Notes: a model not told the origin generated them from the letters alone. Positions 1-44,549 are shown, counted from the first letter of the stretch. The stretch is 44,549 nt of DNA from Bdellovibrionales bacterium (GCA_020435205.1 JAGQZY010000010.1:1-44549); one strand, 5' to 3'. A program made the numbers and translations.

Positions 1-113
1 CTCCAGGGAAAACAGAATATAAGGGGTCGATTGGACACACGAGTTCAAAATTAGGTGGCAATACTCTTCATAATGATCACATTCACCTTTCTCTACCATT
101 GTGTGCGGGGTAA
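1..113 (+). CDS. C-terminal end of a LAS-type (M15/M74-like) peptidase, partial
   Basis: Frame 3 is open from the window edge to a TAA at 111-113, giving about 36 visible residues. The end contains HNDHIHLSLP, which resembles the C-terminal H-x-H zinc-ligand segment of LAS metallopeptidases such as D-Ala-D-Ala carboxypeptidases and murein endopeptidase MepA. If so, it is a peptidoglycan hydrolase acting in the periplasm. The next gene starts 3 bases after its stop, so the two are probably co-transcribed. The start and most of the protein lie outside the window, so the family call rests on one short motif. Confidence 0.5.
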   Translation, partial: PGKTEYKGSIGHTSSKLGGNTLHNDHIHLSLPLCAG

Positions 114-116
114 TCA

Positions 117-539
117 ATGCATTTAGCAATCGTTTTTCTAATCTTAACTTTGTCGGGGCATGGGTTGGCCCATGCAGATACCTCTGGTGAACTCCGCATT
201 CTAAAAGAGATCAAACTAGCAAAAGGAAAGGCATTTCTCGTAGTTAGGAAAGACGAACACTTACTAGGGCGTCCTTTTCAGGTCGAAGTTAGAGCCCAAT
301 GCCCTGGTGATGCCTCCCAAGTGGAAGATCTAGCTATTAAAGACTCCTATTCCGTTTGCGATTTGGAACCTGATTCGGTGAAACTTAATAAAAAGCGCTC
401 AGCATTGGCATTAAAAACAAAAGAAGCCAATGTTGCCGCCTATGAAGATCAAATTGCCAAAGGAAACATGTCTGCCGGTGTCGATTGTATGAGGACTACG
501 AAGATATTAAAATTTTCACTGACAGATCTTTGTAAGTAG
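117..539 (+). CDS. small exported protein of unknown function
   Basis: This 140-residue protein begins with a signal peptide: a hydrophobic run at residues 3-15 and an AHA-type cleavage site near residue 20. About 120 mature residues are predicted, with four cysteines (around 61, 76, 124 and 139) that could form two disulfides in the periplasm. I recognise no family. An in-frame TAA at 111-113 forces the start to be at or after 117. The ATG at 117 has only a weak GGGG-type ribosome binding site and follows the stop of the upstream peptidase by 3 bases, which suggests translational coupling. A role beside a cell-wall hydrolase is possible but is only inferred from position. Confidence 0.6.
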   Translation: MHLAIVFLILTLSGHGLAHADTSGELRILKEIKLAKGKAFLVVRKDEHLLGRPFQVEVRAQCPGDASQVEDLAIKDSYSVCDLEPDSVKLNKKRSALALKTKEANVAAYEDQIAKGNMSAGVDCMRTTKILKFSLTDLCK

Positions 540-724
540 ATTCTTCTAGAAAATCAGACCATGGGATTTCTATTCACTGTCAATAATCTAAACACCTGAA
601 AAGTTTTTTGATGGATCCCGTGATTCATCTTCAGTAACCTCCTATTTTATATGGAATATCATTTGCACTTAAGTCGGAAAGGGAAGAGCTAGGATAGCTG
701 AGCCCCCGTAATCAAGGAGTGATT

Positions 725-1750
725 ATGCTTAGGTATGTTTTTTTTGCTTGTCTTTTGCCCATTCAAATTTGGGCAGCTTCTATAGAAACCGAAAATTCTT
801 GTCTGATTCTTCGTTCAAGTGCGAGGATAAATTCCCTTCGCAGGGGCTGTGTCCGGTCGACGAATAGTGAAGGGGAAAAAGCATTTGTAGAGGTTCTTGG
901 TGAAGCTCGAAATGGCTACTATCCCGTAAGAGTGGCGGGCCGTGCGGGGTATATGGCTGCCCGCTACATCAAGCTTGACGAAGATCAACAGTCAGTCGAA
1001 CTTGTTTCAAGGGCCGCAAAAAACGGGGCGTTAAGCCCATCAGATCGTCAAGCCACAAGTTTACATGGGAAAAGAGCTATCCACCAACCAGCGAGCTATG
1101 CTTGTAAGGAAATTGCCCAAAGCAAAAGTTCATTTGTAAAACAAAAAATTAGCAAAACCACAAAATACTTTACACCGCTATTTGCGGATCTAAACAATGG
1201 GCGCAGAAGACTTTGTTTAAATGTAGAGGGGAGTTGCATTGTTGGTAATACCCTATGGAATTACCCAGCCAAGAGAACTAATCTCACCCACACCTCTTGC
1301 AAATTTGGATTTGGTAATGGAAAAAACAAAACTTACAATCCCACCAATTGTTTGGATCCCTGTAAGACAATTGCTGCTGATCAGAGTATTTATCCCAAGG
1401 GCACTCTTGTTTTTATTCCAGGTATGGCGGGTAAAATTTGCCCACAATCTGGGAAGCCAGTCGATGGATGTTTTGTCGTCGGTGACATTGGCCACGCTAT
1501 TAAAGGAAAGGGTCGGTTCGACCTTTTCACTGGAGAATGCAAAAACTATAAGGCAAATACCAATACCTGTGCTGATAAATATATGAATGATTTTCGCGTA
1601 GCAAAGGGGGCAAGTTTCTATGTGGTGCCACGGAGCCACAGTCTCGCCCGATCTATGGTTGATGATCAGCGCTCGACTATTGAAGCCGGATGGCGCCCCC
1701 CCGAATACATCCAATATGCAGAGGGCCCCATTCAGCAAACGGAGTTTTGA
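725..1750 (+). CDS. exported SH3-like and 3D-domain protein
   Basis: This 341-residue exported protein probably acts on the cell wall. I chose ATG 725, because AAGGAG at 714-719 lies 5 bases upstream and overlaps an earlier GTG at 719. Residues 1-18 are a signal peptide. Residues 25-85 look like a bacterial SH3-type domain, ending in the pattern GYMAARYIKL. Residues 224-270 match the 3D (Asp-Asp-Asp) double-psi beta-barrel domain: GTLVFIPG, then GCFVVGDIGHAIKG and GRFDLF, with Asp254 and Asp266 as two of the conserved acids. That fold is shared with the catalytic part of MltA-type lytic transglycosylases and with resuscitation factors such as YuiC. About a dozen cysteines suggest disulfide bonding. 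The peptidoglycan-cleaving role is an inference. Confidence 0.75.
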   Translation: MLRYVFFACLLPIQIWAASIETENSCLILRSSARINSLRRGCVRSTNSEGEKAFVEVLGEARNGYYPVRVAGRAGYMAARYIKLDEDQQSVELVSRAAKNGALSPSDRQATSLHGKRAIHQPASYACKEIAQSKSSFVKQKISKTTKYFTPLFADLNNGRRRLCLNVEGSCIVGNTLWNYPAKRTNLTHTSCKFGFGNGKNKTYNPTNCLDPCKTIAADQSIYPKGTLVFIPGMAGKICPQSGKPVDGCFVVGDIGHAIKGKGRFDLFTGECKNYKANTNTCADKYMNDFRVAKGASFYVVPRSHSLARSMVDDQRSTIEAGWRPPEYIQYAEGPIQQTEF

Positions 1751-1814
1751 TTCTTTGCCGTTGATAAATGGGAATTTTCTTTACTGACCAATTATTACTG
1801 TTTAGTCTTGAGTT

Positions 1815-2360
1815 ATGTTGAAAATTTCAGTTGAGGATTTTAATGGATCTCTTGATCGAGAAAAAAATGTCCGGGATATTTTTTTCTTAACTACTAAAAA
1901 GAAAACTTTTTTATCTATTGAAGCTAAAAATTCATTTTATGAGCGTTGGATGTCTTTTTATTTAAAAGGAATAGATAGTGGAGTTTTGTTGGCTATAAAT
2001 GAAGTAGACCAAGTTTGTGGCTATTTGAGTTACTGTATCGATAGTAAAAGGGCAAAGTTCTATTTTTCTCACTGGCTATCCTATTATGACCTCTTTGAAG
2101 ATCTGTATGCTCAGTACCCAGCTCACTTACATATAAATGCTCATCCTGACTTTCAGGGACAAGGCGTCGGGAAAACCCTCGTTCATAGTTTGATTCAGAG
2201 GTTACAAGAGGCCGGCGGTTGTGGATTACATCTGGTGACAGATCCTGATGCGAACAATGTCCAGTTTTACAAAAAAATGGGATTTCTTGAGACTTTTTGT
2301 AGGCAGATAAATGGCCAGGATTACCTGTTTATGGGGCAAAGATGGGATTTCAAGTCATAA
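1815..2360 (+). CDS. GNAT-family N-acetyltransferase
   Basis: This 181-residue protein is predicted to move an acetyl group from acetyl-CoA to an unknown amine. Motif A, the acetyl-CoA pyrophosphate loop, is QGQGVGK at residues 114-120. It is preceded by the beta-4 strand HLHINAHPDF and followed by a motif-B region NNVQFYKKMGF. The stretch YPAHLHINAHPDFQG resembles the GNAT-like C-terminal domain of O-GlcNAcase-type proteins, but here the acetyl-CoA loop looks intact. The ribosome binding site is weak (TTGAG). The gene is AT-rich, like the two genes that follow on the same strand, and may belong to the putative acyl-transfer cassette. The substrate cannot be read from the sequence. Confidence 0.8.
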   Translation: MLKISVEDFNGSLDREKNVRDIFFLTTKKKTFLSIEAKNSFYERWMSFYLKGIDSGVLLAINEVDQVCGYLSYCIDSKRAKFYFSHWLSYYDLFEDLYAQYPAHLHINAHPDFQGQGVGKTLVHSLIQRLQEAGGCGLHLVTDPDANNVQFYKKMGFLETFCRQINGQDYLFMGQRWDFKS

Positions 2361-2416
2361 AACCTAAATGATGAAAATTTATTGAGGATTTTTCTTTGCA
2401 TTTATAGAATAGGATC

Positions 2417-3754
2417 ATGAGATTTGAACAGTGGCTGTCAAAAATCCAACTTCACCAAGTTAAGCAAAATCGTTTAGAAACCTGGAAGAAGAGTGATTTA
2501 CAAAATATTTATCAACAATTGTCTAAGATTTTGATCGAGTGCAAAGAGGGAAGCCTCATCTATCTGGCCCTCAAAGATCAAAGGCTTCTTCTTCTTTCCA
2601 TACTTGTGTGCCTTGACTGTAACCTTCACCCTATTCCTGAGTACGAGTATTCAATAGATTCTGATAAGGACTTTATTAAAAATCATTTGAATCCAGCCTA
2701 TTTTCTTCACTATAAAAATAAAAGGTTTGTGAAAAGCGAATCTAAGTCGGGAAAAATTCAATGGAATGCTGAGCCTGGTATTATTTTTCAGACCTCAGGT
2801 AGCTCTGGAATCCCTAAGTTTGTTCATCAACCTTTGAGTCATCTTCTTTACAATGCTCAAGTCGCTGCTGAAAGGCAAGCTATGGATGAACTGACTCGAG
2901 CTTTGATCCCTTTGACCCTTAGCCATACGGGTGGCTTGAATATGCAAACTTTACCGGCTCTTTATAGTGGTGGCTCTATAGAGTTTGTAGATAAGCGAGC
3001 TCCAAGCCAGATGCATAAAAGATTATTTTCTGGATCCATAACCCACGCGGTTCTGGTCCCTAACCATCTTAGGCAAGCTCTCTCAGCGAAAAAGTGGCTC
3101 CAAGAGGATTTTGTAAATAATCTAAAAGTTCTTACGGGGTCTTGCCCCGTTGACTATCATCTTTTTAGTGAAGTGAATAAACGTGGAGGAAAACTTCTTT
3201 CTGTTTATGGACTCACTGAGATTGGCCCCTTCCTATCATGCCAAGACAAAGGGATTCCTCCGAAAAAGGGGCAAGCTGTGTTAGGTCAGTTTCAAAAGGC
3301 TTATAAATATCGAATAGGTAGTGATCAACAAATTGAAGTCATGGGGCCTACGGCGGGTTCTTATTTGTCGCTTGTAGAGAATAATTATATTGTGACATCT
3401 TGTGGTGAGCCCTGGGTGAAAACAGGTGATTTAGGAATTGAGGTTAATGGACAGCTTGAATTTTTTGGTCGAATCAACAGGCAAATTAATTTTGCAGGCT
3501 TTAAGTTTTACCCAGAGGAGGTGGAAGCTTGCCTGTTATTGCTGCCAGAAGTCCATTTTTGTAGAGTCTATGGTCTTGCCGACCCAGTCTATAATCAACT
3601 TCCTGCAGTTGATATTGTCGGGGACTTCAAAGAAGTATCAGTCCTAAAGAATCATTTAAAAAAGCATCTTCACCCTCTAAAAGTACCAAAGGTATGGAAT
3701 ATTGTGGAGCAGATAGGGCTAACATCTATCGATAAAGTCAGTGGCAATTTTTAA
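2417..3754 (+). CDS. AMP-forming acyl/aminoacyl ligase (ANL superfamily)
   Basis: This 445-residue adenylate-forming enzyme should activate a carboxylic or amino acid with ATP and pass it to a thiol such as CoA or a carrier protein. The core motifs are present in order: phosphate loop TSGSSGIPK at residues 126-134, YGLTE at 264-268, TGD at 336-338 and GRINRQINFAGFKF at 351-364. Lys440 sits where the A10 catalytic lysine is expected, though the usual Gly before it is Asp. The protein is shorter at the N-terminus than most acyl-CoA synthetases (about 500-550 residues), closer to MenE or DltA-like enzymes. It overlaps the SGNH gene by 14 bases, so the two are coupled. With the MBOAT gene nearby it may supply the activated acyl group. 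The substrate is unknown. Confidence 0.85.
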   Translation: MRFEQWLSKIQLHQVKQNRLETWKKSDLQNIYQQLSKILIECKEGSLIYLALKDQRLLLLSILVCLDCNLHPIPEYEYSIDSDKDFIKNHLNPAYFLHYKNKRFVKSESKSGKIQWNAEPGIIFQTSGSSGIPKFVHQPLSHLLYNAQVAAERQAMDELTRALIPLTLSHTGGLNMQTLPALYSGGSIEFVDKRAPSQMHKRLFSGSITHAVLVPNHLRQALSAKKWLQEDFVNNLKVLTGSCPVDYHLFSEVNKRGGKLLSVYGLTEIGPFLSCQDKGIPPKKGQAVLGQFQKAYKYRIGSDQQIEVMGPTAGSYLSLVENNYIVTSCGEPWVKTGDLGIEVNGQLEFFGRINRQINFAGFKFYPEEVEACLLLLPEVHFCRVYGLADPVYNQLPAVDIVGDFKEVSVLKNHLKKHLHPLKVPKVWNIVEQIGLTSIDKVSGNF

Positions 3755-4901
3755 AAAAGCACTTATTTTTATATTAGTAACGACACTTGTGATGGAAGCG
3801 ACGATTCGATTAGCTTACTACTTTTGGCCACTAGAGTTTTTTCAGAGATACTATAATTCCGAAAATTATCAAAATCATCAGTTTGACTTCAATGAACCAA
3901 GTCGAAACCATTATCATGTGAATGGTCTTGGTGCAGTTGGCGACATTTATAAAGGGCAACCAATACGGATAGCCTTATTTGGCGAAAGTCCCACCCATCA
4001 AAAAGAGCTATCTATGGAAAAAAGATGGCCAGAATTAATGAGAAGCCATTGGGGAAAAAACAAGGTTCATGTTGATAATTTTTCTATCGGCAATATTTCG
4101 CCGATAAATATTTTGAGAGAATTAAAGTTTTTAAAAAAACTAGGAATCCGCTACGATCTCATTTTTCTGTCGTTCAATTATAGTCCCAAAGACCCCGCGA
4201 ACAATATCACCTATGATGCTCGATGGCAGCCTCGAAAGGGCTTATCTTTATTTTACCTGTTGAAGAAGTTGTTCTTAGATTGGAAAAGTAAGCAGAACCT
4301 AAACGATTTCAATCAAACAGATCCCAGCAACATAGATTGGTATAAAAATAAGAATCAAAGCTCGATAAGCTCTAGAGAGCTTCGTCAAAGTTTAGAATTA
4401 AAAAATCTATTTATTGAAAAGAAGCCCCAAACTCCAAAAGAGCAGAAAGATCAATTTCGTAAAAGTCTGTCGGAAATCATTGAGGTCGCCCACTCTATGA
4501 GCCCCTGTGTTATTTGGTCGCCATCTTCGCGGATAGCCTATCGAGATAATATGCTAACCTCATATAAAGCGAGGTATATGTATCTTCATCCTATCTATCC
4601 CCTGACTGTTCCAAGGCAGTATTTGAATGCGAAGTCTTTAGCCAGCTTGTGGGATCTCCGTGCCGACCAGTCTACAGCGATTGCCATGCAAATGGGATTG
4701 CCTGTTCTGGATTGGCTCAAGGTCTTGGTCGCACAAATTGACCAAGAAGAAGATTTATTTCTTGATGAGTTCCATATTTCAGAAAAAGGAGCGATTTGGG
4801 TAGCAAAGTTCTTAGAGGAACGTCTTTTGAGTAATGACAGTTGCTTTAGAATGAATAGTAGAGAAAGCCTTGAGGAGCCCACCGGCTTAAAATCAAAATA
4901 G
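3741..4901 (+). CDS. membrane-anchored SGNH/GDSL-hydrolase-like protein
   Basis: This 386-residue protein has a single N-terminal membrane anchor (residues 5-28) and an outward-facing SGNH-type domain. The nucleophile block is ALFGES with Ser83 (GES instead of GDS). A second block around SFNYSPKDP carries the Asn. The closing DxxH block is Asp342 and His345 in DEFHISEKG. Partners of MBOAT proteins in surface polymer acylation (DltD, AlgJ/AlgX, PatB types) have this fold. The start is GTG 3741, inside the upstream ligase gene. Its ribosome binding site is poor, so translation is probably coupled. An ATG at 3792 would cut into the membrane anchor. The 3' end overlaps the MBOAT gene on the opposite strand. 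Confidence 0.75.
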   Translation: MAIFKKALIFILVTTLVMEATIRLAYYFWPLEFFQRYYNSENYQNHQFDFNEPSRNHYHVNGLGAVGDIYKGQPIRIALFGESPTHQKELSMEKRWPELMRSHWGKNKVHVDNFSIGNISPINILRELKFLKKLGIRYDLIFLSFNYSPKDPANNITYDARWQPRKGLSLFYLLKKLFLDWKSKQNLNDFNQTDPSNIDWYKNKNQSSISSRELRQSLELKNLFIEKKPQTPKEQKDQFRKSLSEIIEVAHSMSPCVIWSPSSRIAYRDNMLTSYKARYMYLHPIYPLTVPRQYLNAKSLASLWDLRADQSTAIAMQMGLPVLDWLKVLVAQIDQEEDLFLDEFHISEKGAIWVAKFLEERLLSNDSCFRMNSRESLEEPTGLKSK

Positions 4902-6222
4902 CACTCAGGGCGACTCCCCAAAAAATGCCTTGGATCCAAGGACTTCTATCTAAAATGTAGAATTCATTTTTTGTTTTTAATTGAATCGTTTCAAACATAA
5001 ATAAAGGCAAGAGAAATTGGGAAGCGTAGATTAAAAGGGCCGTTGTTTCGTGGCCCCAGGGTTGGCATTGAAGAATGGAACTGATCATTTTGGTAAACTG
5101 CGTCCAGTCCTGAGATCTATGTAAGGCTCCACTCAGAACATAGATAGTAAGCATAGAAAGATAGCCAAAAGAGCGAAAGCACCAGGCTGGCAGCTTCCAT
5201 CTCTGTTTAGCAAGAAAGCGATCAACGACAATAGCCGCCCCATGCATCAACCCAAAGCATAGCCAATTCCAGGTGGCGCGGTGCCAGAGACCGACCATCG
5301 CCATAATGAGAAGAAGTTGGATATAGAGATGTCCTTCACGCTTCTTTTTATCCCTGAAAGGCAAAACCATATAATCGCGAATCCATTCAGTGAGGCTGAT
5401 ATGCCAATTTTGCCAAAATTGACTGGGTCGGTAGCTTGTAAAAAATGGCTTAAAGTTGACCATAAGCTTTATTCCAAAAAGGCGAGCCATTCCACGGGCC
5501 ATATCACTGTAGCCAGAAAAATCACAATAGACCTGACAGACCATGAGCAGGCTTGCCACCAAGGCTAATCCTGAGGAAGGTGTGCTTCCTGAAAAAATAG
5601 CGTCAACAGGAACAGAAAGAGAGTTTGCAACAAATATCTTTTTGAAAAGGCCAAGGGTGATTAAGTAAACTCCCTCATGGAGTTGTCGAAAGCTGACTTT
5701 GCGCTGACTTTCTAGTTGAGGCAAAAGCCGGCGAGCCTTTTCAATAGGGCCCATAATGAGTTGAGGGAAAAAGGATACATAAAGAGCAAAATTGACTATG
5801 TTTTTGGTATGTTTAATTTTGCCTTTATAGACATCAAAAGTGTAGCTCAGAGTCTGAAAGGTGTAGAAGCTGATACCTAAAGGAATACCCCATCGACTAA
5901 AATTTTTTAGAAAATCAGTTGAGGGAAAGAGGTCATGGGTATATTTGAACAAGAACAGCATTCCTAAATTAATGAAAAGACTGATTCCCAATCCCCAATT
6001 TCTTTTTTTGGTACTATTTCCGGCCTCAACCATAAAACCACAAAAATAATCAGTAACCGTTGAAATTAAAATGATAGGGAGAAAGTGCCAGGACCAGGAC
6101 GCGTAAAATAAATAGCTGCAAATGAGCAAAAAACCGTTGCGTAGCGCCAAGGACGACAGAATATGGTAGGCTCCAAGGATCCCGAGGAAAAGTAACCAAA
6201 ACTCAAAGCTGTCAAATCCCAA
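4846..6222 (-). CDS. MBOAT-family membrane O-acyltransferase (AlgI/DltB-like)
   Basis: This polytopic protein of about 458 residues is expected to move an acyl group across the inner membrane onto an extracytoplasmic acceptor. It has about ten hydrophobic segments. The family segment FWQNWHISLTEWIRDYMVLPF is followed by GLWHRATWNWLCFGLMHG, with the two conserved histidines near residues 314 and 327 (GLWHR instead of the usual GLWHG). The first in-frame start is TTG 6234. I prefer the TTG at 6222, because GGAG lies 6 bases before it, and neither choice changes the domain. The last 56 bases overlap the convergent SGNH gene. The acyl group and acceptor polymer are unknown. The neighbouring ligase and SGNH protein suggest a common pathway. 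Confidence 0.85.
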   Translation of the reverse strand: MGFDSFEFWLLFLGILGAYHILSSLALRNGFLLICSYLFYASWSWHFLPIILISTVTDYFCGFMVEAGNSTKKRNWGLGISLFINLGMLFLFKYTHDLFPSTDFLKNFSRWGIPLGISFYTFQTLSYTFDVYKGKIKHTKNIVNFALYVSFFPQLIMGPIEKARRLLPQLESQRKVSFRQLHEGVYLITLGLFKKIFVANSLSVPVDAIFSGSTPSSGLALVASLLMVCQVYCDFSGYSDMARGMARLFGIKLMVNFKPFFTSYRPSQFWQNWHISLTEWIRDYMVLPFRDKKKREGHLYIQLLLIMAMVGLWHRATWNWLCFGLMHGAAIVVDRFLAKQRWKLPAWCFRSFGYLSMLTIYVLSGALHRSQDWTQFTKMISSILQCQPWGHETTALLIYASQFLLPLFMFETIQLKTKNEFYILDRSPWIQGIFWGVALSAILILSRWAPQGFLYYSF

Positions 6223-6234
6223 GCCTATCTCCAA

Positions 6235-6263
6235 TTGCTCTATTTAGAGGTTGATACTATAAT
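6235..6263 (+). promoter_or_regulatory. sigma-70-type promoter for the DUF6356-like gene
   Basis: TTGCTC at 6235-6240 and a perfect TATAAT at 6258-6263 are separated by 17 bases. Transcription would begin near 6270-6271, at the ATG of the downstream gene. The site sits between the divergent MBOAT start and the DUF6356-like gene. Confidence 0.6.
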
Positions 6264-6270
6264 CTTAAGA

Positions 6271-6498
6271 ATGATTGTCCGCTCTATCAACCATCTTAAG
6301 GATGTGCATCAAAGTTATTGGAAGCATGGAAGCTTTGCTGTTCGTTGGGGTTTTTATATCATTTTTTTGGGTATAGCATCTATCATCCATGGCTTTGTTC
6401 CAGCACTTTTCCCGTTTTTGACCCCGGATGGAATTAAAAAAATCTCAAAGATGATTGATGAGATGGAAGCCAACCGGCCGAAATCAAAACAGAGTTAA
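6271..6498 (+). CDS. DUF6356-like small membrane protein, possibly leaderless
   Basis: This 75-residue protein has an N-terminal amphipathic part (SINHLKDVHQSYWKHGSFAVRW), then a hydrophobic segment at about residues 25-48 containing IHGFVPALFPF. The pattern of His-x-x-x-x-x-x-Tyr with a HGxxPALF core resembles the uncharacterised DUF6356 family. Its function is unknown. I chose ATG 6271 because the upstream in-frame alternative at 6235 falls inside the -35 element. The transcript would then start at or one base before the ATG, with no Shine-Dalgarno. It is convergent with the pilin-like gene, with 9 bases between the stops. Confidence 0.65.
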   Translation: MIVRSINHLKDVHQSYWKHGSFAVRWGFYIIFLGIASIIHGFVPALFPFLTPDGIKKISKMIDEMEANRPKSKQS

Positions 6499-6507
6499 TA
6501 GAAAAGA

Positions 6508-7575
6508 TCAAGAACTACGAATGCAAGAAATAGAGGTAAAAGAGTTCCCATTTGAGTAATAGTAATGAGGGCGCCCCATATCGAAGGATGCAGTGGAGCC
6601 ATTTCGCTCACATTGCTGTTCTAGAACAAACCTTGAAGCAGCAGTGATACTGAAGCGAACCTTTCCCATAGCCGATGATGTTCCACCATCTGGTGTATAG
6701 CTAGAGCCAGCAAAATTAATAGATCCACTCGTTAAATTTCTTAATCGCATTCTCCAACCATTCACATCAAAGGATTGAGCGACGATAGTGCAGTCATAAG
6801 TGCCTGGTTGCAGTTGGAAGCTATTGTTAGCAGAATTCACGGTGACGTTATTAGCCAGGTCGTAGTTTTCATGGTTGATTATTCTCCGTGCCCAGCTGTT
6901 GCCAGTTGCACAAGCGCCGCCGGTTGTCCCACTGGTCGAGTAATGCCCAACTTCAAGGGGTTCGTAGCGAGTATTATTTGCACCACGCAACAGGTCAAAA
7001 CTATAGTTTTGAGGATCAAACTGAAAGGCCGTGCGTGATTGGTCTTCAGGATTGATTAAAAGCAGTCCGCTCACCGTGATCATAGGGTTTTTACAAGGTG
7101 TGACTCCTGGGGGGCAGCTCGCTGTCCAGCTAAGCTGATAATGAAAGGGGCAATTGTCGTTGCCTGATCCGGGATTAGCCGGATCTCCCCTGTATGCATT
7201 ACATCGTTGGCCTTGCATGGTGTAGCCAGCATTGGCTGTTAGGCCGGGATAGACCTGGTTGTTGCGACCATCAAAAAGATTAAAGGCTGAAGTAAAATTA
7301 TGTGCGCATCCTGTAGGATGGGTTTCGCGAAGGCAGCCCATTGAGGCCGAATTTTGAGCGTGATTTACTGAGTTGGCCCAAGCGGTGTCATTGAGGATGG
7401 TCGTACGCAGTTGGTTTTCAACCTCTGCAATGGCTGCTTTAGTGGAGTTTCGATTTTGAATTTTAATAACATGTTTAAAAAGCTGTGCACTGCCAAGGGT
7501 GATCAATCCCATAATCCCCAGGGTAATCATAATTTCAATCAAACCGAATCCACGATGGTTTAAAAAGCGTCTCAC
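6508..7575 (-). CDS. type IV pilin-like / pseudopilin protein
   Basis: This 355-residue protein has a short basic leader ending in HRG, then FGLIEIMITLGIMGLI. That is a prepilin peptidase site (Gly-1/Phe+1, Glu+5) followed by a hydrophobic alpha-helix. Such proteins assemble into type IV pili or type II secretion pseudopili. The long C-terminal globular part has about nine cysteines and is Asn/Ser-rich, as in large minor pilins. I chose GTG 7575 because it gives a 9-residue leader typical of the class; the frame extends to a TTG at 7623. No other pilus gene is in the window, so it is an orphan here. Its partners and function are not evident. Confidence 0.8.
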   Translation of the reverse strand: MRRFLNHRGFGLIEIMITLGIMGLITLGSAQLFKHVIKIQNRNSTKAAIAEVENQLRTTILNDTAWANSVNHAQNSASMGCLRETHPTGCAHNFTSAFNLFDGRNNQVYPGLTANAGYTMQGQRCNAYRGDPANPGSGNDNCPFHYQLSWTASCPPGVTPCKNPMITVSGLLLINPEDQSRTAFQFDPQNYSFDLLRGANNTRYEPLEVGHYSTSGTTGGACATGNSWARRIINHENYDLANNVTVNSANNSFQLQPGTYDCTIVAQSFDVNGWRMRLRNLTSGSINFAGSSYTPDGGTSSAMGKVRFSITAASRFVLEQQCERNGSTASFDMGRPHYYYSNGNSFTSISCIRSS

Positions 7576-7684
7576 TTGAGTCTCAACCCCCAAAAAAGTG
7601 AACCCTGCTATAGCAACTATCAAAATGCCATAGATTTGAGTTCACATAATAATGATAAGATGTTTCTTGTTGTTGAACAAATAA

Positions 7685-9139
7685 TTAATCAGGGGGGCGC
7701 ATGGAGTGGCTAAACCAGTATTCAATTGGGGCAATCAGTCCTGGTTGTCTTGAATTGAGTCGATCCATATGATCCTTCCGCACCCAAATTCCAACCTCGT
7801 ATTGGTGATAATTCTGGGCCAGCTCTCCAAGGATCTGTTGGGAAATAGGTTTTAGCTTGGCAGTTATAAATACCAGTGTTGGGGGATGAGACCCTAAAGA
7901 GCGAATAGCATAATCCGCACTCACCCTGTCATTGGGTCCAATAAACCAATATGTGTTTTGTACTCGAGGCAAGATGCCAACACTGTCAAAAACCACAGGA
8001 TTATCAAAGTAACTCGCCATATCTTCGAGGTAATTGATGATGAGTTCCTGGGTTTTATTGCTGGAATGCCATTGAGAATACCTTGTGAATAAAACGGGTG
8101 TGAGTACTAATAAAAATGGGATAAGGGTCTTCATCCACCCCTTTGAGAGAGTATAAAAGAGTGATGGGATCAGAAGTGCGACAAAACTGAGATGGGGTCC
8201 AATAAAAAAGCGCCACTTTTCATTATGGAGAAGAATGAAAAAAACCATGGTCAAAGAAAGTACAAGAACTGGAAGCCAAGATCGGCGATTTTTATTAGTT
8301 CTCAAAATAGAAACCGAGGCTATAAAAATCAAGAGTAAATGAAGTGGAGCCTGTTTGCCAAGGGTCAAAATATGTCCCCAATTTTGTACGGAAAAATAAT
8401 TTTCGAAAGAGTTATAAAAGTACTGTAGAGCTAGCGCGTAGGGATCTGAATACTGAGTCATCATCATTAAAGACGAAAATATTAAAATAATAAAAATAGG
8501 CATGAGGCTGTGGAAAAAAGATAAGGACCAGGCCTTTTTTCTAGATAACCCTTGCTCTGTAAGATGAATACTGCTGAATAAAAAAATTGCGATGAGGCTG
8601 TAAACGCCTTTTGGAGTTGAGGTGAATGCCAAAAGGCTTAATACAAGTAAGAGTGGGGAAAATGAAAATACTTTCTTTTCAGATTTTTTTAAAAAAACAT
8701 ATAGGTAAAGCAAAGAAAAAAAGACTAGAAGAACATCGGATCTCACGCGAAAAAAGTGCAGAGAGTAAATATTGATGGAAAGCAAAAACAGGATGGCAAT
8801 CCAGGCACAAATATTTTTCTGATAGTACGTCCGTGCAATAGTGTACGTAAGAACCAATGAGGCCGAGCCAATGAAAGCAAAGAGGCTTCGAGCCACTAAA
8901 ATGTGTTGCCAGTTATTTAGGGGGAGCCAATAAATTGTGCGCAAAAGGCTATAAAAAACCGGCTTGTAGTAGGTTGCTGTTGCCATCGCATTGGATGTGC
9001 CAAATATCTTTGAGAAGCTAATAGACCAAATTTCTGAAAAAGAAAGAAATTCATGAGTGGCAAAATAGATAGCAAAAATGGTAAATCCACTGAAAAAAGC
9101 AAAGGGTAACCATAAGTCCTTTTTGCAACCTACTACCAA
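7685..9139 (-). CDS. polytopic GT-C fold glycosyltransferase (ArnT/PMT-like)
   Basis: This 484-residue membrane protein has about eleven hydrophobic segments followed by a soluble tail of about 120 residues. The overall plan, with an N-terminal loop around YYKPVFYSLL and a central FRVRSDVLLVF segment, fits GT39/GT83-type GT-C glycosyltransferases. These use polyprenyl-linked sugars on the periplasmic side. The usual acidic pair in the first loop is not clear, so the family call is moderate and activity is not proven. The start is TTG 9139, only 7 bases after the mscS stop, so it is probably co-transcribed and perhaps coupled. The donor and acceptor are unknown. Confidence 0.6.
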   Translation of the reverse strand: MVVGCKKDLWLPFAFFSGFTIFAIYFATHEFLSFSEIWSISFSKIFGTSNAMATATYYKPVFYSLLRTIYWLPLNNWQHILVARSLFAFIGSASLVLTYTIARTYYQKNICAWIAILFLLSINIYSLHFFRVRSDVLLVFFSLLYLYVFLKKSEKKVFSFSPLLLVLSLLAFTSTPKGVYSLIAIFLFSSIHLTEQGLSRKKAWSLSFFHSLMPIFIILIFSSLMMMTQYSDPYALALQYFYNSFENYFSVQNWGHILTLGKQAPLHLLLIFIASVSILRTNKNRRSWLPVLVLSLTMVFFILLHNEKWRFFIGPHLSFVALLIPSLFYTLSKGWMKTLIPFLLVLTPVLFTRYSQWHSSNKTQELIINYLEDMASYFDNPVVFDSVGILPRVQNTYWFIGPNDRVSADYAIRSLGSHPPTLVFITAKLKPISQQILGELAQNYHQYEVGIWVRKDHMDRLNSRQPGLIAPIEYWFSHSMRPPD

Positions 9140-9146
9140 ATTGAAC

Positions 9147-9968
9147 TCAACCTTTATGGTTAATCATGTGAATATCCCTCTGAGGAAACGGGATAGATAT
9201 GCTGGCTTGATCGAGTGTGGATTTAATTTGCTCATTGAGCTGAAAAAAAACATCCCAATAGTCCTCTGTGTTGGTCCACGGGCGTATAGTCAGATCAATG
9301 GAGCTATCACCATAACCAATCACTCCCACAAAGGGGGCCGGATCCTTTAAAACCTTTGGGTGTGCTAGGCACATCTGAGTTAAGCACTCACAAGCTTTTT
9401 TAATGTCGTCGCCATAGCTAATGCCTACGGATAGATCCACTCTTCTTTTTTGCGCACCTGTCACGTTGCGAATAACGCCACCGATAAGGGGACCGTTGGG
9501 AATAATGACAATTTGATTGTCGAGTTTGTGAATGACCGTTGCGAAGATATCAATTTTTTCAACAGTGCCCTCTTCGCCTTGGGCGACGATGAAGTCCCCT
9601 TTTTTGAATGGACGGAAAATAAGCAGCAGCACGCCACCAGCCAAATTGGCCAGACTTCCTTGTAGCGCAAGACCCACGGCCAAGCCGGCGGCTCCAATCA
9701 CAGCGACAAATGAGGTGGTTTCGATCCCAACCATGGAGGCCACAGAAATGACGAGCATGGCTTTTAGGCCCCAGCTCACCAAGTTGACAAAGAAGGGCTT
9801 TAGAGTAGGATCCAGTTTCCTTTTTTCAAGCAGAGCCGCTAAGAAGCGAGAGAGGCTGCGAATAACGGCAAGTCCAATGATCAGTACCAGAATGGCGAGG
9901 ATCAGTTTGGGGCCGTACTCAATCAGCATTTCAGTGGCTTTATCAATGTGTCCCGTTAAATTTTCCAT
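9147..9968 (-). CDS. mscS: small-conductance mechanosensitive channel MscS
   Basis: This 273-residue inner-membrane channel releases solutes on hypo-osmotic shock. It has three N-terminal membrane segments. The third is the glycine/alanine-rich pore helix containing AAGLAVGLALQGSLANLAGG, followed by the beta-domain motif FKKGDFI and the conserved VIIPNGPL. The length matches E. coli MscS (286) closely. The start is ATG 9968, with a GGGGGAG ribosome binding site just upstream. A 27-codon membrane peptide gene precedes it by 95 bases and a glycosyltransferase follows after 7 bases. An osmoprotectant importer lies further upstream on the same strand, separated by rnpB. Confidence 0.95.
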   Translation of the reverse strand: MENLTGHIDKATEMLIEYGPKLILAILVLIIGLAVIRSLSRFLAALLEKRKLDPTLKPFFVNLVSWGLKAMLVISVASMVGIETTSFVAVIGAAGLAVGLALQGSLANLAGGVLLLIFRPFKKGDFIVAQGEEGTVEKIDIFATVIHKLDNQIVIIPNGPLIGGVIRNVTGAQKRRVDLSVGISYGDDIKKACECLTQMCLAHPKVLKDPAPFVGVIGYGDSSIDLTIRPWTNTEDYWDVFFQLNEQIKSTLDQASISIPFPQRDIHMINHKG

Positions 9969-10063
9969 AGCTCCCCCTATGCCATAAGAATGAAAACTAT
10001 AAAGGGAGAGGTCAAAGGAAAACCCCGATGATTCGATTCGTAAAATTGGAAAGGAAATTCAAT

Positions 10064-10147
10064 TTAGATGAGGAGAGCGTAACCAATGATGCCGATGACA
10101 CTGAATATGGCGATTTTCATGGCATATTTGGGTCTCTTTTGTGACAT
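10064..10147 (-). CDS. 27-residue single-pass membrane peptide
   Basis: A short reading frame starts at ATG 10147 and stops with TAA at 10066-10064. It has a textbook ribosome binding site, AAGGAG, 6 bases upstream of the ATG. The product begins with the basic stretch MSQKRPKYAMK and continues with the hydrophobic IAIFSVIGIIGYALLI, enough for one membrane helix with a cytoplasmic N-terminus. No family is recognised. It lies 95 bases upstream of mscS on the same strand, so co-transcription is likely. The overlapping plus-strand frame (10086-10370) has a poorly placed ribosome binding site and no recognisable composition. The clear ribosome binding site and the charge-then-helix pattern support the minus-strand reading. 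Confidence 0.55.
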   Translation of the reverse strand: MSQKRPKYAMKIAIFSVIGIIGYALLI

Positions 10148-10436
10148 CAACGGCTCCTTACATACCCCTATCGGTGAAACCGCTCTAGACTTTAGCAGTA
10201 TTAGAGATTTTGGCGCAGTTTCTCGCATTGAGACTCAGCCAGTCGGCCAAAAATTTTGGATTCACTCTTCTCGATCCATGTCGAGGTCGGAAAAATGGCG
10301 CGATTTCATAGAGGGTATTTCTCCGGGCTGCCAAATATTATCGAGTTATTCCAGTAACCTATGTGCCTAACTCCGGGTTATTGATCCTTCATCAAAAAGA
10401 GTGAGTCTAGCCAAGTTATTTGATAAAAGGGTGGTA
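10148..10436. other. intergenic region upstream of rnpB
   Basis: This 289-base gap separates the divergent membrane-peptide/mscS unit and rnpB. It must carry the promoters of both. I see no strong consensus for rnpB; the best -10-like element is GATAAA near 10422, without a good -35. The long plus-strand frame across it shows no protein-like features. No repeat or further RNA structure is evident. Confidence 0.4.
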
Positions 10437-10757
10437 AGGATTGGTAAGTTATCGCTCCCATTGGGAGAGGAAAGTCCGGACTTCACAGGCAGCGCAAGGG
10501 GTAACGCCCCTCCACCGTAAGGTGAGGACCAGTGGAACAGAGAGAATGTCCAGAGCTATGATCCTTAGGCTGGGAACGGGAAGTCTAAGGGGAGTTGCTG
10601 GAGTGAAAACAGCTAAACTCTGCGCGAAGCAAGATCAAATAGGGAAGGGTTTGAGTGTGCCTGCACGAACCTTCCGGGTTGATCGCTTAAGGGTGTCAGT
10701 AATGCCACTCTCAGATGAATGATAACTCACGACAGAATCCGGCTTATCGCCGATCCT
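10437..10757 (+). ncRNA. rnpB: RNase P RNA, bacterial class A
   Basis: This is the catalytic RNA of RNase P, which trims the 5' ends of tRNA precursors. The conserved core GAGGAAAGTCCGGACTTC is at 10467-10484. The matching 3' part, with AGATGAATGATAACTCACGA and then CAGAATCCGGCTTAT, is at 10713-10746. AGCAAGATCAAATAGGG near 10628 corresponds to the conserved AGCAAGGCCAAATAGGG. The ends were set by P1 pairing of AGGATTGG (10437-10444) with CCGATCCT (10750-10757) and P2 pairing of AAGTTATC with GATAACTC. The region between P4 and the P15/L15 area is somewhat divergent from E. coli. End positions may be off by a few bases. Confidence 0.95.
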
Positions 10758-10760
10758 CGT

Positions 10761-10793
10761 GGGGGAGGTCTTCGGACCTCCCCCCAATTTTTT
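10761..10793 (+). terminator. rho-independent terminator of rnpB
   Basis: A perfect 10-bp stem GGGGGAGGTC / GACCTCCCCC (10761-10770 and 10775-10784) with a TTCG tetraloop is followed by TTTTTT at 10788-10793. The T-tract runs into the stop codon of the minus-strand osmoprotectant gene (10792-10794). Confidence 0.93.
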
Positions 10794-12255
10794 AAAGACT
10801 TCTTGAAAAATACCTTTCGACTCCAGCAAATCCCAAGTCCACAAGGATCGCCAGTAGGGCTGCAGGTAGGGCGCCTTGCAAAATCATGGTCGTATCATTG
10901 AGCGCAAGGCCGGTCACAATGGGCTCACCCAAGCCTCCAGCACCAATAAAGGCAGCCAGAGTTGCCGTCCCAATATTTAAAATGGTTGCCGTCCTTATGC
11001 CAGCCAAGATCATGGGGAAACTGAGGGGCAATTTGACTTTAAAGAAAATCTCCCATGGATAAAGACCGATCCCTCGGGCTGATAATATTAAGCGAGGGTC
11101 AATCGTCATCAGAGCCGTGTAAGCGTTGCGAAGGATGGGGAGCATGGAATAAATCAAGAGTCCGATGAGCGCAGGGAGAAACCCAATACCAAACAATGGA
11201 ATCATAAAAGTGAGTAGAGCAATGGATGGAATAGTTTGTAAAATGCCAGCCAACCCCAAAACCCAGCTCGCTAGTTTTTTGCTCCCTAAAATAAAGACAC
11301 TTAAAGGCAGGGCCAAGCAGGTTGCTAGAAGCACGGCCAATAGTGTGAGTTGGAGGTGCTCACGAGTGCGACGCCATAAAGCTTGCCAATTAAAGCCACC
11401 AAACTCCGAAAACCCTTGGTCTTCTTTTAATTTTTTATTTACCAAAAAATCATGGGCAATTTTAGCAAAGGACTCGCCCCCTCGGGTGGCTCGATCATTA
11501 AGATCCATCATTTCTTGATCATTGAGGGTGCCGCCGAGCTGATCCAATAGGGCTTTCACTTCGGGGAGAGAGGAGTCGACTAAATAAGCGCCATGGTATT
11601 TAGGGAAAAAATTCTTATCATCTTCTAAGATGACAAAGTCATACTTTTTAATCAAAGAATCTGTCGAATACACTTCAGCAAAATCGACTTTATCATTTTT
11701 TAAGGCTTCATAAGTTAAAGGGATTTCAACCCCTCTGAGTTTATTTTTTAAGCCATAGATTTGCTTCAACTGAGGCCAACCATCTTCTCGATTTTGAAAT
11801 TCAAAGCTGAGCGCGCCTTCAAGCTCAGGGTGCTTTGCTAAATCGCTAATTGTTGCTAAGCCCATTTTCTGCTGTCTATCCCGAGTCACTACGAGGGCAT
11901 AGGTATTGTTGAAACCTAAGGGTTTGGTGAGATCCATCTGTAAGGGCTGAAGCTTTCTTTTTAAAAAGGGAAGGCTTGAGTCTCGTTCTTTAAAAATGGC
12001 ACGGGCAATGGTGCCCGTGTACTCCGGGTAGATGTCGATTTCCCCGGTGCGAAGGGCATCAAAAGCAATCAAAGTGCCGCCAAAACCAAATCGTCTCTTT
12101 ACCTCAAATCCATGTTCTTCTAAAAATTGGGCTGCGATTTCTGCTAAAATAAAATTTTCCGTGAATTTTTTACTGCCGATATGGATGGGTTCCGCTTTTA
12201 GGCTAAAAGGAATAAAAATCAAGGTAAACAGAAGGCAGGCCGCTTTATAAAGCAT
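10792..12255 (-). CDS. osmoprotectant ABC transporter, fused substrate-binding and permease protein
   Basis: This 487-residue fusion belongs to a glycine betaine/choline/carnitine type importer (OpuC/ProXW class). Residues 1-21 are a signal peptide. Residues about 22-270 are an OpuAC-type binding domain, starting IHIGSKKFTENFILAEI and containing GEIDIYPEYTGT. Residues about 290-487 form a permease with about five or six membrane segments, and its ARGIGLYPWEIFFKVKLPLSFP region is the coupling-helix (EAA) loop that contacts the ATPase. With the binding domain first, it would face the periplasm. The start ATG 12255 overlaps the upstream ATPase gene by 11 bases, so the two genes form a complete importer operon. 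The exact ligand is not readable. Confidence 0.9.
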   Translation of the reverse strand: MLYKAACLLFTLIFIPFSLKAEPIHIGSKKFTENFILAEIAAQFLEEHGFEVKRRFGFGGTLIAFDALRTGEIDIYPEYTGTIARAIFKERDSSLPFLKRKLQPLQMDLTKPLGFNNTYALVVTRDRQQKMGLATISDLAKHPELEGALSFEFQNREDGWPQLKQIYGLKNKLRGVEIPLTYEALKNDKVDFAEVYSTDSLIKKYDFVILEDDKNFFPKYHGAYLVDSSLPEVKALLDQLGGTLNDQEMMDLNDRATRGGESFAKIAHDFLVNKKLKEDQGFSEFGGFNWQALWRRTREHLQLTLLAVLLATCLALPLSVFILGSKKLASWVLGLAGILQTIPSIALLTFMIPLFGIGFLPALIGLLIYSMLPILRNAYTALMTIDPRLILSARGIGLYPWEIFFKVKLPLSFPMILAGIRTATILNIGTATLAAFIGAGGLGEPIVTGLALNDTTMILQGALPAALLAILVDLGFAGVERYFSRSL

Positions 12256-13360
12256 CTAAAGCCTCCTTGCTAAATACGCCAGCAATGAACCCTTGCGAGT
12301 CTAAAACAGGTATAGAGTTGAGGCCACTGTCTAAGATTTTTTTCATACCTAAAAGAAGGGTATCTTGAGTACAAAGGGGGTTCTTCAAGTCAATAGCTTG
12401 CCCATCTAAGCTGTGTAGTTCTTTAAATGCACCTTTTTCATCGACCCAGTAAATAAATGTTTGATTGATGGTTTCTAGATAAGAGCGTAAGTCCCCAAGG
12501 CTTGTGAAGTTGAGAGTCTGTTCAGAGGCCAAATTTCTGCAGTGAATTCCATTCCCTTTGTTCACTGAAATCCACAAATCGTTATTGATAGTTGCGTAGA
12601 GCTTAATTCCCTCTAGCATTTTACCTGGAGAGTGTGAGTCGACGAATCGTTTGACATAATCTGACTGAGGCGCCAGGAGATAGCGGCTCGGTCGACTTTT
12701 TTGCTCGACCCTGCCTTTATTGAGAAGGACGATCTCATCACCCATTAAAAAAGCTTCGCTTAAATCATGAGTGACAAGAACGATGGTTAATTTGAGTTTT
12801 TGCTGAAGAAGAGCGAATTCATTTTGGATTTCATCACGAGTGATCGGGTCGAGCGCACCAAATGGCTCGTCCATGAGTAAGATTTTGGGTGACATGAAAA
12901 GGGCGCGGGCAATGCCGATGCGTTGCTGTTGACCTCCGCTGATCTGTCGAGGGCGTTTTCTGTAGAAGTTAGTGTCTGTTGGTAAATTCAAAAGGCTACA
13001 GAGTTCGTCTGCGCGGCTCAAGATTTTAGATTTCTCCCACCCTTCTTTCTTGGCAATAATTGACATGTTTTCCAGCAGAGTCATATGAGGGAAAAGGCCA
13101 CTTCCTTGAATAGAGTATCCCATTCCTCGGCGCCATTTTTCGGCTTGAGAAAAGTCAAAAGCTTTTCCGCTCAGAAAAACTTGACCTTGCTGAGGTTTCA
13201 ACAGACCATTCATCAAACGCAAAATTGTCGTTTTTCCGCTGCCACTTTCGCCGATCAGGCAAAATGTTTTTCCTTGTTCAATTTCTAGGTTAAAGTCCGC
13301 TAAAATGGGACTTGCGCCGTAGGAAAAATGAATATTTTTCATAGAAATAGCGGAAAGCAT
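12245..13360 (-). CDS. osmoprotectant ABC transporter ATPase with CBS domains
   Basis: This 371-residue ATPase energises the fused binding/permease partner encoded next. Residues 5-240 are the nucleotide-binding domain: Walker A GESGSGKTT (37-45), signature ISGGQQQR, Walker B ILLMDEP and the switch histidine in VTHD. Residues about 250-371 form a CBS pair, which in OpuA-type ATPases senses ionic strength or nucleotides. ATG 13360 is used. An internal ATG at 13342 would also leave the domain intact, and neither has a strong ribosome binding site. The protein most resembles OpuCA/ProV-type ATPases. Confidence 0.92.
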   Translation of the reverse strand: MLSAISMKNIHFSYGASPILADFNLEIEQGKTFCLIGESGSGKTTILRLMNGLLKPQQGQVFLSGKAFDFSQAEKWRRGMGYSIQGSGLFPHMTLLENMSIIAKKEGWEKSKILSRADELCSLLNLPTDTNFYRKRPRQISGGQQQRIGIARALFMSPKILLMDEPFGALDPITRDEIQNEFALLQQKLKLTIVLVTHDLSEAFLMGDEIVLLNKGRVEQKSRPSRYLLAPQSDYVKRFVDSHSPGKMLEGIKLYATINNDLWISVNKGNGIHCRNLASEQTLNFTSLGDLRSYLETINQTFIYWVDEKGAFKELHSLDGQAIDLKNPLCTQDTLLLGMKKILDSGLNSIPVLDSQGFIAGVFSKEALDAL

Positions 13361-13457
13361 TCTTATTTAGAACATTGAACAGGATTTTAGACAATTTGTC
13401 TTGCGTCTGTTGGTCAGAGTTATATTGTTACAGAATCAGCGAAAGTTCTGCTGTTGG

Positions 13458-14489
13458 CTAAAGATCTTTCTTTTTTCCATAAATGAGTAATTCAGCACCT
13501 AAGCGCCATCCCGGTGAATGGTGAAGGCGAGTCCAGTAGAGAAATTGAAAGTAAGGGCTTAGCTTTTCTCTGAGTTCCCACTCACTTCCGCCAAAATAGG
13601 GACCTGTTCTTTTAGGGACAACAAAAAAAATTCCCAACAAGTGGCCCTCTGGTGCGAGACACTGCCGCCAAACCTGAATGAGCTTAGAACGCCTTTGTGG
13701 AGTGATGGCGCAATAGCAGGTGTGTTCAAAAATAAGATCAAAAGCTTCCTTGTACTCTTTCCCTAATTCAAAGACATCAGCCTTTACAAATTCCAAGTTC
13801 TCTAAGTGGCCATAGCGATCTTGTGCGCCCTCAAGAGCCTTCTCACTCATATCAACGGCAGTGACAACAAAACCTTTCTCGGCAAGATAGGCAGCGTCGT
13901 GGCCGTAGCCACAGCCGGCCACGAGGACTCGTTGTTTTTGCAATTTTAATTGGTGCAAAGAGCTTTCTAGTTCTGGATGGGGCTTTTGCAGGTCCCAATT
14001 AGGGATAGGTTTTTCATTATACACATCGGTCCAGAACTGAGCGAGGTTGGCGTCTAAGTTTTCAATATAGTAGTTGGGGGTTTGGTATTCCTTGCCAAGT
14101 AAATGTATGGATTCATCAGTAAAATCTTCAGCTAAATTGAAAAGTTCAGCTTGTGCTGTTCTAGAAAGAACAAAGGGAATTCCATTTTCAGCCACACCAT
14201 GAAAGCGGTCCCACTCATCCAAGCTTAGGCTTTGTGGATCAAAACCCTGGCGAAATTGATAGGGCATTTGTATCCACCAATGACCATCCATGACGCCAAT
14301 CTGTCGAGCGATATAGGGTTTATCAAAAGCTTCGACCAGAACCTCGGCCCCTTGGTAGTGCGTGGTGATCACTCCAAATTCATTCATTGAAAAATGTTTA
14401 AGAAGCTCTTGGCCGTAGGTTTCATCTTTAACCCGTAGCCCTTGGTAGTCTTTGAAGTAGCCCTCTTCGTCGAGGACAATCGCTTTCAT
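13458..14489 (-). CDS. TPMT-like SAM-dependent methyltransferase with an extra N-terminal domain
   Basis: This 343-residue protein has a C-terminal methyltransferase domain (about residues 145-343) of the thiopurine S-methyltransferase type. AQFWTDVYNEKPIPNW is the family entry motif, VLVAGCGYGHDAAYLAEKG is the SAM loop and FDLIFEHTCYCAI is motif IV. The first ~130 residues are extra. Their pattern, with EEGYFKDYQGLRV followed by a strand-rich part, vaguely recalls the DUF1285 fold, but I am not sure. The ATG at 14489 overlaps the stop of the upstream gene as TAATG, so translation is coupled. The substrate is unknown; small thiol, selenium or tellurium compounds are typical for this family. 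Confidence 0.8.
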   Translation of the reverse strand: MKAIVLDEEGYFKDYQGLRVKDETYGQELLKHFSMNEFGVITTHYQGAEVLVEAFDKPYIARQIGVMDGHWWIQMPYQFRQGFDPQSLSLDEWDRFHGVAENGIPFVLSRTAQAELFNLAEDFTDESIHLLGKEYQTPNYYIENLDANLAQFWTDVYNEKPIPNWDLQKPHPELESSLHQLKLQKQRVLVAGCGYGHDAAYLAEKGFVVTAVDMSEKALEGAQDRYGHLENLEFVKADVFELGKEYKEAFDLIFEHTCYCAITPQRRSKLIQVWRQCLAPEGHLLGIFFVVPKRTGPYFGGSEWELREKLSPYFQFLYWTRLHHSPGWRLGAELLIYGKKKDL

Positions 14490-14953
14490 TATTCCGCTTC
14501 AGGAGAGTTTTCACCCTCATCGGCGGTCTCTTCAGCGGGCTCGCCTTGCGGAACGGAACCATCAGAGTAAATTTCAAAAGGCTCTAAGAATTCAACTTTG
14601 GTATCACCAGCTTGCTCAATCTGAGCTTTCCATTTGTCGCCATCTTCAGAAGTGACCATAAAGCTACCCTCTCGGTGGACGCGCTCCATTTGTCCCTGGT
14701 CATTGGGGGCAAGGTAGGACAGATTAAAGTGAACTCTCATTTTGCGCCCACTCTCAAGAGATTCCGTGCGTAGAGTATCGAATTCGACTTCTTGAATGTT
14801 CGGTTGGTTTTCCATCATGGCTTCAGCAAGGTAATCAGCAATGATATTTTCCATTTTGTTAATTTGCTGGGCTGACAATCCGCCTGTTTGCTGGGCAAAC
14901 CACCATGTGAACGCAATAAAAATGACCACGACGACCAGGCTTAAATACTTCAT
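14489..14953 (-). CDS. membrane-anchored periplasmic protein of unknown function
   Basis: This 154-residue protein starts with one hydrophobic segment (residues 3-19), probably a signal anchor, and then a mostly acidic soluble domain. The tail is very rich in Glu (PAEETADEGENSPEAE). I chose ATG 14953, because AGAGG lies 6 bases upstream. An upstream in-frame start at 14977 would put eight extra residues in front of the signal. It shares a TAATG overlap with the downstream methyltransferase gene, so the two form an operon. No family is recognised. Confidence 0.65.
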   Translation of the reverse strand: MKYLSLVVVVIFIAFTWWFAQQTGGLSAQQINKMENIIADYLAEAMMENQPNIQEVEFDTLRTESLESGRKMRVHFNLSYLAPNDQGQMERVHREGSFMVTSEDGDKWKAQIEQAGDTKVEFLEPFEIYSDGSVPQGEPAEETADEGENSPEAE

Positions 14954-15044
14954 GAAAAACCTCTTTGTTGAATACACTGTTATTGTGCCTTTGATTGGGC
15001 CGGCAGTAAATGCCTATGCCGTTCATGGCACCTGGCGATCTGGC

Positions 15045-15062
15045 GCGTCATAGACGTGACGC
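15045..15062. promoter_or_regulatory. inverted repeat, candidate operator of the liu operon
   Basis: GCGTCA (15045-15050) and TGACGC (15057-15062) form a perfect 6-bp inverted repeat with a 6-base spacer. It lies about 36 bases upstream of the candidate -35 of the leucine-degradation operon, a position suited to a dimeric regulator. The regulator is not in the window. Confidence 0.4.
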
Positions 15063-15097
15063 AAATCAGAAACTGCCAGCCAGCCCCTTTCGCAAAG

Positions 15098-15126
15098 TTG
15101 TTTAAATTCTTGAATTTGTCTATGGT
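15098..15126 (+). promoter_or_regulatory. candidate promoter of the liu operon
   Basis: TTGTTT at 15098-15103, a 17-base spacer and TATGGT at 15121-15126 form a moderate sigma-70-type promoter. Transcription would start very near the AAGGAG ribosome binding site at 15133-15138, leaving a leader of about 11 bases, so an upstream promoter is also possible. Confidence 0.4.
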
Positions 15127-15143
15127 CCAGGCAAGGAGTCTTC

Positions 15144-16751
15144 ATGCCGGTTCTCAATAGCCAATTGGATGTGCAATCCTCTCAGTACCAATCCAATTTT
15201 CAAAGTATGCAAAATTTGGTGGATGAATTTAAAGCCAGAGTCCAACAAGTCAAATTGGGAGGCGGGGAGCAGGCCATGGAGCGCCATCGTTCCCGAGGTA
15301 AACTGACCGCCCGTGAGCGCATTGATGCACTGATTGATCCTGGTTCGGCCTTTTTGGAACTTTCCACTTTGGCGGCCTGGGATATGTACGGTGGTTCAGT
15401 ATCTTCCGCAGGTGTTGTTACGGGCATAGGTGTTATCCATCAGCAAGAGTGCATGCTTGTTGCTAATGATGCCACTGTGAAAGGGGGAACCTATTTCCCT
15501 TTAACGGTGAAAAAGCACTTGCGCGCTCAAGAAATTGCCATGGAAAATGCACTGCCTTGCATTTATTTAGTGGATAGTGGTGGCGCCTTTCTGCCAATGC
15601 AGGATGAGGTCTTTCCAGATCGAGATCACTTCGGCAGAATCTTTTATAATCAAGCGCAGATGTCGGCACAAAATATTCCTCAGGTTGCGGTGGTGATGGG
15701 GAGTTGTACCGCAGGAGGAGCCTATGTTCCGGCCATGAGTGATGAAAATATTATCGTCAAAGGCAATGGAACGATTTTCCTCGGTGGCCCACCCTTGGTG
15801 AGAGCGGCCACTGGAGAAGAGGTGAGTGCTGAAGACTTAGGAGGGGCACAAGTCCACAGTTATACATCTGGTGTGACTGATCATATTGCCGAAAACGACG
15901 AGCATGCGCTACAGATTTGCCGAGATATCGTGAGCCACCTTAATCGTAAGAAAAAGTCTCCACTTTTAATGAAGGCTAATGAAAACCCTATCTACTCCGC
16001 GGATGAACTTTACGGTGTGATATCTGCGGACTCTCGCATTCCCTTTGACGTCAAAGAGGTCATTGCAAGAATCGTTGACGGTAGTGATTTTCACGAATTC
16101 AAAAGCGGGTATGGTTCCACGTTAGTGACAGGCTTTGCCCACATTTGGGGAATGCCAATAGGGATTGTCGCTAACAATGGCGTTTTATTTAGTGAGTCTG
16201 CAATGAAGGCTGCCCATTTTATAGAACTTTGTGATCAGCGCAGGATTCCCCTCTTATTCCTGCAGAACATCACTGGTTTTATGGTGGGTAGGAAATATGA
16301 AAATGAGGGGATCGCCAAGCATGGGGCCAAGATGGTTATGGCTGTGAGCAACGCGAGTGTTCCCAAATTCACAGTTGTTATTGGTGGCTCTTATGGGGCT
16401 GGAAACTATGGTATGTGTGGGCGGGCCTATCAGCCCCGGCAACTTTGGATGTGGCCCAATGCAAAGATTTCAGTGATGGGTGGTGAACAAGCTGCCAATG
16501 TATTGTTGACGGTGAAGCTCGATCAGCTGGCAAAAAAGGGGGAGTCACTGTCCCAAAAACAACAAGATGAATTTAAAGCTCCCATTTTGGAAAAATATCA
16601 AAAAGAAAGCTCGGCTTATTATTCTTCGGCGCGACTATGGGACGATGGCATCATCGATCCCAAAGACACTCGTCGAGTGGTCGCTCTGGGTATGCAAGCA
16701 GCGTTGAATAAAGCGTGGGGGCCGATCCGCCACGGTGTTTTTCGAATGTAG
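15144..16751 (+). CDS. liuB: methylcrotonyl-CoA carboxylase beta (carboxyltransferase) subunit
   Basis: This 535-residue carboxyltransferase subunit moves CO2 from carboxybiotin to 3-methylcrotonyl-CoA in leucine breakdown. The length and sequence match the MCC-beta branch: [18 protein letters not shown] near the N-terminus, then [19 protein letters not shown], a [17 protein letters not shown] segment typical of MCC, and [15 protein letters not shown] for acyl-CoA binding. The C-terminal half has [16 protein letters not shown]. The start is ATG 15144, with AAGGAG 5 bases upstream. It is the first gene of a five-gene operon with 6 bases to the next gene. The alpha subunit functions are encoded by two separate genes downstream. 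Confidence 0.94.
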
Positions 16752-16757
16752 GTTTGA

Positions 16758-17528
16758 ATGAAAACGATTGAGATTGCAAAAAATAATAAAATATCTGTTT
16801 TGACTTTGAAGCGCCCAGATGTTCGCAATGCTTTTGATGATGCGATGATTGCCGAACTCACGCAAGCTTTTCACGATTTGAAAAATGAAGAAAGCTGCCG
16901 AGTTTTAATTTTGCAAGGTGCTGGTGAGAGTTTTTGTGCAGGTGCCGACCTTAACTGGATGAAGAGCATGGCTCAGTTCTCACGCGAGGACAATTTGGAA
17001 GATTCTAGAAAGCTCCAACAGATGTTTGAAGCTTTGGCTCAGTTACCTATGCCAGTCATCGGCAAAATCCATGGTCACGCCATGGGAGGAGGCATGGGGC
17101 TTGTCGCTTTGTGTGACGTTGTCGCTGCTGTCGAAGGAACCAAATTCTGCTTTAGTGAAGTCCGATTGGGTATTGCACCTGCTGTGATCTCGCCTTATGT
17201 CGCCCGTAAGTTGAGTCGAAGTCAAATGCAGCGCTGGTTTTTAACCGCTGAAATTTTTGAAGCTGCACAGGCGGTAGACATGGGCTGGGCCCATGTCTAT
17301 GGTGATAGAGCTGCCGTCGATGAGTTTGTGGAAAACACGGCGGAAAAAATCAGCCGCAATGGGCCTTGTGCCGTCCGGGCCACAAAAAAAATAATTAACA
17401 AATTATTTGATGAGGGTGATGACATACATACACAAACCATCCAATGGATAGCGGATCTGCGCGTGAGTCCTGAGGGGCAAGAAGGAATGCAAGCCTTCTT
17501 TGAAAAACGAAAACCCAACTGGATATAA
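16758..17528 (+). CDS. liuC: enoyl-CoA hydratase family protein, probable methylglutaconyl-CoA hydratase
   Basis: This 256-residue crotonase-fold enzyme is predicted to hydrate 3-methylglutaconyl-CoA to HMG-CoA, the step between the carboxylase and HMG-CoA lyase encoded on either side. The oxyanion-hole motifs are ESFCAGADLNWM and GHAMGGGMGLVALCD, and SEVRLGIAPAVISPYV carries a conserved Glu. The family is clear. The exact substrate is inferred from the operon and from the MCC-type SEVRLGIAPAVISPYV signature common in liuC products. It starts 6 bases after liuB and ends 3 bases before the biotin carboxylase gene. Confidence 0.88.
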   Translation: MKTIEIAKNNKISVLTLKRPDVRNAFDDAMIAELTQAFHDLKNEESCRVLILQGAGESFCAGADLNWMKSMAQFSREDNLEDSRKLQQMFEALAQLPMPVIGKIHGHAMGGGMGLVALCDVVAAVEGTKFCFSEVRLGIAPAVISPYVARKLSRSQMQRWFLTAEIFEAAQAVDMGWAHVYGDRAAVDEFVENTAEKISRNGPCAVRATKKIINKLFDEGDDIHTQTIQWIADLRVSPEGQEGMQAFFEKRKPNWI

Positions 17529-17531
17529 TGA

Positions 17532-19013
17532 ATGATGAGTGATTTTACAAAAGTAGCTATAGCCAATCGAGGTGAAGTCGCCGTCCGCATTATCCGGGCC
17601 TGCCAAGAGTTGGGTTTACAAACGGTACTTCTTCATTCCAAGGCTGATGTAGGGAGTCGGGCCTACCGGTTGAGCGACCATTGCATTTGTATTGGTGATA
17701 GTCCGGTCGGGGAGAGCTATCTTTCTATTGAACGCAACATTGATGGGATCTTAGCTAGCGGTGCTGAGGCAGTCCACCCCGGTTTTGGCTTTCTTTCTGA
17801 GAATGCTGATTTTGCAAGGGTTCTTGAGCAAAAAGGGATTACATTTATCGGGCCTTCTGCTGATGTTATCGAAAAAATGGGCGATAAAATAGCTGCAAAA
17901 AAAATCATTGAAAAAGCAGGCCTTCCTACAGTTCCTGGTTACAATGGCGACGACCAATCCATTGATCATCTTATCAAAGAAGCAGAGAAGATAGGCTATC
18001 CTGTTATTGCCAAAGCCGCAGCCGGTGGCGGTGGGCGGGGCATGAAGGTCATAGAAAATAAATCGCAAGCCCGAGAGATGATCGAAGCTGCAAAGCGGGA
18101 GGGCCAAGCGGCTTTTGGGAGTGACAAGATTTTCCTGGAAAAGTATTTGAACAGGGCGAAGCATATAGAGGTTCAAATTTTTGGCGATCTTGCTGGCCAA
18201 GTGGTGCACCTTTTTGAAAGAGAATGCTCGATCCAACGTCGGCATCAAAAAATAATTGAAGAAGCCTTGTCCCCCTCTCTGGACCACAAGTTGCGAAACC
18301 AGCTGACCCATGCGGCGGTGACTCTAGCTAAAGAGGTGGGATATGTTGGCGCAGGTACAGTTGAGTTTTTAGTACAAGATGGTCAGTTTTATTTTCTAGA
18401 AATGAACACTCGGTTGCAGGTAGAGCATCCGGTCACTGAATTAGTTTTGGGTGTTGATCTTGTGAAGGCCCAGGTTTTAACCATGATGAATCGCTTTGCT
18501 GTATGGGATCAAGATATATTGGTGCCAAGAGGCCACGCCATCGAATGTCGAATTTATGCCGAAGATCCTTATACTGCCGGCATCCCTTCTACGGGAATTT
18601 TAGGTCATCAATATTGGCCTCAGGGCCCGGGAAGACGTTTTGAAGTGGCCTTTGATGAAGGCGACGAAGTCACCCCTTACTATGACTCTATGATTGCAAA
18701 AGCCATTGTTTGGGACGAAACTCGCAGTCGTGCCATCATGAAAATGCAAAGAGTTTTATCAGAAATTGTGCTGTTTGGTGTAAAAACCAATATTCCTCTT
18801 TTGCAACAAATGTTAGCCCATCCTGAGTTTATTGATGGGAGTTTTAACACCCAGTTTGTTAACTCGTATTTTGCTGAAGGCGCTATCCAGAGAGATCGTG
18901 AAAATTGGAAGGAGCAGCTGGCTCAAATCGCCTATCAGAAGGTGTCTGAAGCTCCTCATTCCAATAGCTCTTCGACTCTTTCGCCCTGGTCTCAGGACTG
19001 GAGGAATGTGTGA
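17532..19013 (+). CDS. liuD: biotin carboxylase component of methylcrotonyl-CoA carboxylase
   Basis: This 493-residue ATP-dependent enzyme carboxylates biotin. The N-terminal domain begins KVAIANRGEVAVRIIRACQ. The ATP-grasp domain has KAAAGGGGRGMKVI, ECSIQRRHQKIIEEAL and FLEMNTRLQVEHPVTE. The protein stops after the biotin carboxylase C-terminal domain. It lacks the roughly 150-200 residue BT linker and biotinyl domain that usual MCC alpha subunits (about 650-670 residues) carry. The missing biotinyl part is supplied by the next gene, which overlaps by 4 bases (GTGTGA). The start is ATG 17532, or the next codon ATG at 17535. The assignment to MCC rather than to acetyl- or propionyl-CoA carboxylase rests on the operon. 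Confidence 0.9.
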   Translation: MMSDFTKVAIANRGEVAVRIIRACQELGLQTVLLHSKADVGSRAYRLSDHCICIGDSPVGESYLSIERNIDGILASGAEAVHPGFGFLSENADFARVLEQKGITFIGPSADVIEKMGDKIAAKKIIEKAGLPTVPGYNGDDQSIDHLIKEAEKIGYPVIAKAAAGGGGRGMKVIENKSQAREMIEAAKREGQAAFGSDKIFLEKYLNRAKHIEVQIFGDLAGQVVHLFERECSIQRRHQKIIEEALSPSLDHKLRNQLTHAAVTLAKEVGYVGAGTVEFLVQDGQFYFLEMNTRLQVEHPVTELVLGVDLVKAQVLTMMNRFAVWDQDILVPRGHAIECRIYAEDPYTAGIPSTGILGHQYWPQGPGRRFEVAFDEGDEVTPYYDSMIAKAIVWDETRSRAIMKMQRVLSEIVLFGVKTNIPLLQQMLAHPEFIDGSFNTQFVNSYFAEGAIQRDRENWKEQLAQIAYQKVSEAPHSNSSSTLSPWSQDWRNV

Positions 19014-19387
19014 AGAAGTTGATCTTGGAAATTGATGGTGTGGAAAGGTCTGCTTGGGTGCAAAAAGTGGCTGGGATATTATGGGTTCATTGCGATGGGG
19101 GAACTTTTTCTTATACTCCACCGAAGCAGAAGTTGGGTGGGTCGATGATAGAATCCTCAGACCCAAGCAAAATAAAAGCTCCTATGCCTGGAAAAATAAT
19201 TAAGGTCAATAAGGCGTCGGGCGACATAGTCAAAGAGGGTGAGGTTGTTGTGGTTATGGAGGCCATGAAAATGGAATACACCTTAAAAGCCGAAGCCAAG
19301 GGCCAAATTACTAAGGTCTATGCCACGGCTGGGGATCAGGTCACGCTTGGATCCATGCTTATTGAACTGGAGGTTGCCGATGCCTAG
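19010..19387 (+). CDS. biotin carboxyl carrier protein of methylcrotonyl-CoA carboxylase
   Basis: This 125-residue protein carries the biotin that shuttles CO2 between the carboxylase and carboxyltransferase. The C-terminal biotinyl domain (about residues 54-123) has PMPGKIIKV and the biotinylation site EAMKME with Lys87. The first ~45 residues probably correspond to part of the BT linker that normally joins the two halves of MCC alpha. The GTG start overlaps the stop of the biotin carboxylase gene as GTGTGA, and its own stop overlaps the HMG-CoA lyase start by 8 bases. This is therefore a naturally split MCC alpha rather than a frameshift artefact, though a check on related genomes would be worthwhile. 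Confidence 0.88.
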   Translation: MKKLILEIDGVERSAWVQKVAGILWVHCDGGTFSYTPPKQKLGGSMIESSDPSKIKAPMPGKIIKVNKASGDIVKEGEVVVVMEAMKMEYTLKAEAKGQITKVYATAGDQVTLGSMLIELEVADA

Positions 19388-20285
19388 AGTCCAAATCATT
19401 GAAATGAGCTTGCGAGATGGTTTGCAAAATGAGGTGACTCATTTATCTGTAGGACAACGGTTTTCTTTGATCAAAAAGCTAAATGATGCTGGTATTCGCC
19501 GCATGGAAATTGGAGCCTTTGTCTCGCCAACCTGGGTTCCACAAATGAGCGAATCGGGAAAATTGATCAAAAAGGTTTTGCGAGCACAGAAGATGCGTCG
19601 CTTGCATAAAGAAACCCACTTTTCTGCTTTGGTGCCCAATAGGAAGGGGCTGGAAACGGCTCTTGAATCGGGAATTAAAGAAATCGCCGTTTTTGGAGCC
19701 GCGAGTGAGACTTTTTCTCAAAGAAACATTAATTGTTCTATTTCTCAAAGCTTGAAGAAATTTGAAGAGGTTATCAAAGAGGCCCGTGCCAATAAAATTA
19801 AAGTGAGAGGGTATTTGAGCACTGTCTTTGGCTGTCCTTACGAAGGGGCGGTCTCGCAAGCCAAAGTGATTAAGTTGGTTGAGAAATATTTAGCCATGGG
19901 AGTGTACGAGATTTCCCTTGGGGATACTATTGGTGTCGCGACTCCAAAACAGGTTCGTGAAATTTTAAATAAAGTTTTAAAAATGTCTAACAGCTCTAAA
20001 ATTGCTATGCACTTCCACGATACTAGGGGTACGGCTATCGCAAATATTCTGGCTAGTCTTGACCTTGGGATTCGCAAATTTGACACGAGTCTCGGTGGTT
20101 TGGGGGGGTGTCCCTATGCTCCTGGCGCCGCCGGCAACGTAGCGACAGAGGACGTTGTTTATATGCTTCACGGAATGGGTTATACGACTGGCCTCGATTT
20201 ACAAAAACTGATCAAAACCACACAGTGGATGAGTCGGCAGGTCGGAAGACAACTTCCATCAAAATTAAGTCTGACAGGTGGCTAA
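19380..20285 (+). CDS. liuE: hydroxymethylglutaryl-CoA lyase
   Basis: This 301-residue lyase splits HMG-CoA to acetyl-CoA and acetoacetate, the last step of leucine degradation. The TIM-barrel metal-binding motif is [12 protein letters not shown] at the N-terminus, HFHDTRGTA supplies further metal ligands, and [19 protein letters not shown] carries the family signature cysteine. I chose ATG 19380, because GGAGG lies 6 bases upstream and the protein then begins [13 protein letters not shown], as in known lyases. It overlaps the carrier gene by 8 bases. The stop overlaps the convergent panD stop by 4 bases (20282-20285). It is also known as mvaB. Confidence 0.95.
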
Positions 20286-20638
20286 AGATCTTGTAAATTT
20301 TTAGCTTTGTTTGCGCTATCCACCAAAACAACCTTGGGTTTATAAGCTTTAGCCTGAACGGTATCCATAGTCGTATAAGAGACGATGATGACAATATCGC
20401 CACGATGCACATGGCGGGCGGCAGCACCATTGAGGCAAATTTGCCCATCATCTCCAGGTATCACATAGGTAGAAAACCTTGCACCATTGTTACAATTGTA
20501 AATGTCGACTTTTTCATTTTCCAAAAGATCAGCCATCTCCATTAATTTTCGATCAATCGTTATTGATCCTTCATAGGAGAGATCTGCATCAGTCACAGTC
20601 GCGCGGTGAATTTTAGATTTCATCATGGTTCTTTGCAT
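20282..20638 (-). CDS. panD: aspartate 1-decarboxylase
   Basis: This 118-residue pyruvoyl enzyme makes beta-alanine from aspartate for pantothenate. The self-cleavage site YEGS places Gly24-Ser25 exactly as in E. coli PanD when ATG 20638 is used, which supports this start over the GTG at 20644. AAGGAG is 5 bases upstream of that ATG. Other family motifs are [14 protein letters not shown] and [16 protein letters not shown]. It is the last gene of the pantothenate/CoA operon, 9 bases after coaX, and meets the liu operon tail-to-tail with a 4-base overlap. Confidence 0.96.
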
Positions 20639-20647
20639 TTTCACTCC

Positions 20648-21424
20648 TTACATGTTTAGCTTTAATGAGAGGTAAAGCCCCTTCAAAGCCAAGTCGCTAA
20701 TCGTTTGGTCAAAAAGTTGAACTTTTTCAAATAGGCTTGAAAAGCCACCCGTACCAATGACTAAGGGTTTGTCATCGCCAGACCATCCTTCTTGCTGGGC
20801 AATTTCTTGCACCATCCCTTTAACCATTTGCATCTGACCAAAAAACAAACCGGACTGGATGCTTTCGACAGTAGTGCGACCAATCACCGATGGAGGTTGT
20901 GTGATTTCCACGCTGGGAAGTTTGGCAGTTTGAGATTCTAAAGCTTTCATTGACATGCGAACACCAGGAAGGATCGATCCGCCCAAGTACTCTTTATTTT
21001 TATTAATGACACAAATTGTGGTGGCTGTGCCAAAATCGACAATGATAATATTTTTATTGGGATAAAGGTGGCAGGCAGCTACTGAGTTGGCGATTCGATC
21101 TGCACCGACTTCTAAGGGGTTACGGTATTTAATTTTAAGTCCTGTTTTAACCCCTGCTTGTAAGACAAAAGGGTTTTTTTCAAAATATTTTAAGCAAGCG
21201 CTTCTTAAAGAATAAAGGACATCAGGAACCACTGTGCAAATGGAGATCTTTTCAATGCCCGACGGGTCAATGTGATTTTCTCTCAAAACCGATTTGAGAA
21301 AGAGCCCATATTCATCTGATGAGGACGGGCTTTGCGAAGTTTTGCGAAACTGCATGAGGAGTTCATCTTCGTTAAAAACACCACCATGTATTTGGGTGTT
21401 ACCAACATCAAGGCACAAGATCAT
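20648..21424 (-). CDS. coaX: type III pantothenate kinase
   Basis: This 258-residue kinase phosphorylates pantothenate, the first step of CoA synthesis. The ASKHA-fold motifs are present: phosphate-1 loop [26 protein letters not shown] and [11 protein letters not shown]. Type III kinases are not feedback-inhibited by CoA. The ATG at 21424 lies inside the end of coaBC (17-base overlap), so the two are translationally coupled. Confidence 0.96.
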
Positions 21425-22652
21425 GGCTTACCTCATGAGTTTTCGAGTTTAATAATTCAGACAAGGTTTCTGATAGGGATTCTGTAGAATTTAGCTTCTT
21501 TTGCTCGCCGGCGTTTGAAGTGAGCAAATAGTTACGCACTCCTTTATTAATATCTGTCATATCGTTATGGACCACATAGTCGACACCACCTTTATCAAAT
21601 AGGCGGAAAATGGCTTTGGCTTGCTCTTCTTTACTTTCTGTAGAGGTGAGTTTAAATCCCACCACAACGGGATCACCCGAAAACAGATCTTTAAGTTTAG
21701 GTAAAATCTTTTCATTGCGAGTCAGGCGGATGGAGATATTGTCATGTTCAGAGCTCATCTTTTCAAGACCAGGCTGCACTTCTCCGTCAGGGGTTTCGAT
21801 ACTCGCAATTGAGTAATCACTGATGGCCGCCGCATGAACAATCAAATCAAAGGGCTTGGATTGAGCTAAAGCTCTTAAGGTGTTGCGAATTTCACGAAAA
21901 CTTTCATAGGTGTCCACTTTAACGTCACTTTTTGGCATCACCGCGTATTTACTGGTCAACAAAAGAACTTTATGCCCTCTCTCGTGGAGAGCGTCTGCAA
22001 TTTCAGCTCCTGTCTTGCCTGTACTCATATTGGTCAAGGTTCTTACACCGTCAATGGTTTCCCGAGTTCCGCCAGCAGTGATCAAAATTCGTTTCTGTAG
22101 CGGGGACTCATCAGAAAATTGAGAGTCCACAAAAGCAACGGCTTTCTCTGGAGTAAGAAGTCTCCCCTCTCCCACTTCGCCGCAAGCAAGCGAGCCCTCT
22201 TCGCTGGGAAGCAGGTGGCAGCCCCATTGCTTCAAAGTTTCTAAAGATCGAAGAGTGGCGGGATGAAAAAGCATGCGCGTATTCATAGCCGGAGCTATCA
22301 AAAATGGTTTTTTAAAATCAAAAGCAAGAAAAAAAGAGTGCAGTAGGCCTTCGCCAATTCCAGCAGCAAAGCCATTGATATGATTCGCCGTGGCTGGATA
22401 GACAATGGCAAGATCACACCACTGTCCAAGCTCTATATGGGCCATAAGAGACTCCGGTGAGAAATCGTCTTGGTAAACTGGGGACTGGCTGAGAGCTTGC
22501 AGAGAAGTTTTGCTGATAAATTTTTCTCCACTGGGTGTCAGGATCACTCGTACTTGATGCCCTCTTTTTTTCAAAAGGGAAATGAAATCACAAGCCTTAT
22601 AGGCGGCAATAGAGCCAGAGACCGCCACTACAATTTTTTTAGATAGGGACAT
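21408..22652 (-). CDS. coaBC: bifunctional phosphopantothenoylcysteine decarboxylase / phosphopantothenate-cysteine ligase
   Basis: This 414-residue bifunctional enzyme adds cysteine to 4'-phosphopantothenate (CoaB) and decarboxylates the product (CoaC). The N-terminal flavoprotein half shows [15 protein letters not shown], the substrate motif APAMNTRM and the catalytic-cysteine region [10 protein letters not shown]. The C-terminal ligase half starts [27 protein letters not shown]. The length is normal. It overlaps panC by 14 bases and coaX by 17. Confidence 0.96.
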
Positions 22653-23397
22653 TGTCTATTAACCTCACATTTTCTACATGAACTGCGCCAAAACGACGAT
22701 GCCACTCCTCTTGCAGATACTCCACTTGGATATTCTCGTTTTTAAGATCCTGCATGATTTCATTGAGAGGCTTTGATTGCGCCAAAAGTTTTGCAAACTT
22801 CCGGGCGCTTTCTATCCCTTGTGGACTCAATCTTTGGTTGCGAGAACTTAAGGCCAATCCTTTTTCATCCCTGGCAATGGGGCAGGGGATGATTTCAGTA
22901 GGAATGAAAAAGGCCCTACAAAGCCCTTGAATGAGCTTAAGCTGTTGGTAGTCCTTCTCGCCAAAATAGGCTCGATGGGCTTGACTGATCATCAATAGTT
23001 TTAAAACGATGGTAAGCACTCCGTCAAAATGACCAGGACGTTCCTTTCCACAAAGGATTTTACTGTTTTTATCTTCATGCACCCGATAGCCATAATTTTC
23101 GGGATAAATATTTTCAAAGCTAGGAAGCAACACAAAATCAACACCCACTTCCGAAAGAAGACCCAGGTCTTTTTCGAGATGAGTTGGGTATTTTTTTAAA
23201 TCTTCTTCGTTATTAAACTGGGTGGGGTTTAAAAATATACTCACCACCACTTTGTCGTTCTCTGTCTTAGCCTTTTCAACTAAGGAAAGGTGGCCAGCAT
23301 GTAAGGCGCCCATAGTTGGAACAAAGCCAATAGAAAAGCTTTTTCCAAGCTCAATGAAAATTTTCTGTGCTTCTTGCATATTTTCAAAAAAGGTCAT
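22639..23397 (-). CDS. panC: pantothenate synthetase
   Basis: This 252-residue ligase joins pantoate and beta-alanine using ATP. The HIGH-type motif is FVPTMGALHAGHLSLV, with NPTQFNNEEDLKKYP for pantoate and ATP binding and the KMSKS-like ALSSRNQRLS. It is about 30 residues shorter than most PanC proteins, mainly at the C-terminus, and the catalytic domain is intact. ATG 23397 overlaps the panB stop as ATGA. Confidence 0.96.
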   Translation of the reverse strand: MTFFENMQEAQKIFIELGKSFSIGFVPTMGALHAGHLSLVEKAKTENDKVVVSIFLNPTQFNNEEDLKKYPTHLEKDLGLLSEVGVDFVLLPSFENIYPENYGYRVHEDKNSKILCGKERPGHFDGVLTIVLKLLMISQAHRAYFGEKDYQQLKLIQGLCRAFFIPTEIIPCPIARDEKGLALSSRNQRLSPQGIESARKFAKLLAQSKPLNEIMQDLKNENIQVEYLQEEWHRRFGAVHVENVRLIDNVPI

Positions 23398-24179
23398 TGG
23401 AAACTCTCCTGCTCACTAGGGAACTGTCTTGCATGCACAGAAACAATGTAATTTCCCAGGGCTTCGCGCATCCAAGCCTCTCCGTTAGCAAAATGTCTAA
23501 CAAACTTAGGTTTGAAACCAGGATTCAAGCCTAATAAATCTTGGATGACTAAAACTTGGCCATCACAGTCGGGACCAGCACCAATACCAATTGTAGGGAT
23601 TGAGATACCCTCTGTAATTTTTTTAGCAAGAAGACTGGGGACACACTCAAGGACCAAAGCTCTGCAGCCTAAATCTGTTAATTTTTGAGCAGACTGTTTT
23701 AATGCAAGAGCCTGAGCTTCCTCTCGCCCCTGAACTTTGTATCCACCCAATTGATGAACATATTGGGGAGTCAGGCCAATGTGACCAACGACCGGCACAC
23801 CAGAGTTGACCACGTATTTAATAATCTTTTCTTCACCGGGCGGGGTTTCTATTTTGACAGCATCAGCACCCGCTTTCATCAAAAGATCCACGGTTTTCAT
23901 TAAATGCTTTTTACCCTTGCGGTGGCTAAGGAAAGGAAGGTCAACAACAATAGGCTTCCCAGTTTTTGCTCTTGCTACAGCTGCTGCGTGGAGGGCCATC
24001 ATATCCTCGGTAGCGTGAACAGTGCTATCGAAGCCATGCACGACCATAGACAGGCTATCTCCGACCAATAGTATGTCGATATCGGTGTCAGCTAAAATCC
24101 TAGCTGTCCAATGATCATAGCAGGTGACCATAGATATCTTTTTGTCCCCTTTTTTAAATTTTTCAAAGTTCAGCATCAT
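23394..24179 (-). CDS. panB: 3-methyl-2-oxobutanoate hydroxymethyltransferase
   Basis: This 261-residue TIM-barrel enzyme adds a hydroxymethyl group from methylene-tetrahydrofolate to 2-oxoisovalerate, giving ketopantoate. Family motifs include MVTCYDHWTARILADTDID, the metal-binding VGDSLSMVVHG and GIGAGPDCDGQVLV. Two ATG codons lie in a row at 24179 and 24176. The 5' end overlaps the preceding Rossmann-protein gene by 17 bases. Confidence 0.96.
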   Translation of the reverse strand: MMLNFEKFKKGDKKISMVTCYDHWTARILADTDIDILLVGDSLSMVVHGFDSTVHATEDMMALHAAAVARAKTGKPIVVDLPFLSHRKGKKHLMKTVDLLMKAGADAVKIETPPGEEKIIKYVVNSGVPVVGHIGLTPQYVHQLGGYKVQGREEAQALALKQSAQKLTDLGCRALVLECVPSLLAKKITEGISIPTIGIGAGPDCDGQVLVIQDLLGLNPGFKPKFVRHFANGEAWMREALGNYIVSVHARQFPSEQESFQ

Positions 24180-24921
24180 TAAAATCCTCGCGGGGTTTTA
24201 ACTCTTCGGAAGGTTTCACCTTGAGAGCCAGTTTTTGCAAGTCATTGTAAATAGATAAAAGGTCATGGCCCTCGAGTGCATGGGTATTTTTAGTGACCGT
24301 GATAAAGTCATCGCGAAACCAAGGGCCGGTCAAGCGACCTTCGCTATTGCTAATCAAGTTTTCAGCAACCTGGCATAAATAGGGATTCAGCGCCGAAGGA
24401 TCAATTCCAATTTTTTCAAACTCAAGAGCAGCAAGTTCCCAAAGCACAGTGGTGCCATTGCCGGTGAGAACACAAAGGCTATGATAAAGCGCTTTGTTTT
24501 GTAGAGAGATTTGGTGATAGGGGTTTTTCCAATTGGGAAAGAGTTCACGAAACTTCTCGGGAGCCTCACAGCCCACAAAAGAAATGCTGTTATAGTAGTG
24601 AGGTTGATAAAGCTGGTGAGAAAAGGTCATCAAGGGGTGAAAGCCAAGCAAACCCTCAAAGTGATGGGCGCCAGAGAAGTGGACCCAGGTTTGTTCTGGC
24701 TTCTGGTGTTCAGAAAAAAAATTTTGGATCTCGTTGTCTTTTATGGCGAGTAAAACGACCGGGGCAGAGCGCAGGGCATTTTTTAGCTGCTTTTCCGTTT
24801 GATGAGAGCGCTGCCAACTGAGAATGCGATGGCCGCAATACTTGAGATAAAAGGAAAGGTGTTTAGCCAAGCGGCCACCACCAATCACTAAATAGTCAAA
24901 ATTTGAAGGTACCTGTCCCAT
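24163..24921 (-). CDS. Rossmann/DUF2520 protein, probable ketopantoate reductase
   Basis: This 252-residue protein has an N-terminal NAD(P)-binding Rossmann fold (YLVIGGGRLAKHLSFYL) and a C-terminal all-helical domain of the DUF2520 type. It is the first gene of an operon with panB, panC, coaBC, coaX and panD. The only missing step of pantothenate synthesis is ketopantoate reduction, and no panE or ilvC is nearby, so this protein is the obvious candidate. The alternative reductase PanG described in Francisella has, as I recall, similar architecture. I chose ATG 24921 because GAGGA is 7 bases upstream; the frame extends to a TTG at 24927. The function is inferred from context. Confidence 0.75.
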   Translation of the reverse strand: MGQVPSNFDYLVIGGGRLAKHLSFYLKYCGHRILSWQRSHQTEKQLKNALRSAPVVLLAIKDNEIQNFFSEHQKPEQTWVHFSGAHHFEGLLGFHPLMTFSHQLYQPHYYNSISFVGCEAPEKFRELFPNWKNPYHQISLQNKALYHSLCVLTGNGTTVLWELAALEFEKIGIDPSALNPYLCQVAENLISNSEGRLTGPWFRDDFITVTKNTHALEGHDLLSIYNDLQKLALKVKPSEELKPREDFNDAEL

Positions 24922-25036
24922 GATCAAGTCCTCATTCCTCTACGCCTGAGTTCGCGCTTTCAGCTATCGGGCCCCAGGCTCCAATGCTTCGATTTGCGGC
25001 GTGGTCCCAAATTAGGGGGCGCCGAGGGGAATCACA

Positions 25037-25078
25037 ACACACGGTGTGTAAACTTGGCTTTAGGGGCTTTAAACCCTA
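25037..25078. promoter_or_regulatory. paired inverted repeats before the 25088 gene
   Basis: ACACAC-G-GTGTGT (25037-25049) and TAGGG-N8-CCCTA (25061-25078) lie in the 166-base divergent region between the pantothenate operon and the next gene, just before its AAAGGAG ribosome binding site. They could be operators or a leader hairpin. No clear promoter consensus was found on either strand. Confidence 0.25.
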
Positions 25079-25087
25079 AAAGGAGCT

Positions 25088-25618
25088 ATGGAAAGACGGG
25101 TTCAATGGTTGATAGTGTTAGCGGGGCTGCTGATAGTGGCTATTATGATTTCCTTGGTGGGGCGTGGAGTGAGGCTACAACCAAGGACTCTGGTTAAGTG
25201 GTCACCGGTTGAAAATGGCGCCCGGGCGGGATCCATTTTAGCTCGGCACCTCTATCCCACCCTAAAAGAGCGACCGGCCACTGTACTTTCTGGAGAGGGT
25301 GAATTTTTTAGCGATTTTAAAGAAGGCTTTCAGGAAATGGAAACAAAGATCAGAAAGGCTGGAGATAAAGCTCAGCCTTCAAGCCAATCGGCCTTGTCTG
25401 TATGGGTGGCGCCCTTTGATCAACCCATAGGGGATGGAAATTGCTCTAAAGAGAACTTGGCGGAATGTGGGCGTAGAAAGGCCTTTTATAATTGGAAGAA
25501 GAAAAGAACAGGTTTGTACTTTTTTGTTCAACGGGTGGGCGAGGACTCTGTTCACGTTTTTTATAACCCTCCAAAAAAAGAAAACCCGCATCCAGCGGGT
25601 TCTGAGATAAGCCATTGA
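25088..25618 (+). CDS. membrane-anchored protein of unknown function
   Basis: This 176-residue protein has one N-terminal membrane segment (residues 6-26) after a short basic start, and a soluble extracytoplasmic part with two cysteines (NCSKENLAECGRR). No family is recognised. ATG 25088 has AAAGGAG 6 bases upstream. The last ten codons lie inside a hairpin that works as a terminator on the opposite strand, so the C-terminal residues (NPHPAGSEISH) may be constrained by that structure. Confidence 0.6.
   Translation: MERRVQWLIVLAGLLIVAIMISLVGRGVRLQPRTLVKWSPVENGARAGSILARHLYPTLKERPATVLSGEGEFFSDFKEGFQEMETKIRKAGDKAQPSSQSALSVWVAPFDQPIGDGNCSKENLAECGRRKAFYNWKKKRTGLYFFVQRVGEDSVHVFYNPPKKENPHPAGSEISH
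25573..25601 (-). terminator. rho-independent terminator, minus strand
   Basis: The perfect 7-bp stem AACCCGC / GCGGGTT (25583-25589 and 25595-25601) with a 5-base loop is followed, on the minus strand, by TTTTCTTTTTTT. It overlaps the 3' end of the plus-strand gene. No minus-strand protein gene ends near it. Confidence 0.75.
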
Positions 25619-25948
25619 AACTCACGATTGCGAGTGGTTATGTGAAAGGAACTAAGAAACCCTCTCTTCCTTGAGAGGGGTGGAACCCTTGCCGCCCCCA
25701 AACTCGGCCCGAGATCCAAAACTCCCCCTCCCTCGATGAATAAGAATATAAAGAAACCAGTTAGTGATTTCCAGGAAAGCGGCTGACGTTGGTTATGGAT
25801 ATCTGTCAAAGAGTGAAAGGTAGTTTTCAAATAGGTAGGGAAACTGTCAAAAATGGCATAAAAAAAGCCACCTCTGAGAGGTGGCCAAGCTAGGTATGGT
25901 ATGGGCTTGATTTAATGATGCCAAAGGATCGGGATCTATTCATTCCAC
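25619..25948. other. gene-free stretch with several minus-strand hairpins
   Basis: No convincing gene lies in these 330 bases; the long minus-strand frame at 25561-25830 runs through two hairpins and looks non-coding. It contains the terminator of the gene at 25949, a weaker 7-bp hairpin CCCTCTC/GAGAGGG (25660-25679) with a short minus-strand T-tract, and two minus-strand TTGACA hexamers (25850-25845 and 25809-25804) lacking good -10 partners. Confidence 0.4.
25860..25885 (-). terminator. rho-independent terminator of the 25949-27457 gene
   Basis: GCCACCTC / GAGGTGGC (25867-25874 and 25878-25885) with a 3-base loop is followed on the minus strand by seven T residues. It lies 63 bases downstream of the stop codon. 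Confidence 0.9.
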
Positions 25949-27457
25949 TTATTCGCGAATGAGAATGCCTCGTTCGCCATGAAAGCCTTCATAGCGATAA
26001 TAGGACTTGGCCTGGCTATGACCAATGGGTTTAAGGCTTTTCACCTGGTTTTTGACTTTTTCGAGGCTCGCGCTAACGAGGCGGCTTGGTCCCTTAATCA
26101 GTGGGGTGCCCACAAAAGCCAGCGGGAGAAGATAGTAGGCAGTGCTTAAGCGATCTTGGCTCTCGTCGAGCATAGCGATCTGATTGAGATTGCCGTCTGT
26201 AGTGGGTTGAGAAAAAAAGAATTTTCTTTGCTCATCCACGTCGATCTGTCCATTATAGATCTCATAAATTGAAAGTCCCAAAAAGCCAGCCGTGGCCACG
26301 GCAACTCGAGCATAGATTCCAAAGGCCAAGCCCGCTACCAGGTATTCTATGGTTGAGTTACGCTCGGCGATTTCATTTCGATAATAAAGCAGATGGGCCA
26401 CGTCGCAAAGCTCAGGATGATCGATCACAACTGGGTTGATAAAGTTTTTAAAATCAGTTCTTTCCATGGAGTCTGAAAACAATTGGTCCACTTTAAAGAA
26501 ATCCTGGTTCTTGCGAAAGGAGACCATCTCGCCATTGATTTTTTCTTGGATCTCTAGATTGATCTTAACCATGTCTTGTAAGGAGGTTGCAAAGTCTTGA
26601 GGAACGGGAAGGGCCTTTCCTATTTTGGCTATAGGTCTAAAAATATTCAGAGTGGCCTTTACCTTTTTCATACGTTGCTCTCGAAATTGGCCCAGCTCTG
26701 TGTAAAAATGATGAAACCAACGATCAACGATGGGGAGTCCTTTAAATTTATAGAGATCGCGTTCAACAATATTGAGGATTTTTTCAGGGTCATCAACGAC
26801 GAGGGATGAAAGCAAGATTTGGTAGAGAATTTGGTCATCTTCTAGCTGGGAGGTCTCAATTTTTTTCACAAAGGTGAAGACGATATTTCTCAGAGCTTCG
26901 TCTAAAATTTCCAGGGCGACATCCAATTCTTGGTTTTTCCCGGATATCAGTGGTTCTTGGGTCGTGATTTCTTCAGGCCACCCCGAGTACGGATTGAGGT
27001 CTTTATTAACGTGGTTCCACAGGCTGTTTTTGCGCCGTTGCTTGTGCTTTGGCTTTATTGCCAGTGCCAGATTCACTCGCATGGACTTAAACTGAATGGG
27101 GATTTTTTTGTAAATGAGTTCTTGATAGTTTTTTGTCTGATAGTTAGCAAAACTTTGGCACTGTGGACCAGGTGTCTTTTGCCACTGAGTTCCCATCTCT
27201 GCATAGCAATGTCCAAGCTCTTGCATCACCTGCGCAGAAGCCATTAGAGAGTCCCTCATATTTTCTTGGGCAAGGTTCAGCAGTTTTATGGCTTTTTGTT
27301 GTTCTACCGGAGTGAGAACTCTTGGGCCCAGAAGAAAAGAGCTATCATTAGAAATGGCTCCAAGGTCCGCTTGGCAGCGAAAGGGACTGGCCATAGCCTG
27401 GAAGCTAAAAGTGGCAGAAATGACCAACAGTACAATGGCTACAAATCGAGAGAACAT
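25949..27457 (-). CDS. exported protein of unknown function with C-terminal hydrophobic segments
   Basis: This 502-residue protein has a signal peptide (residues 1-23, AMA-SPF). Its largely helical, charged middle region begins with VLTPVEQQKAIKLLNLAQEN. Two hydrophobic segments follow near residues 385-415 and 455-475, so the mature protein may be anchored in or across a membrane. No family is recognised. The start ATG 27457 has only a poor ribosome binding site. It is divergent from the sigma-54-controlled gene at 27557, whose product also has a signal peptide and a C-terminal membrane segment. The two may belong to one process, but that is inferred only from position and similar layout. 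It ends at a strong terminator. Confidence 0.65.
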   Translation of the reverse strand: MFSRFVAIVLLVISATFSFQAMASPFRCQADLGAISNDSSFLLGPRVLTPVEQQKAIKLLNLAQENMRDSLMASAQVMQELGHCYAEMGTQWQKTPGPQCQSFANYQTKNYQELIYKKIPIQFKSMRVNLALAIKPKHKQRRKNSLWNHVNKDLNPYSGWPEEITTQEPLISGKNQELDVALEILDEALRNIVFTFVKKIETSQLEDDQILYQILLSSLVVDDPEKILNIVERDLYKFKGLPIVDRWFHHFYTELGQFREQRMKKVKATLNIFRPIAKIGKALPVPQDFATSLQDMVKINLEIQEKINGEMVSFRKNQDFFKVDQLFSDSMERTDFKNFINPVVIDHPELCDVAHLLYYRNEIAERNSTIEYLVAGLAFGIYARVAVATAGFLGLSIYEIYNGQIDVDEQRKFFFSQPTTDGNLNQIAMLDESQDRLSTAYYLLPLAFVGTPLIKGPSRLVSASLEKVKNQVKSLKPIGHSQAKSYYRYEGFHGERGILIRE

Positions 27458-27494
27458 GTGGTCATGCTAAGCAATTTAAATGCCTAAAAAAATT

Positions 27495-27510
27495 TGGCAC
27501 TGCAATTGCT
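27495..27510 (+). promoter_or_regulatory. sigma-54 (-24/-12) promoter
   Basis: TGGCAC at 27495-27500 and TTGCT at 27506-27510 are separated by 5 bases, which places GG and GC at -25/-24 and -13/-12. This is a near-consensus RpoN promoter with start of transcription near 27521, upstream of the ribosome binding site of the gene at 27557. The activator and its upstream binding sites were not identified. Confidence 0.7.
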
Positions 27511-27556
27511 CTTTTCAAGGGAAAACGAAAATGAAATCCACAAGGAGAGTGAGACA

Positions 27557-28555
27557 ATGGTCAAAACCAAATTTTTATTGCCAATTTTTGCGCTTTTGTT
27601 CGCCCAAAATGGCATTGCCGAAGATGCCCAAAGCCCCTTTGCAGGGCCGCTGAGTGAGCTCGAAAAGAGCGAAATGATCACTCTTGGAGTTGAGTTTGCT
27701 GGCGCGGCTCTCTTTGAAATTCGAGCACGCAGGCTCATAGGAAAACTACCCGCAATTAGTGATGAAATGGCTAGTCTGGAACGACTTCATGTCTATCGCC
27801 TTGCTCAGCAATATGATGCTATTGAGCGCGAAATCTCTGTAGCTCAACATATAAAAACCAATGGCACGATTGAATACAATCGCCACCTCATCGACCAGGC
27901 CACAGCAGAGCGACAGGCGATTCAGGAAAAGCTTGATAAGCAGTTGCAGCGTTTGAAGTCAGTAACGGCCAACTATAAGCCAGAAACCATTAAGAAAATA
28001 ACTGATCGAATTGAAGACCTCAAGGTTGCCTTGGCTGAGGCTGAGGATGATGTCCGTGAATTTCAAAGCTGGCTAGAGAGCAGTAAAAAAAGCCGCAGAA
28101 CGGGTAAAGAAGCTGCTGAACTCCAGAAAAAATTAAAATCCAAAAAAGTGGCTTTGTTGAATAACTCATTAAAAAAAGGTTATATCAGCAATGGTTACAA
28201 GCTGGTGCGTGGTCAAATTGTGGACGCTCATACTGGGAAGCGCGTGGCGGATGAAGTGATGGCTAGCGATATGGAGCGCACGAAGAAGTTTACTACCCAT
28301 GCGCAGAGTGACTTATGGTGGAAACAAAATAAACTGAGTATGAAGGCTTATCGTTCTCGTCTAGGAGCCGTGGCTCTCGCCATCGTGGGTTCAGTGAGCT
28401 TGGTTTACTTCTTCATTGACGTTGACGACGAGGAAGTGGCTGCCGCTTTTTCTAGTGATTTATCTGATGAACAGCGACTGCAAAAATTGGCTCAACTGGA
28501 TGATAAACAGTTGGATGCCGCTATGGCTATTTTGAAACAAGCCACCTCCATTTAA
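27557..28555 (+). CDS. exported coiled-coil protein with C-terminal membrane segment
   Basis: This 332-residue protein starts with a signal peptide (residues 1-21, NGIA-EDA). A long helical coiled-coil part covers about residues 90-200, rich in Glu, Lys, Gln and Arg. A membrane segment near residues 277-296 (LGAVALAIVGSVSLVYFFI) is followed by an acidic tail (DVDDEEVAAAF). I chose ATG 27557, because AAGGAG lies upstream at 27543-27548 and the earlier in-frame start at 27494 falls inside the sigma-54 promoter. No family is recognised. Sigma-54 control suggests induction by a specific signal through an enhancer-binding protein. A weak terminator follows at 28580-28600. Confidence 0.7.
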   Translation: MVKTKFLLPIFALLFAQNGIAEDAQSPFAGPLSELEKSEMITLGVEFAGAALFEIRARRLIGKLPAISDEMASLERLHVYRLAQQYDAIEREISVAQHIKTNGTIEYNRHLIDQATAERQAIQEKLDKQLQRLKSVTANYKPETIKKITDRIEDLKVALAEAEDDVREFQSWLESSKKSRRTGKEAAELQKKLKSKKVALLNNSLKKGYISNGYKLVRGQIVDAHTGKRVADEVMASDMERTKKFTTHAQSDLWWKQNKLSMKAYRSRLGAVALAIVGSVSLVYFFIDVDDEEVAAAFSSDLSDEQRLQKLAQLDDKQLDAAMAILKQATSI

Positions 28556-28579
28556 CGAACCCTCACCTCATCGAAATTG

Positions 28580-28600
28580 GGCCCCAATACCGGGGCCTTT
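28580..28600 (+). terminator. probable rho-independent terminator
   Basis: GGCCCC / GGGGCC (28580-28585 and 28592-28597) with a 6-base loop is followed by TTTACTT. The stem is GC-rich but short, and the T-tract is interrupted. It lies 25 bases after the stop of the coiled-coil protein gene. Confidence 0.6.
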
Positions 28601-28662
28601 ACTTATGTAATTTCAAGTACTTATAAGTTTCTAAGCAAAAATCAATTAAAAATACTATATTG

Positions 28663-28698
28663 ATAGATAAAACCTATTGAGGTATAGGAAAGGGATAT
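28663..28698 (+). promoter_or_regulatory. OxyR-type operator upstream of the peroxiredoxin gene
   Basis: ATAG-N7-CTAT at 28663-28677 fits the OxyR half-site ATAGnTnnnAnCTAT exactly, including the inner T and A. A second ATAG at 28684 and ATAT at 28695 form a weaker half, with one base less than usual between the halves. A TATATT at 28713-28718 could be the -10 of the controlled promoter. The regulator gene itself follows the peroxiredoxin gene. Confidence 0.65.
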
Positions 28699-28763
28699 TG
28701 GAGTCTCATGCCTATATTGGCGATACTCGTTGAGAAAGTTCGATGACCAAAAAAGGAGGATCT

Positions 28764-29495
28764 ATGAGCTTTAAGGATCAAACTGGAAATACAGTTCCTC
28801 AAGTCAAATTTAAAATTCGCAAAGGTCATGAGTGGGTGGAAAAAACCACCGATGACTTTTTTAAAGGCAAGAAAGTTGTTGTGTTTGCTCTACCGGGCGC
28901 ATTCACTCCGACCTGTTCGTCGACACACTTGCCAAGATACAATGAGCTTTATGACAGTTTTCGTGAAAATGGAGTCGACGATGTGATTTGCTTGTCGGTA
29001 AATGACAGTTTTGTGATGAACGATTGGCAAAAAGATCAAAAAGCCGACAAGATCACTATGCTTCCTGATGGCAATGGAGAGTTTTCAGAAAAGCTAGGAT
29101 TTCTCGTTGATAAAAGTGCCATTGGTTTTGGCAAACGCTCATGGAGATATTCCATGCTTGTCAACGATGGGAAAATCGAAAAGATGTTTATCGAAGACGA
29201 TGTGCCCGGAGATCCCTTTAATGTTTCCAACGCGGAAACTATGATTAAGTACATCAATCCTAATTATGAAATTCCTAAATCGATTGCTCTCTTTACTCGT
29301 CCTGGATGCAGCTTCTGTGCGGAAGCCAAAGATTTATTGAATAAGCACCAGCTCAAGTACGAGGAGCATATTTTGAATCAAGACTATAGTGTAAAAACTT
29401 TAGTGGCAATCAGCGGCACGACCACGGTTCCCCAAATTTTTATGAATGGTGAGCGCATTGGTGGTGCAGAACAGCTCAAAGCTATGCTAAAGTAA
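28764..29495 (+). CDS. peroxiredoxin-glutaredoxin fusion protein
   Basis: This 243-residue hybrid reduces peroxides using glutathione through its own glutaredoxin domain. Residues 1-165 are a Prx5-type peroxiredoxin with the peroxidatic Cys51 in FTPTCSSTHLP. Residues 172-243 are a glutaredoxin with CSFC at 182-185, the TTVPQIF cis-Pro motif and GERIGGAEQL for glutathione binding. Similar fusions are known in Haemophilus. I chose ATG 28764 because AAAGGAGGA lies just upstream; an ATG at 28743 has no ribosome binding site. The OxyR-like operator in front and oxyR behind indicate induction by hydrogen peroxide. Confidence 0.94.
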   Translation: MSFKDQTGNTVPQVKFKIRKGHEWVEKTTDDFFKGKKVVVFALPGAFTPTCSSTHLPRYNELYDSFRENGVDDVICLSVNDSFVMNDWQKDQKADKITMLPDGNGEFSEKLGFLVDKSAIGFGKRSWRYSMLVNDGKIEKMFIEDDVPGDPFNVSNAETMIKYINPNYEIPKSIALFTRPGCSFCAEAKDLLNKHQLKYEEHILNQDYSVKTLVAISGTTTVPQIFMNGERIGGAEQLKAMLK

Positions 29496-29509
29496 TTATT
29501 GTTGATAGG

Positions 29510-29536
29510 GGTGGTCACCTGGTAGGAGACCACCCA
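29510..29536 (+). other. strong hairpin between the peroxiredoxin gene and oxyR
   Basis: GGGTGGTC (29510-29517) and GACCACCC (29529-29536) form a perfect 8-bp stem with an 11-base loop. No T-tract follows, so it is unlikely to be a simple terminator. It lies 12 bases before the AAAGGAG of oxyR and could reduce or stabilise the downstream message. Confidence 0.55.
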
Positions 29537-29555
29537 TTCGTTAAAGGAGATCGTT

Positions 29556-30503
29556 GTGCCTACCATCACTCAACTCGAATATCTCGTCGCAGTTAGCAAA
29601 CAAAAACATTTCGGAAGAGCCGCTAAAGATTGCAATATTTCTCAGCCGACACTTTCCGCGCAAATTCAGAAATTAGAAGAAGAGTTGGGAATCATTGTTT
29701 TTGATCGATCAAAAAAGCCAGTGATGACCACAGACAAGGGCAAAAAAGTGGTGGCGCAAGCTCGAACGATTTTACAGGAATACTCAAGGCTTTTTGATAT
29801 CCCTGGGAGCCAAGAAGGTCTCAGAGGAGAGTTTAGCTTAGGAATTATTCCTACATTGGCTCCTTATGTCCTTCCATTATTTATTGAGAGCTTTTCGGAA
29901 AAATATCCCGATGTGAAACTCAACATTAGTGAATACAAAACTGAAGACATTGTACGAAAGCTTTATGATGATGAACTTGATGGCGGGCTTTTGGTGACAC
30001 CTCTGCACGATGATAAACTCATCGAGCGGTCACTTTTTTTGGAACCCTTTTATGGATTTGTAGCGGATGGTCACCCCCATCAGACTAAATCTGAACTTTC
30101 AGATAAGGATTTAGAGTCTGATGATATCTGGTTGCTCAATGAGGGTCACTGCTTCCGCGATCAGGTTTTAAAGCTTTGTGCGCAAAATAAAGATCACCAT
30201 GTTTTAAAAAGTGTGAATTTTGAAAGCGGTAACTTGGAAACTCTAAAGAACCTTATTCGCAAAGGTAAAGGCTACACTTTGCTTCCTCATCTCGCAACTC
30301 TTGGTCTTAGTGATAGTGAAAAGGCAAAAAATTTGAAACCTTTAAAGGGACCAGTGCCTTCCCGCGAAGTCAGCCTGGTGCACAGTCGAAGTTTCCTCAA
30401 AGAGGATATTATTGCCGCTCTTGTCGACGAAATTGCCTCTCATCTTCCTTCAGATCTTAAAAACCTCAAGCGTGGTCAGGTTAAAGTCGTCGAGATTGAT
30501 TAA
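29556..30503 (+). CDS. oxyR: hydrogen peroxide-sensing LysR-type regulator OxyR
   Basis: This 315-residue regulator activates antioxidant genes when oxidised. Residues 1-60 are the LysR helix-turn-helix (HFGRAAKDCNISQPTLSAQIQKLEEELG). The effector domain carries Cys199 and Cys208 in EGHCFRDQVLKLCAQ, the same positions and surroundings as the redox disulfide pair of E. coli OxyR, so it should be a true peroxide sensor. Cys26 in the DNA-binding domain is extra. GTG 29556 has AAAGGAG 6 bases upstream. It lies 60 bases after the peroxiredoxin gene, behind a hairpin, and its stop overlaps the convergent nucleotidase stop by 4 bases. Confidence 0.95.
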   Translation: MPTITQLEYLVAVSKQKHFGRAAKDCNISQPTLSAQIQKLEEELGIIVFDRSKKPVMTTDKGKKVVAQARTILQEYSRLFDIPGSQEGLRGEFSLGIIPTLAPYVLPLFIESFSEKYPDVKLNISEYKTEDIVRKLYDDELDGGLLVTPLHDDKLIERSLFLEPFYGFVADGHPHQTKSELSDKDLESDDIWLLNEGHCFRDQVLKLCAQNKDHHVLKSVNFESGNLETLKNLIRKGKGYTLLPHLATLGLSDSEKAKNLKPLKGPVPSREVSLVHSRSFLKEDIIAALVDEIASHLPSDLKNLKRGQVKVVEID

Positions 30504-31894
30504 ATCTCTTCAGCTGTCATGTCCAAGCCAATTTCATGGGGCATGGGGCGTCTGTGGGAGCGAAAATAGGTGCGTGGTGATTGCGCTAACAGGTCGGCTA
30601 AGGTGGGCATATAGATGTCAGCAAAGCGTTCCACTTGGTTCGCAAAATAACTCTCTTCATTTCCAGCACGCATGACTTCGCCCCAGTGGGCATTAAACAA
30701 GGATTGTGATTGTTTAATTAAAGGACTAATTTGGTTATCAAGTTGGGTGATCGCCGTTTGCAATTTGGCAATCTCCTCATCATGTTTAACACCTTGCTCA
30801 ATCTCGTCAGAAACAAGATCAACAAGTTGCTTTTCCAATGGAAGTTTTTTGTCCATGAGGTCTTGGATTTGGGTGCGCGCTGGCTTTGCCTTTTTCATTT
30901 TAGCAATTTCTTCGTTGAGCTCGTCAACGACAAGAGCTGTGCGCCAGTTGCAATCCTTTTTTAAACGAACAATATCTCCATAGATATGGTCACCAATATA
31001 AAGAATGTCATCACCACTCACCTGTAGGCTTTTTTCGAATAAGTCGGCACATCCACCTTGGTAAATGCCTTTGATAAGGTCTGCATCGTAATTGGTCATC
31101 GTGCCATCGCTAGGGTTTACTTTTAAAAAATTGATATTGTCATAAAAAAAGCGGGGTTTACGTGCGCTCGTGATCGTGTAATCAAAGAGTTCCATCCAGT
31201 TCTTATGGTTTTTTAAAAATGGGTTAATGGCGTAATCAAGGAGGGCTTTGGTGTAGTGGAAATCGGAATTCGTTAAAATAAAAATACTTTTGCCGTGCTT
31301 TTTATAACGTTCCAAGCCTTCAGCAACCGAGGGTTCCTGAATAATATATTTTTCCATATTGTCGCGGACGACCGACTTCAATGAGTCGTCGCGATGGGCC
31401 ATGTCCATGACCTCAACAATATCTTCGAGGAGCTTACCATAATCTGGGTACTTGTGACTGGTTTCGTCCTTAAGCTCCACTAATTGAGAGAATAAAATCG
31501 CCACAGAAATAGAAAATGCCGTGTCAATAGAGGAGAAGTCGGCGCCACCAAGATCGACATACTTTCCTTTGTAATCTTTTTGCTGTTGCTGAAAAGAGAT
31601 CGTTTCAGTGCCATGACGACTGCCGCGAATTGCGCCATGACGACTCACCTTCAAAAGGTTACCACGAGCATGGTCGATGACGAGACCTCGAATCACAAAA
31701 TCAAAGTCGAATTTTAATTTTAAAACATCTTCAGGGTAATTTTTATCAGCCACCAATTTTTGTAGCATTCCTTGGTACGCTAGCTCTTCAAAGGCCTTGG
31801 TATTGTAACGAACCAGAGTGTGGTCCATGTCCAAGCCGATAAACTTTATTTTTCTCATATTCAATGTACGATTCACATAAACTTGATTGTGCAT
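30500..31894 (-). CDS. HAD-superfamily 5'-nucleotidase (subfamily IG, cN-II-like)
   Basis: This 464-residue cytosolic HAD-type phosphatase probably acts on nucleotides. HAD motif I is GLDMDHTLVRYNT with the two catalytic Asp residues, motif II is IFILTNSD, and the metal-binding motif IV is YIGDHIYGD. This domain order and length match the purine 5'-nucleotidase-like family. A helical stretch at about residues 340-400 is rich in Lys, Glu and Gln. The start ATG 31894 overlaps the rhodanese stop as TAATG. An ATG 11 codons downstream (MRKIKFIG) would also fit. The substrate is uncertain. Confidence 0.85.
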   Translation of the reverse strand: MHNQVYVNRTLNMRKIKFIGLDMDHTLVRYNTKAFEELAYQGMLQKLVADKNYPEDVLKLKFDFDFVIRGLVIDHARGNLLKVSRHGAIRGSRHGTETISFQQQQKDYKGKYVDLGGADFSSIDTAFSISVAILFSQLVELKDETSHKYPDYGKLLEDIVEVMDMAHRDDSLKSVVRDNMEKYIIQEPSVAEGLERYKKHGKSIFILTNSDFHYTKALLDYAINPFLKNHKNWMELFDYTITSARKPRFFYDNINFLKVNPSDGTMTNYDADLIKGIYQGGCADLFEKSLQVSGDDILYIGDHIYGDIVRLKKDCNWRTALVVDELNEEIAKMKKAKPARTQIQDLMDKKLPLEKQLVDLVSDEIEQGVKHDEEIAKLQTAITQLDNQISPLIKQSQSLFNAHWGEVMRAGNEESYFANQVERFADIYMPTLADLLAQSPRTYFRSHRRPMPHEIGLDMTAEEI

Positions 31895-32265
31895 TAGGCA
31901 CCTTTCGTTTTGATTTCAAGACCCATTTCATTCCAAAGCAGCATGCCACCCTTCATGTTGAAAGCCGATTCAAAACCCTTGTCTTTAGCAATCGCTGTGG
32001 CATTGGCTGAGCGTCGGCCGCTGCGGCAGATAAAAACAATTGTTCGTTGGCGAGGAAGCTTTTCTAGGGAATGGGGAAGTTCATTCAATTCAATAAGGAT
32101 GGACCCTTCAATATGACCCAGGGGGCCGACATACTCGTCTGGGGAACGCACATCCACTAAGCACAATTGGTCTTTTTTTGCATTCACCTCATCAGGGGAA
32201 ACATCCTCAACTCTATCGAGGTCAGGATTGGGCTCGGCGCTGGACAATTTGGTGAAATGAGACAT
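31894..32265 (-). CDS. rhodanese-domain sulfurtransferase
   Basis: This 123-residue single-domain rhodanese is predicted to move sulfane sulfur from a donor to a thiol. LVDVRSPDEYVGPLGHIEGSI is the N-terminal signature, and the catalytic loop CRSGRR carries Cys80. GFESAFNMKGGMLLW is the typical C-terminal signature. It has no signal peptide, so it is cytoplasmic. It is the first gene of a two-gene unit with the HAD nucleotidase and is divergent from the helicase gene. Confidence 0.92.
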   Translation of the reverse strand: MSHFTKLSSAEPNPDLDRVEDVSPDEVNAKKDQLCLVDVRSPDEYVGPLGHIEGSILIELNELPHSLEKLPRQRTIVFICRSGRRSANATAIAKDKGFESAFNMKGGMLLWNEMGLEIKTKGA

Positions 32266-32346
32266 TTTTGAGCTCCTCGGCTAACTCGGTATTTCATTTT
32301 AGTTAAGCCTTAGGGAAAAGGAAAGAAAAGTGTTAGATTCTCTCCT

Positions 32347-33594
32347 ATGGAATTAACGCCTTGCCAAAGTCGAGCCATAGAAGTTCTTAAAGGCCGTCAG
32401 AATGTTTTTATTACTGGTGAAGCGGGCACTGGTAAAAGTTTTCTGATTCACCGCTATTTGCTTCGCTATGCTCCCAAAGCCCCTATTTTAGCGAGTACGG
32501 GAGCCGCAGCTGTATTGGTGGGTGGTCGTACCTTCCATAGCTTTTTTAGTTTAGGCATTTTAGAGGGAGGGAAACAGCGGGTCATTGAGCGAGCTGTTCG
32601 CAATGGCAAGCTTCTTAAACGTCTACGGGAAATCGATGAAATTATCATTGATGAAATTTCCATGCTCCCTGGAGTTGTGTTGGATACCGCTGAAGAGATT
32701 GCTCGCGTGGCTCGAGAATCCGATGAGCCTTGGGGGGGGATTCGTATTGTTGCCGTTGGCGATTTTGCCCAGCTCCCCCCAGTGACAGCGCGCGGGGAGT
32801 ATCGAGACTGGGCCTTTTGTCATCCCGTGTGGCACAAAAGCCAATTTGAAGTGGTGGGCTTGCAAACTCCCGTACGGTTTATTGACAGCGATTTTTATTC
32901 AGCCCTCAACCTGATTCGGCTCGGACGTTTTAGCGAATCCACAAAACAACTTTTAAATTCTCGACAAAATTCAGAAGTGCCCAAAGACATCACCCACCTT
33001 TATCCCTGGCGAAAGATGGTGGAGAGCTTTAACCGTGACCGATTGCAAGAAATCACTGAGCCTGTTCAAAAAATCCCTTCCATCTATTCTGGACAAGCTC
33101 GAGCCGTTGAAGCTTTAAAAAAACAGGCGCCGGTACCTGAAGTGCTCGAACTCAAAGAGGGGGCCTATGTGATGCTTCAGCAAAATGATCCCAGAGGACG
33201 CTGGGTGAATGGAAGCACGGGCTGGATTCGTGACATTGGCGAAGAAAAAATCACTATTGAATTGGTCAATGGAAAAGTCATTCGTTTGATGAAAGCCAGT
33301 TTTTCTTTGGTGGATGCTGAGGGTGAAATCATCGCTGAAGTGGTGAATTTTCCTTTGCGCCTGGCTTATGCTACGACTATTCACAAAAGTCAGGGGCAAA
33401 CCTTTGATCGCGCCGTTATTTACCTGAAAGGTCTTTGGGAGCCTGGGCAAGCCTATGTGGCTTTGAGCCGATTGCGCTCAAGCCAGGGCCTATTTTTACC
33501 AGAGTGGAACGTGGCCAGCTTTCGAGTGGATCGGGATGTGGCCAGGTTTTACCAGGAGATTCAAGGGCTTAGCGCAGCCGCCCCGCCTCTTTAA
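32347..33594 (+). CDS. Pif1-like SF1B DNA helicase
   Basis: This 415-residue protein is predicted to unwind DNA 5' to 3' using ATP. Walker A is GEAGTGKS at residues 24-31. Motif Ia is ASTGAAAVLVGGRTFHSFF, motif II DEIS, motif III VGDFAQLPPV, motif V TIHKSQGQTFD and motif VI YVALSRLRS. It lacks extra nuclease or zinc domains. The length is near the minimal bacterial Pif1 core. ATG 32347 is 81 bases from the divergent rhodanese gene, with only a modest ribosome binding site (TTCTCTCCT just before it is not Shine-Dalgarno-like). Confidence 0.92.
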   Translation: MELTPCQSRAIEVLKGRQNVFITGEAGTGKSFLIHRYLLRYAPKAPILASTGAAAVLVGGRTFHSFFSLGILEGGKQRVIERAVRNGKLLKRLREIDEIIIDEISMLPGVVLDTAEEIARVARESDEPWGGIRIVAVGDFAQLPPVTARGEYRDWAFCHPVWHKSQFEVVGLQTPVRFIDSDFYSALNLIRLGRFSESTKQLLNSRQNSEVPKDITHLYPWRKMVESFNRDRLQEITEPVQKIPSIYSGQARAVEALKKQAPVPEVLELKEGAYVMLQQNDPRGRWVNGSTGWIRDIGEEKITIELVNGKVIRLMKASFSLVDAEGEIIAEVVNFPLRLAYATTIHKSQGQTFDRAVIYLKGLWEPGQAYVALSRLRSSQGLFLPEWNVASFRVDRDVARFYQEIQGLSAAAPPL

Positions 33595-33652
33595 GCCTTG
33601 TTTTTCTCTGCTATCTATGTGAAAAATGCCCCATTCAACAAAGGAGTGGGAT

Positions 33653-34684
33653 ATGACAGAAAATCCTGTAGGTCTCGATGGAATGGAGTTTATCGAATAC
33701 TCGGGTTCTGATGCTGGACTATTCAGAAAATTATTTGATCAACTTGGCATGGTTGAAATCGCCACGCACAAAACAAAAAATATCACTTTATTTCGTCAGA
33801 ACGACATCAACTTTTTACTCAATGAGGAGCCGGGGACATTTGCTAGTGAGTTTACTAAAACTCATGGTCCTTGTGTTTGTTCCACGGGATTTCGAGTCAA
33901 GGATGCAAAAAAAGCGTGGCAAATCGCTATTGATCGTGGTGCTAAACCTTTTGAAGATGAGTCTAAAAAAACTTTACCTTGGCCAACGATCTATGGCATC
34001 GGAGATTCCTTAGTTTATTTTGTTGATCAATATGGGGACCGAGGGAATATCTACGATATAGAATTTAATTATAAGATTGAAGATCGCAGCCCAAAAGGTT
34101 TAGGGTTTCTTGTTGTCGACCATATGACTAATAATGTTCCTAAGGGTGAATTAGATAAATGGGCTCAATTTTATGAAGATGTCTTCAATTTCAGAGAAAT
34201 TCGATTTTTTGACATCAAGGGTTCGCAGACGGGACTTCTTTCCCGTGCCATGCGTTCTCCTTGTGGCAAAATTACGATTCCTATTAATGAGCCCACGGAG
34301 GATAAATCACAAATTCAAGAGTATCTTGATGAATACAAAGGTTCAGGCATCCAGCATATTGCTTTACTGACCAATGATATTTGTGATTCTATGAAGACGG
34401 TCAAAGGCAATGGCATTCCCACCTTAGATGTTCCTGATACCTACTATGAAATGCTTTCTGATCGCGTCCCCAATATTACTGAAGATATGACCACGTTAAA
34501 AAACCTGCGTTTACTTGCTGATGGCGATGAAGAGGGTTACCTACTTCAGATTTTTACGCAAAATTTGATCGGTCCCATTTTTTATGAATTCATCCAAAGA
34601 AAAAACCACGGTGGATTTGGTGAGGGGAACTTCCAGGCTTTATTTGAAGCCATTGAAAGAGACCAAAAGCGTCGAGGCGTTCTT
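33653..34684 (+). CDS. hpd: 4-hydroxyphenylpyruvate dioxygenase
   Basis: This 344-residue iron enzyme turns 4-hydroxyphenylpyruvate into homogentisate in tyrosine catabolism. It has two vicinal-oxygen-chelate halves. The iron ligands are His157 (VDHMTNNV), His235 (GIQHIAL) and Glu312 (FYEFIQRK), and the C-terminal lid GGFGEGNFQALFEAIERDQ is intact. I chose ATG 33653 because AAAGGAG is 6 bases upstream; an earlier frame start at 33626 has none. The coding sequence ends at 34684 and its TAA occupies 34685-34687. Homogentisate dioxygenase is not nearby, so homogentisate may be handled elsewhere or used for pigment or quinone synthesis. Confidence 0.95.
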
Positions 34685-34689
34685 TAAAT

Positions 34690-35802
34690 ATGTATCGGGT
34701 TGGGGAGCCTATCAGTCCAAAAGAAGCCATGAAAGAGGCTCTGGCGGCGGCGGAAAAGGGGCGAGGCTTTGTCTCGCCGAACCCTACCGTGGGCTGCACG
34801 ATTGTTGATAAAGATCATAAATTTTTAGCAAGTGCTGGACATATGAAGTTTGGCGGACCTCACGCAGAAATTTTAGCCCTAGAAAAGATTAGTGATAAGT
34901 CTCAACTGCAGGGGGCTACCATTTATGTCACCCTTGAGCCCTGTGCCCATGAAGGGAAAACCGGCTCTTGTGCGAAGGCCATTGCTCAACACCCATTTAA
35001 AGAATTGATTTACGGTACCTTGGACCCGAATCCCCTCGTTACCGGCAAAGGTATTTTGATTGTAGAAAACGCTGGCATAGGGATTGGCCACTTTCAAGCT
35101 CTAGAGGAAGAGTGTAAAAAATCTTGCGAAGATTTTCTTTTTCATATTACCCATGAAATGCCCTTTGTTGTGGTTAAGGTCGCGTCGAGTTTGGATGGCA
35201 AGATTGCTCTGACTAATGGGGACAGTCAGTGGATCACTGGACCGGAAACTCGTGCTCACGCTCGTGAGTTGCGTGCACATTATGATGCCACCATGATCGG
35301 TGCGGGCACTTTTCTCAATGATGATCCTCTCCTTGATTTTCGTGAAACTTTTTATGAAGGAAAAAGAGACAATCGTATTGTCATATTGGATCCAAGAGCT
35401 AAAGGGGCGCAGTTCTGGCCACAATCCCAATTGTCTAAAAAGCATAAAAAGGAAAATATCTTTGTACTCACACGTAAAGACAATATGGAAGTTTGGCAGA
35501 ACCATGGCATCAAAACATTAGCATGGAATTCAAGCCCTGTGGGATGGGAAGTGGCTATGAAAAGCCTTTATAAAGAGGGAATCGCTTCCCTTTTTGTGGA
35601 GGGTGGCGCTTATGCGATTAGCCAATTACTGCAATTTAAAAAAGTCCATAAGCTTTACCTTTATCAGGCGCCAAAAATCATGGGATATGGCAAAAGTTGG
35701 GCTGACTATTTCAAGGTTAAATCGGTGGCCGATGCTCCCCAGCTCAAGAAGTGGGAAATCGAGAAATTGGAGCATGACAATCTCCTCACGGGATGGTTTT
35801 GA
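34690..35802 (+). CDS. ribD: riboflavin biosynthesis deaminase/reductase
   Basis: This 370-residue bifunctional enzyme deaminates and then reduces the pyrimidine intermediate of riboflavin synthesis. The deaminase zinc site is HAE with His58 and Glu60, plus Cys85 and Cys94 in EPCAHEGKTGSC. The reductase half (about residues 155-370) has KVASSLDGKIAL, SQWITGPETRAHARELRAHYDA and LFVEGGAYAI. Its ATG is 2 bases after the hpd stop, so they are likely coupled, although the two pathways are unrelated. No other rib genes lie in the window. Confidence 0.95.
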   Translation: MYRVGEPISPKEAMKEALAAAEKGRGFVSPNPTVGCTIVDKDHKFLASAGHMKFGGPHAEILALEKISDKSQLQGATIYVTLEPCAHEGKTGSCAKAIAQHPFKELIYGTLDPNPLVTGKGILIVENAGIGIGHFQALEEECKKSCEDFLFHITHEMPFVVVKVASSLDGKIALTNGDSQWITGPETRAHARELRAHYDATMIGAGTFLNDDPLLDFRETFYEGKRDNRIVILDPRAKGAQFWPQSQLSKKHKKENIFVLTRKDNMEVWQNHGIKTLAWNSSPVGWEVAMKSLYKEGIASLFVEGGAYAISQLLQFKKVHKLYLYQAPKIMGYGKSWADYFKVKSVADAPQLKKWEIEKLEHDNLLTGWF

Positions 35803-35842
35803 GCGAGTTGACTCTCTTGGCTCTGCCTGCCATGCTTTCTCT

Positions 35843-36457
35843 ATGAGGATAATCTCACTCTTTGTTTTTTTATTCTGTATCTCGGCACAGGCAACAGAGT
35901 ACCCTCTGACGATTAACGCATTGGGCTCTCGACCCAATACCACCCATAATACTAATCATTATGAGGATCGCGGCAACTTTGGCTTTTCTTTGGGGATCGA
36001 ATTTGAGGAGCCCTTGTCGGAGTCCCTACATTTTGCTATGGGCTTTACCATAGCCAGAAGATCGGTACAGCAACTTTTGATTCTGGATGATCCCTTAGCG
36101 GGTGGGAGGCAACTTACTGTCAATTGGAATTTACTCCACGCAGAGGTTCCGGTTCGTTTCTTGCTAAGTATTTCTCCCAATGTTGCCATTTTTATGGGGC
36201 TTCGCTTTGCCACTCACTTGAGTTCTTCCTGTGATTATGGGGAGACGGCTTCATTGACTGCGGTTGGAGTGACGGTTCCTAACTGTGGTACAGGGAAAGG
36301 CTTTCTCATTCCCGTGGAGTTTGGTTCCCACTTCTATTTAACCTCGAAATTGGCCTTCGAGTTGAGCTATCAATTCAGTCAGAGTCATTGGATTGAGGAT
36401 GAATATTTTGATATAAAAATTCACTCCTTTGGGTTTGGCTTCCGCTATAAGCTTTAA
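35843..36457 (+). CDS. small outer-membrane beta-barrel protein
   Basis: This 204-residue protein has a signal peptide (residues 1-16, SAQA-TEY). Alternating strands then rise to a typical C-terminal strand (SFGFGFRYKL), the pattern of 8-stranded OmpA/porin-like barrels. Two cysteines near residues 131 and 149 could form a loop disulfide. ATG 35843 has no clear ribosome binding site, so the exact start is uncertain. It follows ribD by 40 bases and precedes an ABC exporter. The function and ligand are unknown. Confidence 0.7.
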   Translation: MRIISLFVFLFCISAQATEYPLTINALGSRPNTTHNTNHYEDRGNFGFSLGIEFEEPLSESLHFAMGFTIARRSVQQLLILDDPLAGGRQLTVNWNLLHAEVPVRFLLSISPNVAIFMGLRFATHLSSSCDYGETASLTAVGVTVPNCGTGKGFLIPVEFGSHFYLTSKLAFELSYQFSQSHWIEDEYFDIKIHSFGFGFRYKL

Positions 36458-36510
36458 TTTTAACTTGTCGATCTTCTGAAAAGCGGGGATATTGGGCTCC
36501 AGGAGGAGTT

Positions 36511-37434
36511 GTGAATCTTGTTGAATCTCATATGCTGGTCAAAAAATTTGGAGATTTTACTGCGGTCAATGAGGTGAACCTGCAAATTCCTGATGGCATG
36601 TGTTTTGGTCTTTTGGGACCTAATGGCGCCGGCAAATCAACATTTATCAGTATGATCTATGGTGTTTGTAAGCGCACTTCAGGTCATATCCGTGTCTTTG
36701 GCAAAGATCCGAACACCTATGGTCGAGAGATTCGTCAGCAGCTGGGAATCGTCACACAGGACAACTATCTCGATAAAGAAATGAATGTCTATGAGAACAT
36801 GGTGCTCTACGCAAAACTCATGGGGGTTCCCAAAGATGAGGTTGCCAAACGGATCGATGAGCTTCTCGATTTTATGAGTTTAACTCATAAAAAAAAGGCC
36901 CCAATTATGGCCCTTTCTGGCGGTATGCAACGTCGACTGGTTTTTGTGCGGGCTCTATTGGGTAATCCCAGGATGGTGATTCTCGACGAACCCACCACAG
37001 GTTTAGATCCAGCGGTTCGCCACCTTCTCTGGGAAAAGGTCAATGAGCTCAAGCGAAGAGGAGTTACGGTTCTCATTACCACGCACTATATGGATGAGGC
37101 TCAAAACCTTTGTGATGATATTGTGGTGATGGACGAAGGGAAAGTTCGAGAACAGGGGAGCCCGAAATCATTAATTAATAAGCATTGTCCGGGCTATATG
37201 GCTTTTGTCTCTGATAGCGAAGAAAATTTGCAAAAATTTTCTAGACGTCAGGACTCGAGCACAGCTCTTGAAATCATTCGTGAACAAAATGTTTTAGCCC
37301 TAAGGTCAAATGATATGGCGAACCTGCAAATTCATTTAAAGAATGCAGATGTTGATCCCATTTTGATTCGTCCGACAAATCTTGAAGATGTTTTTTTAAA
37401 GATTACCGGTAGGGAGTTGTCACAAAATGCTTGA
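36511..37434 (+). CDS. ABC-2 exporter ATPase (NodI-like)
   Basis: This 307-residue ATPase belongs to an ABC-2 type exporter. Walker A is GPNGAGKS at residues 36-43, the signature is LSGGMQRR, Walker B is MVILDEPTTGLDP and the switch His is in THYMDEA. The C-terminal extension of about 80 residues is typical of NodI/CcmA-like ATPases. GTG 36511 follows AGGAGG at a good distance. It overlaps the permease gene by 8 bases, and the two would form a complete transporter. NodI proteins export lipo-oligosaccharides, but outside rhizobia the substrate cannot be inferred. Confidence 0.9.
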   Translation: MNLVESHMLVKKFGDFTAVNEVNLQIPDGMCFGLLGPNGAGKSTFISMIYGVCKRTSGHIRVFGKDPNTYGREIRQQLGIVTQDNYLDKEMNVYENMVLYAKLMGVPKDEVAKRIDELLDFMSLTHKKKAPIMALSGGMQRRLVFVRALLGNPRMVILDEPTTGLDPAVRHLLWEKVNELKRRGVTVLITTHYMDEAQNLCDDIVVMDEGKVREQGSPKSLINKHCPGYMAFVSDSEENLQKFSRRQDSSTALEIIREQNVLALRSNDMANLQIHLKNADVDPILIRPTNLEDVFLKITGRELSQNA

Positions 37435-38194
37435 TACTATGGACTTGTCATGGAAAGTGGCTATGCGAAACTGGGCCATCTACCGCAAATTTTTATTTTC
37501 TAACATTATTCCGACCTTAGCGGATCCCGCCTTTTTCATTCTTTCCTTTGGGATCGGTCTTGGTGGGTTTGTCAGTCAAATCGATGGAATGAGTTATACT
37601 CAATTTATGGGACCGGGCTTGGCAACTTCGACGGCCCTCATGACAGCCTTTTTTAGCACGAGCTATAACTTTTATGTCCGACTTTTTTATGAGGGGATTA
37701 CCCATGCCATGCTGACGACACCCGTTGGGCCTCGTGAAATCATTTTTGGAGAATTCATCTGGGTGGGTCTCAAATCAGCAGGAATGTCCATGGGAGTCGT
37801 TTTGGTCTTACTTTGTTTTGGTCTTGTTGATTATCACTATTTGTGGGCCGTTCCTTTTGTAAGTCTTTTCGTGGGCTTGGCCTGTGGGGGGATGGGACTG
37901 ATTTCTACAGCAATGGTGGAAAGCATTAATCAGTTTCAGACGGTTTATGCTGTTGTGATTAGCCCTATATTCTTTTTTTCTGGGGTCTTTTTTCCAATTA
38001 ATCAGTTTCCGGTGGTCTTGCAGTGGCTTGCCCACTTATCTCCGCTCTATCATGGAGTGGTGATCAACCAACAACTCCTTTGGGGAAAACCAAATTTGTT
38101 TTTAATATTGACCCATAGTTTGGAACTCTTGGTTCTGTCCATGATCCTATGTTTCATTGCCTATAAACTTATTTATCCGAAAATGGAGAGATAA
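37427..38194 (+). CDS. ABC-2 exporter permease (NodJ-like)
   Basis: This 255-residue membrane subunit has six hydrophobic segments and the ABC-2 pattern: an ADPAFFILSFGIGLG entry segment and the C-terminal PIFFFSGVFFPINQFP motif common to NodJ-type permeases. It overlaps the ATPase gene by 8 bases and its TAA directly abuts the msrB ATG. The substrate is unknown. Confidence 0.9.
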   Translation: MLDTMDLSWKVAMRNWAIYRKFLFSNIIPTLADPAFFILSFGIGLGGFVSQIDGMSYTQFMGPGLATSTALMTAFFSTSYNFYVRLFYEGITHAMLTTPVGPREIIFGEFIWVGLKSAGMSMGVVLVLLCFGLVDYHYLWAVPFVSLFVGLACGGMGLISTAMVESINQFQTVYAVVISPIFFFSGVFFPINQFPVVLQWLAHLSPLYHGVVINQQLLWGKPNLFLILTHSLELLVLSMILCFIAYKLIYPKMER

Positions 38195-38629
38195 ATGAAG
38201 CCAAATAAAGAAGATTTGAAAAAGACATTGAGTAAAATGCAGTACAAAGTGACCCAAAAGGATGGCACAGAGCCTGCTTTTAAAAATGAATATTGGGACA
38301 ATAAAAAGCAAGGTATCTATGTTGATATTATCAGTGGCGAGCCACTATTTAGTTCAAAAGCAAAATATGACTCTGGCACGGGTTGGCCCTCTTTTTATGA
38401 ACCTATTGACACCTCTCATATTGTGAATAAAGAAGATCGCTCCCTTTTTCGAGTGAGAACAGAGGTCCGGTCAAAAGATGGCGATTGTCATCTTGGTCAT
38501 GTTTTTGATGATGGGCCACAGCCGACAGGGAAACGATATTGCATCAATTCAGCAGCTTTGCGCTTTGTTCCCCTAGAGGAGATGGAATCCGAGGGCTACG
38601 GAGAGTACCTTTCTCTTTTTAAAGACTAA
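38195..38629 (+). CDS. msrB: peptide methionine-R-sulfoxide reductase
   Basis: This 144-residue enzyme repairs the R form of methionine sulfoxide. The fold motifs are [11 protein letters not shown] and [20 protein letters not shown], with catalytic Cys116. Cys98 lies close by and may serve as recycling cysteine. The CxxC pairs that bind structural zinc in many MsrB proteins are missing (SGEPLFSS where CGEPLF is common). There is no signal peptide, so it acts in the cytoplasm. It follows the ABC permease with no gap and may be co-expressed with it. Confidence 0.94.
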
Positions 38630-38729
38630 TACAAGGCCAAGGGCGGGTCTCCAGCGAGCACCCGGACTTGTGCACACTCCTGACTTTTCATACCATGTAA
38701 GACTAGCCCGTGCACGTGAGGTCTGAGTT

Positions 38730-41618
38730 ATGAAGTCGTCGCTTTTATCCAAATTTCAGCATATAATTTTCATCATTGGGATTGGCCTTGCACTCAGCAG
38801 TTGTCATCTTCTCAAACAAGGTAGGTACAAAGTGTTCAATGGAATGAAATTTCACAGTTTCACCCTCGATAATGATTTACAGGTATTAGCCATTAGCGAT
38901 GATCGCTTTGTTAAATCTTCGGCTGCCTTGGCAGTCATGGCCGGATCCATGCAAAATCCGGACGATCAATTGGGTTTAGCTCACTTTTTAGAGCATATGC
39001 TTTTTTTGGGAACAAAAGAGTTTCCAGAAGTGGGAGAGTACGAAAACTACCTCAATAAAAATGGGGGCGGACATAATGCTTATACCTCAATTGATCACAC
39101 CAATTATTTTTTTGATGTGGACCATTCGGCTTATGAGGGGGCTGTTCAGCGGTTTTCTCGCTTTTTCGTTTCCCCTACTTTTGATCCTAAATTTGTCGAA
39201 AGAGAAAAAAATGCTGTTAATAGTGAGCACGAAAAAAACTTAAAAGATGACTCTCGCCGGGAGTACCGTTTTCAACAGATCATTGCTGACCCCAAACATC
39301 CCTACTCTAAATTTGCGACGGGTGATATCAAAACCTTGGCCAAATCAACTCAAGAAACAGTCATGGATTTTTATAAGAAAAATTACTCGTCTAATTTAAT
39401 GCGACTGGTATTAATGAGTGATTTGCCCCCTGAAGATCTAGAAAAAATGGCTCGCAAGTATTTTTCAGACATACCCAATCAAAAAAAGGCAACTCCTACA
39501 TATTCAGATAAGCTTTTCGCGGAAGAGGGGCTTCCCAAATTACACTGGGTTGAAACCGTGCGGGATAAAGATATATTAAAAGTGAGTTTTGATATTCCTG
39601 ATGACATGCCTTTTTGGGAGAGTAAGCCGACAGTGTTTATGGCCCACCTACTGGGGGACGAAGGGGAAGGCTCGCTACTCTCTTACCTTAAAAAGAAGGG
39701 TTGGGCCTTAGGGCTATCGACTTCGACCTGGTGGCGCATGTTTAATATTCGGGTGACCATGACAGAAAAGGGACGAGAGCACTACCAAGATATCATCGAA
39801 GCTATTTTTTCTTATATCAAGCTTATGAACAAAGAAGGGCTAAAAGAAAATCTTTTTGAAGAAAGAAAAGCCTTAGCTATGGCTGAGCTTTCCAACATAG
39901 AGCCGCAAAGTTCTATGAGTCGAGCTAGTGATTATAGTTCCTCTATGCTTTATTACCCTGTAGATGACTTTCTGAGCCATCACTATCTTTACCATAAATA
40001 TTCACCAGAGGATTTTAGTAAATTTATGAGCTACCTTCAGGTCGCTAATATGCAAGCCAGTATTTTTACTAGCAAAATTGATCGGGAAGTCACCGAAGAT
40101 TATTATGGAATCCACTACAAATCGTTACAAATGCCAGAGGCAGAAGTCGAAAAATATAAGAATGCAAAAATTTTGCCAGAGCTCCAATATCCAGAGCCGA
40201 ATCCTTATATTCCAACAAATTTGGATTTGGTTAAAAAAGAAAAAATTTATCCAGCAGAGTCAGAAGCTTATCGAGATAAGTCTATGGTGTATGCTCAGGT
40301 GGATACAGATTTGGGGATCCCTAAAGCGTCTATAAACATTTCGTTTATATCTGATATTATTAAGGGCGACCCGAAAAAGTACCTGTTAGCTAAGATTTTT
40401 GCTGCCATAAAAAAAGAAGAGCTCAATGAGTGGGGTTATCCAGCGCGTTTGGCGGGTCTGCATTATGGTATCGATCATGGAAATAATACGATAAGTATCG
40501 AAGTCAGCGGGTACTCTCATCACCTTGGGCAACTATTAAAGGACTTGATTTTTGACCAAAAACATTCACGTAGAATTGATGAAGCTAAAATTGACAAAGA
40601 TTACTTTGAAAAAATTAAAACCAGAATCAAAAAGACCATCAATAATAAAGACCACGATGCCGCCTACCAGCAGCTTCTGTATGAAATGGGACATTTGATT
40701 TCAACTTCCTCTGTCCATAGGAAAGACTATGCAGATTTGGTGGGTTCCATCACTTTGGAAGAAGTGAATGATTTTGCAAAACAGTTTTTCTCTAAAGTGG
40801 CTATTCGCGCCTATGCCTATGGCAACGTCGAGCTCAAATCAGTCCATGCACCTATCGATCTTTTTCTTGAGAAGATTACTGACAAAACTCTGAACGAAGA
40901 AGATGTTCAAACCTTTGAGAATAAATATGTGAAATTGGATGATAAAAAGTATTTTGTTCCTGTCAAAGGGGAAAACAATAACAATGCAGAGTTAACTCTT
41001 TATCGTTTCAATGATTGGACAATTGCTGAGCAAGCCAAAGTGGAAATCATTAGCCGCTTGATCGAGCAACCTTTTTTCACTGAACTAAGAACCCACCAGC
41101 AGTTGGGTTATATTGTTGCTGCCTTTTCATCTACCAGTAATGGTTTTGTCGGCCTGGGTACATTGATTCAATCACAAAATTTTGAGCCAGTAGATGTGCA
41201 AAAGCGTTCCTCCGATTTTCTCAGTGATCTCCTAAAAAAGCTGAGTGAGGAAATCAAAGATGATGACATCGAGCCTATCAAAGCAGCCTTGATCAATGAG
41301 ATCACTAAGCAGCCCAACTCTTTAGGGGGGCGACTTTCGCGATTCACAACCATGGCCGCCACCTATCACGGAGATTTTCAATTTTTTGAGAAGCTCAAAA
41401 ATGATGTGGCCGCAGTGGATGCTTCTGGCCTCAAAGGGTATCTTAAAGAACATTTGCTTGATAAGGCGGCGCGTTCTCAAATTACACTTTTATACTATGG
41501 GACGGATGCAAAAAATACCAAGCCTTTGGATGGTTTTGAGAAAGTTGATGATTATAAAGCCTTTAAGGCGAAGCATCAAAAAATCCAGCCCTATAGAAAC
41601 TCGAGCCGCATGAAGTAA
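38730..41618 (+). CDS. M16 (insulysin/pitrilysin-like) zinc protease, lipoprotein
   Basis: This 962-residue protease has four M16 domains, the length and layout of pitrilysin and insulin-degrading enzyme. The inverted zinc motif HFLEH is at residues 85-89, and the third ligand is Glu166 in NSEHEKN, 76 residues further on as expected. The substrate-binding region LRTHQQLGYIVAAF in the C-terminal half is also conserved. Residues 1-25 form a lipoprotein signal with lipobox LSSC (Cys25), so the enzyme is anchored to a membrane, whereas E. coli pitrilysin is soluble in the periplasm. The C-terminus is intact. It is followed by a strong terminator and is likely a single-gene unit. Confidence 0.93.
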   Translation: MKSSLLSKFQHIIFIIGIGLALSSCHLLKQGRYKVFNGMKFHSFTLDNDLQVLAISDDRFVKSSAALAVMAGSMQNPDDQLGLAHFLEHMLFLGTKEFPEVGEYENYLNKNGGGHNAYTSIDHTNYFFDVDHSAYEGAVQRFSRFFVSPTFDPKFVEREKNAVNSEHEKNLKDDSRREYRFQQIIADPKHPYSKFATGDIKTLAKSTQETVMDFYKKNYSSNLMRLVLMSDLPPEDLEKMARKYFSDIPNQKKATPTYSDKLFAEEGLPKLHWVETVRDKDILKVSFDIPDDMPFWESKPTVFMAHLLGDEGEGSLLSYLKKKGWALGLSTSTWWRMFNIRVTMTEKGREHYQDIIEAIFSYIKLMNKEGLKENLFEERKALAMAELSNIEPQSSMSRASDYSSSMLYYPVDDFLSHHYLYHKYSPEDFSKFMSYLQVANMQASIFTSKIDREVTEDYYGIHYKSLQMPEAEVEKYKNAKILPELQYPEPNPYIPTNLDLVKKEKIYPAESEAYRDKSMVYAQVDTDLGIPKASINISFISDIIKGDPKKYLLAKIFAAIKKEELNEWGYPARLAGLHYGIDHGNNTISIEVSGYSHHLGQLLKDLIFDQKHSRRIDEAKIDKDYFEKIKTRIKKTINNKDHDAAYQQLLYEMGHLISTSSVHRKDYADLVGSITLEEVNDFAKQFFSKVAIRAYAYGNVELKSVHAPIDLFLEKITDKTLNEEDVQTFENKYVKLDDKKYFVPVKGENNNNAELTLYRFNDWTIAEQAKVEIISRLIEQPFFTELRTHQQLGYIVAAFSSTSNGFVGLGTLIQSQNFEPVDVQKRSSDFLSDLLKKLSEEIKDDDIEPIKAALINEITKQPNSLGGRLSRFTTMAATYHGDFQFFEKLKNDVAAVDASGLKGYLKEHLLDKAARSQITLLYYGTDAKNTKPLDGFEKVDDYKAFKAKHQKIQPYRNSSRMK

Positions 41619-41687
41619 ATTTCATGCTCGCCGCATCAGCGTGAATAATGATGTCGCATAAGCTGATCTACTCTGTTAGACAAGCTT

Positions 41688-41717
41688 TATAAGTTACCCG
41701 GGGGGGAGAAACTTATA
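41688..41717 (+). repeat. inverted repeat downstream of the M16 gene
   Basis: TATAAGTT (41688-41695) and AACTTATA (41710-41717) form a perfect 8-bp inverted repeat with a G-rich 14-base loop. It lies between the M16 stop and the terminator and may be an RNA stability element or a regulator site. No T-tract follows. Confidence 0.4.
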
Positions 41718-41746
41718 CATCATCGCGGGGGATGGTCATCATTGGG

Positions 41747-41778
41747 GCCCAGATCAGGAGATCTGGGCTATTTTTTTT
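41747..41778 (+). terminator. rho-independent terminator of the M16 protease gene
   Basis: GCCCAGATC / GATCTGGGC (41747-41755 and 41760-41768) with an AGGA loop is followed by TATTTTTTTT. The right arm and T-tract overlap the last codons and TAG stop (41770-41768) of the convergent exbD-type gene. Confidence 0.92.
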
Positions 41779-42172
41779 GGATGCTAAAACCGAGCTTCTT
41801 AATTCCAGATTTTTTAATGGTATCAATCACCGAAGTCAGGCCCTCTAAAGTGACGTCTTTATCTGCGGTGAGTATGACCGACGACTCAGCACTTTTTGCA
41901 GCCTCTTCAATTTGGAGCTTGAGTTGTTCAATGTCGATCTTTTCGCCATTGAGGTAAACCTCCCCATTTTTGGAGATGACAACCTCGAGGTTCTTTTTCT
42001 CTCCGGAAACTTCTCCAGATGAGGCCTGTGGCAAATTGACATCGATAGAGGGTTTAAGAACGAGGGGTGCTGTCACCATAAAAATGATGAGCACCACTAA
42101 AATAATATCAACTAAGGGTACGACGTTGATGTCTGCTATGGGTTCGTCTTCATTTCGTAAAGGACCAGCCAT
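41768..42172 (-). CDS. exbD: ExbD/TolR-family biopolymer transport protein
   Basis: This 134-residue inner-membrane protein has one membrane segment near residues 17-37 and a periplasmic domain. The conserved aspartate lies in DINVVPLVDIILVVLIIF, the proton-path motif of ExbD and TolR. It works with the ExbB-like protein encoded 2 bases upstream to couple the proton gradient to outer-membrane work. ExbD cannot be told from TolR without a TonB or TolA partner, and none lies in the window. Confidence 0.9.
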   Translation of the reverse strand: MAGPLRNEDEPIADINVVPLVDIILVVLIIFMVTAPLVLKPSIDVNLPQASSGEVSGEKKNLEVVISKNGEVYLNGEKIDIEQLKLQIEEAAKSAESSVILTADKDVTLEGLTSVIDTIKKSGIKKLGFSIQKK

Positions 42173-42174
42173 CT

Positions 42175-42801
42175 TTATCCCTTCTTGGTTTTGGCGTAGG
42201 CTAGACAGAGTTCTTTAGCCACATCGATGGACTGCAAACTTTGTCGCACGAGTTTTTGAAAATAGTTGTAACCGACGACAGCAGGAATAGCCACGAAGAG
42301 GCCCACAGCGGTGGCAACAAGGGCATGGGCAATTCCTGCCATGACAGCTTCATTCCCCCCTGCATTCTGTGACAGATCGGCAAAGGCCTTCATGATTCCC
42401 AAAACAGTCCCTAAGAGACCAACAAATGGAGCGTTTGAGCCAACAGTTGCCAGGAAGTTCAAGTTTTTTTCCAATTTTGGCTTCTCAATCATGAGGAAAG
42501 AATTAAAAACTTCAGCGAGTCCTTTTTCTCCATCCATTTTCGCATGGCGAAGTCCATAACTGAGGGCTCGACCGGGAAGACTGTCTTTATTTTTAGAAAG
42601 CTCTTCTAACTCTTCAAGGTTATGGCTCAATAAAAGTTCTTGGGCGCGATTGCGAAACTCCATGTTTTTATTGAAGACAGAGCGGAGTGTGAGAAATCGC
42701 TCGATGATCATACCGATACTGATGATGCTGGTCATTAAAAGCATCCAGAGAATGATTTCGGCACTTCCTTGAGAAAGAACAAAAAACTTTTCCACTAACA
42801 C
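42175..42801 (-). CDS. exbB: ExbB/TolQ/MotA-family proton channel protein
   Basis: This 208-residue inner-membrane protein has three membrane segments (about residues 15-35, 120-145 and 155-185). The family signature appears as LATVGSNAPFVGLLGTVLGIMKAF followed by GIAHALVATAVGLFVAIPAVVGYN. It forms the proton-driven motor with the downstream ExbD/TolR-like protein. The start is GTG 42801, with AAGGAG 5 bases upstream. It is divergent from the lipoprotein gene at 42910. The assignment to ExbB rather than TolQ is uncertain. Confidence 0.9.
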   Translation of the reverse strand: MLVEKFFVLSQGSAEIILWMLLMTSIISIGMIIERFLTLRSVFNKNMEFRNRAQELLLSHNLEELEELSKNKDSLPGRALSYGLRHAKMDGEKGLAEVFNSFLMIEKPKLEKNLNFLATVGSNAPFVGLLGTVLGIMKAFADLSQNAGGNEAVMAGIAHALVATAVGLFVAIPAVVGYNYFQKLVRQSLQSIDVAKELCLAYAKTKKG

Positions 42802-42909
42802 GGGGACTCCTTGGTAAATAAATGCTGGCTACGATGAATGCGCGGTGCTCTATATTATGGTCATCGTCACTAGCCATTGTACAATAGATGTCCTGGCAGA
42901 GGTCAAGTT

Positions 42910-44549
42910 ATGGAGTCAATAGTAAAAAGAACTGGATGGTTGGTCCCCTTATTATTCTTGGCTATGGGATGCACCCCATTAACGACCAGTAAGCCGCCCA
43001 TCATAGTGATATTAGTCGAGTCTTTGGCGGAGGACGAGTACCTCTGCTCTCAGCAGCGCAATATTGAAGACCTAGAATACTTAGTGAACAGTTGCCCCGA
43101 TTTTATTCGCTTCACCCATGTCTTTTCCCCTTCACCTTTGACCAAGCCAGCTCTGGCTACACTCATGACGGGTTTGCCGATCCAAAAGCACAAAGTCTTC
43201 CACAATGGGCCTTTGGCTCTGTCCAGTGAGTTTCAGACCCTCGCGGAACAGGCTCTCGGGCAGCAAATGCGGACAGCTCTGTTTTCAGGAGGAATTCCTC
43301 TCCTTAATAATTTTGGGCTTGGCCAAGGTTTTGAAATTTTTTCTGATAGCTTTAGCTCCAATCGAAATTATTTCCGCCCCTTTCAAGAGACATTATCCGA
43401 AGCCTTGTCATGGGCTGATAAAACGGCAAAACATAGTAGTTTTTTTATGACTCTTTATTTGCCGGACCTACTGTATGTGCAAAGAGTGACCACCACCGAC
43501 GAGGGTCAAGAGCGTTCGCGCAACCATCAAGCACAGCTGCAAGAATTTTATGAGTCCTTTAACTGGATGATTGGTGAATGGAAAGCACGTAAACTTTGGG
43601 ACAAATCTCACGTTGTTGTGTTGGGTTTAGGGTCGCAGTCTCAGTCTATGGGCGACCGGGATCGTATCTCCTCACCGGCTCTGCACGTCCCGTTGCAGAT
43701 CAAATTAGCAAAAGGAACAGAAAGTAACTTGGAGGAGTTTCAAACAAAATTGACATCTTTTCACCATATTGGCAGCTGGCTCGAAAAAATGATTTCTTAC
43801 CACAGGTCTCAGGGCTCTCTGCTTTTACCTTACCAAGAGGATGATAGCATGATTCCTTTGCGCTCGGACTGGGCCCTTTGGCAAAATTTGCGGAGAGATC
43901 CCGTAGTGGGTTTGCGCAAGAAGCAATACCTTTTTCAATTGAGTCCTGTATTTCGAGTTTTTGATTCTTATTTTGATGACCAAGAAGTTGATTTTTTGCC
44001 AAAGGCTGAAGCTGTGAGCCTTGCCAAAAAATATGACATCCCCCAAAAGGCACAAAGCTATTTTGAAGATCCTTGTCTTTCAAAATATATTCAATCCGAA
44101 CTCTACCCTGATGGAAAGGTTGAACTTTGCACTGATTTTCCGCATGAAAAAAATAGCCATTTTCTCGGGCAAAAATTGGACCGCCTCTATCAAATTAGTG
44201 ATTCGATCAAAGAAAATGCTGATCAATTTAGCCAGTTCATTAGTGATCCAGAAAGTCGCAATGATCCCTTTTTGCATGGATGGATGGTACGCTATGCCCT
44301 TGAAAACAAAAAGTGGACAGACCTTCTCAGTCTCGCGACCGATGAACAAGATGTTAGCGTCGCCTTAGTGGCTCGACTCAACCTTGGTGAAACCCCTGAT
44401 GGCAAAGGTTTTGATGGTTGCCTTCAATATTTTGTCGACTTAAATCATCCCATGGAGGACTTTTATCAAGATTGTGATGATGTTGGGCTGCGAAGAGTTG
44501 TCGAAGGCTTGGGTAAATTGCGCAGCGGAGAATTGGCATCACCGTCCTT
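42910..44549 (+). CDS. lipoprotein with a sulfatase-like domain, 3' end outside window
   Basis: An open frame runs from ATG 42910 to the window edge (546 codons, no stop). AGAGG lies 7 bases before the ATG. Residues 1-21 are a lipoprotein signal with lipobox LAMGC (Cys21). Residues about 30-290 resemble the alkaline phosphatase/sulfatase fold: IVILVESLAEDEY replaces the metal-binding VLDTLRAD-type strand, and SPSPLTKPALATLMTGLP corresponds to the nucleophile segment. HVVVLGLGSQSQ stands where the metal-binding DHG is expected, so metal ligands appear lost. Residues 290 onward are a helical part of unknown type. Membership of the superfamily is likely, catalytic activity doubtful. Confidence 0.6.
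   Translation, partial: MESIVKRTGWLVPLLFLAMGCTPLTTSKPPIIVILVESLAEDEYLCSQQRNIEDLEYLVNSCPDFIRFTHVFSPSPLTKPALATLMTGLPIQKHKVFHNGPLALSSEFQTLAEQALGQQMRTALFSGGIPLLNNFGLGQGFEIFSDSFSSNRNYFRPFQETLSEALSWADKTAKHSSFFMTLYLPDLLYVQRVTTTDEGQERSRNHQAQLQEFYESFNWMIGEWKARKLWDKSHVVVLGLGSQSQSMGDRDRISSPALHVPLQIKLAKGTESNLEEFQTKLTSFHHIGSWLEKMISYHRSQGSLLLPYQEDDSMIPLRSDWALWQNLRRDPVVGLRKKQYLFQLSPVFRVFDSYFDDQEVDFLPKAEAVSLAKKYDIPQKAQSYFEDPCLSKYIQSELYPDGKVELCTDFPHEKNSHFLGQKLDRLYQISDSIKENADQFSQFISDPESRNDPFLHGWMVRYALENKKWTDLLSLATDEQDVSVALVARLNLGETPDGKGFDGCLQYFVDLNHPMEDFYQDCDDVGLRRVVEGLGKLRSGELASPS

Follow-up and report, generated by a model that had tools for sequence, protein, structure and literature searches.

Gene content of the locus

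We analysed a window of 44,549 nucleotides from a Bdellovibrionales bacterium (GCA_020435205.1, JAGQZY010000010.1), which is the entire contig 11 of a genome of 2.83 Mb in 167 contigs (G000). The left part of the window carries, in this order, genes for a GNAT acetyltransferase, an AMP-forming ligase, an SGNH-type protein, an MBOAT and a DUF6356 protein. A sequence-only reading of this DNA had described a ligase with intact core motifs that overlaps an anchored SGNH gene, with an MBOAT gene opposite, and this arrangement was confirmed, the first four genes lying at the coordinates given below; that reading did not include two features, the DUF6356 gene beside the MBOAT and the acyl-shuttle motif at the MBOAT C-terminus. 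The features of the locus were:

1815-2360, + strand: GNAT acetyltransferase (Pfam Acetyltransf_1, 8.5e-11)
2417-3754, + strand: AMP-forming (ANL superfamily) ligase, 445 aa (Pfam AMP-binding, AMP-binding_C)
2780-2830, + strand: P-loop of the ligase (motif alignment)
3734-3736, + strand: A10 lysine of the ligase, K440 (motif alignment)
3741-4901, + strand: SGNH-type acyltransferase/hydrolase, 386 aa, GTG start, one N-terminal membrane anchor (invariant S/D/H, fold match)
3987-3989, + strand: Ser83 of the SGNH protein (alignment)
4764-4766, + strand: Asp342 of the SGNH protein (alignment)
4773-4775, + strand: His345 of the SGNH protein (alignment)
4846-6234, - strand: MBOAT, 462 aa (PF03062, 2.8e-18)
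4849-4866, - strand: C-terminal acyl-shuttle hexapeptide FLYYSF of the MBOAT (FxYxxF; read from the sequence)
4858-4860, - strand: Tyr459 of FLYYSF (sequence)
5281-5283, - strand: catalytic His318 of the MBOAT (invariant in alignment)
6271-6498, + strand: DUF6356 small membrane protein, about 75 aa (PF19883, 2.8e-13)

The ligase and SGNH genes overlap by 14 nt, while the SGNH and MBOAT genes are convergent and their 3' ends overlap by 56 nt. Translation of the MBOAT probably starts at TTG 6222 and not at 6234, since a GGAG lies upstream and the related proteins begin with M/V-SFD; the MBOAT and DUF6356 genes are divergent and separated by ~48 nt, on the assumption that TTG 6222 and ATG 6271 are the true starts. 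In the window the ligase and the MBOAT do not share an operon, since they are on opposite strands.

The GC content of the cassette region (0.37-0.44) was slightly below the 0.38-0.49 measured for the remaining part of the first 16 kb. In the closest genome (G001, same genus) the block 9147-19013 is kept but the cassette side is not, and we found no match to the window MBOAT in that genome; the cassette therefore lies within a variable region. The whole left 9 kb of the contig (1-9139) is missing at the syntenic place in G001 (L258). Further along the same contig (20282-24179) there is a run of pantothenate/CoA synthesis genes, with aspartate decarboxylase, type III pantothenate kinase and pantoate ligase identified by Pfam and coaBC- and panB-like genes recognised by eye, which is probably unrelated to the cassette.

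Domain and motif analysis of the encoded proteins

The ligase belongs to the ANL superfamily: the P-loop, A5, A7, A8 and A10 lysine motifs were all found (TSGSSGIPK, YGLTE, TGD, GR... and K440), with Pfam matches to AMP-binding (2.2e-17) and AMP-binding_C (1.3e-5), and its C-terminal end is atypical (IDKVSGNF). Its nearest NCBIfam model was menE (TIGR01923; 101.6 bits against a cut-off of 330), followed by a fatty-acid CoA ligase subfamily, and the best fold matches of its AlphaFold model (pLDDT 72.5) were oxalyl-CoA synthetase, aryl-acid ligases and MenE. MenE and the small-acid CoA ligases (oxalyl-, malonyl-, aryl-CoA) are thus its best matches by both sequence and fold; the cassette ligase, however, adjoins MBOAT and SGNH genes and not menaquinone genes. 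We rejected an identity as MenE, which the sequence-only reading had given as an example of a result that would refute its proposal, on the score far below the cut-off and on a sparse distribution in the class that is unlike that of a housekeeping MenE.

At the A4 site the window ligase reads LSHTGG, and the ligases of all cassettes show LSHxGG or something close to it (HxGG) where a Dlt-type ligase (L060) has FDxS. The Asp of FDxS is the amino-acid-binding residue of adenylation domains, and its replacement makes an alpha-amino acid unlikely as the ligase substrate. We predict that the ligase is an acyl-CoA ligase for a non-amino carboxylic acid.

The SGNH protein had no significant Pfam match by sequence. 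Ser83, Asp342 and His345 were invariant in alignments with the SGNH proteins of other cassettes, and a low-confidence AlphaFold model (pLDDT 55, pTM 0.54) matched SGNH hydrolases of the PDB, TesA among others (probability 1.00, E 1.7e-6).

The MBOAT is the only one in its genome. Its best NCBIfam model was DltB, below the cut-off, and DltB was also its only PDB homologue by sequence (1e-21). The conserved His was seen in five of the six members of its clade (L131 among them), and the protein ends with F[LVI]Y[YF]xF in all six. The locus therefore holds the parts of an MBOAT-SGNH pair, namely His318 and the FLYYSF tail in the MBOAT and, in the adjacent gene, an anchored SGNH protein with Ser, Asp and His. 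In PatA the invariant Tyr of a C-terminal FxYxxF is acetylated directly from acetyl-CoA, a conserved His is needed, and the acetyl group is handed on to a Ser of PatB, while in the Dlt system a carrier is the donor and the Tyr is located on DltX (PMC12148441).

Recurrence of the cassette and phylogeny

Each window protein was searched against sixty relatives; ligase and SGNH profiles were run against 144 genomes of the class, and the ligase profile also against 369 genomes of the phylum. The sequence-only reading had proposed a search of related genomes for such co-occurrence. A ligase of this small family does occur again with MBOAT and SGNH genes, in four further Bdellovibrionales loci, each from a different genome: L067 (in G036), L068 (G015), L069 (G033) and L131, from a Pseudobdellovibrio MAG (G097, JAJFMT010000083.1). 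L067, L068 and L069 share one genus, so that the ligase-bearing cassettes represent three genus-level lineages. The ligase family is not found in the sister genome G001 nor in nearly all of the class, where it is nearly confined to MBOAT/SGNH cassette loci; the G097 ligase scored 257 bits with the profile, and the ligases that came next, which are unrelated, reached 171 bits. Among named genomes, a single-sequence scan with the window ligase gave no match, and the profile scan recovered Pseudobdellovibrio, Bdellovibrionota KLAP46 and Bdellovibrionaceae MAG-399. Outside the phylum, the profile scan returned only one locus with an MBOAT, from Clostridia, and its ligase falls outside the cassette group.

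The six MBOATs (window, L067, L068, L069, L131 and L132) formed one clade (100/99), within which the window, L131 and L132 proteins formed a subclade (100/98). The five cassette ligases, only about 24-27% identical across loci, grouped with 91 SH-aLRT in a 116-row tree and 90/84 in a 37-row tree, a moderate support that is below the strong threshold of the tree tool, and the window branch is long. The window and L131 ligases joined at 98/93, a node at which the tree tool flags a meeting of long branches. The MBOATs of these two loci are 40% identical, and L131 has the same layout as the window, with SGNH and ligase genes on one strand, the MBOAT gene opposite and the DUF6356 gene divergent from it, although its SGNH protein belongs to another subfamily. 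A glycosyltransferase at first taken as common to both loci was discarded, as the two proteins are not homologous.

The genes might be chance neighbours, that is, a housekeeping or catabolic ligase beside an unrelated convergent MBOAT gene, and the opposite strand of the MBOAT in the window and a gene order that differs between lineages would agree with this. However, a ligase is expected within 3 kb of an MBOAT by chance in about 1-2% of cases per genome and was observed in five genomes of three lineages, which exceeds chance; the MBOATs and the ligases each form coherent groups, and Pseudobdellovibrio repeats the layout together with DUF6356. We regard chance as a very improbable explanation.

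A different alternative is that the MBOAT-SGNH pair is an ordinary acetyl-CoA O-acetyltransferase of the PatA/PatB or AlgI/AlgJ type, with the ligase serving another pathway or feeding a scavenged acid to the CoA pool. In most MBOAT loci of the order the MBOAT is paired with an SGNH gene and no ligase is present, and PatA itself uses acetyl-CoA (PMC12148441). One member of the same MBOAT clade (L132, in G114) has MBOAT, SGNH and DUF6356 genes and no ligase on its 9.5-kb contig, which means that the ligase is not obligatory. Against this, a ligase of one family lies beside the MBOAT and SGNH genes in five of the six clade members and is nearly restricted to such loci in the class, and it overlaps an SGNH gene or lies within about 10 nt of one in the window, L069 and L131. 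We consider plain acetylation unlikely, though it deserves weight.

Carrier proteins

No carrier gene was present among the annotated ORFs around the window cassette, nor beside the cassette in the four other ligase-bearing loci, in line with the sequence-only reading, which had seen none in the neighbourhood. We searched six genomes for carriers with PF00550. In the window genome it matched a small carrier of the AcpP type, next to FabG/FabF-like genes, and twice a carrier domain within a 2,682-aa PKS-like protein, with one further sub-threshold match in a 1,844-aa frame, while the Pseudobdellovibrio genome (G097, 86% complete), searched to E = 1, holds a single AcpP-like carrier; in neither of the two did PF00550 detect a dedicated small carrier besides AcpP. 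One carrier was found in G114. Several further small carriers occur in the g14 genomes, none of them beside the cassette. A dedicated carrier in G097 would probably have been seen, because PF00550 does recognise, at 15.9-24.8 bits, the divergent carriers (82-85 aa) that other MBOAT-ligase clusters of the order encode, and the search was extended to E = 1. The single AcpP-like carrier of the 86% complete G097 genome therefore makes a carrier encoded elsewhere, one of two options in the sequence-only reading, unlikely; its other option, the use of CoA, fits. AcpP itself is a possible acyl donor.

These results bear on a Dlt-like explanation, according to which the ligase would load either the housekeeping AcpP or a carrier from another part of the genome, from which the MBOAT would then take the acyl group. 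Three loci of the same order (L080, L085 and L086) do pair a ligase with a small carrier, and DltB is the best NCBIfam model for the MBOAT. The lack of a dedicated small carrier in G000 and G097 speaks against it, and so does the MBOAT's own shuttle motif, which the DltB-type proteins of the class (381-391 aa) do not have. We judge this explanation to be decidedly unlikely. The shuttle motif is not by itself evidence for CoA as opposed to a carrier, because it or a near variant also occurs in the MBOATs of the carrier-containing clusters L080, L085 and L086.

Those three clusters (L080:7137-12181, L085:1383-11457 and L086:8061-14738) combine an MBOAT, an AMP-forming ligase and usually an SGNH-type gene in one neighbourhood, as the cassette does, but they hold an 82-85 aa carrier, and neither their ligases nor their MBOATs belong to the cassette groups; they are possibly uncharacterised Dlt-like acylation systems. 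Another locus (L078:1506-7205) has MBOAT, SGNH-like, small hotdog-like and ligase genes in one run and no carrier on the contig, and resembles, by eye only, an aryl-polyene-type cluster.

Neighbouring genes

DUF6356 was found in 4 of the 144 class genomes: in three it lies beside this MBOAT clade, next to the MBOAT gene in the window and in L131 (L131:7702-7980) and next to the SGNH gene in L132 (L132:3721-4011), and in the fourth it is fused to an FAD-NAD(P) domain. It may assist the acylation system, which gives this family, without described function, a possible setting. A homology to DltX had no support, the two being different Pfam families. Elsewhere, four of eight inspected DUF6356 contexts were sulfur-related (loci include L235, L239, L240 and L244), with cysDN-like genes, phosphosulfolactate synthase/phosphatase, a TauE/SafE sulfite exporter and a sulfate exporter family, and several had an Lrp/AsnC regulator. 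These contexts hint weakly at a sulfonate or another strong acid as the acid used by the ligase.

The GNAT gene, which the sequence-only reading had counted in the set, had no homologue in the other cassette loci. We dropped it from the cassette, and judging by this distribution it is probably not part of the unit.

Proposed acylation system

We lean towards the reading that the ligase, the MBOAT and the SGNH protein form an envelope acylation system that does not need a dedicated carrier protein. The cytoplasmic ligase would activate a free carboxylic acid other than an alpha-amino acid by adenylation and join it to CoA; the MBOAT would take the acyl group from CoA by means of its conserved His and place it on Tyr459 of its own FLYYSF tail, on the outer face of the inner membrane; the SGNH protein, held by its membrane anchor, would then accept it on its Ser and esterify a periplasmic or surface glycan. 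We infer the acyl-CoA donor and the Tyr and Ser relay from the chemistry of PatA/PatB and Dlt, and acyl-CoA is suggested as donor by the lack of a dedicated carrier together with the PatA precedent (PMC12148441).

The Gram-negative peptidoglycan O-acetyltransferase PatA/PatB, AlgI/AlgJ/AlgX and WssH/WssI share with the cassette a separate MBOAT with an FxYxxF tail, an SGNH protein, the lack of a carrier and an expected acyl-CoA donor; they use acetyl-CoA and have no ligase of their own, whereas the cassette adds an AMP-forming ligase and often DUF6356. With the Dlt D-alanylation system (DltX/A/B/C/D) it shares an ANL ligase, an MBOAT and an SGNH protein, but it has neither the DltC carrier nor a separate DltX, the shuttle motif being fused to the MBOAT, and its ligase does not have the FDxS Asp of amino-acid-activating domains. 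The cassette is probably a combination of known parts, with the ligase of one pathway and the carrier-free chemistry of another.

To our knowledge, the known bacterial MBOAT-SGNH systems either rely on acetyl-CoA and have no ligase, or pair a ligase with a carrier. Our searches of the open-access literature returned neither an account of a carrier-free set of ligase, MBOAT and SGNH genes nor a paper that connects MBOAT, SGNH and AMP-binding gene clusters; a match for MBOAT and acyl-CoA ligase concerned other operons. That an unusual acyl group is added to a surface polymer, as the sequence-only reading had proposed, is plausible. More tentatively, with somewhat less than even confidence, we suggest a third envelope-acylation architecture, in which a special acid, neither an amino acid nor acetate, would be attached directly to CoA by a ligase devoted to this task, and the MBOAT-SGNH pair would then carry it outward to a surface polymer. 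If true, a ligase-fed, carrier-free version would bring new acyl groups to surface polymers without the evolution of a carrier, in a three-gene module; the bacteria that carry it are related to predatory ones, and little is known of their surface chemistry.

An envelope polysaccharide as acceptor fits the genes near two of the cassettes, L068 and L069, where a UDP-glucose dehydrogenase fused to an NAD-dependent epimerase/decarboxylase-like domain (L068:3385-5856 and L069:2971-5334) and an HAD phosphatase were found. In L069 (L069:7027-12231), one ligase and one MBOAT are flanked by three different SGNH genes, as if one acyl donor served several acceptors.
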